DNA of 64,000 bases, taken from assembly GCF_003086895.1 (NCBI RefSeq), contig NZ_CP026004.1, positions 2,330,731 through 2,394,730 on the forward strand, written 5' to 3'. Of this stretch, positions 1-64,000 are shown piece after piece; position 1 is the stretch's first letter, and each line of letters starts with the position of its first letter. The position numbers and the translations under genes are program-made. The notes under the pieces were generated by a model. It saw only the letters and a list, made by a program, of their open reading frames with translations. It was not told where the DNA came from and made no database searches. This stretch comes from Stenotrophomonas sp. ESTM1D_MKCIP4_1. Lineage in GTDB: Bacteria > Pseudomonadota > Gammaproteobacteria > Xanthomonadales > Xanthomonadaceae.

Positions 1-38
1 AGAATGCCGCCCAGGCGGGCGTGAGCTACAGCTGGTAA
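1..38 (+). CDS. C-terminal end of an unidentified protein, possibly an outer-membrane beta-barrel
   Basis: An open frame enters from the left edge and stops with TAA at 36-38. The last residues read NAAQAGVSYSW. A terminal aromatic residue after alternating small and aromatic residues is the usual end of outer-membrane beta-barrel proteins, so this may be the tail of a porin or OmpW-like protein. Only about 11 residues are visible, so the family cannot be named. A strong hairpin follows 9 nt later, which supports this being a real gene end. Confidence 0.45.
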   Translation, partial: NAAQAGVSYSW

Positions 39-47
39 GTGTGCAAC

Positions 48-76
48 GAGGGAGTCGGGCCCTGCCCGGCTCCCTC
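48..76. terminator. Hairpin terminator between convergent genes
   Basis: A 13-bp stem (48-60 with 64-76, one G-T pair) closes on a 3-nt loop. It sits between the plus-strand gene ending at 38 and the minus-strand gene ending at 89, so it may terminate both. There is no long T run, so its efficiency is uncertain. Confidence 0.6.
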
Positions 77-88
77 GATTCCCTCTCT

Positions 89-490
89 TCAGCCACCCAC
101 CGCGGCGATCCAGTGCGGCAGGTTGTAATAGTTGGTGATGCGCGCGACCTTGCCGTCACGGATCTCGAAGAAGGCGCCTGCCGGCAGCACATAGGGCTGG
201 CCGTTCGCTTCGGGCAGACCTTCGTCGGTGGCCAGGTACTGGCCGTTGACGGTGAACTCGGCGGCACCGCGGCTGCCATCGGCACTGCCGAACACCACGA
301 GGTCGGTCAGCTGCTCGCGGTACGAACGGGCCATCTTCTGGCAGAACGCACGGAACGCGTCCTTGCCCACTTCGCGGCCGCCCTGGTTGATGTCATGCAC
401 CACGTCGTCGGTGACCTGGGCGACGAACGCCTCGATATCGCCGCTGTTGAAAGCGTCGTAGTAGGCACGGATAACGTCGGTGGCACTCAT
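89..490 (-). CDS. NTF2-like (SnoaL/ketosteroid isomerase-related) protein
   Basis: 133 aa. The start MSATDVIRAYYDAFNSGD is chosen because a longer reading adds only proline-rich sequence, and AGGA lies about 9 nt upstream. The opening helix (IRAYYDAFNSGDIEAF) and the following strands (DDVVHDINQGG, GQYLATDEGLP, FFEIRDGKVARITNYYN) are the cone-shaped NTF2-like fold, of the group annotated as steroid delta-isomerase-related. Members bind small hydrophobic molecules, but the substrate here is unknown. It diverges from the acetyltransferase/nitrilase pair at 566, and the three families are often neighbours, suggesting a shared small-molecule pathway (inference). Confidence 0.8.
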   Translation of the reverse strand: MSATDVIRAYYDAFNSGDIEAFVAQVTDDVVHDINQGGREVGKDAFRAFCQKMARSYREQLTDLVVFGSADGSRGAAEFTVNGQYLATDEGLPEANGQPYVLPAGAFFEIRDGKVARITNYYNLPHWIAAVGG

Positions 491-565
491 GGGAGGATCC
501 TGGGGATGGGCGGGCCGGGGAGCATAGCCTATACTCACCCCCAGTATCCATGGGCGGTAACGAAC

Positions 566-1153
566 GTGCGCATCACCACGCTACACGGGCTGGCAGCAAC
601 CCCCTTCCTCGACGACCTCGCGCGCCTGCGCATCCGCGTCTTCCGTGATTTCCCGTACCTCTACGAAGGCGACCTGGCCTACGAGCGCGGCTACGCTGCC
701 ACCTACGCGGCGGCCGCCGGCAGCATCATCGTGCTGGCCCAGGACGGCGACCGCGTGGTCGGCGCGTCCACGGGAATCCCCATGCGCGAGGAAACCGCTG
801 AGTTCCAGGCGCCGTTTCTCGGCAGCGCCTGGGACACCGACCGGATCTTCTACTTCGGCGAATCGGTGCTGCTGCCGGAGTATCGCGGCCAGGGCCTGGG
901 CGTGCGTTTCTTCGAGGCACGCGAGGCGCACGCCCGCCAGGCCGGCTTCGATCTGTGCTGCTTCAGCGCGGTGCAGCGCCCGCTGGACCACCCGCTGCGC
1001 CCGGCCGACTACCAGCCGCTGGATGCGTTCTGGCACAACCGCGGCTACGTCCATCACCCCGAGCTGAGCACGTCGTTCACCTGGCGCGACGTCGGCCACA
1101 GCGAGAAGACCGCCAAGCCGATGTCGTTCTGGCTGAAGGCGCTGACCGCATGA
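566..1153 (+). CDS. GNAT family N-acetyltransferase
   Basis: 195 aa from a GTG start (RITTLHGLAATPFLDDLARL). An ATG about 60 nt upstream in the same frame adds residues that do not look like the family. The acetyl-CoA loop is visible as LPEYRGQGLGVRFFEAR, in the R/Q-x-x-G-x-G form, preceded by the beta strand FYFGESVLL. The C-terminus (PLDAFWHNRGYVHHPELSTSF) is the usual last strand region of GNATs. Its stop overlaps the ATG of the next gene (ATGA), so the two are probably translationally coupled. The acyl acceptor is unknown, although pairing with a nitrilase-fold amidohydrolase suggests acylation and deacylation of related amines or amides. Confidence 0.85.
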   Translation: MRITTLHGLAATPFLDDLARLRIRVFRDFPYLYEGDLAYERGYAATYAAAAGSIIVLAQDGDRVVGASTGIPMREETAEFQAPFLGSAWDTDRIFYFGESVLLPEYRGQGLGVRFFEAREAHARQAGFDLCCFSAVQRPLDHPLRPADYQPLDAFWHNRGYVHHPELSTSFTWRDVGHSEKTAKPMSFWLKALTA

Positions 1154-2037
1154 TCCGCTTCGCTGCCAGCCAGTACGCGATCGAGCTGATCGAGCAGTGG
1201 GACGACTACGCCGCCCACCTGGACGCCCATGTGGCCGAAGCTGCGGCCGCCGGCGCGCAGCTGGTGCTGCTGCCCGAGTACGCGGCGATGACCCTGACCG
1301 GCCAGCTGCCGCCGGCCGAGCGCGGCGACCTGGCCGCGTCCATTGCCGGCATCCAGCCGCTGCTGCCGCGCTGGCTGGCGCTGTGCGCACAGATCGCCCA
1401 GCGCCATCGCCTCTGGTTCTGCCCGGGCTCGGCGCCGGTGCTGGACGATGATGGCCAGTACCGCAACCGCGCGTTCCTGTTCGGTCCGCAGGGCCTGCTG
1501 GGCCACCAGGACAAGCTCATCATGACCCGCTTCGAGCGCGAGGAATGGAACATCGCCGGTGGCCGCGAGGGACTGCGGACGTTTGCCACGCCGCTGGGCA
1601 CGCTGGGCATCCTGATCTGTTACGACACCGAATTCCCGATGCTGGCCCGGCAGCTGGCCGAGGCCGGCGTGGACCTGCTGCTGGCACCGAGCTGCACCGA
1701 TACCGAGGCCGGCTACCACCGCGTGCGCATCGGCTCGCAGGCACGTGCACTGGAGAACCAGCTGCCGGTGCTGGTCTCGGTCACGGCCGGCATGGCCAGC
1801 TGGAGCCCGTCGGTGGATGTGAACTACGGGCGCGCGGCGATGTATGTGCCGGCCGACCGCGGCATGCCGGCCAACGGCGTGCTGTGCGAGAGCGAGCGGG
1901 TGTTCACCGAGGAGAGCCGCTGGTTGATCGGGCAGATCGATGCCGCCGCGGTATCTGCGGTACGTCGCGAGGGCCAGGTGGCGTTGTACCGCGACTGGCC
2001 GGAGCAGTTTGCGGTGAAGGTTCAACGGACGGCGTAG
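1150..2037 (+). CDS. Carbon-nitrogen hydrolase (nitrilase superfamily)
   Basis: 295 aa, the normal size for the family. The catalytic triad is visible: Glu43 in LLPEYAAM, Lys122 in GHQDKLIMTRFE and Cys157 in ILICYDTEFP. Such cytoplasmic enzymes hydrolyse amides or carbamoyl compounds. The substrate cannot be read from the sequence. It starts inside the stop codon of the preceding GNAT gene (ATGA). Its own stop TAG at 2035-2037 lies inside the GTAG head of a REP palindrome, so insertion or retention of the repeat defined the end of the reading frame. The last residues (KVQRTA) are the least conserved part of the protein. Confidence 0.9.
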   Translation: MIRFAASQYAIELIEQWDDYAAHLDAHVAEAAAAGAQLVLLPEYAAMTLTGQLPPAERGDLAASIAGIQPLLPRWLALCAQIAQRHRLWFCPGSAPVLDDDGQYRNRAFLFGPQGLLGHQDKLIMTRFEREEWNIAGGREGLRTFATPLGTLGILICYDTEFPMLARQLAEAGVDLLLAPSCTDTEAGYHRVRIGSQARALENQLPVLVSVTAGMASWSPSVDVNYGRAAMYVPADRGMPANGVLCESERVFTEESRWLIGQIDAAAVSAVRREGQVALYRDWPEQFAVKVQRTA

Positions 2038-2121
2038 CGCCGAGCCAGGCTCGGCTGACGCCTTCTGTAGAGCCGAGCCTATGCTCGGCTGAAACAGCAG
2101 TCGAGCATGGCTCGGCTCGAC
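2034..2121. repeat. Cluster of GTAG-headed REP palindromes (variant arms)
   Basis: Three imperfect copies lie in the gap between two convergent genes. The first (2034-2057) has GTAG followed by the perfect arms GCCGAGCC/GGCTCGGC. The second (2067-2090) has GTAG and AGCCGAGC/GCTCGGCT. The third (2099-2121) lies in the opposite orientation and has lost its tetranucleotide. They match the Stenotrophomonas GTAG REP (SMAG) type and may also act as a bidirectional terminator or mRNA-end stabiliser. Confidence 0.8.
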
Positions 2122-2128
2122 AAGGGCG

Positions 2129-4126
2129 TCACCACGCCGGCAGGCCGTCGCTGACGCGTTCCATCGCCTGCCGGTAGCGGCGGCTGCCAAACAGGCCGCG
2201 CTGCAGGGTCGTTCGCAACGCCTGCACCTCTTCATCTTCCGGCTGCTGCGCGCAGGCACGCTCGGCCCAGAACACCGCGCGGTCAAACTCGACCTCGCTG
2301 CGCGCGGCGTAGTACTGCGCCAGCATCCAGGCGGCCTGCGTCCAGGCCTGGCCGGCCCAGAACTGCAGCGTATCCAGCAGGCAGGGCAGGCGCCCTTCGG
2401 CAGGCACCTGCGTGCGCAGATAGTACCCCGCACCCGCTACGCAACTGCGGACGCGACGCTGCAGACGCTCGCCCCATTCTTCCTCGGTCGCCGCCAGCTC
2501 CAGGCAGCGCAGCTCGCAGGCGTTGGACAGGTGCACCAGTTCGTCCGTGCCGATACCGGCAATGCCGCCCTCCTCCAGGACACGGTCGTAGACCAGGCTG
2601 AGGTTGTAGAGCGCGCGGCCACTGTCCTGCTCGGCCGCACGCCGGTACCACTGGATGGCCAGCGCCGGATCGTAGGCAGGCGCGTGCTCGAAGTAGTGGT
2701 AGCCCAGCGCGGCCTGCATTTCCGGGAAGCCCAGTTCCGCACCGACCTGCGCCATGTGCAGCAGCACAGTGTGCTGCAGCGATTCGTCGAAAGCGTAGTA
2801 GACATCGTTGAACGGGCAGTCCGCGCCCGGCGTCGGCACCGCCATCAGCGCGGCCGCGTGGCGCCAGGCCGCCTCGGCCTGCGCCGCATCGGGCGTCACG
2901 CCGCACCAACCGGTGGCGCGCAGTACGCCCTGCATCACCGCCGCCCAGGCAGAATTCCGCCACAGCCGCGCCACCACCGGCGCGAGCCACTCACCCATGC
3001 CGGTCGCGGCGGCTGCGTGCAGCATGCGCATCAGCTGGTGATCATCGAACCCGCGAGGCACGCTCGGGTCGGCCGCTTGCGCGTAGTACGCCGCAGCCAT
3101 TTCGGTGTTGTCCACCCGCGACGCCAGCTCGGCCAGCTGCAGATGGATCCCCGTGCGCTCCAGCGCCGACTGCGGCTGCGCCAGCAGTTCCATGCCGCGC
3201 GCGAAGGCCTGCTGCACCGCGTTGCGGTCGTCGGTGTCGATGCTGTCCACGTCGATGGCATCCAGCCACACGATCATGCGCAGCTGGTTGCGCTGCGATG
3301 CGTCCAGACCTTCGGCCAGGGGGCCCTCGGCGAGCGCCAGGATCTCTTCATGGCTGCCGCCCCAGCGCGGCGTGCGCAGCCGCGCGTAGGTGTCCAGCAG
3401 CGGCAGGGCGTGCCCTGCGGCCTGCAGGCCCATCTGCAGCCAGGCCAGGGCCGGCTGCGGTGAAGCCTCGTCGCTCGCAATCGGGTCACCCTCCTCATCC
3501 AGTTCCGGCGGCGGCGGGACCGCGGCAGACCAGGACGCAGGCATCTGCGCCGGCAGGTCCGGCAGGCGCGGCGCCTCGGCCATCCACGCGCCGAGCAGCG
3601 CCTGCATGTCGCGCCACGGGCCGGCGCCATCGGCGGGATGGAAGCCGTCGTGCATCCAGTCGCTCATCCACACCGGCACGCCGAACGCGGCCACACTGCG
3701 CATCAGCTGGTGCAGCAGCGGCCAGCACAACGGCCCGCGATCGGCCAGGGCAATGGCGTGGACGAACAGCGCGGTCTGCGCGGCATGCACGCCGGACCAG
3801 GCGCCCTCGCCCACCGAAGACGTCCAGCCGGAACCGCGCAGATCGACGGCGATGCGATCCCACACCAGGGCGGCCAGCAGCAGCGGCGCATCAGCCTGCG
3901 GGGCCTGCCGCTGCCACGCGGCCAGGGCCTGCCACAGCGCATTGATCGACAGTGCCTGCGGCGGCGCAAGCAGGGCCAGTGCACGGGCACCGCCCTCGGC
4001 GTCCTGCGGTGCGAGGAGGTCGGGCAAGGCGGACTCGATGGCCTCGAAGCGATGGGCGAGCAGGTCATCCCAGATCGCGGGTGCGGCGTGACGCCGCGGG
4101 GATTCAGCGGAAAGCGGAGAGGTCAT
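2129..4126 (-). CDS. Sel1/TPR-type repeat protein, function unknown
   Basis: 665 aa, all helical in appearance, with no signal peptide or membrane segment. Around residues 450-540 there are Sel1-like units such as AALGYHYFEHAPAYD, ALAIQWYRRAAEQDSGRALY and NLSLVYDRV; the rest looks like diverged TPR-like helices rich in Trp, Ala and Leu. The start MTSPLSAESPRRH is the only ATG near the beginning of the homologous-looking part. Such proteins are scaffolds for protein contacts. Nothing nearby reveals a partner, and the gene stands alone between REP clusters. It is probably restricted to Xanthomonadaceae (inference). Confidence 0.65.
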   Translation of the reverse strand: MTSPLSAESPRRHAAPAIWDDLLAHRFEAIESALPDLLAPQDAEGGARALALLAPPQALSINALWQALAAWQRQAPQADAPLLLAALVWDRIAVDLRGSGWTSSVGEGAWSGVHAAQTALFVHAIALADRGPLCWPLLHQLMRSVAAFGVPVWMSDWMHDGFHPADGAGPWRDMQALLGAWMAEAPRLPDLPAQMPASWSAAVPPPPELDEEGDPIASDEASPQPALAWLQMGLQAAGHALPLLDTYARLRTPRWGGSHEEILALAEGPLAEGLDASQRNQLRMIVWLDAIDVDSIDTDDRNAVQQAFARGMELLAQPQSALERTGIHLQLAELASRVDNTEMAAAYYAQAADPSVPRGFDDHQLMRMLHAAAATGMGEWLAPVVARLWRNSAWAAVMQGVLRATGWCGVTPDAAQAEAAWRHAAALMAVPTPGADCPFNDVYYAFDESLQHTVLLHMAQVGAELGFPEMQAALGYHYFEHAPAYDPALAIQWYRRAAEQDSGRALYNLSLVYDRVLEEGGIAGIGTDELVHLSNACELRCLELAATEEEWGERLQRRVRSCVAGAGYYLRTQVPAEGRLPCLLDTLQFWAGQAWTQAAWMLAQYYAARSEVEFDRAVFWAERACAQQPEDEEVQALRTTLQRGLFGSRRYRQAMERVSDGLPAW

Positions 4127-4236
4127 CGGAATTCAAGCAGAGCGACAGCACCGGCGGATTATAGCGCTGCGGCGGGGTCGTTCCTTGGGTTCGCTTTGGT
4201 AGTGGGCAAGCTTGCTTGACCGCTGTTGGCTGATCC

Positions 4237-4257
4237 GTCGAGCAAGCTCGACGTTAC
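4237..4257 (-). repeat. REP half-element overlapping the thioredoxin stop codon
   Basis: Read on the minus strand this is GTAA-CGTCGAGC-TT-GCTCGAC, a GTAG-type REP with a GTAA head. The TAA of that head is the stop codon of the thioredoxin gene at 4254-4256. A degenerate second half (GCAAGCTTGC at about 4205-4214) lies further downstream. Confidence 0.7.
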
Positions 4258-4577
4258 GTCGGCAGCGCCGCCACCAAGGTGGACAGATCCGCGCTGTCCA
4301 CCGGCCGCACCACGCGTGCCACCTCCTGGCCGTCGCGCAGCAGTACCACCGTCGGCCACAACTTCACCTGGAACGAGCGGCCCAGCGGCTTGCCCTTCCC
4401 ATCCTCGATCTTCCAGTGCGGCAGATCATGCGCGTCCACGAACTGCTGCAGGGCCGGCTGCGCGGCCTGGCAGTGCCCGCACCACGGTGCACCGAACTCG
4501 ATCAGCAGCCAGCCGGTCTGCGCATCGACATCGCTACGGGCCGGCTCGGCGGCCTGGTGGTCGCGCATGAAGGGCAT
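4254..4577 (-). CDS. Thioredoxin-like protein
   Basis: 107 aa. The thioredoxin active site is APWCGHC (Cys33 and Cys36), with the cis-proline strand LWPTVVLLRDGQE further on. There is no signal peptide, so it should work in the cytoplasm as a disulfide reductant. It starts 4 nt after the stop of the host-attachment protein gene and is surely co-transcribed with it. CGHC rather than CGPC is the motif of some protein-disulfide-isomerase-like members and suggests a less reducing protein (inference). A second ATG three codons on (MRDHQ) is an alternative start. Confidence 0.85.
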   Translation of the reverse strand: MPFMRDHQAAEPARSDVDAQTGWLLIEFGAPWCGHCQAAQPALQQFVDAHDLPHWKIEDGKGKPLGRSFQVKLWPTVVLLRDGQEVARVVRPVDSADLSTLVAALPT

Positions 4578-4581
4578 GGCG

Positions 4582-4998
4582 TCATGCCGCCAGTGCGCGC
4601 TGGATGTCTTCCAGCGGTGCGTTGGTGAAGTTCTTCGCCAGGTCATCCAGCAGCCGCGCCTGTGTTTCCTTGTGCAGCAGCGGACGGATGCGGCCCAGGG
4701 TGATCGGATCGGCAACCAGGATCAGATGCGTATAGCGATTCTTCAACGCGTCTTCGTTCAACTGTTCGGCCACCTGCTTGGCGAACGTGGCTTCATTGAG
4801 CTGAGCAATCGACATATCCTTGGGCACCGCGCCGGACGGACCCTGCCCGGAGATGCCCTGCTCGCTGATGTCCTGCAGGCGCAGTTCACCTTCCTGCTTC
4901 AACGTCAACTGATGATCGGTGCCAACGTTGGTGAACACACGTGCCGAACCGCCATCGGTGACGACGATCAGGGTACCTTCGGGAATGCGACGGGTCAT
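4582..4998 (-). CDS. Host-attachment protein family (baeRF-type)
   Basis: 138 aa. The start MTRRIPEGTLIVVTDGG is supported by AGGAG 8 nt upstream. The sequence (TLIVVTDGGSARVFTN, HLILVADPITLGRIRPLL, ETQARLLDDLAKNFTN, then a C-terminal PLEDIQRAL) is the family once called host attachment protein after the Agrobacterium AtsE protein and now placed among bacterial release-factor-eRF1-like (baeRF) domains. The domain resembles the central eRF1 fold, but its biochemical role is unsettled. It is the first gene of a two-gene operon with the thioredoxin, an association that suggests a stress or ribosome-related redox role (inference). Confidence 0.8.
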   Translation of the reverse strand: MTRRIPEGTLIVVTDGGSARVFTNVGTDHQLTLKQEGELRLQDISEQGISGQGPSGAVPKDMSIAQLNEATFAKQVAEQLNEDALKNRYTHLILVADPITLGRIRPLLHKETQARLLDDLAKNFTNAPLEDIQRALAA

Positions 4999-5566
4999 GC
5001 CTTGCTCCTGTTGCGTTGGTTCGCCACCACCGTAAGCGCTGCCCTGTGAGCGGTGCGGCCAGAAGGCGTTCACAGCATGTCAGTGCCGCAGGCCGATGAA
5101 CAGGGGCGCTGGAACACAGCGTCCGCCCCGGCCCGCTTCGCTGCATGTTCACGCTGTAACCGTTATCATGAACGGATGATCGACACGACGTACTGCGTGA
5201 CAGGCCAACCTGTTACGTGGGAAGCATTGCCGACCGGCGTACCGCTTGCCACACCCGCTCCCACCCCCTCATTCCTTCGCCGCGTGCAGGATCCGGGTGG
5301 ATGACGCCGCTCAGGCGTTGAGCGCTGCAGCGTTTTTCAATGCGCTTCCTGCCTGATCCGCTCAGGCTGATTTCGATCTTCACCGTCTTTCGCCCATCTG
5401 CGGCGTAGCTTCCCGTGCGTGGTTTTTTCCCGCACGTCCTGGTCCAGCGTGGACCGCCCGCTCCGATGCCCCTGCGCCAGTTGCGCCAGCATCGCCGTTT
5501 CCGATTTCCGGGACACACCACACCGTCTATTCCGCATTCCAATTCAAGAACAGAAAGGACGTCCCC
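4999..5566. other. 568-nt gap without a convincing gene
   Basis: This region separates divergent operons and must hold both promoters. Two small dyads are visible: CGTT-ATCATG-AACG at 5161-5174 and CGTGACAGG-CCAA-CCTGTTACG at 5196-5217, the latter with one G-T pair. Either could be an operator for proP or for the attachment-protein operon. An open frame at 5053-5304 (83 codons) has no ribosome site or recognisable family and is not called. An AAAGGA ribosome site precedes proP. Confidence 0.4.
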
Positions 5567-7054
5567 ATGCAGGACAACCCCGATACCCACGCTCATTTCG
5601 GCTGGTTTAAACGCCGCCGCCATCTCAAGGTCGATGAAATCACCGTCGTCGACAAGCCCATGCTCAAGCGCGCCGTCGGTGCCGCTGCACTGGGCAATGC
5701 GATGGAATGGTTCGACTTCGGCGTCTACGGCTACCTTGCCGTGACCATCGGCCAGGTCTTCTTCCCCTCCAGCAATCCCACCGCGCAGGTGATCGCCGCG
5801 TTCGCGACATTCACTGTGGCCTTCCTGGTGCGCCCGCTGGGCGGCCTGGTGTTCGGCCCGCTGGGTGACCGCTACGGGCGGCAGAAAGTGCTGGCCTTCA
5901 CCATGATCCTGATGGCGCTGGGCACCTTTGCCATCGGCCTGATCCCCGCCTACGAACGCATCGGCATCTGGGCTCCGGTCCTGCTGCTGCTCGCGCGCAT
6001 CGTGCAGGGCTTCTCCACCGGCGGCGAGTACGGTGGCGCGGCCACTTTCATCGCCGAGTATTCCACCGACCGCAACCGCGGCCTGATGGGCAGCTGGCTG
6101 GAGTTCGGCACGCTGGGCGGCTACATCGCCGGCGCCGGCACTGTAACCGCACTGCACATGCTGCTGAGCAGCGAGGACATGCTGGACTGGGGCTGGCGCA
6201 TTCCGTTCCTGGTCGCCGGTCCGCTGGGCCTGCTCGGCCTGTACATGCGCATGAAGCTGGAGGAAACCCCGGCCTTCCGCGCCTTCGCCGAGGAAGCCGA
6301 GAAGCGCGAGCACGACCGCCCGGGCCTGGGCGACCTGTTCCGCGTGCATGGCCGCCAGCTGCTGGTGTGCATGGGCCTGGTGCTGGTGTTCAACGTCACC
6401 GACTACATGCTGCTGACCTACATGCCCAGCTACCTGAGCGTGACCATGGGCTATGCAGAGAGCAAGGGCCTGCTGCTGATCATCATCGTGATGCTGGTGA
6501 TGATGCCGCTGAACATCGTCGGCGGTCTTTTCAGCGACAAGCTCGGCCGCCGACCGATGATCATCGGCGCCTGCATCGCGCTGCTGGTGCTGGCCGTGCC
6601 CTGCCTGCTGCTGATCGGCAGCGGCAACGACTGGCTGATCTTCCTGGGCCTGATGTTGCTGGGCCTGGCCCTGGTGTGCTTCACCAGTTCGATGCCCTCC
6701 ACGCTGCCGGCGCTGTTCTATACGCCGGTGCGCTACAGCGCGCTGTCGATCGCCTTCAACGTGTCGGTGTCGCTGTTTGGTGGTACGACGCCGCTGGTCA
6801 CCGCCTGGCTGGTGGAACGCACGGGCGACCCGCTGGTGCCGGCCTACTACCTGATGGGCGCGGCGGTGATCGGCCTGGTCACCATGCTGTTCGTGAAGGA
6901 AACCGCCGGTCTGCCGCTGCGCGGCTCCCCGCCGGCCGTGGCCAGCGACAAGGAAGCCGCCGCCCTGCTGAAGAGCGACGTGCCGGTAACGGTCGACCCG
7001 ACCCTGCCGCCGCTGCCCGAGGCGGGTGAGAGTGAGGCCGCCAAGCCCGCGTGA
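5567..7054 (+). CDS. proP: Osmoprotectant/proton symporter ProP (MFS, MHS family)
   Basis: 495 aa, twelve membrane segments. Landmark stretches match E. coli ProP closely: GNAMEWFDFGVYGYLAV (helix I), RPLGGLVFGPLGDRYGRQK (MFS loop 2-3), GFSTGGEYGGAATFIAEY, DWGWRIPFLVAGPLGLLGLY, and YMLLTYMPSYLS. It should import proline, glycine betaine or related solutes with protons under hyperosmotic stress. The C-terminal tail after KETAGLPLRGSPP is short and Pro/Ala-rich. It lacks the antiparallel coiled-coil that tunes osmosensing in the E. coli protein, so the set point may differ. AAAGGA precedes the ATG. A perfect 12-bp hairpin follows the stop. Confidence 0.9.
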   Translation: MQDNPDTHAHFGWFKRRRHLKVDEITVVDKPMLKRAVGAAALGNAMEWFDFGVYGYLAVTIGQVFFPSSNPTAQVIAAFATFTVAFLVRPLGGLVFGPLGDRYGRQKVLAFTMILMALGTFAIGLIPAYERIGIWAPVLLLLARIVQGFSTGGEYGGAATFIAEYSTDRNRGLMGSWLEFGTLGGYIAGAGTVTALHMLLSSEDMLDWGWRIPFLVAGPLGLLGLYMRMKLEETPAFRAFAEEAEKREHDRPGLGDLFRVHGRQLLVCMGLVLVFNVTDYMLLTYMPSYLSVTMGYAESKGLLLIIIVMLVMMPLNIVGGLFSDKLGRRPMIIGACIALLVLAVPCLLLIGSGNDWLIFLGLMLLGLALVCFTSSMPSTLPALFYTPVRYSALSIAFNVSVSLFGGTTPLVTAWLVERTGDPLVPAYYLMGAAVIGLVTMLFVKETAGLPLRGSPPAVASDKEAAALLKSDVPVTVDPTLPPLPEAGESEAAKPA

Positions 7055-7067
7055 CGCGTGCGCGCCC

Positions 7068-7094
7068 GCAGCGTCGAGCCACGCTCGACGCTGC
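7068..7094. terminator. 12-bp perfect hairpin after proP
   Basis: The arms GCAGCGTCGAGC and GCTCGACGCTGC (7068-7079 and 7083-7094) are separated by only 3 nt and begin 14 nt after the proP stop. The inner part (CGTCGAGC/GCTCGACG) is the same core as the GTAG REPs, so this is probably a REP variant that doubles as a terminator. Confidence 0.6.
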
Positions 7095-7117
7095 GGATTG
7101 CGGGGCGCCAGGCTTTT

Positions 7118-7192
7118 GTAGAATCGAGCTTGCTCGACTGCCCTTCACGGATTGCGCAAAGATCAACAGCAGTCGAGCAAGCTCGACTCTAC
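7118..7192. repeat. Inverted pair of GTAG/TCGAGC REPs
   Basis: A forward copy (GTAG, then arms AATCGAGC/GCTCGACT, 7118-7139) and a reverse copy (7171-7192, ending CTCTAC) are separated by about 31 nt. This is the dimeric form of the Stenotrophomonas GTAG REP. It lies between proP and the catalase-family gene, both on the plus strand. Confidence 0.85.
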
Positions 7193-7296
7193 GGGCCGGT
7201 GGGCGAGCAGGTGGCCGTGAATGCGCCCCATGCTTCCCGTGCACCCACCGCTAACCGCGTTACCGCATGCTGGCCTCTACCCCGTTGGAGCCAGCC

Positions 7297-8385
7297 ATGC
7301 GCACGCTACTTCCCCCCGTCCTCTTCCACGCCGGCATGGAACGCCCAGAAGCCGACGAAGGCGAAACCATCGACGCCCTTCGCGACGTGTTCCTGGACAT
7401 GGCCCGCACGGTTGCCGCTGCCGAAGGGCACGCCTATCGCGCCGTGCACGCAAAGGGCCAGGCGCTTCTCAAAGGCAGGCTGCAGATCTCAGACGGCCTG
7501 CCGGAAGAGCTCGCACAAGGCCTGTTTGCCACGCCCGGAGCGTATGAATGCCTCGTTCGCTTTTCATCCCCACCCGCGGAACAGCTGCCGGATACGGTGT
7601 CCACGCCCCGCGCGATCGCAGTGAAGGTGCTCGGCGTGACGGGCGAGCGTGTGGCAGAGAGTGAGGAACAGCACAGCCAGGACTTCCTCATGGTCAACGG
7701 CCCGACCTTCACCAGCCCCGGCCCGCAGGGCTTCCTGCGCTCCACGAAGCTGCTGGCGGCAACCACCGAGCGCATGCCCCGTACCAAGGCAGTAATTTCG
7801 GCGGCTCTGCGGGGCGGCGAGCGCATGCTGGAAGCCGCAGGCGGCAGCAGCGGCAAGATCAAAGGGATGGGCGGCGAGCCGCAGGTGCACCCGATGGGCG
7901 AAACCTACTTCAGCCAGGTGCCGTTCCGCTTCGGCCCTTATATTGCCAAGTTCTGCCTGCGCCCGGTCTCCGCCACGCTGCAGGCGCTCAGCAATGCGCC
8001 CATTGAAAACAGCGAAGACAGCCAGCGCGACGCCATCCAGGAAGCACTGGCGAGTGGCCGTGCAGATCTGGTCTGGGAACTGTGTGCACAGTTGTGCCGC
8101 GACGAGGAGGCCATGCCCATCAAAGATGCGTCGGTGGAATGGCCGCAGGAACTGAGTCCGTTCATCGCGGTGGCGACACTGCGCGTCCCGCCCCAAGTCA
8201 GCTGGGATGATGCCGAATCGCCCGGCATCGAGGACCGCCTGGCCTTCAGCCCATGGCACGCCCTGCAGGCGCATCGGCCATTGGGCGCCCTGAACCGGGC
8301 ACGGCGGGTGGTAATGGCTGCGTCGCGGGCCTACCGGTCGCAGCACAATGGCTGCCCGCTGCATGAGCCTCTGCCCGGCGAATAG
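7297..8385 (+). CDS. Catalase-family heme protein
   Basis: 362 aa from MRTLLPPVLF, chosen because GGAG lies 7 nt upstream; an ATG ten codons earlier has no ribosome site. The catalase distal histidine is probably His51 in YRAVHAKGQALLKG. VRFSSPPAEQLPD and QDFLMVNGPTF correspond to the distal-side strands, and the ending HRPLGALNRARRVV matches the small catalase-related group that includes allene-oxide-synthase-like and SrpA-like proteins. It lacks the large C-terminal part of true catalases. It may be a peroxidase or a fatty-acid hydroperoxide enzyme rather than a hydrogen-peroxide dismutase (inference). No signal peptide is visible. Confidence 0.75.
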   Translation: MRTLLPPVLFHAGMERPEADEGETIDALRDVFLDMARTVAAAEGHAYRAVHAKGQALLKGRLQISDGLPEELAQGLFATPGAYECLVRFSSPPAEQLPDTVSTPRAIAVKVLGVTGERVAESEEQHSQDFLMVNGPTFTSPGPQGFLRSTKLLAATTERMPRTKAVISAALRGGERMLEAAGGSSGKIKGMGGEPQVHPMGETYFSQVPFRFGPYIAKFCLRPVSATLQALSNAPIENSEDSQRDAIQEALASGRADLVWELCAQLCRDEEAMPIKDASVEWPQELSPFIAVATLRVPPQVSWDDAESPGIEDRLAFSPWHALQAHRPLGALNRARRVVMAASRAYRSQHNGCPLHEPLPGE

Positions 8386-8395
8386 GCACGCCGCT

Positions 8396-9973
8396 TCAGC
8401 CCGCAGCTGGCGCGTCGGTCTGCAGGAGGCTGTCCCGGTCGCGCAACGGGAACCGGATGTGTGCCTCCACGCCGTCCGCACGGAACTGCAGCTGACCACT
8501 GCCAGCCAGCTCGTAAGGCACCCGCCTCTCGATGAGCGAGCACCCCAGCCCCCGGCGCTGCGGCCGCGACCAGTTCTCCACGGACGGGTGCCGCTCATTC
8601 CAGTGCAGTGCCAGCCAGGGGTGTGTCCCTTCCTGCGCCTGCACCGACCACGAGACATCAATACGGCCATCCCTTCGGATGGCCCCGTATTTAAGGGAAT
8701 TGGTCACCAGCTCATGCACGGCGAGCGAAAGCACTTCGGCGGCCTTGGGCGGCAGCAACACGTCGGGACCATCGAGCAGGTAAAGGCCGGATCGATGTAC
8801 CTGCACCGATATCTCCTCGTCCAGCATGTTGCGCAGGCAGACCCCAGCGTTGTCCGCACGGGTCAACAGCGCCTGTGTGCGGGCCAGCGACATCAGCCGC
8901 CCGCACAGCCGCTCGGCATACTCCTCGACACTGCTCACGGTTTCCTGGGTGCGCCATGCAATGGCATGGATCATCGCCATGATGTTGCGCACCCGGTGCT
9001 GCAGTTCGGCCAGCAGCACGGCCTGCCGTTCGGTGGCCCGCTTCAGCGTATCGATGTCGATGGCGATGGCAAACACACCCGTGACGTCGCCCTGCGCATC
9101 CCGCAGCGGCGCCGCCGCGATGCGTGTCCACCGCACCTGGCCATCCTCGTGGGTGAACTGGAATTCCAGCCCTGGCACCACCGTGTCGCCACGAAGTGCC
9201 CGGGCAACGGCAAAGTCTTCGGGGCCGATCGGGCTGCCATCTTCATGCCAGCCCTGCCAGCGCGGCATGTTGTCGTTGTCCCGCGAGGGCAGCTGGCCCG
9301 TAGGCAGGTAGGCGCGCATCTGCTCATTGGATTGCAGTACCCGCCCTTCGGTGTCGACGATACACAGCCCCACCGGCAGCATCTGGAATGCCAGTGACAG
9401 GCGCTCATCACTCTGCCGCCGGCGTCGCTGTTCCTGCTCGCGCGCAGCGTGCGCGGTGTGCGCCGCTGTGGTCTCGAACATGGTGACCAGTACGCCGTCG
9501 ATGCGCCCGCACGCGTCACGAATGGGGCTGTAGGTGATGGTGAACCAGATGTCTTCCAGCACGCCTTGCCGGGCAAGCGGATAAAGCTTGTCCTCGTACG
9601 TGATGGTTTCGCCTTGCCAGACCCGGGCATAGATGGGTCCATTGATGTGCCACACCTCCGGCCAGCAGATGCGGGTGGCCTGGCCCAGGCCGGCCGGGTG
9701 CTTGTCGGCCAGAATCTCGGCGTAGCCGTCGTTGTACAACTGGACCAGCTCTTCGCCCCACAGCACGATCATCGGAAAGCCATGGGCCAGCATCAGATCG
9801 ACGGTCGCCCGCAGGTGCGGCGGCCAGTCGTTACGGTCACCGAGGGGCGTAGCCGACCAGTCCTTCGCAGCAATGCGCTCGGCCATGCCACCACGCAGAG
9901 CGTGCAGCGGCGGAGACGCCGGCAAAACCGGTGTCGTGGCAATGGGAGAACTCAGTTCCATCCGGTTACCCAC
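8396..9973 (-). CDS. HWE-family sensor histidine kinase with two PAS-like domains
   Basis: 525 aa from a GTG preceded by GAGGG; an ATG four codons later is also possible. There are no membrane segments, so it senses a cytoplasmic signal. Two PAS-like domains cover about residues 40-175 and 190-310 (YSPIRDACGRIDGVLVTMFE; PLRDAQGDVTGVFAIAIDID). The dimerisation helix carries the phosphorylated His326 in LAELQHRVRNIMAMIHAIAW. The HWE signature is complete: His420 and Asn425 in AVHELVTNSLKYGA and the Trp458-x-Glu460 pair in LHWNERH. It starts 9 nt after the receiver gene, with which it forms an operon, and probably phosphorylates that receiver. Confidence 0.9.
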   Translation of the reverse strand: MGNRMELSSPIATTPVLPASPPLHALRGGMAERIAAKDWSATPLGDRNDWPPHLRATVDLMLAHGFPMIVLWGEELVQLYNDGYAEILADKHPAGLGQATRICWPEVWHINGPIYARVWQGETITYEDKLYPLARQGVLEDIWFTITYSPIRDACGRIDGVLVTMFETTAAHTAHAAREQEQRRRRQSDERLSLAFQMLPVGLCIVDTEGRVLQSNEQMRAYLPTGQLPSRDNDNMPRWQGWHEDGSPIGPEDFAVARALRGDTVVPGLEFQFTHEDGQVRWTRIAAAPLRDAQGDVTGVFAIAIDIDTLKRATERQAVLLAELQHRVRNIMAMIHAIAWRTQETVSSVEEYAERLCGRLMSLARTQALLTRADNAGVCLRNMLDEEISVQVHRSGLYLLDGPDVLLPPKAAEVLSLAVHELVTNSLKYGAIRRDGRIDVSWSVQAQEGTHPWLALHWNERHPSVENWSRPQRRGLGCSLIERRVPYELAGSGQLQFRADGVEAHIRFPLRDRDSLLQTDAPAAG

Positions 9974-9982
9974 GCAGTGCCC

Positions 9983-10384
9983 TCAACGTCCGCCGGCACT
10001 TGCCCGTCGGGCATGCACCAAGGTCTCAAGCTGCTGGACCAGCGCCTGGATGTGGTAGGGCTTTGCACAGCGTGGAACATCGGCAAACCGGCTGGGCACG
10101 TTGTCGTCGTAGCCGGACGTGAGCAGGAAGGGAATGCCGGCCGCGGCCAGGCGGTCCGCCAAGGGGTAGACCTGCTCGCCACCCAGGTTGATATCCAGGA
10201 GGGCGACATCGATGGGGTGCTCATCCACCAGCCGGTCCAGCGCGGCGAGGTCGCCTGCGGGCCCTACCGTGTGTACGCCTTTGAGTTCCAGATAGTCGAC
10301 CAGGAACATGGCGATGGCGAATTCATCTTCCGCCACAAGCACACGCACCCCTTGCCGCCCCGGAATATCAACGGCTTCCAACAC
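9983..10384 (-). CDS. Stand-alone response-regulator receiver
   Basis: 133 aa if started at the GTG at 10384, which sits 8 nt after AGGAG. A GTG nine bases upstream lies on top of that ribosome site. The receiver signature is complete: acidic pair Glu19-Asp20, phospho-acceptor Asp64 in ALLDINLGG, switch residue in FLLTSGYDD, and the conserved lysine in CAKPYH. There is no output domain, so it acts by protein contact, as in phosphorelays or anti-anti-sigma type partner switching of HWE kinases. It lies first in the operon with the HWE kinase. Confidence 0.88.
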   Translation of the reverse strand: MLEAVDIPGRQGVRVLVAEDEFAIAMFLVDYLELKGVHTVGPAGDLAALDRLVDEHPIDVALLDINLGGEQVYPLADRLAAAGIPFLLTSGYDDNVPSRFADVPRCAKPYHIQALVQQLETLVHARRASAGGR

Positions 10385-10485
10385 GTACAACACTCCTGTC
10401 CAGGCGGCACACCCGTCTGTTACAGGTGAAGGGTGACCAATCGGCCCACAAGAGCGCGTGACGACCCCGCCAAGCGCCCTCCCCT

Positions 10486-10511
10486 GTAGTGTCGAGCTTG
10501 CTCGACTCTAC
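10486..10511. repeat. Single symmetrical GTAG REP
   Basis: GTAG at one end and CTAC at the other enclose GTCGAGC-TT-GCTCGAC. The element is therefore symmetrical and its orientation cannot be assigned. It lies in the promoter gap between the divergent receiver gene and the OsmC-like gene. Confidence 0.8.
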
Positions 10512-10582
10512 GGTGCCATGCGCCGGCCCGGCAGATGGTGGAGAATCCCCACACCCCCATCCGCCGCTGCTTCGGAGCCCCC

Positions 10583-10996
10583 ATGGCCTACGCCCGCATC
10601 ACCTCCACCGCCGAAAACTACCTGCACCACGTCAGCAACGGCACCTTCAGCGTCGACGTCGACGAACCGGCCACCCTGGGCGGTCAGGGCCGTGGTTTCG
10701 CCCCTTTCGATCTGTACCTGGCATCGCTGGCCTCGTGCACCGCCATCACCCTGCGCATGTACGCCCAGCGCAAGGGCTGGGACCTGGGCGAATTCCAGGC
10801 CGAACTGCGTTCTACGCGCGATGAGGATGGCCGCCTGCACGTGCACCGCGTGCTGCACGCCAGTGCCGAACTCAGTGACGCCCAGTGGACGCGACTGCTG
10901 GAAGTCGTCGAGAAGACCCCGGTGACCCTGGTGATGCGCGAAGGCGCCCGTATCACCAGCGAGCGCGGTGACGGGGTCGGATCCGTTTCCGAGTGA
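10583..10996 (+). CDS. OsmC-like protein
   Basis: 137 aa from [17 protein letters not shown]. The OsmC/Ohr fold is shown by the central helix [21 protein letters not shown] with the conserved Cys52. The second cysteine of true Ohr/OsmC hydroperoxidases, normally on the later helix, is absent ([13 protein letters not shown]), so it resembles the single-cysteine YhfA-like branch and may not reduce organic peroxides efficiently. The last seven codons and the stop (GVGSVSE, from 10973) are provided by one arm of a GGGGTC repeat that has run into the gene. It converges with glgX. Confidence 0.8.
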
Positions 10997-11041
10997 GCAA
11001 CGGGGTCAGAGGCGTTTCCTGTTGGAAACGGATCTGACCCC
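10973..11041. repeat. GGGGTC-type hairpin repeat between convergent genes
   Basis: An arm GGGGTCGGATCCGTTTCC (10973-10990), a related direct copy (11002-11019) and the complementary arm GGAAACGGATCTGACCCC (11024-11041) form a strong hairpin, the tight version being 11002-11041 with a 4-nt loop. It probably terminates both osmC-like and glgX transcripts. The same family recurs at 58550-58587, 60554-60592 and 60641-60679. Confidence 0.8.
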
Positions 11042-11056
11042 ATGCGCTACGCGCCG

Positions 11057-13177
11057 TCAGGCTGCGCTGCTTGACGCCAGCAGGCACAGGCTTCTGGCTG
11101 GCAGCGTCCATTGGCCTTCGTCATCCATTTCCAGTGGTGCGTCATCGGTCTGCAGCACCACGCGCCGGAACGACAGGGTTTCATCGGAGGGCTTGAACCG
11201 CTGGACCTGCTCACTTGGGTTCAGCAACAGCGCCAGGCTGACGTGGCGACCAGGTTCACGCAGACCGCTGTCGGGGCTGCGGCCGTCCAGCACGATCAGC
11301 AGTGCACGCTGCTCCGGGCTGTGCCAGTCGCCCTCGTTCATCGCCTCCCCGTCCGGCCGACGCCATTCGATGTCGCGCATTCCAAGCGATTCATCGTAGT
11401 CACCGGTCAGGAAGCGATTGCGCCGCAGCAGCCCATACCGCCTCCGCAACGCCAATGCACGGCGCACGAATGCAGCCTGCGCCTGCGGGCCCGGCTGCGC
11501 GGCGCGCTCCCAGTCGATCCAGCTCAGCGGGTTGTCCTGGCAGTAGGCGTTGTTGTTGCCCTGCTGGGAATGGCCGAACTCATCGCCGGCAAGCAGCATT
11601 GGAGTTCCCTGCGCCAGCAGCAGCGTGGCCAGAAGGTTGCGCATCTGCCGCGAGCGCAGGGCAAGGATGTCCGCATCTTCGGTATCGCCCTCCACGCCGT
11701 GGTTGCACGACAGATTGTGCGAATGGCCATCGCGGTTGTCCTCGCCATTGGCCTCGTTATGGCGATCGTTGTAGCTCACCAGGTCATGCAGGGTGTAGCC
11801 ATCGTGCGCGGTAACCAAGTTGATGCTGGCCGACGGGCGGCGCCCATGATGGTCGAACAGATCGGCAGAGCCCGTGAACCTCGCCGCGAAATCCGGCAAC
11901 TGACCCGCATCGCCGCGCCACAACGCACGGGTCGTGTCACGGAACCGGTCATTCCACTCGGCCCACCCGGGAGGGAACTGTCCCAGCTGGTACCCGCCGG
12001 GCCCGATGTCCCACGGTTCGGCAATCAGCTTCACTTGGCTCAGCACCGGGTCCTGGCGCACCGCATCGAGGAAGCTGCCGGACGGGTCAAAGCCATGCCG
12101 CTCACGGCCGAGAATGGTTGCAAGGTCGAAGCGGAATCCATCGACGCGCATCTCGGTCACCCAGTACCGCAGTGAATCCATCACCATGCGCAGGGCACCG
12201 GCATTGGTCAGGTCGAAGGTGTTGCCGGTGCCGGTATCGTTGATGTAGAAGCGGCGGTCGTCGGCCAGACGGTAGTAGCTCGCGTTGTCGATGCCTTTGA
12301 ACGAGAGTGTTGGCCCCAGTTCATTGCCTTCCGCGGTGTGGTTGTAGACCACGTCCAGAATGACCTCAATGCCCGCGTTGTGCAGCCGGGCAACCATCTG
12401 CTTGAACTCGGCCACTGTTTCCAGCGAAAGATAGCGCGGCTGGGGCGCAAAGAAGCCGATGGTGTTGTACCCCCAGTAGTTGCGCAGGCCACGTTCCAGC
12501 AACTGCTGGTCATCCACATAGGCATGCACAGGCAACAGCTCGATGGCGGTTACACCCAGATACGCCAGATGGTCCACCACCGCATCGTGCCGCAGTGCAG
12601 AGAACGTGCCGCGCTCTGCCTGGGGCACACCGGGATGCTGCATGGTCAACCCGCGTACGTGCGCCTCGTACATCACCGAGCGGTCCCAGGGCGTGGCCGG
12701 CGCACGCTCGCTGCCCCAGCTGAACGCCGGGTCGATCACCGCGCAGCGGGGCATGTACGGCGCACTGTCGCGGCGGTCGAAACTCAGGTCGGCATCACGG
12801 TGCCCCAGCGTGTAGCCAAACAGGTGCGGTGCCCACTTGAGCTCGCCCACGATCTGCTTGGCATAGGGATCGAGCAGCAGCTTGTTGGGATTGAACCGGT
12901 GGCCTTCCTGGGGTGCATAGGGCCCATGCACACGGTACCCATAGCGTTGGCCGGGACGCACGTCCGGCAGGTAGCCATGCCACACTTCATTGGTGTATTC
13001 GGGCAGCGCGATGCGCTCGATCTCGCGGTTGCGCGCATCGAACAGACACAGTTCGACCTTGGTTGCATGCCGTGAATACAACGCGAAGTTCACCCCGAGC
13101 CCATCCCAGGTCGCACCCAGCGGAAACGGCCTGCCCTCGCGTACGCGCGAGCTCTGCACCCACTTACGCGCTGCCAT
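11057..13177 (-). CDS. glgX: Glycogen debranching enzyme (isoamylase type, GH13_11)
   Basis: 706 aa from MAARKWVQSS, with GAGGA about 10 nt upstream; an ATG five codons earlier is possible. An N-terminal CBM48 domain (GATWDGLGVNFALYSRHATK) precedes the GH13 barrel. Catalytic landmarks are FRFDLATILGRE (nucleophile Asp), KLIAEPWDIGPGGY (acid/base Glu) and TAHDGYTLHDLVSYN (transition-state Asp). It cleaves alpha-1,6 branches of glycogen or its limit dextrin, giving linear maltodextrins for TreY and MalQ. It is the last of seven overlapping genes, and its start lies within the end of the DUF2934 gene. Confidence 0.93.
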   Translation of the reverse strand: MAARKWVQSSRVREGRPFPLGATWDGLGVNFALYSRHATKVELCLFDARNREIERIALPEYTNEVWHGYLPDVRPGQRYGYRVHGPYAPQEGHRFNPNKLLLDPYAKQIVGELKWAPHLFGYTLGHRDADLSFDRRDSAPYMPRCAVIDPAFSWGSERAPATPWDRSVMYEAHVRGLTMQHPGVPQAERGTFSALRHDAVVDHLAYLGVTAIELLPVHAYVDDQQLLERGLRNYWGYNTIGFFAPQPRYLSLETVAEFKQMVARLHNAGIEVILDVVYNHTAEGNELGPTLSFKGIDNASYYRLADDRRFYINDTGTGNTFDLTNAGALRMVMDSLRYWVTEMRVDGFRFDLATILGRERHGFDPSGSFLDAVRQDPVLSQVKLIAEPWDIGPGGYQLGQFPPGWAEWNDRFRDTTRALWRGDAGQLPDFAARFTGSADLFDHHGRRPSASINLVTAHDGYTLHDLVSYNDRHNEANGEDNRDGHSHNLSCNHGVEGDTEDADILALRSRQMRNLLATLLLAQGTPMLLAGDEFGHSQQGNNNAYCQDNPLSWIDWERAAQPGPQAQAAFVRRALALRRRYGLLRRNRFLTGDYDESLGMRDIEWRRPDGEAMNEGDWHSPEQRALLIVLDGRSPDSGLREPGRHVSLALLLNPSEQVQRFKPSDETLSFRRVVLQTDDAPLEMDDEGQWTLPARSLCLLASSSAA

Positions 13178-13337
13178 CGCTGTCGTCCTCACTGGCAGTG
13201 GCCGCGGCTATTTCTGCTTGTACAAGGCGCTCGGCCATATGCCAATGACGCTGCTGCTGATCATCGGGGCGGCCCTCCGCCTCCCAGATCTGGTGTGCCA
13301 GCATCTCAATGCGGCGGCGTCGTTCACTGCTGTCCAT
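13164..13337 (-). CDS. Small DUF2934 protein inside the trehalose operon
   Basis: 57 aa (starts MDSSERRRRIEMLAHQIW). IEMLAHQIWEAEGRPDD followed by HWHMAERLVQAE is the DUF2934 pattern: a hydrophobic helix, WxxEGRP and a second helix. The gene overlaps the end of treY by 14 nt and the start of glgX by 14 nt, which strongly supports it as a real, coupled reading frame. Small DUF2934 genes occur at the same place between treY and glgX in Pseudomonas (recalled). Function is unknown; the repeated position suggests a regulator or accessory of trehalose/glycogen enzymes (inference). Confidence 0.85.
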   Translation of the reverse strand: MDSSERRRRIEMLAHQIWEAEGRPDDQQQRHWHMAERLVQAEIAAATASEDDSDGSA

Positions 13338-15864
13338 CTGCCCCACTCTCCTGGCTGATCCACACCGCCACCGGGCTGCCTGCGAACAGCAGCGCTTCGG
13401 CAGCGGATCCATTGAAATCTTCCGTACGGCCGTCCAGCACATTGCGCATCGTCCGTTGCGGCAGCTCCGCGAAGACGCGGCCCGCATATTCCTTCCACGC
13501 AAGACCCGGACCCGGGCAACGCGCAACGCTTGCCCTGCGGACCGCGACCAGCAACGTCTGCCCGGCATGTTCGCGCAGGAACACCAGCGTGTCCGCGGCG
13601 GGCTGATGCAGTCTGCGCAGGCCGCCATGGATGAACAGCGCGGGGTACTGGCGCCGAGCCTGCAACAGTCGTGACAGGAGGCGCATCTTGGGCGCCCCTT
13701 CGTGCCATGCCTGCAGCAACTGCGACCATGGCCGATCATCAGCCAGCGCCTGTGCGCGCAGTGCGAAATCCACAGCACGGCGGTTGTCAGGGTCGACCAG
13801 ACTGAGATCCCAGAATTCGGTGCCTTGGTAGATGTCGGGCACACCCGGCAGGCACAGCTGCAGGCCGAGCTGTGCCAGGCCGTTGCTGGCGCCCGCTGCT
13901 GCAAGTGAGCGCACAAAGGATGCAAGCGCGTTGCGGGTTCCCTCAAGCTCGCTGGACTGCGTCAGCGCCTGCAGCCACTGCTGGGTCTCGTTCTCCAGAT
14001 CCAGATCCGGGTCCGACCAGTTACTGATCCGCTTGCCCTCGCGCAACGCCTTGCGCATCCACTGGTCCATGCGCTGCACGAAGTCTTCCTCTGGCGCGCC
14101 GTGCATCGGCCACGCCCCCACCAGCGCCTGCCACAGTGCGTAGCCTTCGGCTGCGGGCAGTGGCATGGGCATCGCGGCAGTCGCGCACCGCTGCTCCCAG
14201 TCAGCCAGGGCCGCCTGCCACGCGAGAACGTCGCGGCTGATCAACGCCAAGCGGGCGCGTGTATCCGGACCACGCTTGTGGTCGTGCGTTGCCAGGGCCA
14301 GCAGGGCCCGCGGGTGCTGGCGTCCACGGGCCTCGGCCAACGCAAGAAGCGTTTCACCCGCCAGACCGACACACTGCGGATCGCTGCCCACTTCGTTACG
14401 CGACAGCAGCCGGTAATAGCGGTAGAAGGCGGTGTCCTCCACCGCCTTGGCATTGAGCGGTGCCGAGAGCTGACCGATCCGCACGCGCAGTTCCTGCGAT
14501 GCGGGCGATTGCAGTGCCGCTACCAGCAGCGCCAGGGCGGCGCGCCCCGAGGCATCGAGCTGCCGGGCCGCTGCCGTCTCGGCCTGGGCCAGTACGCGCC
14601 GCTCTGCCGGCATCCGCAGATCATAGAGACGGTAGACTGGATAGTGGCGCAGCAACGCACACACGGTCCTGCGCAACGTGGCATCGGTGATATCACCGCT
14701 TGCGGCGGCTTCGCCGATCGACCGCTTCACACACTCCATCAGACGCCGCAGGTCCGCATGCAGCGATCCATCCAGCAGTGCATCACGGGCGGCCTGCTGC
14801 ACCTCATCCAGGCCGCGCGGGTCACCTGAGCGGGCCTGCCATTGCTGGCCCAGCGCTTGGGCAGCGGTGCCATCATGCAGCCAGGCCCCGGCCTGGTCCA
14901 TGAAGTCGTAGCCAGTGGTACCGTCGCACGCCCATTCCTGTGGCAATACCTCCCCTTCGGCGAGGATCTTTTCCACGTGCAGGGTGATATCCGGGCCACG
15001 CCGGCCAGCTTCCGCTGCGGCCTCATCGAGGTCTGCGCGCAGCCGCGCGAGATAGGCACCGGGATCTGCCAGACCATCGACATGGTCGATGCGCAGGCCA
15101 TCGACCCAGCCTTCGCGCACCAGCCTCAGCGGCAGCGCGTGGACGGCAAAGAAGACGTCTTCCCGCTCGGCCCGCAGGGCGGCCAGTGCGGTGATATCGA
15201 AGAAGCGCCGATAGTTGACCTGGTCACCCGCGGTGCGCCACCACGCCAGGTGGTAGTGCTGGCGCTGCAGCAATGTGTGCATGCGCTCGACCGAACGATT
15301 GCAGCGATCAATCCAGTTCTGCCGCGCACCTGGCTGCAGTGGATAGCTGCGTGGTGAGAGCGGCAGGCGCAGCGCGTGATGGAAGAGGTAGGGTTGATCG
15401 CCCGCCTCTTCGACACGCAGCACCCCGGCCTGTACCGCCTCCTGCAGCGGCCGTTCCAGCACCGGCAGCCACAGCCGCTGGCCACAACCGCTGGCATCCC
15501 AATTGATGTCGAACCACTGGGCATAGCGGCTGCGGCGTCCATGCATCAGCACATCCGCCCACCACGCGTTTTCCGGGGCAGCCGCCAGGTGGTTGGGCAC
15601 GATGTCCAGGATCAGTCCCAACCCGCCTTCTCGGGCACGCCGTGCCAGCCGCAGGAAAGCAGCCTCACCGCCCAGCTCGGGGTTGATACGCGTTGGATCG
15701 ATGCCGTCGTAGCCATGGGTGGAACCCGGCATCGACGCGGCGATCGGCGAAAGGTAGAGATGGCTGACGCCGAGCGCGGCGTAATAGTTCACCTGTGCCG
15801 CTGCAGCATCGAAGTCAAAGCCGGCATGCAGCTGCAGTCGGGCGGTGGCGCGAAGTGCGGTCAT
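13324..15864 (-). CDS. treY: Malto-oligosyltrehalose synthase
   Basis: 846 aa. It converts the reducing-end alpha-1,4 bond of a maltodextrin into an alpha,alpha-1,1 bond. GH13 landmarks: LDIVPNHLAAAPENAWW, DGLRIDHVDGLADPGAYLAR (nucleophile), EKILAEGEVLP (acid/base) and the TreY-specific end LPGVPDIYQGTEFWDLSLVD. ATG and the stop of malQ overlap as ATGA. Together with treZ downstream in the pathway it makes trehalose from glycogen-derived glucans under osmotic or desiccation stress. Confidence 0.94.
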   Translation of the reverse strand: MTALRATARLQLHAGFDFDAAAAQVNYYAALGVSHLYLSPIAASMPGSTHGYDGIDPTRINPELGGEAAFLRLARRAREGGLGLILDIVPNHLAAAPENAWWADVLMHGRRSRYAQWFDINWDASGCGQRLWLPVLERPLQEAVQAGVLRVEEAGDQPYLFHHALRLPLSPRSYPLQPGARQNWIDRCNRSVERMHTLLQRQHYHLAWWRTAGDQVNYRRFFDITALAALRAEREDVFFAVHALPLRLVREGWVDGLRIDHVDGLADPGAYLARLRADLDEAAAEAGRRGPDITLHVEKILAEGEVLPQEWACDGTTGYDFMDQAGAWLHDGTAAQALGQQWQARSGDPRGLDEVQQAARDALLDGSLHADLRRLMECVKRSIGEAAASGDITDATLRRTVCALLRHYPVYRLYDLRMPAERRVLAQAETAAARQLDASGRAALALLVAALQSPASQELRVRIGQLSAPLNAKAVEDTAFYRYYRLLSRNEVGSDPQCVGLAGETLLALAEARGRQHPRALLALATHDHKRGPDTRARLALISRDVLAWQAALADWEQRCATAAMPMPLPAAEGYALWQALVGAWPMHGAPEEDFVQRMDQWMRKALREGKRISNWSDPDLDLENETQQWLQALTQSSELEGTRNALASFVRSLAAAGASNGLAQLGLQLCLPGVPDIYQGTEFWDLSLVDPDNRRAVDFALRAQALADDRPWSQLLQAWHEGAPKMRLLSRLLQARRQYPALFIHGGLRRLHQPAADTLVFLREHAGQTLLVAVRRASVARCPGPGLAWKEYAGRVFAELPQRTMRNVLDGRTEDFNGSAAEALLFAGSPVAVWISQESGADGQQ

Positions 15865-17699
15865 GCCGTCACTCCGTCACGGTCTGCGCTGACGCGCTGC
15901 AGCCGCGATTGCAGCGCGGCTTCGTCCCAGTGCTGCGGCAGCCGACGCCGCCAGTTGGGGTGGCCGCCGACGGTCCCCGGTAGATTGACCTGGGTGCGCA
16001 GGCCCAGCGCGTCTTCCAGGGGGAGCAATGCCAGCCGCGAGGGTGTGCTGGCCAGCAGATCCAGCGCTTCGTCTTCCACGTCATCTCCAGTTACGATCTG
16101 TGCCAGTGCCGCCGCAACGTGCCGGCGCTCATCCAGCGCTGCAGAAAGGTTTTCGATTTCACCCAGGCGCGCCCGCCAGCGCAGATCACGCGCGCGCAGC
16201 CACCCGCCAAGCGGCGGCAGATCGTGCGTGGAAGGCATGGCGACAGCATCCCGGCGCCAGCGCGATGCCGGCAGGAAGCCCGCCGCATCGCGGGTGAAGG
16301 GCAGCACATCCAGGCCCAGCACGCCGCGCGCAGCGAGCTGCTGGCGAATGCCCGCGGGAACCACGCCCAGATCCTCGCCGATGACGACGCAGCGGTGCCG
16401 CCAGGATTCGAGCACCAGCAGGTTGAGCAGATCCTGCAGGGGGAACTGCAGATAGACGCCCTCGCTGGCGGATGCGCCTTGCGGCAGCACCCACAGCCGA
16501 TGCAGACCCAGAATATGGTCGATGCGCACGCCGCCACGATGGGCCATCACCGCCCGCAGCAGACGGATGAAGGGCAGATAGCCTTGCCTGCGCAGGGCCA
16601 ACGGCGAAAAGCCGGTGATTCCCCACGCCTGACCCTGGCTGTTGAATGCATCGGGCGGCGCACCCAGTTCCAGGCCCGCGAGCATCGCGTCCGGCTGTGA
16701 GCGCGCCTCCGCACCGCCGGGCGCGCAGCCCACCGCCAGATCGGCAATCAGTCCGATGGCGGCGCCGTCGTTACGTGCCTGGGAATGCAGCTGCATCCAG
16801 CACCGCTGCGCAACCCACTGCGCGAAGGCATGGTCAAGCGCACTTCCGCTGCGGGCGCCGGCAGCCACAGAACAGTAGTCCTGCAGTGCGGGCCCCGCTG
16901 CGGCTTCCCATTGGCAGACCTCGGCCCACAGGCCGGGCTGCGACTGCTGCAGTTGCAGCCTGGTCGACCGCAGCCAGCGCCACTTCAGGTCGGCGGCGCT
17001 TTCCCAGTCGATCCGCCGCGTCGCGGTGCCGGCATCCACGGCGTCGGCCAGGTGCCGATCCTCGTCCAAAGCGGCGCGGGCTGCGTCCGGAACCGCCTGC
17101 AGCAACGAGGCCTGCAACGGATCGAGCCAGCGCCGATCGCTGGGCGAGTACGGACTGAAACCGGCATCGGGTGCCAGGCCCGCATGCATCGGGCTGAGCG
17201 CCAGTGCGTCGCCGCCGTGTTGGCGCAGCCGCTGCAGCCAGGGCGCACAACCTGCGCTGTCACCAATGCCGGCATCCCCTGCGGACCGCAAGCTGTAGAC
17301 CTGGGCGGCCAGACCCCAGCCGCGCTCTACCTGCACAGGCCACCAGGCCTTCGGCGGAGCAACCGCAACCGCGATGCTCTGCTGCATGTGCTGCCAGTGC
17401 CAGTAACCCGGTTGCACGGGGGCGTGCCATCGCCCGGCGTCGTCTTGCCGTGCTTCGACCGTCTCACCGGCATCGTTCACCCAGCGCGCAGGACCGGCAG
17501 CACCCGGCAATACCAAGGGTTCCCCGCAGACCGCTGTGTACAGGGGGCTGCCCGGCGCGTCCGAACCCGGCTGCAGCGCCTGCAGGACTGCACGCAGGAC
17601 CTCGGGCGCGACTTCGCACTGCCGGCCGGATACATCCTCCCACTGTGGCATCAGACCGGCCGCGCGCGCGGCTGCCTGGAGCGCCGCATCCCCGCTCAT
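15861..17699 (-). CDS. malQ: 4-alpha-glucanotransferase (amylomaltase, GH77)
   Basis: 612 aa. It transfers maltodextrin segments between chains, adjusting chain length for TreY and glycogen synthesis. GH77 signs: GVRIDHILGLHRLWVLPQG with the catalytic Asp, IGEDLGVVPAGIRQQLAARG with the acid/base Glu, and MPSTHDLPPLGGWLRARDL. The N-terminal region ([16 protein letters not shown]) resembles the proteobacterial MalQ lead domain. Start and stop overlap both neighbours by 4 nt (ATGA), so the operon order is treZ-malQ-treY. Confidence 0.93.
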   Translation of the reverse strand: MSGDAALQAAARAAGLMPQWEDVSGRQCEVAPEVLRAVLQALQPGSDAPGSPLYTAVCGEPLVLPGAAGPARWVNDAGETVEARQDDAGRWHAPVQPGYWHWQHMQQSIAVAVAPPKAWWPVQVERGWGLAAQVYSLRSAGDAGIGDSAGCAPWLQRLRQHGGDALALSPMHAGLAPDAGFSPYSPSDRRWLDPLQASLLQAVPDAARAALDEDRHLADAVDAGTATRRIDWESAADLKWRWLRSTRLQLQQSQPGLWAEVCQWEAAAGPALQDYCSVAAGARSGSALDHAFAQWVAQRCWMQLHSQARNDGAAIGLIADLAVGCAPGGAEARSQPDAMLAGLELGAPPDAFNSQGQAWGITGFSPLALRRQGYLPFIRLLRAVMAHRGGVRIDHILGLHRLWVLPQGASASEGVYLQFPLQDLLNLLVLESWRHRCVVIGEDLGVVPAGIRQQLAARGVLGLDVLPFTRDAAGFLPASRWRRDAVAMPSTHDLPPLGGWLRARDLRWRARLGEIENLSAALDERRHVAAALAQIVTGDDVEDEALDLLASTPSRLALLPLEDALGLRTQVNLPGTVGGHPNWRRRLPQHWDEAALQSRLQRVSADRDGVTA

Positions 17700-19417
17700 G
17701 CCGGCAGCCAGCGCAGCTGCAGCCCACCGCCGGCCTGGAGCATCTCGCCAGTCGGCAGACGCAACAGCGGCTCGCCGTCGGGAAGTGAGTGAGCTACGGC
17801 TTCACGGCCGGTATTGAAGGCGATCCACCATTGGCCGGCGGGTAGTTGCCAGCCTGCCTGCACCGCCCCTTGGCCAAGAACCTTCGCCCCCAGGGAGCGT
17901 GCCTGTTCAAGGCCGGGCTGCAGATAGCGTTTGCGCAATGCGAGCAGATCGCGCAGCCATGCCAGTGCACCTTGCCAATCGGACCCATCATCGGGTGGCG
18001 GTACGCGGGAGGCCTCCAGGGTCGCAGGATCGTTCGGATCGGGAATCCGCGCCCGCGATGCGGCATCGGCAAAGGCGTTGAAGCCCGCGAACTCGCGGCG
18101 GCGTCCTTCGCGTACCGCCTCATCCAGCGGCGCCTGGTAATCAGTAAAGAACAGGAACGGCGAACGTGCCTGCCACGGTTCCCCCATGAAGAGCAGAGGC
18201 ACCATGGGCGTCAGCACGGTCAGTGCCGTGGCGATACGCAGCGCCTCCGGGCCGAGCAGTTGGTTCAGCCGCTCACCGAATGCACGGTTGCCCACCTGGT
18301 CATGGTTCTGCGCGAACACAATGAACCGCGCAGGCGGAACATCGGCACTGGGTTCCCCACGCGGCCTGCCGTGCAGATCGGGCTCACCCTGCCACGCGAA
18401 TCCTTCGGCCAGGCAGCGCGCGAACAGCGCCTCGGCACGCCCTGCGTAAGCGGCGTAGTAGCCTTCGTGCTCGCCCGTCAACAGCACATGCAGCGCGTTG
18501 TGGAAGTCGTCATTCCACTGCGCCTGGTAGGCACCCCGCAGCCAACGCGCCTGGTTGCGCTCGTTCTCCAGCATCAGGTGCGCGTGGGGCACTTCAGCCC
18601 GGATCGCATCACTGAACTGCTGCAGGAAGCGATCGTCATCAATGGCGTGCACCGCATCCAGGCGCAGGCCGTCAATCCGGTACTCCTGCAACCACATCAG
18701 CGCGTTGTCGATGAAGAAGCGCTGCACGTAGCGCTGCTCGAAGTCGATGGCCTCACCCCACGGCGTGCTGCGCCCGAGGTGGAAGAAGCGGCGGGCATAC
18801 TGGGCCAGATGGTTGCCCTGTGGCCCGAAGTGGTTGTAGACCACATCCAGCAGTACGGCCAGGCCCGCGGCGTGGGCCGCGTCAACAAAGCGCTTAAGCG
18901 CTTCCGGCCCGCCATACGCCTGTGCCGGCGCATAGGGAAACACGCCGTCATAGCCCCAGTTGCGGGTACCGGGAAACTGCGCCACCGGCATCAGTTCGAT
19001 GGCGGTGATGCCCGTGGCGGCCAGCATCGGCAGCTGCTCCGTCAGTGCGGCAAAGCCACCGGCCGCCTCTACATGCACTTCGTAGATCACCATGTCCTGC
19101 CAGGGCACACCGCTCCAGCCCTGCGTCTGCCAGTCGTAGACGTCTGCCGACAGCACGGCGCTGGGGCCTTCGATGCCGTCCGGCTGCCAGCGGGACGCAG
19201 GATCGGGCACTTCCGCGCCATCAGGCAGACGGAAGCGGTAGCGATCGCCGTGCGCGGCCGGGGCGCGCAGCCAGTGCAGTCCATCGGCCTGGCGCCGCAT
19301 GGGACGGGCCGATTCACCCAGCACCAGCTCAATCTGCTCGGCATCCGGGGCCCAGAGCTGGAAGTCCACCGCCCCATCTGTTGCCGGCCATGCGCCAAGG
19401 CGCGCGCCCGCGCTCAT
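17696..19417 (-). CDS. treZ: Malto-oligosyltrehalose trehalohydrolase
   Basis: 573 aa. It releases free trehalose from the product of TreY. An N-terminal beta-sandwich ([18 protein letters not shown]) precedes the GH13 barrel: [79 protein letters not shown] and [17 protein letters not shown]. Length and motifs are normal. ATGA overlaps join it to glgB upstream and malQ downstream. Confidence 0.94.
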
Positions 19418-21648
19418 GCAATGACCTGCAGGTACAGCGTGGACATCGGCGGCAGGGTCAGGCGGAGCGACTGCGCATGCCCATGCATGGACCGCGCTTC
19501 GGTGGCCACCGCACCCAGGTTGCCTCTATTGCCGCCTGCATAGTGGTGGCTATCCGTGTTCAACTGTTCCGACCACAGACCAGCCTCGGGTACACCCACC
19601 CGGTAGCCTTCGCGCAGCACGGGGGTGAAATTGCTGACAACCAGCATTGCAGGCGCACGGCCCTCAGGGTCCTGGCGGATGAAGGCATAGACGCTGTTGC
19701 GGTTGTCATCGGCAACACTCCACGCAAACCCGCGTTCGTCCCGTTCATCGCGATGCAGGGCCGGCTGCTTCAGCAGTTGCGCGTTCAGATCACCCACCAG
19801 CCGCATCAACCCACCACCCTCGGCACTCGCCGCCTGCTCCCATTCCAGCCCGCGCTGGTGGGCCCATTCGCCAGCCTGGCCGAACTCACCGCCCATGAAG
19901 AGCAGCTTGCTGCCGGGGTGCGCCCACATGAAGGCGTAATAGGCACGCAACTGGGCGAACTGCTGGTCGCGGTGCCCGACCATCTTGCCGAGCAACGAGC
20001 CCTTGCCATGAACCACTTCATCATGTGAAAGCGGCAACACGAAACGCTCGGAAAACGCGTAGACCAGACCGAAGCTGATCTCGCTGTGGTGATGCTGGCG
20101 ATGCACAGGATCGCGCTGCAGGTAGTGCAGCGTGTCGTGCATCCAGCCCATGTTCCATTTATGGGTGAAGCCCAGCCCACCGTCTGCAACCGCGTGGGTG
20201 ACCCCAGGCCACGCCGTGCTTTCCTCGGCGATGACCAGGACATCGGGGAAGCGCCCGCGCAGCGTCTGGTTCATCTTCTGCAGAAAGCCAACGGCCTCCA
20301 GATTCTCGCGGCCGCCCAGTGCATTGGGTACCCACTGCCCCTCCGGCCGGCTGTAGTCGCGATACAGCATGGACGCCACGGCATCCACGCGCAGCCCGTC
20401 GATATGGAAGCGCTCGATCCACTCCAGCGCGCTGCCGATCAGGTACGCAGCGACCTCATTGCGGCCATAGTTGTAGATCAACGTATCCCAATCGGCATGC
20501 TTCCCCTCGCGCGGGTCTGCATGTTCATACAGCGCGGTGCCATCAAACTGGGCCAGGCCATGGGCATCGTCGGGGAAGTGCGCGCTGACCCAGTCAACGA
20601 TCACGCCCAGACCGGCCTGATGGCAGCGGTCTACAAAGCGGGCGAACGCTTCCGGGGTGCCATAGCGCGCGGTCGGCGCGTAGATGCCCAGCGGCTGGTA
20701 GCCCCACGAGCCGCCGAAAGGATGCTCGCTGATCGGCAGAAGCTCGATATGGGTGAAACCCAGTCCGGCCACGTGAGGAATCAACCGGTCCGCCAACGCG
20801 TCCCAGTCCAGTACGCTGCCATCGTCACCGCGTTGCCAGGACCCCGCATGTACCTCATAGATGGACAGCGGCGCGTTGATGCCCAGCTGGGCACGGCGCT
20901 GCAACCAGCCCGCGTCGTTCCACTGCAGGGGTTCGGAGGACGCGACGCGCGACGCGGTGGCGGGAGAGCGCTCGGCCCAGCGGGCCATCGGGTCCAGCTT
21001 GTCTGGCAGGCCTTGGCCATCCGCGCCGATCAGGCGGAACTTGTAGCACGCCCCCGGCTTCACACCGGGCACGAACAGTTCCCACACGCCCGCAGCGTGG
21101 CGCAACCGCATCGGGTGGCGACGACCATCCCAGCCGTTGAAGTCACCGACCACAGCCACGCGCCGGGTATTCGGCGCCCAGACCGCGAAACGCACACCTT
21201 CGACGCCCTGCACGGTCATTTCCGTGGCGCCGAGGGCGCGTATCGCTTCCGCATCACCGTGGTGCATGCGCTGCAGCAGCGCCTCGTCCAGCAGCGGTCC
21301 GAACGCATAGGCGTCATGCACCTGCTGCACATCCTCGGCGAAGTGCAGCACGAGCAGGGGAATCGCATCGGCGCCCGCGCGCCCCTCATACAGACCCGGC
21401 AGATCGGTAGGGCGAAGATCCCAGCGGCTACCCGTTGATTCGATCACCTCCACCCGCTGCGCATGGGGTACCAGCACGCGGATGAGACGTTCACCCTTGG
21501 CATCAATGTGAGGCCCCAACAAGGCAAACGCATCGGCTGGGTTCCCCTGCACCAGCGCCTGCAGCTCCCACTTTGACGTTACAACCGTTTCGCCCAGCAC
21601 TTCGCTTCCGTACTCGAAATCGACCACGCCCCGTCCTTCCTCGTTCAT
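19414..21648 (-). CDS. glgB: 1,4-alpha-glucan branching enzyme
   Basis: 744 aa from [14 protein letters not shown], chosen because this ATG overlaps the glgA stop (ATGA). It adds alpha-1,6 branches to glycogen. After an N-terminal N1/CBM48 pair ([20 protein letters not shown]) the barrel shows [37 protein letters not shown] (nucleophile), [12 protein letters not shown] (acid/base) and [19 protein letters not shown]. The length is the usual proteobacterial form with both N domains. The enzyme and glgA at the head of the operon build the polymer that the later genes consume. Confidence 0.95.
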
Positions 21649-23189
21649 GCGGCCACCTGGCAGGTCTGCTGGTACAGCGCCAGATAGGCTCTGCCGGCAG
21701 CTTCCCACCCACCCGGCCGCAGCATCGCGGCGCGGCGCATGGCCTGCATCAGCACCGGCAGCCGGAACGTGCGCATGGCTCGTTCAACGCAGCGGCGAAG
21801 CCCGTCAGCGTTCGCACCGTGGAACAGGAACCCGGTCACGCCGTCTTCCACCGTGTCGACCAGACCGCCCGTGGCATGGGCAATCGGCAGGCACCCGAAC
21901 CGCTGCGCATACATCTGGCTGAGCCCGCACGGCTCGAAGCGCGAAGGCATCAACAGGAAATCGGCACCCGCAAACATCTGCCGTGCCAGCCCCTCTTCAA
22001 AGCCGATGAAGGCGCCAACCCGGCCCGGGAAGCGCTGCGCCAGTGCCTGCACCTGCGCCTCGACCTGCGGTTCGCCACCACCGATCACCACCAGCTGGCC
22101 GCCAGCCGCCACGATCTGCGGGGCGACATCGCAGGTGATGTCCAGGCCCTTCTGATGGACAAGGCGCGAGACCACGGCGAACAGGGGGCCCTGCGAAGGC
22201 TGCAGGCCGAAGGCCTGGCGTACCGCCTGCGCATTGGTCTGCCGGCCGGTGCTCTGGCCGATGCTGAAACGGGCCTTGAGGTGAATGTCCCGGCGCGGAT
22301 CCCAGCTGGCATCAATGCCGTTGACGATGCCGCTGAGGTGCCCGCCCGCCGCGCGCCGTGCCAGCAGCTCGTGCAGTCCGCAGCCGTCCTCGGCAGCGGT
22401 GATCTGCTGCGCGTAACGCAGGCTGACCGTGTTCAGGCGGGTTGCATTGGTGATGCCTCCCTGCAGGAAGGACATGTGACCATGAAAATGCAGTTCGTCC
22501 AGGTGTTCGGCCGGAATACCCAGCGTGGGAGCCAAGGCAAACGGGAACAGGCCCTGGTAGGCAAGGTTGTGAATGGTCAGCAGGGTCGGAACCGCCGTGC
22601 GGTCCCAGCGCACATACGCCGCTGCCATGGCAACCGGCCAGTCATTCAGGTGCAGCAACTGCGGTTTCCAGTCCAGTCCGGCACGCCCGGCGGCCAGTTC
22701 CGCTGCGGCGTGCGACAACGTGGCAAACCGCACGGCATTGTCCGGCCACTCGCGCCCCTGCGCATCCACATACGGGGAGCCCTCGCGTTCGTACAGCGCC
22801 GGGGACAGCAGTACGTAGATCGGCAGACCGTCGGCCTGCAAGGCCATTGCCACGGTGCAGGCCGGCAGGCCGGCACGACCTTCCACGCGGCCCACTTCAC
22901 GCAGGTGCGGCAGACGCTGCAGCACTTCCGGGTAGCCCGGCAGCAGTACGCGCGCATCGCAGCCGGCGCGCACCGCACGCGGCAGCGCCGCCGCTACATC
23001 GCCCAGCCCGCCCGCCTTGATGAAGTCGGCCATTTCAGTTGCAACAAACAGAACCCGCTGCACGAGTTCCGGCAGTTCAACTGGCTGTGAAGAGCCCCGG
23101 CGTGTCCCGATCGGTACGACGGCAGTCGCGGGCAGGAGGGGTTCTGCAACGGTGTCATGCAGCGAATCGGCGACGAAGTCGAGGGCCAT
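21645..23189 (-). CDS. glgA: Glycogen synthase (GT5)
   Basis: 514 aa; first gene of the operon. It elongates alpha-1,4-glucan from a nucleotide-glucose donor. The donor-binding loop is [18 protein letters not shown] (KxGGL form), and the C-terminal GT-B half shows [12 protein letters not shown] and [20 protein letters not shown]. About 45 residues precede the usual start region ([18 protein letters not shown]), rich in Pro, Val and Thr, giving a slightly long N-terminus; a later start is possible. No glgC is present in the window, so the ADP-glucose source lies elsewhere. Confidence 0.93.
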
Positions 23190-23304
23190 GGCACTTCTCT
23201 GAATCAGTCAGGCAGACGCCAGCGGCGCCCGATTGGGCGCTGATGCTGGAAGGGAAGTCGTCGCGGAACGTGGGGGACGTCTGCGTAGGCTCAGTGCGAA
23301 TGTG

Positions 23305-23329
23305 CACGGTTGCATATCAAACAACCGTG
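23305..23329. promoter_or_regulatory. Perfect inverted repeat upstream of the glgA operon
   Basis: CACGGTTG and CAACCGTG (8 bp each, perfect) are separated by 9 nt (CATATCAAA), 116 nt before the glgA start in an otherwise non-coding gap. The size, symmetry and AT-rich spacer fit an operator for a dimeric regulator of the glycogen/trehalose operon. Which protein binds is unknown. Confidence 0.45.
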
Positions 23330-23451
23330 AAGCACAGGCGATTTTTGCGTGACACCCCTCACCGGGTGACGCGCGCATGGCTCGCGCGGCCCGTCATGGT
23401 GTGCGTAATGGAGCGTGGTGGCTGGCTACCACGCATCGCTGGTTCAGCTGT

Positions 23452-23745
23452 CTACACAGCCATTTGCAACTGCAGGACGGTGCCGTCGTCCAGGTCCAGC
23501 GCACGCTGCAGCGCCTGCCCGTCGCCCAACGCCTGCACCGCCGCACGCGGCAGCACCAGCCTGCAGTCGGTGCCGCCATCAAGGAGCACGGCCTGGTCGC
23601 CATCGTGCAGGGAGACGGCCAGCGCCCAGCCACCGTTGCCGCCGAAGCGGGTGAGGTTCTCGATGCTTTCACCGCCCATCAGCCGCGAAAGCTCGCCGTG
23701 TTCCAGGTGCAGGCGCATGGCCTGCTGCTGCAGTTCAACCTTCAC
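23452..23745 (-). CDS. Conserved small protein, unrecognised
   Basis: 97 aa from a GTG (KVELQQQAMRLHLEHGEL). The sequence suggests an all-beta fold of alternating strands (AMRLHLEHGELSRLMGG, ALAVSLHDGDQAVLLDGG, TVLQLQMAV). I recall similar short proteins annotated as DUF7009, but cannot confirm it. It has no signal peptide or cysteine pair. No clear ribosome site precedes the GTG, and an ATG eight codons later would remove the first strand. It lies alone, converging on the glgA promoter region. Confidence 0.5.
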   Translation of the reverse strand: MKVELQQQAMRLHLEHGELSRLMGGESIENLTRFGGNGGWALAVSLHDGDQAVLLDGGTDCRLVLPRAAVQALGDGQALQRALDLDDGTVLQLQMAV

Positions 23746-23899
23746 GAGGTGGCACCCAACACGCGTGCGGACGGGGAATCAACGGGAACATGGGGCATGC
23801 GTTCAACTACGGTAGCGGCGTTTTCAGCGGCTATTTTACCCGCAACGCACGCCGCCACATCCGTCCTAGCGTTGTCATCACCTCTGGCTAGGATGGGCC

Positions 23900-25156
23900 A
23901 TGAACTTCCGCCTTCTCTGCGCTTCGATGGCTGTGCTGTGCCTGATGGCCTGCAGCACGCCTTCGCCTCACCCCCCCGCCGCCGCCCGCGCCTCCACGGC
24001 CGTTGCAGCATCGCCACGGTTGCTGCTGGTCTCCATCGACGGCCTGCGTGCCGATGCACTGGATCGCGGCCTGACACCCAACATCCAGCGCATGATCGAC
24101 GGAGGCGTCCGCGCACGCTGGATGACCCCGTCCTATCCGTCGCTGACCTTCCCCAATCACTACACTCTGGTGACCGGCCTGCGCCCCGGCCATCACGGCA
24201 TCATCCACAACAGCATGCGCGACCCGCAGCTGGGCCGGTTCGAGATCCACGACCCGGCGGCCGTCACCGATGCGCGCTGGTGGGGCGGCGAGCCGATCTG
24301 GGTGAGTGCCGAGAAGGCCGGCGTGCATACCGCCACTTGGTCGTGGCCCGGCAGCGAGGCCGCCATCCAGGGTGTGCGCCCCAGCCAATGGCAGGCCTAC
24401 GACCGCACCATCGCATTGGAAGACCGTGTGCAGACCGTCCTGGGCTGGCTTGCGCAGACCGGCCCGCAGTCCCCGCGCCTGGCCACGCTGTACATGGAAA
24501 ACGTCGACAAGGCCGGCCACACCTACGGCCCGGACTCGGCCGAGTACCGCCAGGCCATCCAGCGCGCTGATGCCATCATCGGCCAGGTGCTCGATGGCCT
24601 GCAGGCGCGCGGTCTCGCTGCGGGCACCAACATCGTGCTGGTGTCCGACCACGGCATGGCAGCGCTGCCGCAGGGCCAGGTGATCAATACCGAGCGCATG
24701 GTCGACCCGGCCATTGCGGTGGCCACCAGCGTGGGCCAGCCGGTCGGCTTTACCCCTGCACCCGGCCGAGAACACGACGCCGAACAGGCGCTGCTGGGCC
24801 GGCACGATCATTACCAGTGCTGGCAGCGTGTCGCGTTGCCGCCGCGCTGGCAGTACGGCCAGCACCCGCGCACGCCGCCCATCGTGTGCGAGATGGACGA
24901 AGGCTGGGATGCGCTGACACCCGACCTGCTGGCCCGCCACGCGCACGACTATCGCGGCACCCATGGCTACGACAACACGCTGCCGTCCATGCGCGCGGTG
25001 TTCGTGGCCATGGGCCCCTCGTTCGCCACCGGCAGGACCGTCGGCGGTTTCGACAACGTGGATGTCTATCCCCTGCTGGCCCGGCTGTTGAACGTGCCTG
25101 CGGCGGCCAATGATGGAAACCCCACCACGTTTGATGGCGTGCTGCGCCAGCACTGA
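23900..25156 (+). CDS. NPP-family phosphodiesterase/nucleotide pyrophosphatase lipoprotein
   Basis: 418 aa. The signal peptide ends in the lipobox LMAC (Cys18), so the mature protein is a lipoprotein facing the periplasm. The alkaline-phosphatase-superfamily core is complete: Asp47 in LLLVSIDGLRADA, nucleophile Thr83 in PSYPSLTFPNHYTLVTGL, YMENVDKAGHTYGP, LVSDHGMAALP and GTHGYDN. This is the nucleotide pyrophosphatase/phosphodiesterase family, for which a Xanthomonas enzyme is a structural model. Likely substrates are nucleotides or nucleotide sugars and phosphate diesters in the periplasm. It stands alone on the plus strand. Confidence 0.9.
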   Translation: MNFRLLCASMAVLCLMACSTPSPHPPAAARASTAVAASPRLLLVSIDGLRADALDRGLTPNIQRMIDGGVRARWMTPSYPSLTFPNHYTLVTGLRPGHHGIIHNSMRDPQLGRFEIHDPAAVTDARWWGGEPIWVSAEKAGVHTATWSWPGSEAAIQGVRPSQWQAYDRTIALEDRVQTVLGWLAQTGPQSPRLATLYMENVDKAGHTYGPDSAEYRQAIQRADAIIGQVLDGLQARGLAAGTNIVLVSDHGMAALPQGQVINTERMVDPAIAVATSVGQPVGFTPAPGREHDAEQALLGRHDHYQCWQRVALPPRWQYGQHPRTPPIVCEMDEGWDALTPDLLARHAHDYRGTHGYDNTLPSMRAVFVAMGPSFATGRTVGGFDNVDVYPLLARLLNVPAAANDGNPTTFDGVLRQH

Positions 25157-25285
25157 GCCGGCGCTTTCATCGGTACGCTGCCCGCCTTCGTCGCACGCGC
25201 GGGTGGCTTCGTCGCACACCGCTTCCGCGGCGGGCCGGTTGCGCGGTACGGTCAACGCCCTCCCCGTAATGGACCGGACCGGCAC

Positions 25286-26095
25286 ATGCGCCACTGGCTT
25301 CTTCTCGCCCTCGCCGCCCTGCCCCTCAGCGCAGGCGCCATTGTCATCCGCAGCGACGTGGACGACAGCGCCTACCGCATTCCCGCCTCGGCGTTCCCCG
25401 CGTTGGCTGACATGCCCGGCGAAGGCCATGGCGTACTCATCGCACCGCGCTGGGTGGTGACCGCCGCACATGCCGCGCCCATGGAAGGCATGGATGCCGA
25501 GGTGCAGGTCAACGGCCAGCCCTACCGCGTGGCCCGCGTATTTGTGCACCCCGGCTACCGGCGCCTGCCCGATGCGCTGGGCCAGGCCGCCCTGGCCTCA
25601 GGAAATCCGGGCCCGATCCATGCCTTCCTTGCTGCGTCCGATGACGTCGCCCTCATCCAGCTGGAAACACCGGTCAACGGCGTTGCTCCCGTGCCCCTCT
25701 ATCGCGGCGATGACGAAGCCGGAATGATCGCCACGCTCGTCGGCAAGGGTGCCACCGGCACCGGCAGCACCGGGCTGGCGCCGGGCGCATCGCACCGGGG
25801 TGTGCTGCGTCGCGCGGAAAACGCAGTGACCGGTGGCAACGAACGCTATCTCTGGTACCGCTTCGATGGCCCGAAGGCGGGCCTGCCGTTGGAAGGGGTG
25901 ATCGGAAACGGCGACAGCGGCGGCCCGTTGCTGGTCCGCGATCAGGCCGGCTGGCAGGTGATCGGCCTGGCGTCGTGGATCACCGCCGTGCCGGAACACG
26001 CGCTGGACGCGGGCTTCTACGGCCAGGTGGTGCACAACGTGCGCCTCTCGCGCTACACGGCGTGGATCGACACCACGATGCGCACCACGCCGTGA
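25286..26095 (+). CDS. Secreted trypsin-like serine protease
   Basis: 269 aa with a signal peptide (HWLLLALAALPLSAGA). The chymotrypsin-fold triad is His62 in VVTAAHAAPM, Asp120 in ASDDVALIQLE and Ser211 in GNGDSGGPLLV. It should act in the periplasm or outside the cell. The sequence is short for the family but contains both barrels. The stop codon falls inside a 21-nt tandem duplication, and the penultimate residues (MRTTP) come from its first copy. Confidence 0.85.
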   Translation: MRHWLLLALAALPLSAGAIVIRSDVDDSAYRIPASAFPALADMPGEGHGVLIAPRWVVTAAHAAPMEGMDAEVQVNGQPYRVARVFVHPGYRRLPDALGQAALASGNPGPIHAFLAASDDVALIQLETPVNGVAPVPLYRGDDEAGMIATLVGKGATGTGSTGLAPGASHRGVLRRAENAVTGGNERYLWYRFDGPKAGLPLEGVIGNGDSGGPLLVRDQAGWQVIGLASWITAVPEHALDAGFYGQVVHNVRLSRYTAWIDTTMRTTP

Positions 26096-26118
26096 TGGAT
26101 GCGCACCACGCCGTGATG
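26077..26118. repeat. Exact 21-nt tandem duplication spanning the protease stop
   Basis: Positions 26077-26097 and 26098-26118 are identical. The first copy contains the last codons and stop of the protease. The second copy is untranslated, but it would supply an in-frame extension of exactly seven codons if the first stop were lost. Confidence 0.9.
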
Positions 26119-26138
26119 CCCGACTGACTTGCACTGCG

Positions 26139-26165
26139 TGCGACACATGTCGCACACTTGCGACA
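26139..26165. promoter_or_regulatory. Candidate BlaI-type operator
   Basis: TGCGACA-CA-TGTCGCA (26139-26154) is a perfect 7-bp dyad, followed by a third half-site TTGCGACA (26158-26165). It lies 24-50 nt before the BlaI-family start, where BlaI/MecI repressors usually autoregulate, although the canonical BlaI box is TACA...TGTA and this is different. Confidence 0.5.
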
Positions 26166-26188
26166 TCGATCAAATGGCAGGCCTGACG

Positions 26189-26572
26189 ATGTCCTCCGTA
26201 CCGACCCCCTCCAACGCCGAACTGGAACTGCTGAAGTGCCTCTGGCGCGACGGCGCCTGCAGCGCACGCGAACTGCACAACGCCGCCGCTGCCACGCTGG
26301 ACTGGTCGTACTCCTCCACCCGCAAGACGCTGGAACGCATGGTCGACAAGGGCCTGGTGAAGGAAAGCAGCCAGCACGGCCTGAACGTGTACAGCGCCAA
26401 GGTGGGCAAGGTGGCAACGCTGGCCGTGCTCAGCGCGGACTTCGCCCGCCGCGTGCTGGAAATCGACGGCCCGCTGCCCTCCCAGGCCTTCGCTGACAGT
26501 CGGCTGCTCAGTGGTAAGGAGATCGAGCAGCTGGAGGCTCTGCTGCGCGCGCACGATGAGGGCCAGCCATGA
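26189..26572 (+). CDS. BlaI/MecI/CopY-family repressor
   Basis: 127 aa from MSSVPTPSNAELELLK; an ATG five codons upstream is an alternative. The winged-helix domain shows AELELLKCLWRDGACSAREL and WSYSSTRKTLERMVDKGLV. The C-terminal helices mediate dimerisation, and the family is inactivated by cleavage. Its stop overlaps the start of the M56-M23 gene (ATGA), giving the classical blaI-blaR1 coupling. It probably represses its own operon and perhaps the TonB-dependent receptor that follows. Confidence 0.9.
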   Translation: MSSVPTPSNAELELLKCLWRDGACSARELHNAAAATLDWSYSSTRKTLERMVDKGLVKESSQHGLNVYSAKVGKVATLAVLSADFARRVLEIDGPLPSQAFADSRLLSGKEIEQLEALLRAHDEGQP

Positions 26573-28038
26573 GCCTGCCTGCAACCACCGCGTGGCTGGT
26601 GACCCTGGTGGCCAGCCTGCTGGGCGCCGGCCTGGTCTGGTACGCGGCGCTGGCGCTGCAGCGCGGGCTGCAGCTTTCCCATGCCAGCTCGCGATTCTGG
26701 ATGGGCGCGTGGCTGTGCGCCGTGCTGCCCCCGGCGCTGGGCATGCTGCTGCCCCTGCAGAGCGCACCCCTGCCAGCGCTGACCAGCGCACTGCCGGTTG
26801 CCCTGGATACCCTGCCCGATGCGCTGCAGCCTGCGGCTTCGGGAGACCCTGCGTCCGGCATCTCGCTGGCGGCGGGGCTGCCGCTCTGCCTGATGGTCAT
26901 CTACGCGGGCGGTATGCTGCTTTCGCTGGCACGCTGGGCGCTGGCCACGTGGTGTGTGCGCGCTGTACTGCGCAGCAGTCATCCCGTGCAGGCCACCCAC
27001 CTGCCCGGCCCGCAATCGCAGCGGGCTATCGCGGTGCTGCAGGCATCGGGCATTACGGTACGCGTCATCGACGGCGCCGGCACGCCATTCGCAGTGGGCT
27101 GGCCGCAGCCACGCATCCTCCTGCCGGCGGCCAGCCTCGCGATGCCTGATCGCGCACTGCGTCTGGTCATCGGCCACGAAGCGGCGCACCTGCACCGCCG
27201 TGATCCACTGCGCGCCACCGTGATGCGCCTGGTGGCCGCCCTGTACTGGTTCAACCCGTTCGTGCGGCGCATCGCCGTGCGCGTGCAGCTGGCGGCGGAA
27301 CTGCAGTGCGATGCCCGTGCGCTGGCTGAAGCGCCCGCCGCCGGCGATGGCCGCCTGCTGGCACAGGCCTATGTGGATACGCTGCGCCATGCCAGCGCGC
27401 TGCAGCCTGCCAGCGCACTGTCACACCGTGATCCCGGCGGCCACCAGCTGCGCCTGCGGCACATGCTGCAGGGCGATGCAGGCCGGCGCCCCGGAACCAC
27501 CTTTGCAGTGCTTATGGCCGCGTCCGGCGCCGCCGTTACCCTCGGCCTGGCCAGCGTGCAGGCGGCGGTGATGGCCGACCCGCCCTCGCGCGCGCTGCCG
27601 CTGCCGGTCGCATCGGTCACCCTGCTGGAAGCCACCCTGCCCCCGGCACCTGCGTTTACCGCGCCACTCGCCCATGCGCGGGTGACCAGCGTGTTCGGCC
27701 ACGCGTCGACATTCCGCCAGAACGCGCACCGTGGCGTGGACTTTGCGGCCCGCCGTGGCACCGCCGTGCAGGCACCGGCCGATGGCACGATCATCGCCGC
27801 CACCCGCGCCTACCTCGATGGCCCCAACTACGGCACCGTGGTGGTGATCGACCACGGCGGCGGTTGGCAGACCCTGCTGGCCCATCTGCAGGACTACGAC
27901 GTGCAGGTCGGCCAGCGCGTGCGCCAGGGCGAGACCATCGCACGCAGCGGCAACACCGGCCGCACCACCGGCCCCCATCTGCACATGGAACTGCTGCGCA
28001 GCGGCACGCGCGTGGATCCGCAGGCCTGGCTGCAGTAG
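26569..28038 (+). CDS. BlaR1-type M56 membrane peptidase fused to an M23 endopeptidase domain
   Basis: 489 aa. Membrane helices lie at about 9-28, 43-65, 101-130 and 311-335. The M56 zinc site is His203-Glu204-x-x-His207 in VIGHEAAHLHRRDP, with Glu244 in ELQCDARAL. After the last helix the protein carries, instead of BlaR1's penicillin-binding sensor, a periplasmic LytM/M23 domain: His387 and Asp391 in NAHRGVDFAARRGT, His439 in LLAHLQ, and His470-x-His472 in GPHLHMELL. All zinc ligands are present. It likely signals cell-wall state to the adjoining BlaI-type repressor by proteolysis (inference). Confidence 0.88.
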   Translation: MSLPATTAWLVTLVASLLGAGLVWYAALALQRGLQLSHASSRFWMGAWLCAVLPPALGMLLPLQSAPLPALTSALPVALDTLPDALQPAASGDPASGISLAAGLPLCLMVIYAGGMLLSLARWALATWCVRAVLRSSHPVQATHLPGPQSQRAIAVLQASGITVRVIDGAGTPFAVGWPQPRILLPAASLAMPDRALRLVIGHEAAHLHRRDPLRATVMRLVAALYWFNPFVRRIAVRVQLAAELQCDARALAEAPAAGDGRLLAQAYVDTLRHASALQPASALSHRDPGGHQLRLRHMLQGDAGRRPGTTFAVLMAASGAAVTLGLASVQAAVMADPPSRALPLPVASVTLLEATLPPAPAFTAPLAHARVTSVFGHASTFRQNAHRGVDFAARRGTAVQAPADGTIIAATRAYLDGPNYGTVVVIDHGGGWQTLLAHLQDYDVQVGQRVRQGETIARSGNTGRTTGPHLHMELLRSGTRVDPQAWLQ

Positions 28039-28154
28039 ACCGCTGACGCGCCCACCGCGCGTTGCCCTCCCGCTCAAGGCATTGCCCCGATACCCGGCTG
28101 CGGGAGGCCCTGCTGCGGCCTGCCGTCACCCTTTCAGGAAGGAACCCGACGATC

Positions 28155-30341
28155 ATGCAACGCGCTTCAACGCATCGCCCGCCGCGCCGCACCCGCCTGG
28201 CCATCAGCTGCCTGCTGTGGCCCGCCGCCGCCACGGCCACCGCCCAGACCGCGCCGACAACGCCCGCCACCTCCGAACTGGACGCCGTGCAGGTGCAGAC
28301 GCGACGCTACGACGCGCGGCGCGATGATGTGGCCAGCCGCATCGTGGTGGATCACCAAACGCTGCGGCGCCAGGGCGATACCGATCTACTGGAGGCACTC
28401 AAGCGCCTGCCCGGCGTGAGCGTCTCCCCTGGCGCGCCGGGCCGACCGGGCACGGTGTCGCTGCGCGGGCTGGGCAACGGCTACACCCAGATCCTGCTGG
28501 ACGGCCAACGCGTGCCCGCCGGCTTCAGCCTGGATTCGCTGGCCACCGAACAGATCGAGCGCATCGAGATTCTGCGCGCCCCCACCGTGGACCATGGGAC
28601 GGGCGCCATCGCCGGCACCCTCAACATCATCACCCGCACGACCGCGCCCAAGGACAGCCAGCGCCTGACCCTGTCCTGGGCTGAGAGCCAGTCGCGCAGC
28701 ACGCCCTCGGCCAGCTGGCGGCAGACGCACCAGGGCGCCCGGATCGACCAGGCGCTGACCGCCACGGCGACCGGCCGTGCCTTCCTGGTGGAAGAGCACG
28801 GCAGCGAACAGGGCTGGGACGGCGATGGGCAACCGGTGCTGTTCCGGCAGAGCCGCCTGCGCGCCACCGGCCGCCGCGACAGTCTCTCGTTGGCGCCTTC
28901 GATGACCGTCAAGGCCAGCGCAGACGATACGGTTTCGCTGCAGGCGCTGCTGGACGCGTCCGACTTCCGCCGCGACATGCTGATCGACTGGGACACCCTG
29001 CAGGGGCCTGCGCTGCGCACGCCTCACTACCGGCAGCGCACGCGCCTGCGCCTGGACCAGGGCCAGGCCAGCGCGGAATGGACACGCCAACTGCAGCGCG
29101 GTGGCAGCCTCACCCTGCGCGGCGCGCTGGACGGCAACCGCGAAACCTATCGCTTCCGTGAGCAGGGCCAGGCACCGGACGGGCAGGACAACCTGGCCGA
29201 CCATACCGATGCGCGGCTGCATGTACTGGGTGGCACCAGCCGCGTGCAGTGGACCCTGCCTGCGCGCGGCCGCCATACCGTGCAGCTGGGTGCCGAGGGC
29301 AGCATCGACAACCGACGCGAATCGCGGCTGCAGCAGTTGCAGGACTTCGATGGCGCGCCCACCGCAGTGAGCGACCTCGCCTTTGATGCACGCCTGCACC
29401 GCGTGGCGGTCAACGCGCAGGATGAGTTCGCCTTGAGCGAGCAAAGCGCCTTCTACTTCGGCGGCCGCTGGGAACACCTGCAGACCCGCAGCGAAGGCCG
29501 GGATTTCGCCGCCGTGCGAAACCGTGCCAGCGTGTTCACCCCCGTGCTGCAGGGGCTGTGGAAGCGGGCCAAGGGCAAGGACCAGCTGCGCGTCTCGCTG
29601 AGCCGCACCTTCCGTGCACCGGAACTGCGCTTGCTGGTGCCACGGCCCTACACCTCCACCAACAACCGCGCATTGAACCCGGACGAGATCGGCAACCCGG
29701 CGCTGCGCCCGGAACTGGCCTGGGGCCTGGACACCGCGTGGGAACTGCACGGCCGCGAGGGCACGCAGGCCAGCATCGGCGGCTATGTGCGCCGCATCGA
29801 TGCGCCCATCCGCACCGAAACCGTGCTGCGCGACGGGCGCTGGGTGGCCACACCGGTCAACGGCAGCCGTGCCACGGCCTGGGGCATCGAACTGGATGGG
29901 CAGATGCCGCTGACCCGTTTGCTGCGCGAAGCGCCCGATATCGAACTGCGAGGCAACGCGAGCTGGAACCAATCGCGGGTGCGCGATGTCCCCGGCCCCG
30001 ACAACCGCATCCAGGACCAGGTGCCGTTCACCGCCAACGCAGGCGTGGATTACCGCATCACTCCGCGCTGGAGTAGTGGCCTGGCCTATAGCTACCGCAG
30101 CGGCGGCCGCATCCGCTACAGCCTGAGCGAACTGGACATCGCCGCCTACCGGCGCGAGCTGGAAGCCTGGGTGCAATACAGTTCCACAGCACACGGCAAA
30201 CTGCGGCTGACCGGCAACACGTTGCTGGGGCGCGACGGCGAAAGTGGCCAGTGGCGCTTCGATGACGGCGGCACCCAGGTGGTGCGCAACGCACGGCGTG
30301 CAGTGCCCAGCCTGCGGCTGCAATGGGAACTGCCACTGTAG
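28155..30341 (+). CDS. TonB-dependent outer-membrane receptor
   Basis: 728 aa from MQRASTHRPPRRTRLAIS, with AGGAAGGA upstream. The signal peptide ends near ATATAQ. The plug domain shows LLEALKRLPGVSVSPGAPGR, VSLRGLGNGYTQILLDGQR and QIERIEILRAPT. The remainder is beta-barrel with repeated R/W/Y-ending strands, and the protein ends LQWELPL rather than with the usual terminal Phe/Trp. It imports an iron chelate or another large substrate. It follows the BlaI/M56-M23 pair by 116 nt in the same direction, so their control may be linked. A GTAG REP begins directly at its stop. Confidence 0.88.
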   Translation: MQRASTHRPPRRTRLAISCLLWPAAATATAQTAPTTPATSELDAVQVQTRRYDARRDDVASRIVVDHQTLRRQGDTDLLEALKRLPGVSVSPGAPGRPGTVSLRGLGNGYTQILLDGQRVPAGFSLDSLATEQIERIEILRAPTVDHGTGAIAGTLNIITRTTAPKDSQRLTLSWAESQSRSTPSASWRQTHQGARIDQALTATATGRAFLVEEHGSEQGWDGDGQPVLFRQSRLRATGRRDSLSLAPSMTVKASADDTVSLQALLDASDFRRDMLIDWDTLQGPALRTPHYRQRTRLRLDQGQASAEWTRQLQRGGSLTLRGALDGNRETYRFREQGQAPDGQDNLADHTDARLHVLGGTSRVQWTLPARGRHTVQLGAEGSIDNRRESRLQQLQDFDGAPTAVSDLAFDARLHRVAVNAQDEFALSEQSAFYFGGRWEHLQTRSEGRDFAAVRNRASVFTPVLQGLWKRAKGKDQLRVSLSRTFRAPELRLLVPRPYTSTNNRALNPDEIGNPALRPELAWGLDTAWELHGREGTQASIGGYVRRIDAPIRTETVLRDGRWVATPVNGSRATAWGIELDGQMPLTRLLREAPDIELRGNASWNQSRVRDVPGPDNRIQDQVPFTANAGVDYRITPRWSSGLAYSYRSGGRIRYSLSELDIAAYRRELEAWVQYSSTAHGKLRLTGNTLLGRDGESGQWRFDDGGTQVVRNARRAVPSLRLQWELPL

Positions 30342-30475
30342 GTAGCGTCGAACTTGCTCGACTGCTGTTCGCCCCACCGTAGAGTCGAGCTTGCTCGACT
30401 GCTCTTCGCTGTTCCGTAGAATCGAGCTTGCTCGACTGCGGTTGGCCAGGAGCAGTCGAGCAAGCTCGACTCTAC
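30342..30475. repeat. Array of four GTAG/TCGAGC REPs
   Basis: Three direct copies at 30342-30363, 30379-30400 and 30416-30437 are followed by one inverted copy at 30454-30475 (ending CTCTAC). Spacers are 15-16 nt and unlike each other. The first copy is directly adjacent to the receptor stop TAG. A stable set of stems here probably terminates or stabilises the receptor transcript. Confidence 0.88.
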
Positions 30476-30561
30476 AACACGTCAAAGGCAAGCCCGCACT
30501 TGGACAGCAGCAGACGTTCCGGGCAGACTGACCCACCCAGCACACGCGCGCGACAAGCCTC

Positions 30562-31131
30562 ATGGAAAAAAGGATTTCCCCACGCAGCCTCCCCCTTCGT
30601 GCCTTGCCGCGCACAGCCGCCTTCGTGCTGGGTGTCAGCATGCTTTTCACCGGCCCTGCAGGTGCGCAGACCAGCACGCGCGACCAGGATGTAAAGGCCA
30701 TCGAACAGGTGCTGGAAACCTTCCGTACCGCGCTGATCAACAAGGACAAGCCCACCTACATGAGCTTGTTCTTCTCGGACAAAGCGGAGGACATCGGCTG
30801 GCAGTTCGTCACCGAGGATGTGCGCCTGCAGGACATCCGCAGGACCAAGCCCGACGCGATCAAGGCCCGACAGATTCCTTCCAACAACTTCATTTCGCTC
30901 ATTGACGGTGCAGTCGCATCGCCTGACCGGAAGGAAGAAACCTTCTCCAACCCCAGGATCGAAACCGATGGCGATGCCGCCTCGCTTTCCTTCGATTACG
31001 CCTTCCTGTCGAACGGGGTCAAACAGAACTGGGGGAAGGAGATGTGGCAGCTGATCCGCACCGAGCAGGGCTGGAAGATCTTCTCTGTGATCTATTCAGT
31101 GCGCGATGAGCGCAGCCCAACAGAAGATTGA
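30562..31131 (+). CDS. Secreted NTF2-like (SnoaL/DUF4440-type) protein
   Basis: 189 aa. The signal peptide (LPRTAAFVLGVSMLFTGPAGA) indicates periplasmic or extracellular location. The mature part starts with the helix KAIEQVLETFRTALINKDK and continues with the NTF2-like strands YMSLFFSDKAEDIGW, SLSFDYAFLSNGVKQNWG and MWQLIRTEQGWKIFSVIYSV. Such domains bind small molecules or assist as lumazine-binding-like proteins; no catalytic residue can be assigned. It is flanked by REPs on both sides and appears to be a single-gene unit. Confidence 0.75.
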   Translation: MEKRISPRSLPLRALPRTAAFVLGVSMLFTGPAGAQTSTRDQDVKAIEQVLETFRTALINKDKPTYMSLFFSDKAEDIGWQFVTEDVRLQDIRRTKPDAIKARQIPSNNFISLIDGAVASPDRKEETFSNPRIETDGDAASLSFDYAFLSNGVKQNWGKEMWQLIRTEQGWKIFSVIYSVRDERSPTED

Positions 31132-31160
31132 CCGCATACCAGCTCGCGCTTCGCTCTTCC

Positions 31161-31220
31161 GTAGAGTCGAGCTTGCTCGACTGCTGTTGGCCAGGAGCAG
31201 TCGAGCACGCTCGACTCTAC
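31161..31220. repeat. Inverted pair of GTAG/TCGAGC REPs
   Basis: A forward copy begins at 31161 and a reverse copy ends at 31220, with about 16 nt between. The pair can fold into one long stem. The reverse copy's GTAG (read on the minus strand) supplies the stop TAG of the gene at 31217-31849. Confidence 0.88.
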
Positions 31221-31849
31221 ATCAGCAGCTTCGTCAGCTTCCGCCGCGCGAAGTATCCCTGCAGTTGCGCGGCTTTGATGGTACGCGGCTTCAACTTCGC
31301 CGCGCCATCGGCCCCGTACTCAATGCCATAGCAGCGCGAGGCACCGCACAGCTCGGCGTGGCTGGCGGTGACGATCACCACGGTAATCTCAAGGCTGGTG
31401 AAAGCGTTGCCGGTCTGGATGTCCGGGTTCTCGGTCCCGGCACGATCGATGAGCGTGCGGAAGCGGCCCAGATCGCGCTCACCACCACTACTAAGCGGGC
31501 CGACATTGGTCGCCCGGCGGATATCATCGTCTTCGCTGGGAGCAGTCTTGCTCCACTGCTCGGTGCGTTCGGGGATGACCGCGCGCACAACGGTGCCGTC
31601 CGGTTCAATGAGATCGATCACCACGTCCAGCAGGTACACCGGCTCGAGGCCCAGGTTGGTCACGAAACAGTGCGCATCCAGGTGCCGGCCTGCCCCCGAG
31701 GTGATGAGGATCGACGGGCGCTGCTGGCGCCGGTAGCTGCGCAGGAAGAAGTTGAGATAGACCACCCAGATCAGCGCAGTCACGCAGGTCATCACCGCGG
31801 TCAACAGTGGCGCAAAGTGGAGCAGGTTCTGCAGCATCCTCGTGGGCAC
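31217..31849 (-). CDS. Membrane-anchored protein of unknown function
   Basis: Up to 210 aa from a GTG; an ATG four codons later is equally plausible. One membrane segment (PLLTAVMTCVTALIWVVYLN) is followed by a basic stretch (FFLRSYRRQQRP) and a soluble domain that looks all-beta (SILITSGAGRHLDAHCFVTN, VYLLDVVIDLIEPDGT, ITVVIVTASHAELCGASRCY). The positive-inside rule places the domain in the cytoplasm. I do not recognise a family. The stop codon lies inside a REP head, so the last residues may vary between strains. Confidence 0.6.
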   Translation of the reverse strand: MPTRMLQNLLHFAPLLTAVMTCVTALIWVVYLNFFLRSYRRQQRPSILITSGAGRHLDAHCFVTNLGLEPVYLLDVVIDLIEPDGTVVRAVIPERTEQWSKTAPSEDDDIRRATNVGPLSSGGERDLGRFRTLIDRAGTENPDIQTGNAFTSLEITVVIVTASHAELCGASRCYGIEYGADGAAKLKPRTIKAAQLQGYFARRKLTKLLM

Positions 31850-31932
31850 TCGTGGGCGTGGGGTGACCCATGTTCGCCGCTGCCCCGCTCGCTGACCGTG
31901 AAGTCCGTGAATCGACGGGGCGCCACTCTTCC

Positions 31933-31991
31933 GTAGAGTCGAGCTTGCTCGACTGCACCGGCCAACAGCAGTCGAGCAAGCTCGACTCTAC
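31933..31991. repeat. Inverted pair of GTAG/TCGAGC REPs
   Basis: A forward copy begins at 31933 and a reverse copy ends at 31991, with about 15 nt between. It lies in the 332-nt gap between the divergent genes at 31849 and 32182 and directly abuts the minisatellite at 31996. Confidence 0.88.
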
Positions 31992-31995
31992 AAAG

Positions 31996-32091
31996 GCCAG
32001 AGCAATGCCAGAGCAAAGCCAGAGCAAAGCCGGAGCAAAGCCGGAGCAAAGCCGGAGCAAAGCCAACGCCAACGCCAACGCCAACGCCAAC
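31996..32091. repeat. Compound minisatellite: six 11-bp then five 6-bp units
   Basis: Six copies of an 11-bp unit (GCCAGAGCAAA/GCCGGAGCAAA variants, 31996-32061) run directly into five copies of GCCAAC (32062-32091). The unit changes from CCAG to CCGG halfway, as expected from slippage. The rest of the 31850-32181 gap holds only the REP pair and about 90 nt before the TPR-like gene, so this array probably lies in its promoter region. Confidence 0.9.
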
Positions 32092-32181
32092 GCAGCCGAG
32101 CCTGCCCCACCCCCACAAACGCTTGTTGCCGCGGAACACTGCGCCTACCATCGGTAAGCCCTTCCGCCACTCTTCTTCCCG

Positions 32182-32808
32182 ATGACGACCTTCGCTGAAC
32201 TCAACGCCGCCCAGCTGGCCAACCACGCGCTCAACATCTTCATCGCCGAGGGCCGCCACATCGAAGGCGCGCGGGTGATCTACCGTGCATTGCAGCTCGA
32301 CCCGCAGCAGCCCGATGCGCTGCGCAGCCTGAGCGATTTCCACGCCAACTCCGGCACCGAGGCGTTCTCGGCCGCCACCATGGAATACGCACTGTCCGGC
32401 GGCGTTGCCCTGGATGATGAGGAGCGCCGCAAGCTGGAAGCGCTGCATTTCCTCGATATCTGGACCTGGGGCTTTGCCCGCCACCGTTCCGGCGAAACGC
32501 AGCTGGCTGCCGAAGCATTCAGCAACCGCGATGACTTCGAGGTGGACGATGCCGCCTACGCAGGCTTCCTCGGCACCATCGTGGAACCGGCCGGTTCGCC
32601 GCAGGCGGCGTTCCAGGCTGCACACCGCCTGTGTGGCCTGATGGCAGGCTTCGTGCAGCATGCCAGCAATGAAAACCCGGACCTGGACGATGTGCTGCGT
32701 GGCGAAGGGTTTGTCGAAACCGCCCAGTACGCGCAGTGGCTGCAGTCAGCCACCGATGACCTGGACGCGTTGGACAAAGCGATCCAGGAGCAGCGCCAGA
32801 AGGGGTAA
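32182..32808 (+). CDS. Tetratricopeptide-like protein, function unknown
   Basis: 208 aa, helical. One TPR-like pair is visible at the N-terminus (HALNIFIAEGRHIEGARVIY then RALQLDPQQPDALRSLSDFH). The middle carries WTWGFARHRSGETQLAAEAF and a Cys-containing helix (AHRLCGLMAGFVQHAS). The end is acidic and helical. There is no signal peptide. The start MTTFAELNAAQL is the first ATG after the minisatellite. It converges on the M14-type peptidase gene. Probably a scaffold; the partner is unknown. Confidence 0.6.
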   Translation: MTTFAELNAAQLANHALNIFIAEGRHIEGARVIYRALQLDPQQPDALRSLSDFHANSGTEAFSAATMEYALSGGVALDDEERRKLEALHFLDIWTWGFARHRSGETQLAAEAFSNRDDFEVDDAAYAGFLGTIVEPAGSPQAAFQAAHRLCGLMAGFVQHASNENPDLDDVLRGEGFVETAQYAQWLQSATDDLDALDKAIQEQRQKG

Positions 32809-32859
32809 TCCGGCGCGTTTCCACGCATGTCGCCGGGCAGGGCATGGCCCGGCGCTGTT

Positions 32860-33777
32860 TCATTGTGCCAAGGCGAAATCCAGACCCGCGCGGACCGCCG
32901 CCACCTGGGCGTCGTTGCATTCCTGCGGGTTGGTGCGCGGGCTGTCCGGGTAGACCTCGGTGGTGGTGGCATAGCGCGCGTCGGTGAAGCCGGCGCAGGC
33001 GCCGATCGAACGCGATTCGCCCCAGACCACGCCCGGCGACTGCAGCGGCAGGCCAACCAGATTGCCTTCGGCGTCGGCCGGGGCAATGTGGGTAATCGGT
33101 GCCACGGCCGCGATCAACGCCTTCTGGAACGCGTGCTGCGGGTCTTCGCTGTTGCCGATCACGTAGAAACCATCGGGAATGGTGTCACGCTCGAACGGCT
33201 TGCCGTCGCGGGCGCAGCGCGCCGGGTCGAACTCGTGCAGGTCGCTGTCGGTGGTCTCGTGCAGATCCAGATGGACACGGAGGTCGGCCTTGCGATCGGC
33301 CACCCAGCGCATCAGCGAGGCGGCTTCTTCGATCAGGCCGCCGTCACGGAAGCTGCGGTTGGGGTCGATGGCGTTCGGGTTCCAGCGCTGGATGCGCTCG
33401 TAGCCCCACGGGCTGACGCACGGCGCCACGATCAGGTTCATCCGGCCCAGATAGCGCTCGGCCTGCTGTTCCAGGAACTGCAGGGCGCCGTGCACGCCAC
33501 TGGTTTCATAGCCGTGCACGCCGCCGGTCACCAGCGCGGTCGGCAGCGCCGGGTTCCAGTCGTGGTTGACCACGGCAAACAGCGGGTAATGATCGGGGGC
33601 ATAGTCCAGCTGGCCGTACTGGATCACGTCGAACGCATCGTCCAGGCGTTCCAGTGCCGCCACCACGTCGTCGTGGTAACTGCGCTGGCGCTGCTGGGCC
33701 GCCCGCCACTGCGCGCGTTCAGCATCACCCCAGGGCTGGCCGGGGGTGCCGATGGGATAGAACGGCGCGAGGGTCAT
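32860..33777 (-). CDS. M14-family zinc carboxypeptidase-like protein
   Basis: 305 aa. The M14 zinc motif H-x-x-E is His-Gly-Tyr-Glu in TGGVHGYETSGVHGAL, the third ligand is in VHLDLHETTDSD, and the general-base Glu is in TTEVYPDSPR. A basic substrate-binding patch reads NAIDPNRSFRDGG. There is no signal peptide, so it is cytoplasmic, in keeping with the M14 subgroup that includes succinylglutamate desuccinylase and aspartoacylase relatives. The substrate is not evident. It diverges from the DUF3348 operon. Confidence 0.8.
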   Translation of the reverse strand: MTLAPFYPIGTPGQPWGDAERAQWRAAQQRQRSYHDDVVAALERLDDAFDVIQYGQLDYAPDHYPLFAVVNHDWNPALPTALVTGGVHGYETSGVHGALQFLEQQAERYLGRMNLIVAPCVSPWGYERIQRWNPNAIDPNRSFRDGGLIEEAASLMRWVADRKADLRVHLDLHETTDSDLHEFDPARCARDGKPFERDTIPDGFYVIGNSEDPQHAFQKALIAAVAPITHIAPADAEGNLVGLPLQSPGVVWGESRSIGACAGFTDARYATTTEVYPDSPRTNPQECNDAQVAAVRAGLDFALAQ

Positions 33778-33949
33778 GCGGAAGCTCCAGAAAGTCCAGT
33801 TGCGTTGATGCAGCCGACCATTCTAAGCCGTCTGCCGGGGCGGGCCGAAACCCTGCCGGATGGCACCCCCCTGCGGCGGCGCCCGCCCCCTTCATCCAGG
33901 GGCGGTCATCTGGCTGTAAAATCAACGGTTTTTGGCCCCTGGCTACTTG

Positions 33950-34603
33950 ATGGCGAACGCCGCGCAGCCGGTCCTGGGTGGACCGGAGTTCCTCCGCCTG
34001 CTTGCCCGTCTCAGCGACGGCGCGATGCCGGCCAGCAGTCCCGCCCTGACCGATCGCCTCGGCCAGTGGGTGGACTGGAGCCGTGCCGTGGCCCTGTCCG
34101 GGGCGCTGGACGGACGTCTGCCCGAGCCGGGCGAGGCCGCCGAATCGCGCGAGGACCTGCTGGCCGATTGCGCCCATGCCGAGGCCAGCCTGCGGGCCTC
34201 GATCCGCGAGGATGCCGAGGCAGAGCGCCTGCTCGATCTGGCCGAAAGCGCCACCCAGGCCAACTTCGCCTCGCTGCGGCAGCGCTACCGGGTGCTGCAG
34301 CAGGCCATCCAGACCGCCACCGGGCGCCTGCGCGGTCGCCTGCGCGACCAGCTGGTGCAGGCCTCGCCCGAACTGGCGCGGCTGGCCGAGGTCGACGCGG
34401 TGATGGAACAGACCCTGACCCCCCGCGAGCACAGCCTGCTGGGCACCGCACCGACGGTGCTGGCAGCCCGTTTCGAGCGCGTGCACGGCCAGCCCGGCTG
34501 GCGCGCGCCCTTCCGCAATGACATGCGCAGCCTGCTGCTGGCCGAACTTGAACTGCGCTTCCACCCGATCCATGGGCTGCTTGCAGCCCTGCGCTCCCAC
34601 TGA
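33950..34603 (+). CDS. DUF3348 protein, first gene of a stator-like operon
   Basis: 217 aa from MANAAQPVLGGPEFLRLL. It is nearly all helical and acidic (EDLLADCAHAEASLRASI, RYRVLQQAIQTATGRLRGRL, NDMRSLLLAELELRFHPIHG) with no membrane segment or known catalytic motif. I recognise it as DUF3348, which accompanies DUF802, an OmpA-domain protein and DUF2894 in Xanthomonadaceae and Burkholderiales. It ends 10 nt before the DUF802 gene. Its steady presence with the membrane pair suggests a cytoplasmic subunit of the complex (inference). Confidence 0.75.
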   Translation: MANAAQPVLGGPEFLRLLARLSDGAMPASSPALTDRLGQWVDWSRAVALSGALDGRLPEPGEAAESREDLLADCAHAEASLRASIREDAEAERLLDLAESATQANFASLRQRYRVLQQAIQTATGRLRGRLRDQLVQASPELARLAEVDAVMEQTLTPREHSLLGTAPTVLAARFERVHGQPGWRAPFRNDMRSLLLAELELRFHPIHGLLAALRSH

Positions 34604-34613
34604 CCGGAACACC

Positions 34614-36845
34614 ATGTCCAGAACTGCATTCCATGTCGTTGTATTCCTTGTCGGCCTGCTGGCCGTGTGCTGGATCGGCATCGGCTACGTCGCGGTGCAT
34701 CCGTTGGGCGCGGCCGTCGCGGCGATCATCGCGGCCTGCTACATCGCCGGCGGCGTGGAGCTGTACCGCTACCGCCAGGCCAGCAACGGGCTGCGCGCCG
34801 CGCTGAACGACCTGGCCGCCGCGAAGGACGGCCTGGCACCCTGGCTGGAACGCGTGCCGCTGGCCCTGCGCAACGCGGTGCGCCTGCGCGTGGAAGGCGA
34901 GCGTACCGCCCTGCCCGGCCCGGTGCTGACCCCTTACCTGGTGGGCCTGCTGGTGCTGCTGGGCATGCTGGGCACCCTGCTGGGCATGATGGATACGCTG
35001 CGCGGCACCGGCCTTGCGCTGCAGAGCGCAACGGACATGGCCGCCATCCGTGGTTCGCTGGCCTCGCCGGTACAGGGCCTGGCCGTGGCGTTCGGCACCT
35101 CCATTGCCGGTGTAGCCAGCTCGGCCATGCTGGGCCTGCTCTCGGCCCTGCTGCGCCGCGACCGCCTGCAGGCCGTACAGCAGCTGGACCGTGCGATTGC
35201 CGGTGAACTGCATCCGTATTCGCAGGCGTGGCAGCGCGCCGAATCGCTGCGCCTGCTGCAGGCGCAGTCGGCCGCCCTGCCCGCACTGGTGGACCGCCTG
35301 CAGGCGATGACCAGCGCCTTTGAACAGCACAGCACGGCCGCCAACGAGCGCCTGCTGGCCGGCCAGTCCGACTTCCTCACCCACAGCCAGGCACTGCAGG
35401 AACGACTGGCGGTTTCGCTGCAGCAGTCGCTGCGCGAAGGCGCCGAGGCCAGTGCCGCCGCCATTGCCGGTGCGCTGCAGCCGATGGCTGAAACCACCCT
35501 GGCGGGACTGGCCAACCATGGCCAGGCGCTGCATGCGCGCGTCGAAAGCGCCGTGCAGCAGCAGCTGGCCGGCCTCAGCGAAGGCTTCGAGCGCAGCCGC
35601 GTGGCCACCGAAGCGAGCTGGGCCAGGATCGTGACCGAGCAGACCCAGGCCCAGCAGGCACTGGTGGCCGATCTGCGCCAGCACCTGCAGGCCTTCAGCG
35701 AGGGCCAGGGCGCACAGGCCGAGACGGTGCTCGCACGCATCGGCGAGCGCCTGCAGGCCGACGCCGCCGGCAACACCGAGGCGTGGCGTGCTGCCGCAGA
35801 GCAGCAGCAGGCCGTGAACGCCGCGCTGGTGGAGCGCCAGCAGCAGGCACTACAGGCGATCGGCGCACAGCTGGACACGCAGGCACAGGCGCTGTTGCAG
35901 GCATTGGACGAGCGCCATGCCGCGGGCCAGTCGCTGCTGCAGGATCACGAGGCGCAGCGTTCGCAGGACTGGCAGGCAGCACAGGCCGCCGCCGCCAACG
36001 CGCATGCCGAGCTGCAGGCGGGCTTGGATGCGCGCGAACAGCAGCGCCAGGCGCGCTGGGATGCGGTGGCCGCCGAGCTGCAGCAGGCACATGCCAGCCT
36101 GCAGACCCAGCTGCGGGCCGGTGACGCGCAGCGCCTGCAGCAGTGGAGCGCAGCACTCGATGCCATCGCGCAGGGCCTGGCCGAGCGCCAGCAGCAGGTC
36201 TGCGAGACCCTGGCCAGCACCGCGCAGCAGATCGGCGAGAACGGCCGCGCGCAGGCCAGCGCCACCCTGGCCGAAGTCTCCACCCTGCTGCAGACCGCCG
36301 CCGACGCCCCCAAGGCTGCGGCCGAGGTCATCAACGAACTGCGCAGTACCCTGTCCGAGAGCCTGGTGCGCGACAACAAGATGCTGGAAGAACGCGGCCA
36401 CCTGCTGGCTACCGTGCAGACGCTGCTGGAAGCGATCAACCACGCCTCGCACGAACAGCGCAGCGCCGTGGACGCGCTGGTGGGCGGCTCGGCCGAGCTC
36501 CTGGAACGGGTCGGCAGCCGCTTCACCGACCACATCGCCGCCGAGATCGGCAAGCTCGACGGCATCGCCGAGCACCTCAGCGGCAGCGCAGCGGACGTCG
36601 GCCAGCTGGCCGGCACCTTCGGCGCCGCGGTCGAGCAGTTCGGCGCGGCCTCCACCGAGCTGTCCGGGCGCCTGGAACAGATCGGCGGCGCGCTGGACGC
36701 TTCGCTGGCGCGCAGCGATGAGCAGCTTGCCTACTACGTGGCGCAGGCGCGCGAGGTGGTCGACCTCAGCCTGCTGTCGCAGAAGCAGGTGATGGAAGAA
36801 CTGCAGCAGCTGGCCACGCGCCGCGGCAAGGCCGGCAACGCATGA
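34614..36845 (+). CDS. DUF802 protein: MotA/ExbB-like channel with long coiled-coil tail
   Basis: 743 aa. Four membrane helices: about 6-26, 31-50, 107-127 and 155-180. The second pair matches the MotA/TolQ/ExbB proton-channel core: VGLLVLLGMLGTLLGMMDTL for the third helix and PVQGLAVAFGTSIAGVASSA for the fourth. Residues 185-735 are one long run of heptad-like Ala/Gln/Leu/Glu helices with many near-repeats, which should form a cytoplasmic coiled-coil tail. The gene overlaps the MotB-like gene by ATGA. The architecture (short channel, very long tail) resembles ZorA of Zorya systems more than flagellar MotA. Function is unproven. Confidence 0.8.
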   Translation: MSRTAFHVVVFLVGLLAVCWIGIGYVAVHPLGAAVAAIIAACYIAGGVELYRYRQASNGLRAALNDLAAAKDGLAPWLERVPLALRNAVRLRVEGERTALPGPVLTPYLVGLLVLLGMLGTLLGMMDTLRGTGLALQSATDMAAIRGSLASPVQGLAVAFGTSIAGVASSAMLGLLSALLRRDRLQAVQQLDRAIAGELHPYSQAWQRAESLRLLQAQSAALPALVDRLQAMTSAFEQHSTAANERLLAGQSDFLTHSQALQERLAVSLQQSLREGAEASAAAIAGALQPMAETTLAGLANHGQALHARVESAVQQQLAGLSEGFERSRVATEASWARIVTEQTQAQQALVADLRQHLQAFSEGQGAQAETVLARIGERLQADAAGNTEAWRAAAEQQQAVNAALVERQQQALQAIGAQLDTQAQALLQALDERHAAGQSLLQDHEAQRSQDWQAAQAAAANAHAELQAGLDAREQQRQARWDAVAAELQQAHASLQTQLRAGDAQRLQQWSAALDAIAQGLAERQQQVCETLASTAQQIGENGRAQASATLAEVSTLLQTAADAPKAAAEVINELRSTLSESLVRDNKMLEERGHLLATVQTLLEAINHASHEQRSAVDALVGGSAELLERVGSRFTDHIAAEIGKLDGIAEHLSGSAADVGQLAGTFGAAVEQFGAASTELSGRLEQIGGALDASLARSDEQLAYYVAQAREVVDLSLLSQKQVMEELQQLATRRGKAGNA

Positions 36846-37480
36846 GCGACGAACTGGAGGTCGACGGCGGCTCACACGCCCCGATCTGGGCGGCATTCGG
36901 CGACCTGATGTCGGTGCTGCTGGGTGCCTTCGTGCTGATCCTGGTGGGCGTGGTGGCGGTGCAGCTGGAACTGTCGCAGCGCCTGGACCAGGAAGTGAAG
37001 CAGCGACAGGCCGAAGCCAAGCGCCTGCAGACGCTGGAACAGGCGCTGGCCGGCCCCTTGGCGGCCGGCCGGGTGACCCTGGTCGATGGCCGCATCGGCA
37101 TCAGTGGCAGCGTGCTGTTCGCATTGAACTCGGATCAGCTGCAGCCGGAGGGCCAGGAACTGCTGCGCAGCCTGGCCGTGCCGCTGGCGGCGTACCTGGG
37201 GACGCGCGAGGAGATTCTGATGGTCAGCGGCTTCACCGATGACGCGCCCATCCGCGATGGCAACCGCCGCTTCGCCGACAACTGGGAACTGTCCGCGCAG
37301 CGTTCGCTGACCGTGACCCGCACCTTGATTGCCGATGGCGTTCCCGCCGATGCGGTGTTTGCCGCCGCATTCGGCAGCGAGCAGCCGGTCAGTTCCAACG
37401 CAGATGAAGCCGGCCGTGCGCGCAACCGCCGCGTGGAGATCGCCCCGATTCCCAAGCCCAAGGCCGGTGATGACAAGTAA
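36842..37480 (+). CDS. MotB-like protein: one membrane helix plus OmpA peptidoglycan-binding domain
   Basis: 212 aa. The single N-terminal helix HAPIWAAFGDLMSVLLGAF carries Asp21 in the same place as the essential proton-binding Asp of MotB (ADFM) and ExbD/TolR. A short coiled linker follows (QRLDQEVKQRQAEAKRLQTL), then an OmpA/MotB domain: SGFTDDAPIRDGNRRFADNW, ELSAQRSLTVTRTLI and GRARNRRVEIAPIP. It should anchor the stator to peptidoglycan. It is coupled to DUF802 (ATGA) and overlaps DUF2894 by 11 nt. Confidence 0.85.
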   Translation: MSDELEVDGGSHAPIWAAFGDLMSVLLGAFVLILVGVVAVQLELSQRLDQEVKQRQAEAKRLQTLEQALAGPLAAGRVTLVDGRIGISGSVLFALNSDQLQPEGQELLRSLAVPLAAYLGTREEILMVSGFTDDAPIRDGNRRFADNWELSAQRSLTVTRTLIADGVPADAVFAAAFGSEQPVSSNADEAGRARNRRVEIAPIPKPKAGDDK

Positions 37481-37850
37481 TCCGCGCGCACCGCTGGATA
37501 CGCTGCAGGCATTGGTGCGCGACCTGGACGCAGGTTCGCGCAGCCTGCAGCACTACCCGCAGGTACCGATGCTGGACCAAGTGCGCAGCGAGTGGAGCGC
37601 GCTGCGCAGTGAACTGCAGGTGCGGCGCTCGCTGCGTGCCGAAGCCCCCGCCGACGGCGGCCCGCTGAACTCGGCAGTGCTGGTGCAGCGCATGCTGGAC
37701 ACGATGCAGGCCACCAGCCCCGGCTACCTGCGGCACTTCATCGACTACATCGATACCCTGTCGTGGCTGCAGGCGTTGCAGGAAAGCACCGCCAACGCCG
37801 CCGATGCAGTGAAGCCCAAGCGCGCCCGCAAGCCCCGCAGCGCGGGGTGA
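37470..37850 (+). CDS. DUF2894 protein, last gene of the stator-like operon
   Basis: 126 aa from MTSNPRAPLDTLQALVRDLD, overlapping the OmpA-domain gene by 11 nt. It is helical (LQALVRDLDAGSRSLQHYP, NSAVLVQRMLDTMQATSP, YLRHFIDYIDTLSWLQAL), ends in a basic tail (KPKRARKPRSAG) and has no signal or membrane segment. It matches DUF2894, which is found with DUF802. It probably binds the cytoplasmic part of the complex; function unknown. Confidence 0.75.
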   Translation: MTSNPRAPLDTLQALVRDLDAGSRSLQHYPQVPMLDQVRSEWSALRSELQVRRSLRAEAPADGGPLNSAVLVQRMLDTMQATSPGYLRHFIDYIDTLSWLQALQESTANAADAVKPKRARKPRSAG

Positions 37851-37862
37851 TGCGCATGGCGC

Positions 37863-37924
37863 TGCCGGCCAGCGGCCGGCACTACCACCGCGCCAAGCCT
37901 GGTAGTGCCGGCCACTGGCCGGCA
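37863..37924. repeat. Inverted pair of GTAG/GCCGGCC REPs beside the transposase gene
   Basis: A reverse copy (37863-37885, ending CACTAC) and a forward copy (37902-37924, starting GTAG with arms TGCCGGCC/GGCCGGCA) sit just downstream of the RAYT gene. The last base of the pair is adjacent to the RAYT stop codon at 37925-37927. Confidence 0.9.
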
Positions 37925-38371
37925 TCAGCTCCACACCGACCACGCATACGGGTATTCGCCGATCTGTTTGGCCAGACCAGCCCGGACACGGTTTCCCATG
38001 ATGTACGACGCCTGCCGCGCCAATGAATCCTCCGCCCTCACCGCATGGTCGAAGTAGCCCGGCTGCCAGACGGTCTTCTGGAAACCACGCAGGCGATTCA
38101 ATGCCAGCGCACTCGAAGACTTCAGACGACGTGCAATATCCGCAAGGTCGGATGCGTGCAGCTCGAACATCCAGTGCACGTGATCTGGCATCACCACCCA
38201 TGCCAGTGGTTGAACGAGCCCCCGATCTTCGAGGTATCGGAACTGATCGATGACACACCCTGATGCGGCAGCGCTTTCAGAAAGACGACTGCGTTGATGG
38301 GTGGTTGTGCTGAGGACGTACACCTGCCCGATGATGGATCGTCGGCCGAGTCGGAGGCGATGGCTGCTCAT
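37925..38371 (-). CDS. REP-associated tyrosine transposase (RAYT)
   Basis: 148 aa from MSSHRLRLGRRSIIGQVYV. The Y1/HUH nuclease signature is VVMPDHVHWMFEL (His-x-His) and the catalytic Tyr lies in SYIMGNRVRAGLA. The RAYT-specific stretch FQKTVWQPGYFDHAVR is also present. It is a single-copy enzyme of the IS200/IS605-related group that mobilises REP palindromes rather than itself. Both flanks carry REPs with GCCGGCC arms (37863-37924 and 38448-38470), which should be its cognate substrate family. The other two GTAG families in the window probably belong to other RAYTs in the genome. Confidence 0.92.
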   Translation of the reverse strand: MSSHRLRLGRRSIIGQVYVLSTTTHQRSRLSESAAASGCVIDQFRYLEDRGLVQPLAWVVMPDHVHWMFELHASDLADIARRLKSSSALALNRLRGFQKTVWQPGYFDHAVRAEDSLARQASYIMGNRVRAGLAKQIGEYPYAWSVWS

Positions 38372-38447
38372 GGCCCATGGTGAGACAGGCTGTTGAGGGG
38401 TGAACGTCGGGGCTTGGCGCGAGGGGGGATCGGGATTGTCTGGAAAT

Positions 38448-38470
38448 TGCCGGCCAGCGGCCGGCACTAC
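38448..38470 (-). repeat. REP upstream of the RAYT gene
   Basis: A single copy in the reverse orientation (arms TGCCGGCC/GGCCGGCA, ending CACTAC) lies between the RAYT start and the entA stop. With the downstream pair it brackets the transposase gene. Confidence 0.88.
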
Positions 38471-38484
38471 CACGGGCAAGGGGG

Positions 38485-39243
38485 TCAGCCGCGCAGGGTG
38501 GCGCCGCCGTCGACGTACAGGTCGCTCATCGCCACATGGCCGGCCTGCTCGGACAACAGGAACATCACCGACTGGGCGATGTCATCCGGCGTGGCCAGTT
38601 TGCGCAGCGGTATGCCCGCTTTGAAGGTATCCAGGTTGCCGGCGATGACCCGCTCGGCGCCGTGCGCGTCCTCCCACATGCCGGTCTGCATCGGGGTCAG
38701 GGTGGAACCCGGCGCGACGATGTTGCAGCGGATGCCCAGCGGCGCCAGTTCCAGGCCCAGGCAGCGGGTGAACATCGTGGCGGCGGCCTTCGAGGCCGCA
38801 TAGGCGGCCATGCCGTGCCGTGGCACGCCCGCCGCATTGGAACTGACGGTGACGATCGCGCCCTGCCGTCGCGGTGACATCACCCGCGCCAGCGCACGGC
38901 CCACATGGAACACGCCATCGGCATTGACCGCGAACACGCGCCGCCACTCATCGTCGCCGGTCCCGACCACCTCGCCCACATGCAGTACACCGGCCACGCT
39001 GGCAGCCAACGCAATCGCGCCGACTTCAGCCTCCACGTGGTCGACCAGCGCATCCACTGCGGCGCTGTCGGTCACGTCCAGTGCAAGCGCCAACACGCGC
39101 GCATCGTCCACTGCAGGACGGTCGCGATCGGTGGCCACCACTGTGCACCCCGCCGCGGCCAGCAGCCGCACCAGTGAAGCGCCGATACCGCCGGCCGCGC
39201 CGGTCACCAGCGCCACGCGCCCTTCAAAGCCGGTCAACCGCAT
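38485..39243 (-). CDS. entA: 2,3-dihydro-2,3-dihydroxybenzoate dehydrogenase
   Basis: 252 aa, short-chain dehydrogenase. NAD binding is seen in [19 protein letters not shown], and the catalytic Ser, Tyr and Lys in VTVSSNAAG and [14 protein letters not shown]. EntA-like features include the [12 protein letters not shown] loop and the ending [14 protein letters not shown]. It oxidises the isochorismatase product to 2,3-dihydroxybenzoate. It is the last gene of the siderophore operon and overlaps entF by 10 nt. A REP follows its stop. Confidence 0.92.
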
Positions 39244-42200
39244 GCTGCACTCTCCTGTTGTTCATCCCACTGATGCAGCCGCGCCGACAACCACGGCGCC
39301 AGCTGCGCTACGGCATCGCGGCCGGTCAGTTCGGCATGCAGGAACGGCAGTTCCAGCGCCTGCACCCTGCGCGCATGCGCCATCCACAACGCCGATTGCA
39401 GCTGCGGCCGCGCCTGGTGGTCGCGCCCGGCGCGCACGTGCACCAGGGTGCCATCGAACGGCCGGTGATGATGCTCGCGGATCAAGCGGTTGGTACCGGT
39501 CACGGCACGCACCACACCATCCAGGACGCTGTCGGGCAGACTGCCCAGCGCGCTGCCGCCCCGGCGCAGGAAGGCAAGGATCCGCTCGCGGCTGTCCAGT
39601 TCCGGATGCGCATCGGGATCATGGCCGGCAATGGCCAGCAGCGCGCGCAGCGCGGCGATGGCGTCGGGTTCCGGTTCGGCCCGCCAGCATTCACTGGGAT
39701 AGGCATCCAGCAGCACCAGCTCGCCCACTTCACGGCCGATTTCGTGCAGGCGCACCGCCATGGCCTGGGCCAGGATGCCCCCCACCGACCAGCCCAGCAG
39801 ATGGACCGGTCCCTGCGGCTGCAGGGTTGCGATGCGGCGCACATACGCGTTGGCCATCACCTCGATGCTCGACGGCAGGGCCTGCTGGGGATCCAGTGCC
39901 GGCGACTGCAGGCCATGCACGGTGCGTGCCGGCTGCAGCGCGCGCGCCAGTGTGCGGTAGTTCCAGGCGATGCCACCGGCAGGATGCACGACGAACAAGG
40001 GTGGCAACGCGTTGTCCGCCGTCGCCAGGGTGATCACCGGCCCCAGCGCGTGGTCGGCCAGAGCGGGGGGCTCGGCAATGCGCGCGGCCAGTGCGGCCAC
40101 GGTCGGCTGCGCGAACAGTGCGCCCAGCCCCAGGTCGCAGCGCCACCGCTGTTCGATGGCCAGCAGCAGGTGCACGGCCGAGAGCGAATCGCCGCCCAGG
40201 CTGAAGAAGTCCGCGTCCACGGCCACCGGCGTCTGCCGCCCCAGCGCCTGTGCAAACAGTGCCGCCAGTTCATGTTCCAGCGGCGTGCGCGCGGCCAATC
40301 CACCGCCGTCCTGCCGCGGCGGCTTCGGCAGTGCTGCGCGATCCAGCTTGCCGTTGGCCGTCACCGGCCACTGGTCCACGCCAACGAAGGCCGAAGGCAG
40401 CATGTAGTCCGGCACGCGCGCGGCCAGATGGCTGCGCAGCGTCGCTGCATCGGCCAGTGCTGTGGGCACATAGGCCACCAGCCGCGCATCGCCGGGGGCG
40501 TCCTGCCGCAGCAGCACTTCCACCCGGTCCATGCCCGGCACCTCGCGCAGTCCCGCCTCGATCTCGCCCAGTTCGATGCGCAACCCACGCAGCTTCACCT
40601 GATGGTCGCTGCGGCCGAGGTATTCCACCACGCCGTCGGCACGCCAGCGTGCGACATCGCCGGTGCGATAGATGCGCTGCCCCGGCAGGAACGGATCGGC
40701 CAGGAAACGCTCCGCGGTCAGGTCATCGCGGCCCAGGTAGCCACGCGCGAGCTGCACGCCGCCCAGATACAGATCACCGGCTACGCCGACCGGCAGCGGC
40801 TGCATGCGTGCATCGAGCACATACAGGCGCGTGTTCCATACCGGGAAACCGATCGGCACCGGTCGCGACCGGTCCGCGGCCGAGGCAGGCCAGTAACTGA
40901 CATCCACCGCCGCTTCGGTCGGCCCATAGAGGTTGTGCAGTTCGGCGTGCACGCGGTCATGGAAGCGGTCACGCAGCGCCGCATCGAGCGCCTCGCCACT
41001 GGTGAACACCCGCCGCAGGCGCAGGCCTGCCGAAGCGGGTGCGGCCAGGAAGGCATCGAGCATGGACGGCACGAAGTGCGCGGTGGTGATGTCGTGCGCG
41101 CGGATCAGCCGCGCCAGTTCGGTCGGGTCGCGGTGCGCATCGGGACCGGCCAGCACCAGCGTCGCCCCACACAGCAGGGGCAGGAAGAACTCCCACACCG
41201 ACACGTCGAACGTGGCCGGGGTCTTCTGCAGCACGCGGTCATCGGCGGCAAACCCGTAATGCGCGCGCATCCACAGCAGGCGGTTGACGATGGCGCGATG
41301 TTCGATGACCACGCCCTTGGGCTCGCCGGTCGAACCGGAGGTGTAGATGACATAGGCCGCGTCGTCAGGCGACGGCTGCGGCCACGGTGCGGCGAAACTG
41401 ACGGCGGTCCACTGCGTGGGCGGCAGCACCGGCACGCCGCCCAGGCGGGGCTGCACCTCGGCGGCGGCCAATACGCAGGCCGGTCGCGCTGAAGTGAGAA
41501 TGCGCGCCAGACGGTCATCGGGGTGGGCAAGGTCCAGCGGCAGATAGGCAGCACCGGCACGCAGCACCGCCAGCAGTGCCACCATCAGTTCCAGCGAACG
41601 CGGCAATGCCACCGCCACCACGCTGCCCGGGCCGACACCCATGGCGCGCAGCTGCGCGGCAAGGGCGAAACTGCGTGCTTCCAAGGCGGCGTAGTCCAGC
41701 GAGTGATCGCCAAACACCAGCGCCGTCGCCTGCGGGTCGCGGTCCATGCCCTGCTGCAGCAGTTCGACCAGCGTGGTGTCCGGCAAGGCATGGGCCGTCG
41801 CGTTGAAACCGTGCACGGTGGTCTGCGCCTCTTCAGGCGTCGCCAAAGGCACCTGGCGGAGATCATCCGCCTGCAGCGCGGCCGACACGAAATGCAGCAA
41901 CCGCGCGGCGTGCGCCTGCACATCGGCCGGGCTGTACAAGGCGGGGTTGGCTTCGATCTCAAGATCCAGCCCTGCCTGTCCGTCGCCGCGGAAACCCAGC
42001 GTCAGGTCATCCACCGGGCCGGTGCACAAAACGTCCAGCGTGGCCTGCACGCCGGCCAGTGCCATCGGCTTGTAGAACGGCTGCACGTTCACCAAAGGCC
42101 CGTGCAGGCGCTGCTGCGCGCCGACCAGGCCCAGGTCCCGGCGCAGCTGCTCGCCGCGGTAGCGCCCCTGCTTGCGGCCCTGGCTCAACTGACGGCCGAT

Positions 42201-43121
42201 GCTGCGCGCAAATGCTTCCGCGCTGCCCTCGCCCGCCGCCACCCGTAGCGGCAATACGTTCATCACCATTGCCGGCACCCGCGCCGAGGCATTGCCGAGA
42301 CGCCCCATGTAGGGCACGCCCAGCACCACTTCGTCGGCCGCACTCATGCGCCGCAGATACTCGGCCGACAGTGCGGTGAGGACATCCGGCCAGGGTTGCA
42401 GCCAGCGCACCGCGGTCTGCAGCAACAGGTCACGGAACGCGGCATCCAGCGGCTGCACCCAGCGCAGCGCGTCATCACTGGCCGCCGCCGTGCCCGCCAG
42501 GCCTGCACCGGCCGGCGCGCCCCGCAGCTGCTCGCGCCACCATTGGCCTGCCTGTGCGCGACGCGCATCGCTGCGGTAAGCCACATCATCGGCCAGCACC
42601 CCGTCCAGCGCCGGCAACGGGTCGCCGCTCCGGCCTGCATGCAGCGCGCAGACGCGGTCGGTGAACAGCGCCATGCCATAGCCATCGGCCCCGAGGTGGT
42701 GCACGCGCAGGTACCAGACCCAACGCTGCCCACCCAGGTCGAACAACACCTGCTGGCTGATGCGGTCGCGGGTGGGATCGACCGGCGACAGGCGGTCAGC
42801 CTGCATTGCGGCGCGGGCCGCTGCGTCCGTGTCGGCTTCGCCGGACAGATCGAGCACCGATACGTGCGGCACATGCGCAGGGTCATGCCATTGCCGGGGC
42901 TGGCCATCCTCCCCTTCCACGAACCGCAGCGCGAACGCCTGCGCTTCGCCGGCCGCCTGGTTGGCTGCGGCCACGAACGCACGTGCGTCCAGCGCACCCT
43001 CGATCCACACGGCGTGGGCCGTGTTGAAGGACGGGTTGTCCGGCGCCAGCCGCTGGGCGAACCACAGCCCCGACTGCGCTTCGGTCAGCGCCACCGGCAT
43101 GGCCTGCCCCGCTCCGTTCAT
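39234..43121 (-). CDS. entF: Enterobactin-type NRPS (C-A-PCP-TE)
   Basis: 1295 aa from [20 protein letters not shown]; the start overlaps the carrier-protein stop (ATGA). Condensation domain to about 430, with HHLGADG (His142, Asp146). Adenylation domain about 450-950 ([38 protein letters not shown]). Carrier Ser979 in LGGDSL. Thioesterase Ser1112 in GWSVGG. It should condense dihydroxybenzoate with an amino acid (serine in EntF) and release an oligomer. All catalytic residues are present. No phosphopantetheinyl transferase gene lies in the window. Confidence 0.93.
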
Positions 43122-43375
43122 GCCTGCCCGGCAGCCTGCAGCTTCTGCACCACCGCCCACCACTGGCGCAGCGTGCTGTATTCGGCCAGGTGCGAGAACT
43201 CCAGCGGCAGGCCGGTATTGCCCCAGGCCAGGACCAGGCCGAGCATGCGCATCGAATCCAGATCCAGGTCCATCAGGTTCTCATCGTCGCCGATCTCGGC
43301 GGCGTCGCAGTCAAGCACGCGCGCCACGTCGGCCCGCATGCGCTCCAGATCCAGAGTGTCACTGCTGCCCATCAC
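43118..43375 (-). CDS. Free-standing aryl carrier protein
   Basis: 85 aa. The phosphopantetheine site is Ser41 in DLDLDSMRMLGLVLAW. The surrounding helices (MRADVARVLDCDAAEIG, YSTLRQWWAVVQKL) match the C-terminal aryl carrier domain of E. coli EntB. It carries dihydroxybenzoate loaded by EntE to the EntF condensation domain. The gene overlaps both neighbours by 4 nt. In E. coli this domain is fused to isochorismatase, so here EntB is split into two proteins. I recall it labelled entB' in S. maltophilia. Confidence 0.88.
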   Translation of the reverse strand: MMGSSDTLDLERMRADVARVLDCDAAEIGDDENLMDLDLDSMRMLGLVLAWGNTGLPLEFSHLAEYSTLRQWWAVVQKLQAAGQA

Positions 43376-44004
43376 AGCACCTCCAGCAGGTGGTCGGTGG
43401 TCATCGGCACGCCACTGGTGCGGGCGATCCAGTGCAGGGCCTGGTCATGGTCAGCACGCGAGAAATCGGCCACCGCATCGGCGGCAATGAAGGCTTCGAT
43501 GTCGCGCTGGAAGGCTTCGGCCACCGTGGCGGTGCAGCCGATATGCGCATACACGCCGGTCACCAGCAGCTGGTCGCGGCCGCGAACGCGCATCAGCGTT
43601 TCCAGGTTGCTGCGCTGGAATGCGCTGTAACGGTGCTTCACCAGCACGTGTTCAGCGGCCAGCGGCGCCAGTGCGTCGATGATCGGTTCATGCTCGTCGC
43701 TGCGGCGCATGCCCGGCCCCCACAGATCGGCCTGCAGGCCGCGGTCACGCCGGTCCTGGTCGCCGTGCTGGGCGGTGTAGAACACCGGGATACCGTGCGC
43801 ACGGCAATGCGCCAGCAGGCGCGCGATGTTGGCCACCGCCGGGCGCAGCGGTTCGGCGTCGGCATCGAAGGCGGCCAGGAAGTAGCGCTGCATGTCGTGC
43901 ACCAGCAGGGCGATGCGATCGCGCTGCGGGCGCCACGGGCCACGCGCCGCAGGCAGTTCAGCAGCGGTCGGCAAGGGGTACGGGGTAATGCGGGGCAGCG
44001 CCAT
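43372..44004 (-). CDS. entB: Isochorismatase, without carrier domain
   Basis: 210 aa. It hydrolyses isochorismate to 2,3-dihydro-2,3-dihydroxybenzoate and pyruvate. The catalytic Asp is in ALLVHDMQRYFL, with the conserved LVKHRYSAFQRSNL and GVYAHIGCTATVAEAF stretches of EntB. It ends at the point where the E. coli protein continues into its carrier domain. Start and stop overlap entE by 1 nt (TGATG) and the carrier gene by 4 nt. Confidence 0.92.
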   Translation of the reverse strand: MALPRITPYPLPTAAELPAARGPWRPQRDRIALLVHDMQRYFLAAFDADAEPLRPAVANIARLLAHCRAHGIPVFYTAQHGDQDRRDRGLQADLWGPGMRRSDEHEPIIDALAPLAAEHVLVKHRYSAFQRSNLETLMRVRGRDQLLVTGVYAHIGCTATVAEAFQRDIEAFIAADAVADFSRADHDQALHWIARTSGVPMTTDHLLEVL

Positions 44005-45653
44005 CAGCGCGTTCCTCCTGTCTGTTGCAGATGACGCGCGCGCAGTTGCGCGCGCAGTTCACGGCGGCTGATCTTGCCGACCGCCGTGGTATCGAAACTG
44101 TCCACGAACACGACCTGGTCGGGCACTTTGAACGCCGCCAGGCCACGGCCGCGCATCCAGGCCTTCAACGCAGGGGCCTTGATCGGTTCACCCTGCTGGA
44201 TGACGAAGGCGCAGCTGCGCTCACCCAGGTAGTCATCGGGAATGGACACCACCGCCGCGTCGAACACGGCGGGATGGGCCAGCAGGTGATCTTCGATCTC
44301 CTCGGCGGAAATCTTCTCGCCGGCCCGGTTGATGTGGTCGCCTGCCCGGCCCTGCACCACCAGGTAGCCGCCCGGCAGCTGCTGCACGCGATCCCCGGTG
44401 CGGTAGAAGCCATCGTCGGTGAAGGCGCGGGCATTGGCCACGTCATCGTTGTGATAGGCGCCGATGGTGTACGGACCCCGGGTCAGCAGATGGCCCGCCT
44501 CACCCTCGGCCACGGGCTGGTCGTGGTCATCGACCACGCGCACTTCGTCGTCCGGGCTGATCGGGCGGCCCTGGCAGGCCACGATCAGCGCCTCGGGATC
44601 GTCCAACCGGGTGTAGTTCACCAGGCCCTCGGCCATGCCGAATACCTGCTGCAGGGTGCAGCCCAGGCCGTCGACGACCCGCCGCGCAGCTTCCGGCACC
44701 AGCTTGGCGCCGCCCACCTGCAGCACCTGCAGGCTGGACAGATCGTGCCGCGACGTGGCTGCCGCCTGCGCCCACAACAGGGCCAGCGGCGGCACCAGGC
44801 CACAGCAGGTCACCTTTTCGCGGGCAATCAACGGGAAGGCGGCATCCGGGCCGGGGCCGGGACTGAGCACCACCCGCGCGCCGGCATACAGCGCGCCGAA
44901 GAAGCCGGGGGAGCTCATCGGAAAGTTGTGCGCCGCCGGCAGCGCAACCAGGTAGACACTGTCGCGGTCGATGCCACAGATCGCATTGCTGGCCCGGAAC
45001 GAATAGAGGTAATCGTCGTGGGTCCGCGGAATCAGCTTGGGCAGCCCGGTGCTGCCGCCCGAGATCTGCAGGAAGGCCACCGACTGCGGGTCCGGGTCGG
45101 CCGGCAGCGTGCTGCGGTCGCCCTGCAGTTCACCCAGGGCAATGAATCCGTCGGCCTCGCCGTCGATGACCACATGCGCGATGGCCGGCACATCGGCCTG
45201 CAGCGCGCGTGCCAGCTCACGATGATCAAAGCCCTCGTGCACATCGGTGGTGATGTAGGCCGTGGCGTCGGCCTTGCGTGCGAAGTGCGCCAGTTCGGTG
45301 AGCCGATGCGCCGGCAGCGCGTACACCGGCACCAGGCCGGCACGGAACAGGCCGCACACGGTGGTGATGAAGCCGGCGGTGTTGCCCAGCTGCACCAGGA
45401 CGCGGTCGCCCGGCTGCAGCCCCTGCCCCAGCAGGCCGGCACCGATGCGCCCGGCTTCGTGCCACAGCTGTGCGTAGCTCAGGCGTACATCACCGGCCAC
45501 CACGGCGATGTCATCGGCGAACTGCTCTGCCCGCTCGCGCAGAAAGGCCGGGAAGGTCTCGCCACGCCAGTAGCCGGCGGCGCGGTAGCGCGCAACGCGC
45601 TCGGCGGGCCAGACCTGCCGCAGCGGTCGGGGAGAGGTTTCAACGTGATTCAT
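44004..45653 (-). CDS. entE: 2,3-dihydroxybenzoate-AMP ligase
   Basis: 549 aa. It activates dihydroxybenzoate and loads it on the carrier protein. Signs of the family are the N-terminal [16 protein letters not shown], the ATP loop [18 protein letters not shown], the aryl-pocket stretch [20 protein letters not shown], and the catalytic Lys in [12 protein letters not shown] near the C-terminus. It overlaps entC by 14 nt and entB by 1 nt. Confidence 0.94.
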
Positions 45654-46842
45654 GGCGTGGCTCGATCAGGGCCGCCGGGTCGTGCACACCCAGGGCGTTC
45701 AGCATGGCGGTGAATTTGGCGCCGGTCTCGGCCGCTTCGGCCTGCGGCTGCGAGTCGGCAACGATGCCGGCACCCGCAAACAGACGCAGCTGCGTTCCCT
45801 GCAGGCGGGCGCAGCGGATGGCGACGTACCAGTCGCCGTCCCCCTGCGCATCCAGCCAGCCCACCGCGCCCGCATAGAACCCGCGGGGTACCGGCTCCAG
45901 TTCGCGGATCCGCTGCAGAGCCGCCTGTCGCGGCGTGCCGCACACCGCAGGCGTCGGGTGCAGTTCGGCCAGCAGGGCGGCGGCGGGGGTGGCGGGATCC
46001 TTCAGCGTGGCCTGGATGCGGGTACCCAGGTGCCACATGCTGGCCGTGGCGTGCAGCACCGGCTGCGCCTGCGCCTCGATGCAACGGCACCACGGCGCCA
46101 GGCCATCCACGATGGCGTCGACCACGTGCCTGTGCTCGTCATGGTCCTTGCGCGACGCCAGCAGGGCCTGCGCCACGCGCTGGTCCTCTGCGGGATCACG
46201 GTGGCGCCGTGCGGACCCCGCCAGCGGATGCGACAGCACCTGCGCACCGCGCTTGCGCAGCAGCAGTTCCGGCGTTGCGCCGACCAGCCAGGCCGGTGCC
46301 TCACCCGGTTCCACCGGCAACGGCACCACATAGGTCGCCACCGAGGGATCGACACCCAGCCGCGCCAGCAGCGCATCCGGTGCAACCGGTTCATCGGTGT
46401 GCGCCACCAGGCTGCGCGCCAGCACCACCTTGTGCAGCGCTGCGGCCGGTGCGCGCATCACCTCCACCGCCGTGGCCACGGCGGCAGCGTACGCCTGCGC
46501 GGTGGGTTCAGCCTGCAGCGCACCGCGCAGCGCAGGCGCTGGCACGGGCGGCAGATGCAGGCCAGGCAGAATGTGTTCCGGCTGGTAAAGCGCATCGTCC
46601 GCACGCGGCTCGAACGGTACGGCGCCCACCAGCAGCGACGGGCCACCGCGCTGCTGGGCGAAGAACGCCTCCACCCGCTCGGCCAGGCTGGCCAGCGCGC
46701 CGGTCGGCAGCCGCGCACGGCAGCCGCGCGCGTGCAGATGCTGGTCTGCGTGCTGCAGCACGAACACCGCCGCGTCATCGGCGCGCGGGGCAGCGTGCGG
46801 CACCGTCTCCGGCCACGCACTGCGGATCAGGGAATCGTTCAT
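45640..46842 (-). CDS. entC: Isochorismate synthase
   Basis: 400 aa from [10 protein letters not shown], with AAGGAGAG 4-5 nt upstream. It converts chorismate to isochorismate. The family core is visible: [12 protein letters not shown] (Lys), [29 protein letters not shown] and [21 protein letters not shown] perfect 21-nt duplication places a second identical ribosome site and ATG exactly seven codons upstream (46863, MSRQGER), so two forms of the N-terminus are possible. The gene overlaps the exporter stop by ATGA. Confidence 0.93.
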
Positions 46843-48056
46843 GCGCTCTCCTTGCCGCGACATGCGCTCTCCTTGCCGCGATGGGCCATGGCCAGGCCGC
46901 ACAGCAGCACCAGCAGCACGCCCACCAGCAGATACGGCAGGCTGGCACCTGCGCGGTACAGCACCGTGCCCAGCATCGGGCCGGCGACCATGCCCAGCCC
47001 CTGTGCGGCGGCGACGGTACCGGCGGCGGCGCCCTGTTCGTGCGGCTGCACGGCGTCGGCAGCCAGCGCCTGGAAAGACGGGAACACGAAGCCCATGCCG
47101 AACGCGGCCACGGCATAGGCGGCCGGCAGCTGCCAGGGCTGCTGCACGGCGGCCACGGAGGCGAAGCCGAGCCCGGCGATGAGTGCGCCGATCATGATCC
47201 AGCGGCGCGGATGCACCGTCAGTTTCATCACCAGCACCTGGGCCAGGATCAGGCCCACACCCACCGCCGTCAGCGCGATACCGGCCATGCGCGCGCCGGC
47301 AGCAGGATCCAGCGCGAAACGATCAATGGCAAAGAAGCCCACGGTGACCTGGGCGATGGTTACTGAGACCATGCCCAGGAACGCGGCCAGCTGCGGCAGG
47401 CGCAGGCGTGCATCCAGCCGCGACATCGGCGCGCGTTTGCCCGACTGCGCTGCCGCTACCGGCGGTGTGGCCGGCAACCGCCAAGCGATGAGTGCCAGCG
47501 CGAGCAGCGGCAACAGCGCTGCCACATACAGGGCCAGGGAGAGATTGCGATACGCCAGCCAACCGGCGGCAGCCGGGCCGAGCACCATGCCCAGCGCATT
47601 GGCGCTGCCCAGCCGCGCCATGAACTGCGCACGCTGGCCGGTGGGCGCCTGGTCTGCAATCAGCGCGGCCGCAGTGGGCGGTACCGCCGCATAGAACAGG
47701 CCGATCAGGCCGCGCGCGCCGACCAGCACCAGGACGGAGACCAGTACCGGCGGCACCACCTGCAGGGCGACATCGATGAAGACCGCCAGACCGATGTAGA
47801 TGATGGTGTAGGCGGCCATGGCCAGCAGCAGCACCCGCTTGCGCCCGATACGGTCACTGAGCTGCCCCCACGGGCGCGCGGCGACCATCCACAGCACACC
47901 GGCTGCCGTGACCGACAGCCCAGCGTGCCATTCGGACAGGCCGAGCAGACGGACCACCGGGCCGATCACCGCCACGAACGACATCATCGCCATCGTGCCG
48001 ATCAGGGCGGCAAGGACCAGGGCCGGCAGACCGGCGACGACGGGACGTGCATGCAT
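46839..48056 (-). CDS. MFS exporter of the siderophore operon (EntS-like role)
   Basis: 405 aa, twelve membrane helices. MFS signatures: RPWGQLSDRIGRKRVLLL between helices 2 and 3 and GPAAAGWLAYRNLS later. It is the first gene of the operon and overlaps entC, so export of the catecholate is the likely role, as for EntS in E. coli. The C-terminal residues read CRGKESA twice because of the 21-nt duplication. A weak Fur-like site lies about 60-90 nt upstream. The ribosome site is poor. Confidence 0.82.
   Translation of the reverse strand: MHARPVVAGLPALVLAALIGTMAMMSFVAVIGPVVRLLGLSEWHAGLSVTAAGVLWMVAARPWGQLSDRIGRKRVLLLAMAAYTIIYIGLAVFIDVALQVVPPVLVSVLVLVGARGLIGLFYAAVPPTAAALIADQAPTGQRAQFMARLGSANALGMVLGPAAAGWLAYRNLSLALYVAALLPLLALALIAWRLPATPPVAAAQSGKRAPMSRLDARLRLPQLAAFLGMVSVTIAQVTVGFFAIDRFALDPAAGARMAGIALTAVGVGLILAQVLVMKLTVHPRRWIMIGALIAGLGFASVAAVQQPWQLPAAYAVAAFGMGFVFPSFQALAADAVQPHEQGAAAGTVAAAQGLGMVAGPMLGTVLYRAGASLPYLLVGVLLVLLCGLAMAHRGKESACRGKESA
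46840..46881. repeat. Exact 21-nt tandem duplication at the exporter/entC junction
   Basis: Positions 46840-46860 and 46861-46881 are identical. Each unit holds a complete AAGGAGAG ribosome site plus ATG on the minus strand. In the exporter frame it adds seven codons (CRGKESA) and in the entC frame seven codons (MSRQGER), so neither gene is broken. Confidence 0.92.
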
Positions 48057-48112
48057 GGAACACCAGCCGTTTCAGTGAAGGAGCCGGCCCCGACAGGAGC
48101 GATGGCATCCTT

Positions 48113-48144
48113 AAATGATAACGGCTCGTATTTGCATTTGATAC
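48113..48144. promoter_or_regulatory. Possible Fur box upstream of the siderophore operon
   Basis: An AT-rich island reads AAATGATAAC at one side and GCATTTGATAC at the other, with TTATCAT suitable as a -10 on the minus strand. The AAATGATAA half resembles a Fur hexamer pair, but the centre (GGCTCG) departs from the consensus. Its position and the iron function of the operon support the idea; the sequence match alone is modest. Confidence 0.4.
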
Positions 48145-48176
48145 CCATTCGCTGAAACGCGAATAACGCAGCGCCC

Positions 48177-48488
48177 TCAGCGTGGCGGGCGCCCTGCCAG
48201 CAGGCCACGGCGACGGAACCACCATTCCAGCGGCAGGGTGACCAGCGGCGGAAGGGCCGCCAGCAACGCCAGCGCACTGGCCCACCACGGCCAGCGCAGG
48301 CGGATGGCGGCAAACAAGGTGACGGCGACGTAGATCAGGAACGCCACGCCATGCAGAGGGCCGAACACCTTCACCAGGACGGGATTGGCATAGGCGCCGT
48401 ACTTGAGCCACATGCCGAGGAGCAGGCCTGCCCAGGTAAGCGCTTCGATGAAGGCGACCACGGCGAACAGGCGCCCCGTGGGATGCAT
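48177..48488 (-). CDS. DUF3817 small membrane protein
   Basis: 103 aa from MHPTGRLFAVVAFIEAL. Three hydrophobic segments: about 6-25 (LFAVVAFIEALTWAGLLLG), 35-60 (VLVKVFGPLHGVAFLIYVAV) and 65-88 (WPWWASALALLAALPPLVTL). The motif FGPLHGVAFLIY and the end EWWFRRRG identify DUF3817, a conserved inner-membrane family of unknown function. It lies upstream of the siderophore operon on the same strand and is separated from it by the candidate promoter. Confidence 0.82.
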   Translation of the reverse strand: MHPTGRLFAVVAFIEALTWAGLLLGMWLKYGAYANPVLVKVFGPLHGVAFLIYVAVTLFAAIRLRWPWWASALALLAALPPLVTLPLEWWFRRRGLLAGRPPR

Positions 48489-48560
48489 GGGAAGACGTCG
48501 CGTCACGCAGGGCTCCAGCAGTCGAGTCAAACGCGAATGATACGCAGATGCGCGCACTGT

Positions 48561-48687
48561 GTAGAGTCGAGCTTGCTCGACTGAACTTCGCTTTTGGTTG
48601 CGTTCGTATCCACGCCAAAAACATTCGAGCAAGCTCGACTCTACGAACGGCACGGCTTCATGCGCAGTCGAGCAGGCTCGGCGCTAC
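48561..48687. repeat. Three GTAG/TCGAGC REPs
   Basis: A forward copy starts at 48561, a reverse copy lies at 48623-48644, and a diverged reverse copy (TCGAGC-AG-GCTCGGC) ends at 48687. The last one's GTAG head, read on the minus strand, contains the stop TAG (48684-48686) of the LLM oxidoreductase. Confidence 0.85.
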
Positions 48688-49622
48688 GAACCCCGTGCCA
48701 CCACTACCGGCAGGATGTGCGTGGCGATTTCGCCCAACACCTCATCCACTGCCCGCCCGTTGTCGACCAGATTGAACATCACATGGCCCACCCCCTGCGC
48801 GTGCACGCGCTGCAGATAGGCCCGCAGACCCTCGCGGCCCACCTTCAACCCCAGCGGCAAGGCCTCGGCCGGCGCCCGTGGGTCCGCCTGCAGGTCCAGC
48901 AGCATGGATTGCACGAAGGGCTTCGCTGCACCCTCACCCTGTGCCTGCTGCCAGAGACCGATACGCCCTTCCTGCGTCGCCTCTTCGCGGTGATACGTCG
49001 CCCACCCCTCCGCTTCACGGGCGATCCACTGCAGGCTCTGCCGCGCCGTGCCGACCACCAGCATGGGAATGCGCACCGAAGGCATCGGCAGCACGTCGAA
49101 CCCTCCACTGGCATCGCGCGCCCGCGCATGCTCGGCCTCGATCGGCGACAGCGCCGCGCGCAGCAACGACCAGCGCTCGCGGAAGGTCGCGGCGCGGCCC
49201 TCCAGATCTTCGCCGAAGGCGGCGAATTCTTCCGGGCGGTCGCCTGAGCCCAGGCCAAGCACGAATCGTCCACCGCTGATCCGGTCCAGGCTCAGCGCGG
49301 ATTTGGCTACATGCAGTGGATGCCGCAATGGCAGCACGATGGCGGCCGTCCCGAGCACGATGCGTTCGGTGGACGCGGCCAACAGGGCGAGCCACAGAAA
49401 GGGATCATCCAGCGCGCTGGCCGTGGCGTCGGGCCCCTGCGGCACCATCAGCGGCACATCACGGGTCCACAGTGCGGCAAAGCCAAGTGCATCGGCCAGG
49501 CGCGCGATCCGTCGGGCCTCTGCCAGATCGGCCAGGCCGTGCGCAGCCACGGGCGTCATCAGCCCCAGGGTCAAGCCGTCGCCTGCAAACAGGCCCGCAT
49601 GGGCAACATTGAAGGGATACAT
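48684..49622 (-). CDS. LLM-class flavin-dependent oxidoreductase
   Basis: 312 aa. The luciferase-like TIM barrel is recognisable from LGLMTPVAAHGLADLAEARR, ALWTRDVPLMVPQGPDATA, RIVLGTAAIVLPLRHPLHVA, GGRFVLGLGSGDRPEEFAAF and PMLVVGTARQSLQWIAREA. It uses reduced FMN or F420-type flavin; the substrate is not evident. It diverges from the GNAT gene at 49678. The final codons run into a REP. Confidence 0.85.
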   Translation of the reverse strand: MYPFNVAHAGLFAGDGLTLGLMTPVAAHGLADLAEARRIARLADALGFAALWTRDVPLMVPQGPDATASALDDPFLWLALLAASTERIVLGTAAIVLPLRHPLHVAKSALSLDRISGGRFVLGLGSGDRPEEFAAFGEDLEGRAATFRERWSLLRAALSPIEAEHARARDASGGFDVLPMPSVRIPMLVVGTARQSLQWIAREAEGWATYHREEATQEGRIGLWQQAQGEGAAKPFVQSMLLDLQADPRAPAEALPLGLKVGREGLRAYLQRVHAQGVGHVMFNLVDNGRAVDEVLGEIATHILPVVVARGS

Positions 49623-49677
49623 GGAGCGAGCTTATCGTGTGGAACGGACACGTACCTCACCATGGAAGAAACACTGC

Positions 49678-50127
49678 ATGCACCGCATCCGCCCTGCCCG
49701 CCCCGACGATGTGCCCGCCATCAGCGCCGTCTGCATCGCCGCCTTCCGTCACGCGGTTGCGCCGTCGCTCAGCGCACAGGGCGTGGCGACGTTCATGCAG
49801 GTGGCAGGCAGCGGCGCGTTCGCCGAACGCTTGCTGGGCGATAACTGCATTCTGGTGGCCGAGCAGGACGAGGACATCGTCGGCGTGGTCGAACTGAAGG
49901 AAGGCCGCCACCTGGCCATGCTCTTCGTCGCCCCGGCGTGGCAGGGCAAAGGCATCGGCCATGCCCTGCTGCAGGCCGTGCTGCCGCAGCTGCGCACGCC
50001 GGCGATGAGCGTGCGCGCCTCGTTGAACGCTGTGCCGACCTACCAGCGCTATGGCTTCGTGATCGACGGTGAGGTCGGCGAGTTCAACGGACTGGCCTAC
50101 CAGCCGCTGACCCTCGCCGCCCCCTGA
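49678..50127 (+). CDS. GNAT family N-acetyltransferase
   Basis: 149 aa from MHRIRPARPDDVPAISAV, with GGAAGA upstream. It is a complete small GNAT: the N-terminal IRPARPDDVPAISAVC, strand VGVVELKEGRHLAMLFV, acetyl-CoA loop APAWQGKGIGHALLQAV, and the ending NAVPTYQRYGFVIDGEV. The acceptor is unknown. It converges on the SDR gene with only 13 nt between. Confidence 0.88.
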   Translation: MHRIRPARPDDVPAISAVCIAAFRHAVAPSLSAQGVATFMQVAGSGAFAERLLGDNCILVAEQDEDIVGVVELKEGRHLAMLFVAPAWQGKGIGHALLQAVLPQLRTPAMSVRASLNAVPTYQRYGFVIDGEVGEFNGLAYQPLTLAAP

Positions 50128-50140
50128 TCCGCAGTCAGCG

Positions 50141-50902
50141 TCAGACGAACATGCCGCCGGAGGCTTCCACGCGCTGGCCATTGACCCAGCCGGTGGACGG
50201 CGACAGCAGCGCCACCACCACCGGGCCGATGTCATCGGGCAGGCCGGCGCGACCCAGTGCCGTGATCGAGGAGACCATGGCGTTCATCTGCGCATCGTCG
50301 CGCACCCGGCCGCCGCCGAAGTCCGTTTCAATGGCACCCGGCGCCAGCGTGTTGGCGCTGATGCCCCGCGCGCCCAGTTCCTTGGCCAGGTAACGGGTGA
50401 ACACTTCGATGCCGCCCTTCATCATCGCGTAGGCCGAACTGCCCGGCAGCGAGAAGCGGGCCAGCCCGCTGGACACGTTGAGGATGCGGCCGCCGTCGGC
50501 GATGAGCGGCAGCAACGCCTGGGTCAGGAAGTACGGTCCCTTCAGGTGCACGGCCACGGCATGGTCGAACTGCGCTTCGGTGGTTTCGGCGATGGGGGCG
50601 TACAGGCCTTCACCGGCATTGTTGAGCAGGCCCTGCAGGCCGCTGACACCCCACTGCTGGAGCGCATCACGCAGCTGCACGGCAAACGCCGGGAAGGCCG
50701 CACTGTCGGCCACATCCAGTGGCAGTGCCACGGCGCGACGGCCCAGCGCCTGCACCTGCTGCACGACCTGCGCCGCAGCATCGGCCTGCGAACGATAGGT
50801 GATCACGATATCGGCACCGTCGGCCGCCAGGGCCAGCGCGGCGTTGCGGCCAAGGCCGCGGCTGCCACCGGTGATGAGAACGACACGGGAAGAAGACGTC
50901 AT
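50141..50902 (-). CDS. Short-chain dehydrogenase/reductase
   Basis: 253 aa. Cofactor loop VVLITGGSRGLGRNAAL, LNNAGEGLYAPIAET, catalytic Ser in LNVSSGLARFSL and Tyr-x-x-x-Lys in SAYAMMKGGIEVFTR, and the closing APGAIETDFGGG. The Arg after GGS and the YRS stretch (ITYRSQADAA) favour NADPH. It is divergent from the LysR-type regulator, which likely controls it. Confidence 0.88.
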   Translation of the reverse strand: MTSSSRVVLITGGSRGLGRNAALALAADGADIVITYRSQADAAAQVVQQVQALGRRAVALPLDVADSAAFPAFAVQLRDALQQWGVSGLQGLLNNAGEGLYAPIAETTEAQFDHAVAVHLKGPYFLTQALLPLIADGGRILNVSSGLARFSLPGSSAYAMMKGGIEVFTRYLAKELGARGISANTLAPGAIETDFGGGRVRDDAQMNAMVSSITALGRAGLPDDIGPVVVALLSPSTGWVNGQRVEASGGMFV

Positions 50903-51004
50903 GGCGCGTACCTGTGTGAGAGAACGTGCCGACAGACTATTGGGATTGCCTGGACGCATAAATAGCGCGATCCTGATTTTACTGTTCAATCCAGACGAAC
51001 AATC
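50903..51004. promoter_or_regulatory. Divergent SDR/LysR promoter region
   Basis: This 102-nt gap holds the promoters of the two divergent genes. Its central part is AT-rich (ATTTTACTGTTC, ATAAATAGC) compared with the surroundings. A LysR T-N11-A site is expected here, but I could not choose one with confidence. Confidence 0.4.
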
Positions 51005-51907
51005 ATGGACCGTCTCGACACCCTGCGCGTGTTCCTGCGCGTGACCGAACTGGGCTCGTTCACCCGTGCCGCCGACAGCCTGGGGCTGCCCAAGGCCAGC
51101 GTTTCCCAGGCCATCGCCCGGCTGGAAGCCGAACTGGGCACCCAGCTGCTGCACCGGACCACCCGCCGCGTGCACCTCACCGCCGACGGCGCCCAGCTGC
51201 AGCAACGGGCCCACGACCTGCTGGACGACATGGACGCGCTGCAGAACCTGTTCCGGCGCGCGACCGATGAACTCAGCGGCCGCCTGCGCGTGGACATGCC
51301 CGGCGGGATGGCCCGCAACCTGGTCATTCCACAGCTGCCGGCCTTTCTCGCCCGGCACCCTGGGCTTGAGGTCGAACTGAGCGTCACCGACCGCCGCGTG
51401 GACGTGGTGCGCGAAGGCTTCGACTGCGTGCTGCGGGTCGGCACGCTGGATGACAGCAGCCTGGTCGCGCGCACGCTGGGGCAGATGCGCATCCTCAACG
51501 TGGCCAGCCCGGCCTATCTGGCAGTGCACGGCACGCCACGCGAACTGGTCGACCTCGACCAGCATCGGCTGGTGCATTACGTCGGCACCTTGGGGCAGCG
51601 CTCACCCGGCTTTGAGTACTTCGACGGCCAGCGCTACCGCAGCTGGCCGATGCGCGGCGCACTGACGGTGAACAGCGCCGAGGGCTACAGCGCCGCCGCA
51701 CTGGCCGGGCTGGGCATCATCCAGGTGCCGGACCTGGGCGTCCGCGAGGCGCTGCGCGACGGCCGCCTGGTGGAGGTGCTGCCCGACTGCCTGGCCGAAC
51801 CGATGCCCGTGAACCTGCTCTACGCGCAACGCCGCCACCTGCCGCGGCGCGTCGAAGCCTTCATGACCTGGCTGGCCGGCCTGCTGGCGGCGGAGTTGCA
51901 CGCGTAA
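51005..51907 (+). CDS. LysR-type transcriptional regulator
   Basis: 300 aa. Winged helix at the N-terminus: LRVFLRVTELGSFTRAADSL and KASVSQAIARLEAELGTQLL. The effector domain (GRLRVDMPGGMARNLVIPQL, LEVELSVTDRRVDVVREGFD, ALTVNSAEGYSAAALAGLGI) matches the large DhmR/PgrR-like subgroup that regulates adjacent dehydrogenases. It should activate or repress the divergent SDR gene. A GCCGGCC-type REP follows. Confidence 0.92.
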   Translation: MDRLDTLRVFLRVTELGSFTRAADSLGLPKASVSQAIARLEAELGTQLLHRTTRRVHLTADGAQLQQRAHDLLDDMDALQNLFRRATDELSGRLRVDMPGGMARNLVIPQLPAFLARHPGLEVELSVTDRRVDVVREGFDCVLRVGTLDDSSLVARTLGQMRILNVASPAYLAVHGTPRELVDLDQHRLVHYVGTLGQRSPGFEYFDGQRYRSWPMRGALTVNSAEGYSAAALAGLGIIQVPDLGVREALRDGRLVEVLPDCLAEPMPVNLLYAQRRHLPRRVEAFMTWLAGLLAAELHA

Positions 51908-51937
51908 TGCCGGCCGACGGCCAACACCGCGCGCCTG

Positions 51938-51960
51938 GTAGTGCCGGCCGCTGGCCGGCA
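51938..51960 (+). repeat. GTAG/GCCGGCC REP with degenerate partner
   Basis: A complete forward copy (51938-51960) is preceded by a damaged reverse copy (from about 51908, TGCCGGCCGACGGCCAACA) beginning directly at the LysR stop. Confidence 0.85.
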
Positions 51961-52076
51961 ACCCCCACCCCACCGGCATATAACGCCCCGCATGCCGAAC
52001 ATAAGCAAACTGCATCAGCGCACGCCAGCGCGCTTCCTACAATGGCCCTTCACCCTGTTCCTTAGAGACGCTGCCG

Positions 52077-53591
52077 ATGCGCGCTGCCCTACCCGTGTTG
52101 CTGCTGGCTACCGCGCTGAGCGCCTGTTCCCCCGCGCAGGCGCCGGTGGCGAGTGCGAACGCTGCCGAAGCCACGCCTGCCCCGGCCATTGCCTGGCGCC
52201 AGGGCGACGTGGACGATGCCTTCAACGAGGCCGCCGAAAGCGGCAAGCCGGTGCTGTTGTACTGGGGCGCAGTGTGGTGCCCGCCGTGCAACCAGCTGAA
52301 GGCCGGCCTGTTCAAGGACCCCGGCTTCATCGCGTTGACCCGCAAATTCGTGCCGGTGTACCTGGACGGTGACGAGGAAGGCGCGCAGGCATGGGGCGAG
52401 CGTTTCGGCGTGCGCGGCTACCCGACCCTGATCGTGCTGGACCCGCAGCGCAACGAGATCACCCGCGTGGCCGGCGGCAATGATGCCGCCGAGCTGACCC
52501 GCACCCTCACCGTGGCCGCCAACCGCCGCAGCGCCGTGGCCGAGACCCTGGCCACCGCCCTGACCGCGCCAGCCACGCTGGCCGCCGAGGACTGGCAGGT
52601 ACTGGGCGACTACGGCTGGGAGGTGGACGCCAACCGCCTGGCCGGCCAACGCAAGGCGGACGATGTGCTGCGTCAGCTGGCCAAGGCCGCACCCGACCCC
52701 GCCCAGCAGCGCCGCTTCGCCCTGCTGGCATTGGCCACCGCAGAAAAGCCCACGGCCGCGCCCGCCGAAGTGCGCGAACTGCTGCAGGCCGTGCTCGCGC
52801 AGCCCACGGAAGTGCGGCGCAACCGCGAACTGCTGGGCTATGCCGGTGCCCGGCTGGTGAAGCAGGCAAGTGCCGGCCCGGCCAGCAGCAATGCACTGGG
52901 CCAGCAGTTGCTGGTGGCGCTGGAACGTGCCGATGCCGAGCGCGGCAACCGCGCCGACGATGCGTTGTCGCGCGTGCTGACCGAAGTCTCGCTGGCCCGC
53001 CAGCAGCAGCCCGAAGGGCCATTGCCCGCCGCGCTGGTGCAACGGGTCAAGCAGCGCGTGGCCGCCGCCGATGCCGCGGCCAAGGATGCGCATGCACGGC
53101 AGGCGACGATCAGCAGTGCCGTGTACGCCCTGCGCGAGGTTGGCGATGACGACGGTGCCGAAGCACTGCTGCTGGCCGAACTGCAGCGCAGCGAGCAGCC
53201 GTACTACTACATGCCGGAACTGGCCGAGCTGGCCGAGAAGCGCGGTGACACCGCCGGGGCGCTGGACTGGTTGAAGCGCGCCTATGACGGCGCACAAGGA
53301 CCTGCCACCCGCGTGCAGTGGGGCGTGCTGTACGTGGAAGGGCTGTTGCGCCTGGCGCCGGACGACGCCGCACGCATCGAACAGGCCACCGACGCCTTGA
53401 TCGCCGAACTGCAGGCCCAGCCTGCGGGATACCACCAGCGCACGCGGCAGCGGTTCGAGCGGCTGGCGGTGCAGCTGAAGGCCTGGGGTGGAAAGCACCA
53501 CGGCGCAGAGACACTGGCCCGCTTGCAGCAGCGCATGCAGCAGGCCTGTGGCGAACAGGCTGACAGCGCATGCAAGGGCTGGTTGAGCTGA
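52077..53591 (+). CDS. Thioredoxin-domain lipoprotein with helical C-terminal half
   Basis: 504 aa. The signal peptide ends at the lipobox LSAC (Cys17). The thioredoxin domain follows with YWGAVWCPPCNQLKAGLF (CPPC active site) and the cis-Pro strand VRGYPTLIVLDPQ. The remaining 330 residues are helical and TPR-like (GDTAGALDWLKRAYDGAQG). A final CGEQADSACKGW pair of cysteines could be a substrate or an auxiliary disulfide. It probably works in periplasmic disulfide exchange, anchored to a membrane. The family is common in Xanthomonadaceae. Confidence 0.8.
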   Translation: MRAALPVLLLATALSACSPAQAPVASANAAEATPAPAIAWRQGDVDDAFNEAAESGKPVLLYWGAVWCPPCNQLKAGLFKDPGFIALTRKFVPVYLDGDEEGAQAWGERFGVRGYPTLIVLDPQRNEITRVAGGNDAAELTRTLTVAANRRSAVAETLATALTAPATLAAEDWQVLGDYGWEVDANRLAGQRKADDVLRQLAKAAPDPAQQRRFALLALATAEKPTAAPAEVRELLQAVLAQPTEVRRNRELLGYAGARLVKQASAGPASSNALGQQLLVALERADAERGNRADDALSRVLTEVSLARQQQPEGPLPAALVQRVKQRVAAADAAAKDAHARQATISSAVYALREVGDDDGAEALLLAELQRSEQPYYYMPELAELAEKRGDTAGALDWLKRAYDGAQGPATRVQWGVLYVEGLLRLAPDDAARIEQATDALIAELQAQPAGYHQRTRQRFERLAVQLKAWGGKHHGAETLARLQQRMQQACGEQADSACKGWLS

Positions 53592-53616
53592 CGCGCGCAA
53601 CCGGCCCCGTGGCAGG

Positions 53617-53767
53617 GTAGTGCCGGCCGCTGGCCGGCAGCTCCTTGCCGCCTGATTGCCGGCCAGCAGCCGGCATTACCGTGCACCCCGTCGATCCTCG
53701 ATTGCCGGCCAGCGGCCGGCGCTACCCTGCGTTCCGTGAACCTGGTAGTACCGGCCGCTGGCCGGCA
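53617..53767. repeat. Four GTAG/GCCGGCC REPs, alternating orientation
   Basis: Copies at 53617-53639 (forward), 53657-53679 (reverse), 53703-53725 (reverse) and 53745-53767 (forward) form two inverted pairs. Spacers of 17-23 nt are unrelated. They separate the thioredoxin lipoprotein gene from the sodA promoter. Confidence 0.9.
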
Positions 53768-53779
53768 TGCCAACTCCGC

Positions 53780-53810
53780 TTGACCTCAACCAAAGTTGAG
53801 GTGCGATAAC
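53780..53810 (+). promoter_or_regulatory. SoxR-like (MerR-type) promoter of sodA
   Basis: -35 TTGACC (53780-53785) and -10 GATAAC (53805-53810) are 19 nt apart, the over-long spacing typical of MerR-family activation. In the spacer sits the dyad CCTCAA-N6-TTGAGG (53784-53801), 18 bp like the SoxR box, whose arms are the same. The sodA ATG lies 47 nt downstream of the -10. Confidence 0.75.
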
Positions 53811-53856
53811 AGCACTCCACCGGCCAGACCGCTGGCCTTCCCTGGAGACTGTTGCA

Positions 53857-54482
<626 letters not shown>

Positions 54483-54483
<1 letters not shown>

Positions 54484-55061
54484 TGGACACGGACGACGCT
54501 GCCTACGCCGGCCCGTGGGCGGGCATCTTCCCGGCGCCGGCACCGGCGCCGTCGGTAGACCTGCCGCCGCGCGCACTGCGCCGGCTGCTGGGCCACTACC
54601 CGACCGGCGTGGCCATCGTCAGCGCGCGCGACGCGCGGGGCAGGCCACACGGACTGACCATCAACTCGTTCGTACCCGTCTCGCTGCAACCACCGCTGGT
54701 GCTGTGGAATCTCGCCCTGCACGCACAGAGCCTGCGTGTGTTCCAGCGCGCCACGCGGTTCACGATCAGTGTGCTCGGCAGCGGACAGGACGCCCTGGCC
54801 CGGCGCTTCGCCGACCCGAAGGTACGTGACCGCTTCGAGGCGGTACCGGTGCTCGATGATGATACGGATGCGCCGCCGCGCATTGCCGGCGCTGTCGCGC
54901 ATCTGGACTGCAGCCGCCATGCGCAATGGCCGTTGGGTGACCACCTGCTGCTGGCCGGACGCATCATCGCCGTGCAGGAAACCGGCGGCGCGCCCCTGCT
55001 GTTCCACCGCGGCCGCTTCCTGGCGGGGCCGCTTGAACACCTGCACGAGGTACCCCGATGA
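54483..55061 (+). CDS. Flavin reductase-like FMN-binding protein
   Basis: 192 aa, starting at the TGATG overlap with sodA. The split-barrel flavin-binding domain shows HYPTGVAIVSARDARGRPHG, LTINSFVPVSLQPPLVLWNL, TRFTISVLGSGQDALARRF and LLAGRIIAV. It is of the HpaC/flavin reductase type, using NAD(P)H to reduce free FMN or FAD. Its position behind sodA suggests a role in redox-stress response. The first 35 residues are Pro/Ala-rich and may be flexible. Confidence 0.85.
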
Positions 55062-55411
55062 ACATCGACGCGCTTCAGGCCTTGCTGGCCAGCGGCAAGG
55101 ACAGCGCACTGCTGCGTTTCGGCCTGGGCACGCGCTGGCTGGATGCCGGCAACCCGGTGCAGGCGGCCACGCATCTGGCGCGCTGCGTGGCACTGGACCC
55201 CGACTACTCGGCGGCGTGGAAGCTGCTGGGCAAGGCTTGGCTGGCCGGTGGCCAACCGGAGGCGGCGCGCGCGGCCTGGCAGCGCGGGCTCAGCGTGGCC
55301 GGCAGCAAGGGCGACCAGCAGGCGCGCAGGGAAATGCAGGTGTTCCTGCGCCGGCTGGAACGTGCCGCGAAGGACAGCGATCCAGCGGCGCTGCGGGCCG
55401 ACGCCCGCTGA
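55058..55411 (+). CDS. Small TPR protein
   Basis: 117 aa, overlapping the flavin reductase by ATGA. At least two TPR units are visible: SALLRFGLGTRWLDAGNPVQ with AATHLARCVALDPDYSAAWK, and LLGKAWLAGGQPEAARAAWQ. No signal peptide. It is the last gene of the sodA operon and converges on the desaturase. A protein-interaction role is likely; the partner is unknown. Confidence 0.8.
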   Translation: MNIDALQALLASGKDSALLRFGLGTRWLDAGNPVQAATHLARCVALDPDYSAAWKLLGKAWLAGGQPEAARAAWQRGLSVAGSKGDQQARREMQVFLRRLERAAKDSDPAALRADAR

Positions 55412-55416
55412 AGGGC

Positions 55417-56565
55417 TCAGCCCGCGTTGGCGGGCGCCGGTGCCGGCAGGATGTCCGGCATCGGCAGGCGGCGCGGCTTGCTCGGGAAGGCATGTCGCAG
55501 GATGCGCCAGACCACCTGCGCGAACTGGCGCGGCAGCGAACCGTTGTTGTAGTGCTGGCCGTAGCGGCGGCAGATCTCCTTCACTTCCTTGGCGATGGCC
55601 GCATAGCGGTTGGCCGGCAGATCCGGGTAGAAGTGGTGCTCGATCTGGTGGCTGAGGTTGCCCGACAGCACGTTGATGATGAAGCCACCGCTGATGTTGG
55701 ACGAGCCGCGCAGCTGGCGCAGGTACCAGTGGCCGCGCGATTCATTGCGCAGGCATTCCTTCGGGAAGGTTTCCGATTCGGCGGTGAAGTGGCCGCAGAA
55801 GATGATGACGTAGGTCCAGACGTTGCGCATGCCGTTGGCCACCAGGTTGCCCAGCATCACCGGCAGGAAGAACGGGCCGGCCAGCAGCGGGAAGAACACG
55901 TAGTCCTTCAGCACCTGGCGAAGCATCTTGCGCGCGACCGGACGGGTCTGCAGCCACATCGCACGGCTGCTGATGCGGCCCTTGAACCAGCGGCCCAGGC
56001 GCAGGTCCTGTGCGGCCACGCCCCACTGGAACAGCAGCGCGAAGATCGGCGCGATGATCGGCTGCATCAGGTAGAACGGCGACCAGCGCTGTTCCGGGAA
56101 GATGCGCAGCAGGCCATAGCCGATGTCATCGTCCATGCCGCGCACGTTGGTGTAGGTGTGGTGGCGGAAGTTGTGCGTCTTGCGCCAGTTGTCGCCGGTG
56201 GCAACGATGTCCCACTCGTAGGTGTTGCCGTTGAGCTTGGGGTCGCCGGTCCAGTCGTACTGGCCGTGCATCACGTTATGGCCCAGCTCCATGTTTTCCA
56301 GGATCTTGGCCAGCGCCAGCAGCAGCGTGCCGGCGATGCAGGCCGGCCACAGCAGCGGCGCCCAGAACAGCGGCGAGAACGCACCCAGGAACAGCAGGCC
56401 ACGGCCCAGCACGCCCGACCAGCGCACAGCGGCGGCCACGCGGCGGATGTAGCGGGTGTCGGAGGCGCCGAGGCTGCCCAGGATACGGTCGCGGATCGCG
56501 TCGAGCTCGGCACCGAAGGCGTTCATCTCGGCTGGGCTCAGGGCACGGTCGGAAGCGCGGGTCAT
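55417..56565 (-). CDS. Membrane fatty-acid desaturase (DesB-like)
   Basis: 382 aa. The three histidine boxes for the di-iron site are complete: HNVMH (96-100), HNFRHH (131-136) and HQIEHH (306-311), plus an accessory His in CGHFTAESE. Hydrophobic pairs surround them. It introduces a double bond into acyl chains using electrons from the adjoining reductase. The gene order with a ferredoxin-type reductase and a divergent FabR/DesT-like TetR matches the Pseudomonas desC-desB-desT locus. It follows the reductase by 12 nt. Confidence 0.9.
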   Translation of the reverse strand: MTRASDRALSPAEMNAFGAELDAIRDRILGSLGASDTRYIRRVAAAVRWSGVLGRGLLFLGAFSPLFWAPLLWPACIAGTLLLALAKILENMELGHNVMHGQYDWTGDPKLNGNTYEWDIVATGDNWRKTHNFRHHTYTNVRGMDDDIGYGLLRIFPEQRWSPFYLMQPIIAPIFALLFQWGVAAQDLRLGRWFKGRISSRAMWLQTRPVARKMLRQVLKDYVFFPLLAGPFFLPVMLGNLVANGMRNVWTYVIIFCGHFTAESETFPKECLRNESRGHWYLRQLRGSSNISGGFIINVLSGNLSHQIEHHFYPDLPANRYAAIAKEVKEICRRYGQHYNNGSLPRQFAQVVWRILRHAFPSKPRRLPMPDILPAPAPANAG

Positions 56566-56577
56566 GGCAGCAGGTCC

Positions 56578-57648
56578 TCAGAGATCCAAAGTCAGGTCGG
56601 TGGTCGGTGCGCTTACGCAGATCCGCACCGGCTGTGCCGTTTCGGATTGCATTTCACCCGTGCGCAGGTGGCGGGTGGTGCCACTGACGCGGTCACAGGT
56701 GCAGCTGTTGCAGATGCCCATGCGGCAGCCGTGCTTGGGCTTGATGCCCTGCGCTTCCAGGCTTTCCAGCAGCGAACGGCCACGGGCCACTTTCAGCTGG
56801 CGGCCGCTGCGGGCCAGGGTCAGGGCGATCTCGCCGACGCTGTCGGCATCACTGAGCGGTGCCGGCGGAGTGAAGGCCTCGGCCTGGAAACCGGCCACCT
56901 GGTGCACCAGGCGGTGGCGCGCGGCGGCAACGAAGCCATCCGGGCCACAGGCCAGCACGTGGCGCTGGGCCAGCGGCGTATCGTCGCCGGGCACCTGCAG
57001 GGAATGGGTATCGATGCGCGCGGCCGGCACCTCGCCTTCGCGGGTGGTCAGCAGGTGCACGCGCAGGTTCGGCGTGGCCGCAGCCAGTGCCCGCAACTCA
57101 TCGGCGAACTGGAAGGCGGCAGCGTTGCGCTCCCAGTAAAACAGATCGACCGGCGCAGCCAGCGGGCGGCCGCAGGCCTCACGCAGCAGGCTGCGCATGG
57201 GCGTGATGCCGCTGCCCGCGGCCAGCAGCAGGACCGGCGCCGCGGCGGGCATGTGGAAATCGCCGAAGGCCGCGTCCAGCCGGAACAGCTCACCCGGCCT
57301 GGCGTGATGGACCAGGTGCTGGCTGACCGCACCGCCGTCGACCGCCTTCACGGTGATGGCCAGCTCGCGGCGGCCCAATGCGGTCGGGCTGTAGCTGCGG
57401 CGCAATACGCGCCCTTCAAGCTCCACGCCCAGGGTGATGTGCTGGCCCGCGCGCATGCCGGCCCAATGCCGGTTGCAGCGCAGGACAAGGGTGGAAGCGC
57501 CCTCGCCGGCCGGCTCGCGGCGGATCAGGCGGGCCAGCGGCTCGCGCAGGGTCCACAGCGGATTGAGCTGGCCGGCCCAGAAATCGAACAGCGACGGCGA
57601 CAGCCAGCGGAACGGGGAAAACAGGGACGGACGGATCACGGCGCTCAT
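56578..57648 (-). CDS. Ferredoxin-NAD(P)H oxidoreductase partner of the desaturase (DesC-like)
   Basis: 356 aa from MSAVIRPSLF. A FAD-binding barrel (RRSYSPTALG) and NAD(P)-binding domain (LLLAAGSGITPMRSLL; VLACGPDGF) are followed by a C-terminal plant-type [2Fe-2S] domain with Cys308, Cys313, Cys316 and Cys344 (KHGCRMGICNSC; VRICVSAP). It should pass electrons from NADPH to the desaturase. First gene of the operon; the promoter lies in the divergent region. Confidence 0.9.
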   Translation of the reverse strand: MSAVIRPSLFSPFRWLSPSLFDFWAGQLNPLWTLREPLARLIRREPAGEGASTLVLRCNRHWAGMRAGQHITLGVELEGRVLRRSYSPTALGRRELAITVKAVDGGAVSQHLVHHARPGELFRLDAAFGDFHMPAAAPVLLLAAGSGITPMRSLLREACGRPLAAPVDLFYWERNAAAFQFADELRALAAATPNLRVHLLTTREGEVPAARIDTHSLQVPGDDTPLAQRHVLACGPDGFVAAARHRLVHQVAGFQAEAFTPPAPLSDADSVGEIALTLARSGRQLKVARGRSLLESLEAQGIKPKHGCRMGICNSCTCDRVSGTTRHLRTGEMQSETAQPVRICVSAPTTDLTLDL

Positions 57649-57669
57649 GGCCGCACTATACGGCCGCAC

Positions 57670-57694
57670 ATACACCTGTGTATACATGTGTATA
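57670..57694. promoter_or_regulatory. Two adjacent dyads, candidate operator for the TetR regulator
   Basis: ATACAC-CT-GTGTAT (57670-57683) is a perfect dyad. It is directly followed by TATAC-ATGT-GTATA (57681-57694). They lie between the divergent reductase and TetR genes, 22 nt before the reductase start, where a DesT/FabR-type repressor would cover both promoters. Confidence 0.65.
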
Positions 57695-57740
57695 TTGAAC
57701 CGGATTGGGTATGATTCAGCCTCGTCCCCCCGGAAGTCCC

Positions 57741-58400
57741 ATGGCCGCTGCCACCGTCCTGTCGCCGCCCGAAGATTCCAACAGCCCGGCCCGCCGCACG
57801 GTGAGCCGCGAGGACCTGCTGGCCGCCGCCCTGAAACTGATCGGGCCGCACCGCAGCCTGTCCACGCTGAGCCTGCGCGAAGTCGCGCGCGAAGCCGGCA
57901 TCGCGCCCAACAGCTTCTATCGGCAGTTCCGCGACATGGACGAACTGGCCGTGGCGCTCATCGACGTGGCCGGCCGCTCACTGCGCACCATCATCGGCGA
58001 GGCCCGGCAACGCGCCACCTCCAGCGCGACCAGCGTCGTGCGCGTGTCGGTGGAAACCTTCATGGAGCAGTTGCGCGCGGACGACAAGCTGCTGCACGTG
58101 CTGCTGCGAGAGGGCGCGGTGGGCTCGGACGATTTCAAGCACGCGGTGGAACGCGAGCTGCATTACTTCGAAGAAGAGCTGCAGCACGACCTGGTGCGCC
58201 TGGCGGCCCTGGACGGCGCCCGCCTCTACAAGCCCGAACTGGTGGCCACCGCCATCACCCGGCTGGTGTTTGCCATGGGCGCAACCGCCATGGATCTGCC
58301 GCCGGAGAAAGACCCGGAACTGATCGAACAGATTTCCACGATGATCCGCATGATCATCGTCGGCGCCCGCACCCCGGCCGCCTTCCGCCGCGGCCGGTAA
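57741..58400 (+). CDS. TetR-family regulator, FabR/DesT type
   Basis: 219 aa from MAAATVLSPP, with GGAAG upstream; an ATG ten codons earlier is possible. The HTH (LSTLSLREVAREAGIAPNSF then YRQFRDMDELAVALIDVAG) matches the FabR/DesT subgroup that senses acyl-CoA or acyl-ACP composition. It likely represses the divergent reductase-desaturase operon. A GTAGATCC-type REP begins shortly after the stop. Confidence 0.88.
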   Translation: MAAATVLSPPEDSNSPARRTVSREDLLAAALKLIGPHRSLSTLSLREVAREAGIAPNSFYRQFRDMDELAVALIDVAGRSLRTIIGEARQRATSSATSVVRVSVETFMEQLRADDKLLHVLLREGAVGSDDFKHAVERELHYFEEELQHDLVRLAALDGARLYKPELVATAITRLVFAMGATAMDLPPEKDPELIEQISTMIRMIIVGARTPAAFRRGR

Positions 58401-58421
58401 CCGCCGGGGTCGGCCGGCAAA

Positions 58422-58494
58422 GTAGATCCACGCCATGCGTGGATGGAATCTGTCAGATATCGAAGGAATTCATCCACGCATGGCGTGGATCTAC
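58422..58494. repeat. Inverted pair of GTAG/ATCCACGC REPs
   Basis: A forward copy (GTAG, arms ATCCACGC/GCGTGGAT) begins at 58422, and its reverse partner ends at 58494 (ATCTAC). About 25 nt separate them. This is the third REP family of the window and occurs only near mntR and mntH. Confidence 0.85.
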
Positions 58495-58501
58495 CGTCAG
58501 G

Positions 58502-58543
58502 CAACGCCTCAAACAGCGCCAGCGCCTGCTCGCTGACATGGTG
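58502..58543 (-). pseudogene. Duplicated fragment of the mntR 3' end
   Basis: 42 nt matching the end of mntR at 36 positions (compare 58654-58695). In the mntR frame it reads HHVSEQALALFEA, against [13 protein letters not shown] in the intact gene. It is preceded by the same REP end and GTCAGG sequence found downstream of mntR, so a block containing REP plus gene end was copied. About 24 nt of the gene are missing inside the copy. Confidence 0.7.
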
Positions 58544-58549
58544 CCCGCC

Positions 58550-58587
58550 GGGGTCGGATCCGTTTACGCAGGAAACGGCTCTGCCCC
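58550..58587. repeat. GGGGTC hairpin
   Basis: GGGGTCGGATCCGTTTAC pairs with the arm around GGAAACGG through GCCCCC. It is an imperfect member of the family at 10973-11041. Confidence 0.7.
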
Positions 58588-58600
58588 CCTGCGCCGGAAA

Positions 58601-58624
58601 CATCCACGCATCGCGTGGATCTAC
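58601..58624 (-). repeat. GTAG/ATCCACGC REP downstream of mntR
   Basis: One reverse copy, ending ATCTAC, 2 nt after which the mntR stop begins on the minus strand. A near-identical copy lies at 58471-58494. Confidence 0.82.
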
Positions 58625-58626
58625 CG

Positions 58627-59094
58627 TCAGGCGCCGCCCTCGGCCTTGCGCACGAACGCTTCAAACAGCGCCAGGGTCTGCTCACTGACATGATGTTCGA
58701 TGCCCTCGGCATCGCGCCGCGCGGTATCGGGGTCCACGCCCAGTGCCAGCAGAAAACGCTCCACGGTCTGGTGCCGCTCGCGGCTGGCATGGGCCAGCGC
58801 CTCGCCTTCCGGCGTCAGGAACACGCCCCGGTAAGGACGCTGCACGACCCAGCCATCCCGCGCCAGGCGCCGCAGCATTTTCGCCACCGTTGGCTGGGCC
58901 ACGCCCAGACGGGTCGCGATGTCCACCTGGCGCGCTTCGCCGCCATCGGCCAGCAGGTCGGAAATGAGTTCGACGTAGTCTTCGACCAGCTCCATCCGGT
59001 GTGCCTCGCGCACCTGCCGGAAGCTCTCGACCTGGCGCTCGGCCTCGATCAAGGGAGGATTCTTTGCCGATGTCGAAGCGCTTGTCCTGCTCAC
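58627..59094 (-). CDS. mntR: Manganese-responsive regulator MntR
   Basis: 155 aa, the length of E. coli MntR. Winged helix: [20 protein letters not shown] and [20 protein letters not shown]. The dimer and metal-binding helices follow: [20 protein letters not shown] and [20 protein letters not shown], with the His/Glu ligands of the DtxR/MntR family. It represses mntH when manganese is high. It diverges from mntH across a 116-nt gap that holds an MntR-type dyad. Confidence 0.93.
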
Positions 59095-59186
59095 GCGTGT
59101 GCCTGTCCTGCCGCTGTGTTCCGGGTCTGAACCTGAATTCTGGACCAGTGACGCAGTAAAGACGATTGTTTCACATTGCTAATGGA

Positions 59187-59202
59187 TATAGCAGTGGCTA
59201 TA
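59187..59202. promoter_or_regulatory. MntR box between mntR and mntH
   Basis: TATAGC-AGTG-GCTATA is a perfect 6-bp dyad with a 4-nt spacer, 9 nt before the mntH start. It has the same AGC-N4-GCT core and A/T flanks as the E. coli MntR boxes. Position and neighbouring genes make the assignment strong. Confidence 0.8.
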
Positions 59203-59210
59203 TTGAGGCC

Positions 59211-60542
59211 ATGAACACTGCCGCGCCCACCGATTCCCCGGCCGCCCCTGCGGCCAGCCTGGGTGCGCTCAACGCCTCGGTGGCGGTGCCCGAAAAAGGG
59301 CACTGGTGGTTCCGCCTGCTGGCCTTCCTCGGCCCGGGCTACATGGTCTCCGTCGGCTACATGGACCCCGGCAACTGGGCCACCGACCTGGCCGGCGGCT
59401 CGCGCTTCGGCTACCTGCTGCTGTCGGTCATCCTCGTTTCCAACCTGATGGCGGTCATCCTGCAGGCCCTGTCGGCCCGGCTGGGCATCGCCACCGGCAC
59501 GGATCTGGCCCAGGCCTGCCGGGCCCGCTACCCCAGGCCGGTGAACCTGGCGCTCTGGGGCCTGTGCGAAGCGGCCATCATCGCCTGCGACCTGGCCGAG
59601 GTGATCGGCACGGCCATCGCATTGAAGCTGCTGTTCGACCTGCCGCTGCTGTGGGGTGCGGTGATCACCGCGCTGGACACGCTGCTGGTGCTTCTGCTGA
59701 TGAACCGCGGCTTCCGCGCACTGGAAGCCTTCGTCATCGCCCTGCTGATGATCATCTTCGGCTGCTTCATGGTGCAGATCGCGCTGGCCGCGCCGCCGGT
59801 GATGGAAGTGCTGGGCGGGTTCATCCCGCACACGCAGGTGGTCACCGATCCGCATGCGCTGTACATCGCCATCGGCATCATCGGCGCCACGGTCATGCCG
59901 CATAACCTGTACCTGCATTCTTCCATCGTGCAGACCCGCGCCTACCCGCGTACCGATGCCGGCCGCCGCAGCGCCCTGCGCTGGGCGGTGACCGACAGCA
60001 CGATTGCGCTGACCCTGGCGCTGTTCATCAACGCCAGCATCCTGATCCTGGCGGCGGCGGTGTTCCATGCCAACGGCCGGTTCGACGTTGAAGACATCGA
60101 ACAGGCCCACCAGCTGCTGGCACCGATGCTGGGGGTTGGCCTGGCCTCGACCTTGTTCGCGGTGGCCCTGCTCGCCTCCGGCCTGAACTCCACCGTCACC
60201 GCCACCCTGGCCGGGCAGATCGTGATGGAAGGCTTTCTCAACCTGCGGCTGCCGCCGTGGCTGCGGCGATTGATCACCCGTGCGCTGGCGATCATTCCGG
60301 TGGTGGTGGTGATCCTGCTGTTCGGCGACCAGGGCGCGGTGAAGCTGCTGGTGCTGAGCCAGGTGGTGCTGTCGATGCAGTTGCCGTTCGCCATCATTCC
60401 GCTGGTACGGCTGGTCACCGACAAGGCCACGATGGGGGCGCTGGTGGCCCCCCGCTGGCTGGGCAGCGTCGCCTGGCTGATTGCCGTGGTGATCGTGGCG
60501 CTGAACGTAAAACTGCTGGTGGATACCTTCGCCGGCGGGTAA
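59211..60542 (+). CDS. mntH: Nramp-type manganese transporter MntH
   Basis: 443 aa from [16 protein letters not shown]; the longer reading would place the MntR box inside the gene. Eleven membrane helices. The metal-site motifs are Asp-Pro-Gly-Asn at 52-55 ([12 protein letters not shown]) and Met-Pro-His at 229-231 ([13 protein letters not shown]), both essential in the family. It imports Mn2+ with protons. It is controlled by MntR and supplies the metal for SodA and other enzymes. Confidence 0.94.
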
Positions 60543-60553
60543 CCCAGAATGCC

Positions 60554-60679
60554 GGGGTCGGATCCCTTGCTGCAGGCAAGGGCTCTGACCCCGATGCTTC
60601 AGTAGATCCACGCCACGCGTGGATGCTTTTGCGTCGTTGCGGGGTCGGAGCCCTTGCCTGCGGCAAGGGATCCGACCCC
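60554..60679. repeat. Two GGGGTC hairpins flanking a GTAG/ATCCACGC REP
   Basis: A hairpin at 60554-60592 (arms GGGGTCGGATCCCTTGC and GGCAAGGGCTCTGACCCC) and another at 60641-60679 are inverted copies of each other. Between them lies one GTAGATCCACGC-type REP at 60602-60625. This fills the gap between the convergent mntH and thioredoxin genes and probably terminates both. Confidence 0.88.
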
Positions 60680-60698
60680 ACGCCTGGATGCCCCGGCG

Positions 60699-61025
60699 CT
60701 ACAGATGCAAGGCGATCGCTGCTTCAATCTGCTGCGGCGACTGGAACCCGGCCAACCGCTGTCGCTCGTCGCCGTCACGGAACAACGACAACGTCGGCGT
60801 CTGCCGCAGCCCCAGCTCACGGAAGAACGCCTCGCCCAGCACTTCAAGCTGCACGCGCAGCAGCGTGGTGCCCTGCCCCGCCGCGCTGTTGGCAACGCGG
60901 TGCAGCGACATCTCCAGCATCCGGCAACCCGGGCACTGGTCCTTGTGGAAGTCGACCAGCACCCGTGGGTGCTCGGCCAGCAGCTGCTGGAACTGCTCAG
61001 GCGTGGTGGCGTCGATGATCTGCAT
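60699..61025 (-). CDS. Thioredoxin-like protein of the ribonucleotide reductase operon
   Basis: 108 aa from MQIIDATTPEQFQQLL. The active site is Cys31-Pro-Gly-Cys34 in VDFHKDQCPGCRMLEMS, with RQTPTLSLFRDGDE as the cis-Pro strand. The reversed order CPGC, in place of CGPC, and the short size suggest a dedicated reductant. It is the last gene of the nrdA-nrdB-flavodoxin-thioredoxin cluster, and its start lies inside the flavodoxin gene (29 nt overlap), so it probably helps reduce the reductase. Confidence 0.85.
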   Translation of the reverse strand: MQIIDATTPEQFQQLLAEHPRVLVDFHKDQCPGCRMLEMSLHRVANSAAGQGTTLLRVQLEVLGEAFFRELGLRQTPTLSLFRDGDERQRLAGFQSPQQIEAAIALHL

Positions 61026-61500
61026 CGTGGGTACTCCAATAGTGAGCCAGGACCGTCGCGGTCCAGGCGTCGATCGCCACGGCATCGCGCGCGCCATGCG
61101 GCATCTGCTCAATTTCCAAAGGCGGGTAGCGGCTGTTGAAATAGCGGATCAGCCGGTGCACGGCACCGCAGTAGTACTCCTGCCCCCACTGCGTTTCCCC
61201 GGTACCAAACACCGCCACCTCGCGCAGACGTTCGCCCCGCTCGACCACGCCGGCCACCCAGGCCTTCATCTCGGCAGGCGTGCGCCCGGCGTTGTCGGTC
61301 CAGCTGCCCAGCAGCACAAGATCGGCTTCATCGGCTGCCAGCGACGGCGGCGTGCGCAGGTCATCCGCTTCGTGCCAATGCACCGCATGCCCGGCCGCCG
61401 CGCAGCGCGCCTGGATATGCCGGCCCAGTTCCCGTGTATTGCCGCTCAGCGACGCCACCACCAACAGGATGCGCAGCGCTGGGCCAGGCTCAGAGATCAT
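60997..61500 (-). CDS. Flavodoxin-like protein linked to nrdB
   Basis: 167 aa from MISEPGPALRILLVVASLSG. The phosphate-binding loop is VASLSGNTRELGRHI, followed by VLLGSWTDNAGRTPAEMKAW and VAVFGTGETQWGQEYYCGAV, i.e. an FMN-binding flavodoxin. It overlaps nrdB by 11 nt and the thioredoxin by 29 nt. NrdI flavodoxins assemble the metal centre of class Ib reductases, and the position suggests a similar service for this NrdB (inference). Confidence 0.85.
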   Translation of the reverse strand: MISEPGPALRILLVVASLSGNTRELGRHIQARCAAAGHAVHWHEADDLRTPPSLAADEADLVLLGSWTDNAGRTPAEMKAWVAGVVERGERLREVAVFGTGETQWGQEYYCGAVHRLIRYFNSRYPPLEIEQMPHGARDAVAIDAWTATVLAHYWSTHDADHRRHHA

Positions 61501-62530
61501 CGAAGCCGTTGTCGACGTTGGTCTTCTTGTAGCTGGCATTGCGCATCTCGAAGAAGTCGGTCTTGGTTTCTGTGAAATTGTCGGCGTAGGCCTTGATCCA
61601 CGGCATCACGTTGTCGGTGGTATCGCTGTACAGGCGCTCGATGCCCAGCATGCCGGCCATCTTGTTGGCGCGGTACTTCACGTAGCGCACCATCTCCTCC
61701 ACATCGATGCCGTCGATGCCGTCCAGCACTTCCGAGGACCACTGGGTTTCCAGTGTGATGGCATGCTCGAACGCCTGGTGCACGTAGGCGGTCAGCTCGT
61801 TGGTCTGCAGCGCGGGGTTCTCGCCGATGATGGCGCGGATGAGCTCGCTGATGAACTTGGTGTGGGCCAGCTCGTCACGGTTGATGAAACTGATGATCTT
61901 GCCGGTGCCGGTCATGCGGTTCTGCCGCACCATGTTGTAGAAGTACGCGAAACCGGAATAGAAGTTGATGCCTTCCAGGATGGACGACTGGATGAGTGAC
62001 TTCAGCAGCGTCTCGGCGGTCTTCTCGCGCATGAAATCGTCATACGCTCCCATGATCGGTGCGTTGCGCTGGATGATGGTCGGGTGCGTCCGCGCGATCT
62101 CGAAGATGCGGTTCTGGTTGGGCAGATCGGTGATCGACGCCAGCACGTAGCTGTAGCTTTCGTTGTGGATCACTTCCTGCTGGCCGATGATCGCCGCATT
62201 GGCATGCGCTGCGGGATCGGTGATGTATTCGGCCACGTTGTAGATGAAGCGGGTCTGTGGCGAATCCAGCGTGGCCAGCAGGCCGATGATCGAGTCGTAG
62301 GCATTCTTCTCGCGGCCGGACAGCTCGCCGTACTGGCGCGCGTCCAGTTTCATGTCCACCTCGTCGGGGATCCAGAAGTTGGTCGACAGCTCCTTGTAGG
62401 CCCGGTAGAACGAGGGGTACGGGATGTCGTTCCAGTTGAGGATGCCGCTGGTACGGCCGTTGATGATGCCGGTGCTGCGGTTGGGGTGGCGCGGTTCGAG
62501 GATCTTGATGCGGTCGAGGGGGGTTGCCAT
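61490..62530 (-). CDS. nrdB: Ribonucleotide reductase class I beta subunit
   Basis: 346 aa from MATPLDRIKILEPRHP. Metal ligands appear at Asp89 (IIGLLATLDSPQ), Glu119 and His122 (GQQEVIHNESYSYVL) and the second set in ILEGINFYSGFAYFY and FINRDELAHTKF. The residue four after His122 is Tyr126, the position of the stable tyrosyl radical. The C-terminus NVDNGFDDL is the tail that docks on NrdA. Two REPs separate it from nrdA. Confidence 0.94.
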   Translation of the reverse strand: MATPLDRIKILEPRHPNRSTGIINGRTSGILNWNDIPYPSFYRAYKELSTNFWIPDEVDMKLDARQYGELSGREKNAYDSIIGLLATLDSPQTRFIYNVAEYITDPAAHANAAIIGQQEVIHNESYSYVLASITDLPNQNRIFEIARTHPTIIQRNAPIMGAYDDFMREKTAETLLKSLIQSSILEGINFYSGFAYFYNMVRQNRMTGTGKIISFINRDELAHTKFISELIRAIIGENPALQTNELTAYVHQAFEHAITLETQWSSEVLDGIDGIDVEEMVRYVKYRANKMAGMLGIERLYSDTTDNVMPWIKAYADNFTETKTDFFEMRNASYKKTNVDNGFDDL

Positions 62531-62561
62531 GGTGGTCTGCCTTCGTTCTTTTTCAGCGTGT

Positions 62562-62621
62562 TGCCGGCCAGCGGCCGGCACTACCGTCCGTCACGGGTTG
62601 CCGGCCAGCGGCCGGCACTAC
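62562..62621 (-). repeat. Two direct GTAG/GCCGGCC REPs between nrdA and nrdB
   Basis: Reverse-orientation copies at 62562-62584 and 62599-62621, with a 14-nt spacer. They lie within what should be one transcript, so their stems may adjust the nrdA:nrdB mRNA ratio. The second ends 6 nt before the nrdA stop. Confidence 0.88.
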
Positions 62622-62627
62622 CTGTGC

Positions 62628-64000
62628 TCAGCTTGAGCACCACTCGCATTCGCTGATGTCGATATCGTTCGAGCGCACGTAGTACGTGGTCTTCAGACCC
62701 TCGCGCCATGCGGTCAGGTGCAGTTCCAGCAGCGTGCTGGCGCGGATGGTGCTGGGCACGTACAGGTTGAAGCTGATGGCCTGGTCGACATGGCGCTGGC
62801 GCCGTGCGTTCTGCCGCACGCTGGCGAACTGGTCCACCTTGTAGGCGCCCTTTTCATAGTACGGCCAGGTTTCCAGCGACAACCCCGGCGCGGCCACCGG
62901 GCGACGGAAGTCCTTCTTTTCCTCGTAGTAGAACGCGCTGTAGATCGGGTCGATCGACGCGGTGGAGCCGGCAATCTGCGCGGTGCTCATGTTCGGCGCC
63001 ACCGCCAGCAGCCAGCCGTTGCGCAGGCCATGGGTGCCGACATCGCGGGCCAGCGCCTCCCAGTCGCCGCCCTCGTAGCGGCGGTCACGGAAGTAGGCAC
63101 CGGTCTGCCAATCGCTGCCGGCGAACATCGGGTAACTGCCCTTCTCACGCGCCAGTTGCGCGCTGGCGCGGATGGTCAGGAAGTTGATGCGCTCGAACAG
63201 CGTGTCCGACAGCACCTCGGCCTCGGGCGTTTCCCAATGGATGCCCTGCTGGGCCAGCAGATGGTGCCAGCCGAAGGTGCCCAGGCCGATGGCCCGGTAC
63301 TTGCGGTTGGTGATGGTGGCCTGCGGCACCGGCAGCGCATTGAGGTCGATGACATTGTCGAGCATGCGCACCTGGATCGGAATCAGGCGCTCCAGCACAT
63401 CCTTGGCCAGCAGATCGTCGGGGGCGGTGATGGCCCGGCCCAGGTTGATCGAGGACAGATTGCAGACCACGAAATCGCCGGCACGCCGGGTGGTGACGAT
63501 CTGGTCACCGCTGACGATCTCCTGGATCATCCGCGTCGGGCTCATGTTCTGCAGGATCTCGGTGCACAGGTTGCTGGAATACACCATGCCCGCGTGCTTG
63601 TTCGGGTTCCTGCGGTTCACTTCATCGCGGTAGAACAGGAACGGGTTGCCGGTTTCCAGCTGGCTGACCATGATCCTCTTGAACAGATCGATGGCTCGCA
63701 CGGTGCGGCGGCTGATCCGCTCATCGCTCACCAGTTCGGCATAGCGCTCGCGGAAGCTGCCCGCACCGCGCGTCTCATCGTAGAAGTCCTGCAGGTACCA
63801 GCCCTTGGCCTGCTTCACTTCATGCGGGTCGAACAGGTACCAGTCGGCGCGGCGCTCCACCGCCTCCATGAACAGATCGGGCACGCAGACGGCGGTGAAC
63901 ACATCGTGCGCGCGCAGCCGCTGGTCGCCGTTGTTCAGGCGCAGGTCGAGGAACGCCTCGATATCGCGGTGCCAGATATCCAGATACACCGCCACCGCAC
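62628..64000 (-). CDS. nrdA: Ribonucleotide reductase class I alpha subunit (5' end outside the window)
   Basis: The C-terminal 457 or so residues. Active-site stretch SSNLCTEILQNMSP with the radical-chemistry Cys and Glu, the partner Cys in GDFVVCNLSSINL, LAVAPNMSTAQIAGSTASID for phosphate binding, and the redox-active C-terminal pair in SECEWCSS. It reduces ribonucleotides with NrdB. The N-terminal allosteric domain lies beyond 64000. Confidence 0.95.
   Translation of the reverse strand, partial: AVAVYLDIWHRDIEAFLDLRLNNGDQRLRAHDVFTAVCVPDLFMEAVERRADWYLFDPHEVKQAKGWYLQDFYDETRGAGSFRERYAELVSDERISRRTVRAIDLFKRIMVSQLETGNPFLFYRDEVNRRNPNKHAGMVYSSNLCTEILQNMSPTRMIQEIVSGDQIVTTRRAGDFVVCNLSSINLGRAITAPDDLLAKDVLERLIPIQVRMLDNVIDLNALPVPQATITNRKYRAIGLGTFGWHHLLAQQGIHWETPEAEVLSDTLFERINFLTIRASAQLAREKGSYPMFAGSDWQTGAYFRDRRYEGGDWEALARDVGTHGLRNGWLLAVAPNMSTAQIAGSTASIDPIYSAFYYEEKKDFRRPVAAPGLSLETWPYYEKGAYKVDQFASVRQNARRQRHVDQAISFNLYVPSTIRASTLLELHLTAWREGLKTTYYVRSNDIDISECEWCSS

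Follow-up and report, generated by a model that had tools for sequence, protein, structure and literature searches.

A Zorya type III operon in Stenotrophomonas: subunit anatomy, distribution among genera and possible modes of action

The question raised by this locus is whether a channel protein with a very long tail, its peptidoglycan-anchor partner and two proteins of the DUF3348 and DUF2894 families make up a new ion-driven stator or a system that is already known. The operon lies at 33950-37850 of the window, by which we mean the whole stretch of 64,000 nucleotides of Stenotrophomonas DNA that was analysed; the closest relatives of its genome place it in the S. maltophilia complex. The original prediction read it as a four-gene DUF3348-DUF802-OmpA-DUF2894 operon and called it uncharacterised. 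The gene arrangement was borne out by the coordinates and by Pfam and PADLOC matches. The epithet fails, as PADLOC holds models for exactly these proteins under Zorya type III, and protection from phages by a copy from another Stenotrophomonas has been published (PMC8565338). As the system is already known, we do not present it as a new stator; the interest lies in its core status in two genera, in the channel-shaft-head anatomy of ZorA and in the effector step.

Identity of the operon

All four genes are co-oriented on the + strand and form a tight operon. The first, zorG3 (33950-34603; 217 aa), encodes a DUF3348 protein (Pfam, 4.7e-60; PADLOC ZorG3, 6.3e-76) and is followed after a gap of 10 nt by zorA3 (34614-36845; 743 aa), a DUF802/channel protein composed of channel, shaft and distal head that matches the PADLOC ZorA3 model over residues 1-742 (E=0, 1031 bits). 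A 4-nt overlap (ATGA) leads into zorB3 (36842-37480; 212 aa), whose product has one membrane helix and a MotB-like OmpA/peptidoglycan-binding domain (PADLOC ZorB3, 2.1e-115; Pfam OmpA, 6.8e-17), and an 11-nt overlap leads from there into zorF3 (37470-37850; 126 aa, a short form), which encodes a DUF2894 protein (Pfam, 1.9e-26; PADLOC ZorF3, 6.5e-63). Just 5′ of zorG3, on the same strand, lies a conserved non-coding block (33890-33939), possibly the promoter region of zorG3; when 13 sequences from the S. maltophilia complex are aligned, much of it varies hardly or not at all. A sigma-70 promoter scan gave no consensus match.

Each of the four proteins thus matches a PADLOC profile of a Zorya type III subunit, and judged by these matches the operon zorG-zorA-zorB-zorF is almost certainly a complete system of this already described anti-phage type. 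Gene names here follow PADLOC-DB, in which ZorG3 is the DUF3348 protein and ZorF3 the DUF2894 protein; the text of PMC8565338, as far as it was available, uses the reverse naming (ZorF for the DUF3348 protein, ZorG for the DUF2894 protein), and the portion of PMC11890865 (2025) at hand does likewise. Zorya type III was named in PMC8565338 (Payne et al. 2021), which gives 6,401 instances and describes the cloning of the Stenotrophomonas nitritireducens copy in E. coli, where it conferred protection from phages; the phages of that publication are T1, T4, T7, lambda-vir and PVP-SE1. The window operon shares all four subunits with type III, the tested copy is likewise from Stenotrophomonas, and nothing in the window operon excludes membership. 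By analogy with the S. nitritireducens copy, an anti-phage function may be expected here as well.

The channel signature, the critical ZorB Asp, the peptidoglycan-binding domain and the long ZorA tail are common to the window operon and to Zorya types I (ZorABCD) and II (ZorABE), but the window operon has no ZorC, ZorD or ZorE. Models of these three gave no match at E 1e-10 in 97 neighbouring proteins, and the four proteins of the operon itself gave none even at E 1. NF033915 (ZorA_2) reaches only 34.4 bits on the window ZorA3 against a cut-off of 100. The original prediction was right that no ZorC/D/E-type neighbour is present and wrong to read this as a difference from Zorya, since the absence typifies type III; it also described DUF3348 and DUF2894 as flanking the pair, missing that both proteins define type III and replace ZorC/D/E.

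Gene order was compared in the best 80 of at least 567 relatives, a scan of titled genomes that includes Stenotrophomonas, Xanthomonas, Dyella, Luteibacter, Rhodanobacter, Lysobacter, Pseudoxanthomonas, Cupriavidus, Caballeronia, Variovorax and an Alcaligenaceae. The four genes stand in identical order in 79 of these 80 loci, the exception (L114) being a 3.65-kb contig that ends just past zorB. With start codons chosen by script, 10 nt separate zorG from zorA in 67 of the 79, and zorA and zorB overlap by 4 nt in 76 of the 79. In further loci zorA adjoins zorG in 59 of 59, and 20 of 20 distant loci, picked to span strong and weak matches, carry every module in the same order on a single strand (18 from the 68 positive genomes of the family of genome G385, G385 included, and two from the eight positives of a class sample). 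Because the order is kept in all three sets, the linkage of the four genes goes beyond chance.

ZorB3 has one hydrophobic segment (residues 22-40). The codon of Asp21, the predicted ion-binding residue, lies at 36902-36904 (+). This Asp does not vary in an alignment of 29 sequences, being present in 29 of 29, and the motif FGDLM, FADLM or FSDLM is found in 20 of 20 distant loci, 19 by pattern and one (L227) as FSDLM. Its equivalents are given in the consulted part of PMC11890865 as D24 in type I and D21 in type II. A ZorB3 profile matches the solved chains 8vvn_B (profile positions 9-209 of 216) and 8qyd_F (9-200) as well as MotB chains in the PDB, in keeping with the predicted single Asp-bearing helix and MotB-like OmpA domain. 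Together with the ZorA match to 8vvn_C described below, these results agree with the expectation of a stator-type pair, closest to ZorA/ZorB, in which a long cytoplasmic tail is combined with a domain for anchoring to peptidoglycan.

Anatomy of ZorA3 and its soluble partners

The channel module of ZorA3 (residues 1-260; 34614-35393, +) contains four hydrophobic segments at about residues 8-26, 26-48, 108-126 and 158-180, so that the four membrane helices proposed for the DUF802 protein are indeed predicted. The DUF802 match itself (Pfam, 1.1e-7) consists of two units, both in the tail. MotA_ExbB (PF01618) aligns with residues 114-191 at E 4.7e-4 and 20.4 bits, below its curated cut-off of 22.9. 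A profile of residues 1-260 built from 26 sequences matches the solved type I ZorA chain 8vvn_C over residues 106-192 (E 2.7e-5), so the similarity of residues 100-185 to MotA/ExbB/ZorA that the original prediction had set as a test was found. In this alignment the polar residues Thr121 (third membrane segment) and Thr162 and Ser163 (fourth) of ZorA3 fall on the GT and TS of type I ZorA; all three are invariant in 26 of 26 aligned sequences. Through ZorA 8vvn_C, profile comparison supports a predicted relatedness of ZorA3 to the MotA/TolQ/ExbB channel family despite the PF01618 score below cut-off.

Beyond the channel, a uniform coiled coil of about 550 residues had been expected, and this description does not hold. 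The tail divides into a length-variable shaft (residues 261-549; 35394-36260, +), helical by composition and carrying the two DUF802 units, and a conserved distal head of fixed length (residues 550-725; 36261-36788, +). The division follows from a length map of 39 full-length sequences, namely the window and 38 from the best 80 of 567 relatives (L077, with an early stop, was excluded). In these 39, the channel (window residues 1-260) measures 259-264 residues and the shaft (window residues 300-550) 131-552 residues, whereas the head (window residues 550-725) is exactly 176 residues in 39 of 39. Conservation in the head is 0.70-0.90, on par with the channel, and in an alignment of 25 ZorA sequences the consensus close to its end reads RSDEQLAYYVAQAREVIDLSMLSQKQ. 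Total ZorA length ranges from 625 to 1045 aa in the 80 loci (L062-L141, the best 80 of 567 relatives), the reading of 595 aa in L077 ending early, whereas component size is described as well conserved within Zorya types I and II in the available part of PMC11890865. Confinement of the length variation to residues 421-490 was considered and rejected, as insertions were found at several sites from about 284 to 522.

Ordinary heptad coils have a hydrophobic period of 3.5. From residue 231 to the end, the hydrophobic period of 80 ZorA sequences has maxima at 3.66 and 3.57 and no signal at 3.5, and the tail is therefore not an ordinary heptad coil; in the window ZorA3 the 3.57 signal arises in the distal part. 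When length differences were tested against multiples of a coil period, no signal emerged; isolated 11-residue steps (743/754 and 687/698/709) were noted and are suggestive only. The head shows a weak likeness to type I tails (PADLOC ZorA1, 1.4e-6), which may reflect helical composition, and a PDB profile search with the head yielded nothing beyond a designed helical protein (E 0.053). With constraint on the channel and on the tip, and a shaft of free length between them, ZorA resembles a drive shaft that ends in a working part.

The two remaining subunits, ZorG3 and ZorF3, are both devoid of hydrophobic segments. Pfam and NCBIfam searches recognised no enzyme domain in either, and in particular no nuclease or helicase domain. 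ZorG had no relative in the PDB (best E 0.46), and a profile-profile comparison of ZorG with ZorF returned nothing. The best DUF2894 stretch in ZorF3 covers profile positions 96-184 of 185, so that the N-terminal half of the family is absent; the C-terminal half is kept in 38 of 38 aligned sequences. A short ZorF without the N-terminal half occurs in the window and in 23 of the 79 loci from the best 80 of 567 relatives, comprising 18 of the S. maltophilia complex and five Luteibacter. The last 18 residues of ZorF3 (37794-37847, +) form a Lys/Arg-rich tail, and across the window and the 79 loci from the best 80 of 567 relatives a net charge of at least +4 in this stretch is found in 78 of 80, versus 6% of shuffled proteins. 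The charge is kept and the sequence is not. We infer that this basic tail is a contact to nucleic acid or to an anionic membrane.

Distribution, descent and neighbourhood

Among species genomes of the window's genus, DUF3348 (zorG) was found in 87 of 91 and DUF2894 (zorF) in 88 of 91; among those of one Xanthomonas genus, DUF3348 was found in 35 of 35. These genus counts rest on one genome per species. Positive genomes in both genera carry a single zorG locus, second rows being pieces of one match. One genome (G223) has zorF and zorA with no zorG match, and three (G212, G216 and the 76%-complete G260) are without DUF3348 and DUF2894. The control domains HSDR_N and SMODS, by comparison, occur in 47 (46 above its cut-off) and 10 of the same 91 genomes. 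ZorA_2 is above its cut-off in 0 of 91 and below threshold in 87, mostly on the type III ZorA itself. Searches of mobile elements used ZorA residues 1-260: 0 of 50,697 phage records matched, a scan of IMG/VR gave 41 pattern matches and no confirmed relative, and 27 of 72,556 plasmid records matched, every one a replicon of at least 366 kb. From the genome counts, the single locus per genome and the mobile-element searches, the type III operon behaves like a core gene in the two surveyed genera.

Between genera the picture is patchy. In a family sample, DUF3348 was present in 70 of 198 genomes, which represent 18 of 54 genera, and two genomes gave a second match below cut-off. The family of G385 has it in 68 of 250 genomes, from 44 of 141 genera, and a class sample in 8 of 369 genomes. 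At least one genus in the family of G385 (g338) is mixed, with two genomes with zorG and one without. Elsewhere, the part of PMC9148166 at hand rates the ZorA and ZorD homologues of Xylella fastidiosa as incomplete and poorly conserved, and the available text of PMC12645576 reports a Zorya in Cupriavidus necator H16, type not stated there. No statement that type III is a core gene was found in the accessible portions of the open-access literature. The core status of zorG, the tripartite ZorA and the basic ZorF tail are what we regard as new here.

Descent was examined in 55 genomes with both zor and rpoB loci, out of 63 searched; four were dropped with rpoB missing or split and four with zorG missing, and G014, on a cut contig, had been excluded beforehand. 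Distances correlate (Mantel rho 0.60, with 0 of 2,000 permutations as high) and 31 of 52 splits are common to both trees, but among 35 well-supported zor splits, 8 contradict a supported split of the rpoB tree, and of six genera tested, all monophyletic for rpoB, the window's (g1), g7 and g17 are not monophyletic for zor. Descent of zor is therefore mostly vertical, and strict vertical descent is rejected by the conflicting splits. The genes are under purifying selection: 17 S. maltophilia-complex sequences gave median dN/dS values of 0.04-0.14, and 17 Xanthomonas loci gave 0.10-0.25.

Neighbours of zor repeat within genera and differ between them, so that a single fixed chromosomal locus across genera is rejected. 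Siderophore-type biosynthesis genes were seen on the right flank in the S. maltophilia complex and some other Stenotrophomonas. The neighbour set comprised 97 proteins of 100-1400 aa from the window (12) and 16 loci, one per cluster, called by a simple script that missed some genes. At E 1e-10, PADLOC models for AbiLi, AbiLii, AriA, HEC-01A and two RtcR-type models matched one member each, so at most six of the 97 neighbours are defence-marked. The defence-island setting that a context survey might have revealed did not appear in the window or these 16 loci. The usual marks of mobile defence, namely patchiness within a genus, defence islands and mobile elements, are absent in the window's genus and the one Xanthomonas genus.

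These observations bear on a reading in which type III is a resident envelope or housekeeping motor, for example for repair or signalling of envelope damage, and the protection seen in E. coli stems from over-expression or from a general reaction of the cell to a breached envelope. Near-universal presence within the window's genus and the Xanthomonas genus, set against the scattered HSDR_N and SMODS, speaks in its favour, as do the lack of a phage or confirmed IMG/VR match, the restriction to very large plasmids, the few defence-marked neighbours and the partial tracking of rpoB. The same surveys also tell against it: zor is patchy between genera, reaching a minority of genera in both families and few genomes of the class, and is therefore not generally needed; g338 is mixed even within a genus; neighbourhoods vary among genera; and some supported zor splits conflict with rpoB. 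A direct anti-phage test has, moreover, been published in PMC8565338. Taken together, we regard a housekeeping motor as doubtful.

Modes of action and meaning

As a whole, the evidence is probably best explained by a Zorya type III defence motor that senses envelope damage and whose shaft tip engages ZorG and ZorF. The core status in two genera and the defence-poor neighbourhood are unusual for a defence system and count against this explanation, as do the PF01618 score below cut-off, the lack of a recognised effector activity in ZorG or ZorF and the weak likeness of the head to type I tails. The original prediction had offered a force-generating envelope machine that might be a defence motor or a cell-shape device; the defence motor is thus among its options, and no positive evidence was found for a cell-shape role.

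The working model is borrowed from that published for Zorya types I and II, in which, according to the consulted part of PMC11890865, ZorAB are 5:2 motors and defence involves ion flow as well as the tail and the domain that binds peptidoglycan. By analogy, ZorA3 and ZorB3 are very probably an ion-driven 5:2 inner-membrane stator, formed by the four membrane segments of ZorA and by the Asp21 helix and OmpA domain of ZorB. When a phage perturbs or pierces the envelope, ZorB would grip the peptidoglycan, and this grip would open an ion path past Asp21 and a ring of Thr121, Thr162 and Ser163; the ion flow would then turn the ZorA pentamer together with its cytoplasmic shaft. The head at the tip of the shaft may be the site where soluble ZorG and ZorF dock or are activated, standing in for ZorC/D of type I and ZorE of type II, and the basic tail of ZorF may contact nucleic acid or anionic membrane and so deliver the anti-phage effect. 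Since no nuclease or helicase domain was found in either partner, ZorG and ZorF would either block incoming DNA by binding or recruit a host enzyme. We give docking at the ZorA head and a nucleic-acid target slightly less than even odds.

Another reading comes near the proposal of the 2021 authors. ZorAB might leak ions in a regulated manner, so that infected cells lose their membrane potential in an abortive infection, with ZorG and ZorF as regulators. That neither partner has a nuclease or helicase domain in Pfam or NCBIfam fits such a role, and in the available text of PMC8565338 these authors proposed that the two proteins, instead of ZorC/D/E, regulate ZorAB. A simple leak would, however, leave unexplained why a long shaft ends in a distal head free of indels, and the work on types I and II, as given in the accessible part of PMC11890865, indicates a tail-coupled motor with effectors such as the ZorE nickase; we consider a regulated leak unlikely.

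That the pair is a flagellar-type or TolQR/ExbBD-type stator driving another machine is hardly credible, for while the MotA/TolQ/ExbB-like channel signature, the Asp-bearing single helix and the MotB-like OmpA domain are shared with MotAB, TolQR and ExbBD, the window pair differs in its very long tail with a conserved end, its fixed linkage to DUF3348 and DUF2894 and a PF01618 score below cut-off, and ZorA3 and ZorB3 match their own models far better than any MotA or MotB model.

Returning to a defence motor with a shaft tip that engages ZorG and ZorF, a broader formulation may tentatively be entertained, although we think it somewhat less likely to be right than wrong. Type III would be a resident, largely vertically inherited motor of innate immunity or envelope integrity, fixed at one per genome in Stenotrophomonas and Xanthomonas, with a shaft of variable length and an indel-free head that passes rotation to two non-enzymatic partners, so that no dedicated nuclease would be required. 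It would have a standing cellular role beyond intermittent phage defence, as its core status in the window's genus and a Xanthomonas genus allows.

In these two genera, nearly every genome surveyed holds a single copy of a motor published as a defence system, whereas two ordinary defence genes are patchy among the same genomes of one of the two. This bears on whether some defence systems are fixed cellular functions. The channel-shaft-head layout of ZorA points to a possible binding place for ZorG and ZorF, and bears on how the effect may be delivered in a Zorya system that has no recognisable nuclease.

Repeats and neighbours flanking the zor operon

Directly 3′ of zorF in the window, beginning 12 nt past its stop codon, three copies of a palindromic repeat (37863-37887, 37900-37924 and 38448-38472; 25-nt arms with 96% complementarity) are arranged around a small IS200-like/Y1 transposase gene (37925-38479, minus strand). 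By our reading this transposase is of the RAYT type, and comparable transposase genes are found on the right flank of several zor loci of the S. maltophilia complex. Further right is a siderophore-type cluster on the minus strand (38485-45653), comprising an SDR dehydrogenase, an NRPS of 1309 aa (condensation, adenylation, carrier and thioesterase domains), an isochorismatase and an AMP-ligase; within the S. maltophilia complex, zor commonly has such a cluster as its neighbour on the right. To the left of the operon, the window carries two tandem arrays, one with an 11-nt unit in 6.7 copies (31991-32065) and the other with a 6-nt unit in 6 copies (32058-32093).

Atypical related loci

In one related locus from a metagenome-assembled genome (L077), the zorA frame (10001-11788, 595 aa) stops 123 nt short of zorB, in contrast to the other 78 loci measured, possibly owing to a frameshift or an assembly error. 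A Stenotrophomonas-like zor operon was also observed on a record titled Bacillus subtilis (JAHREJ010000010.1, locus L141), which is probably mislabelled.

DUF2894 in a control genome

In the Corynebacterium glutamicum control genome, DUF2894 (PF11445) scored over its cut-off while DUF3348 did not reach its own. A DUF2894 protein away from the type III setting would inform on the function of DUF2894.
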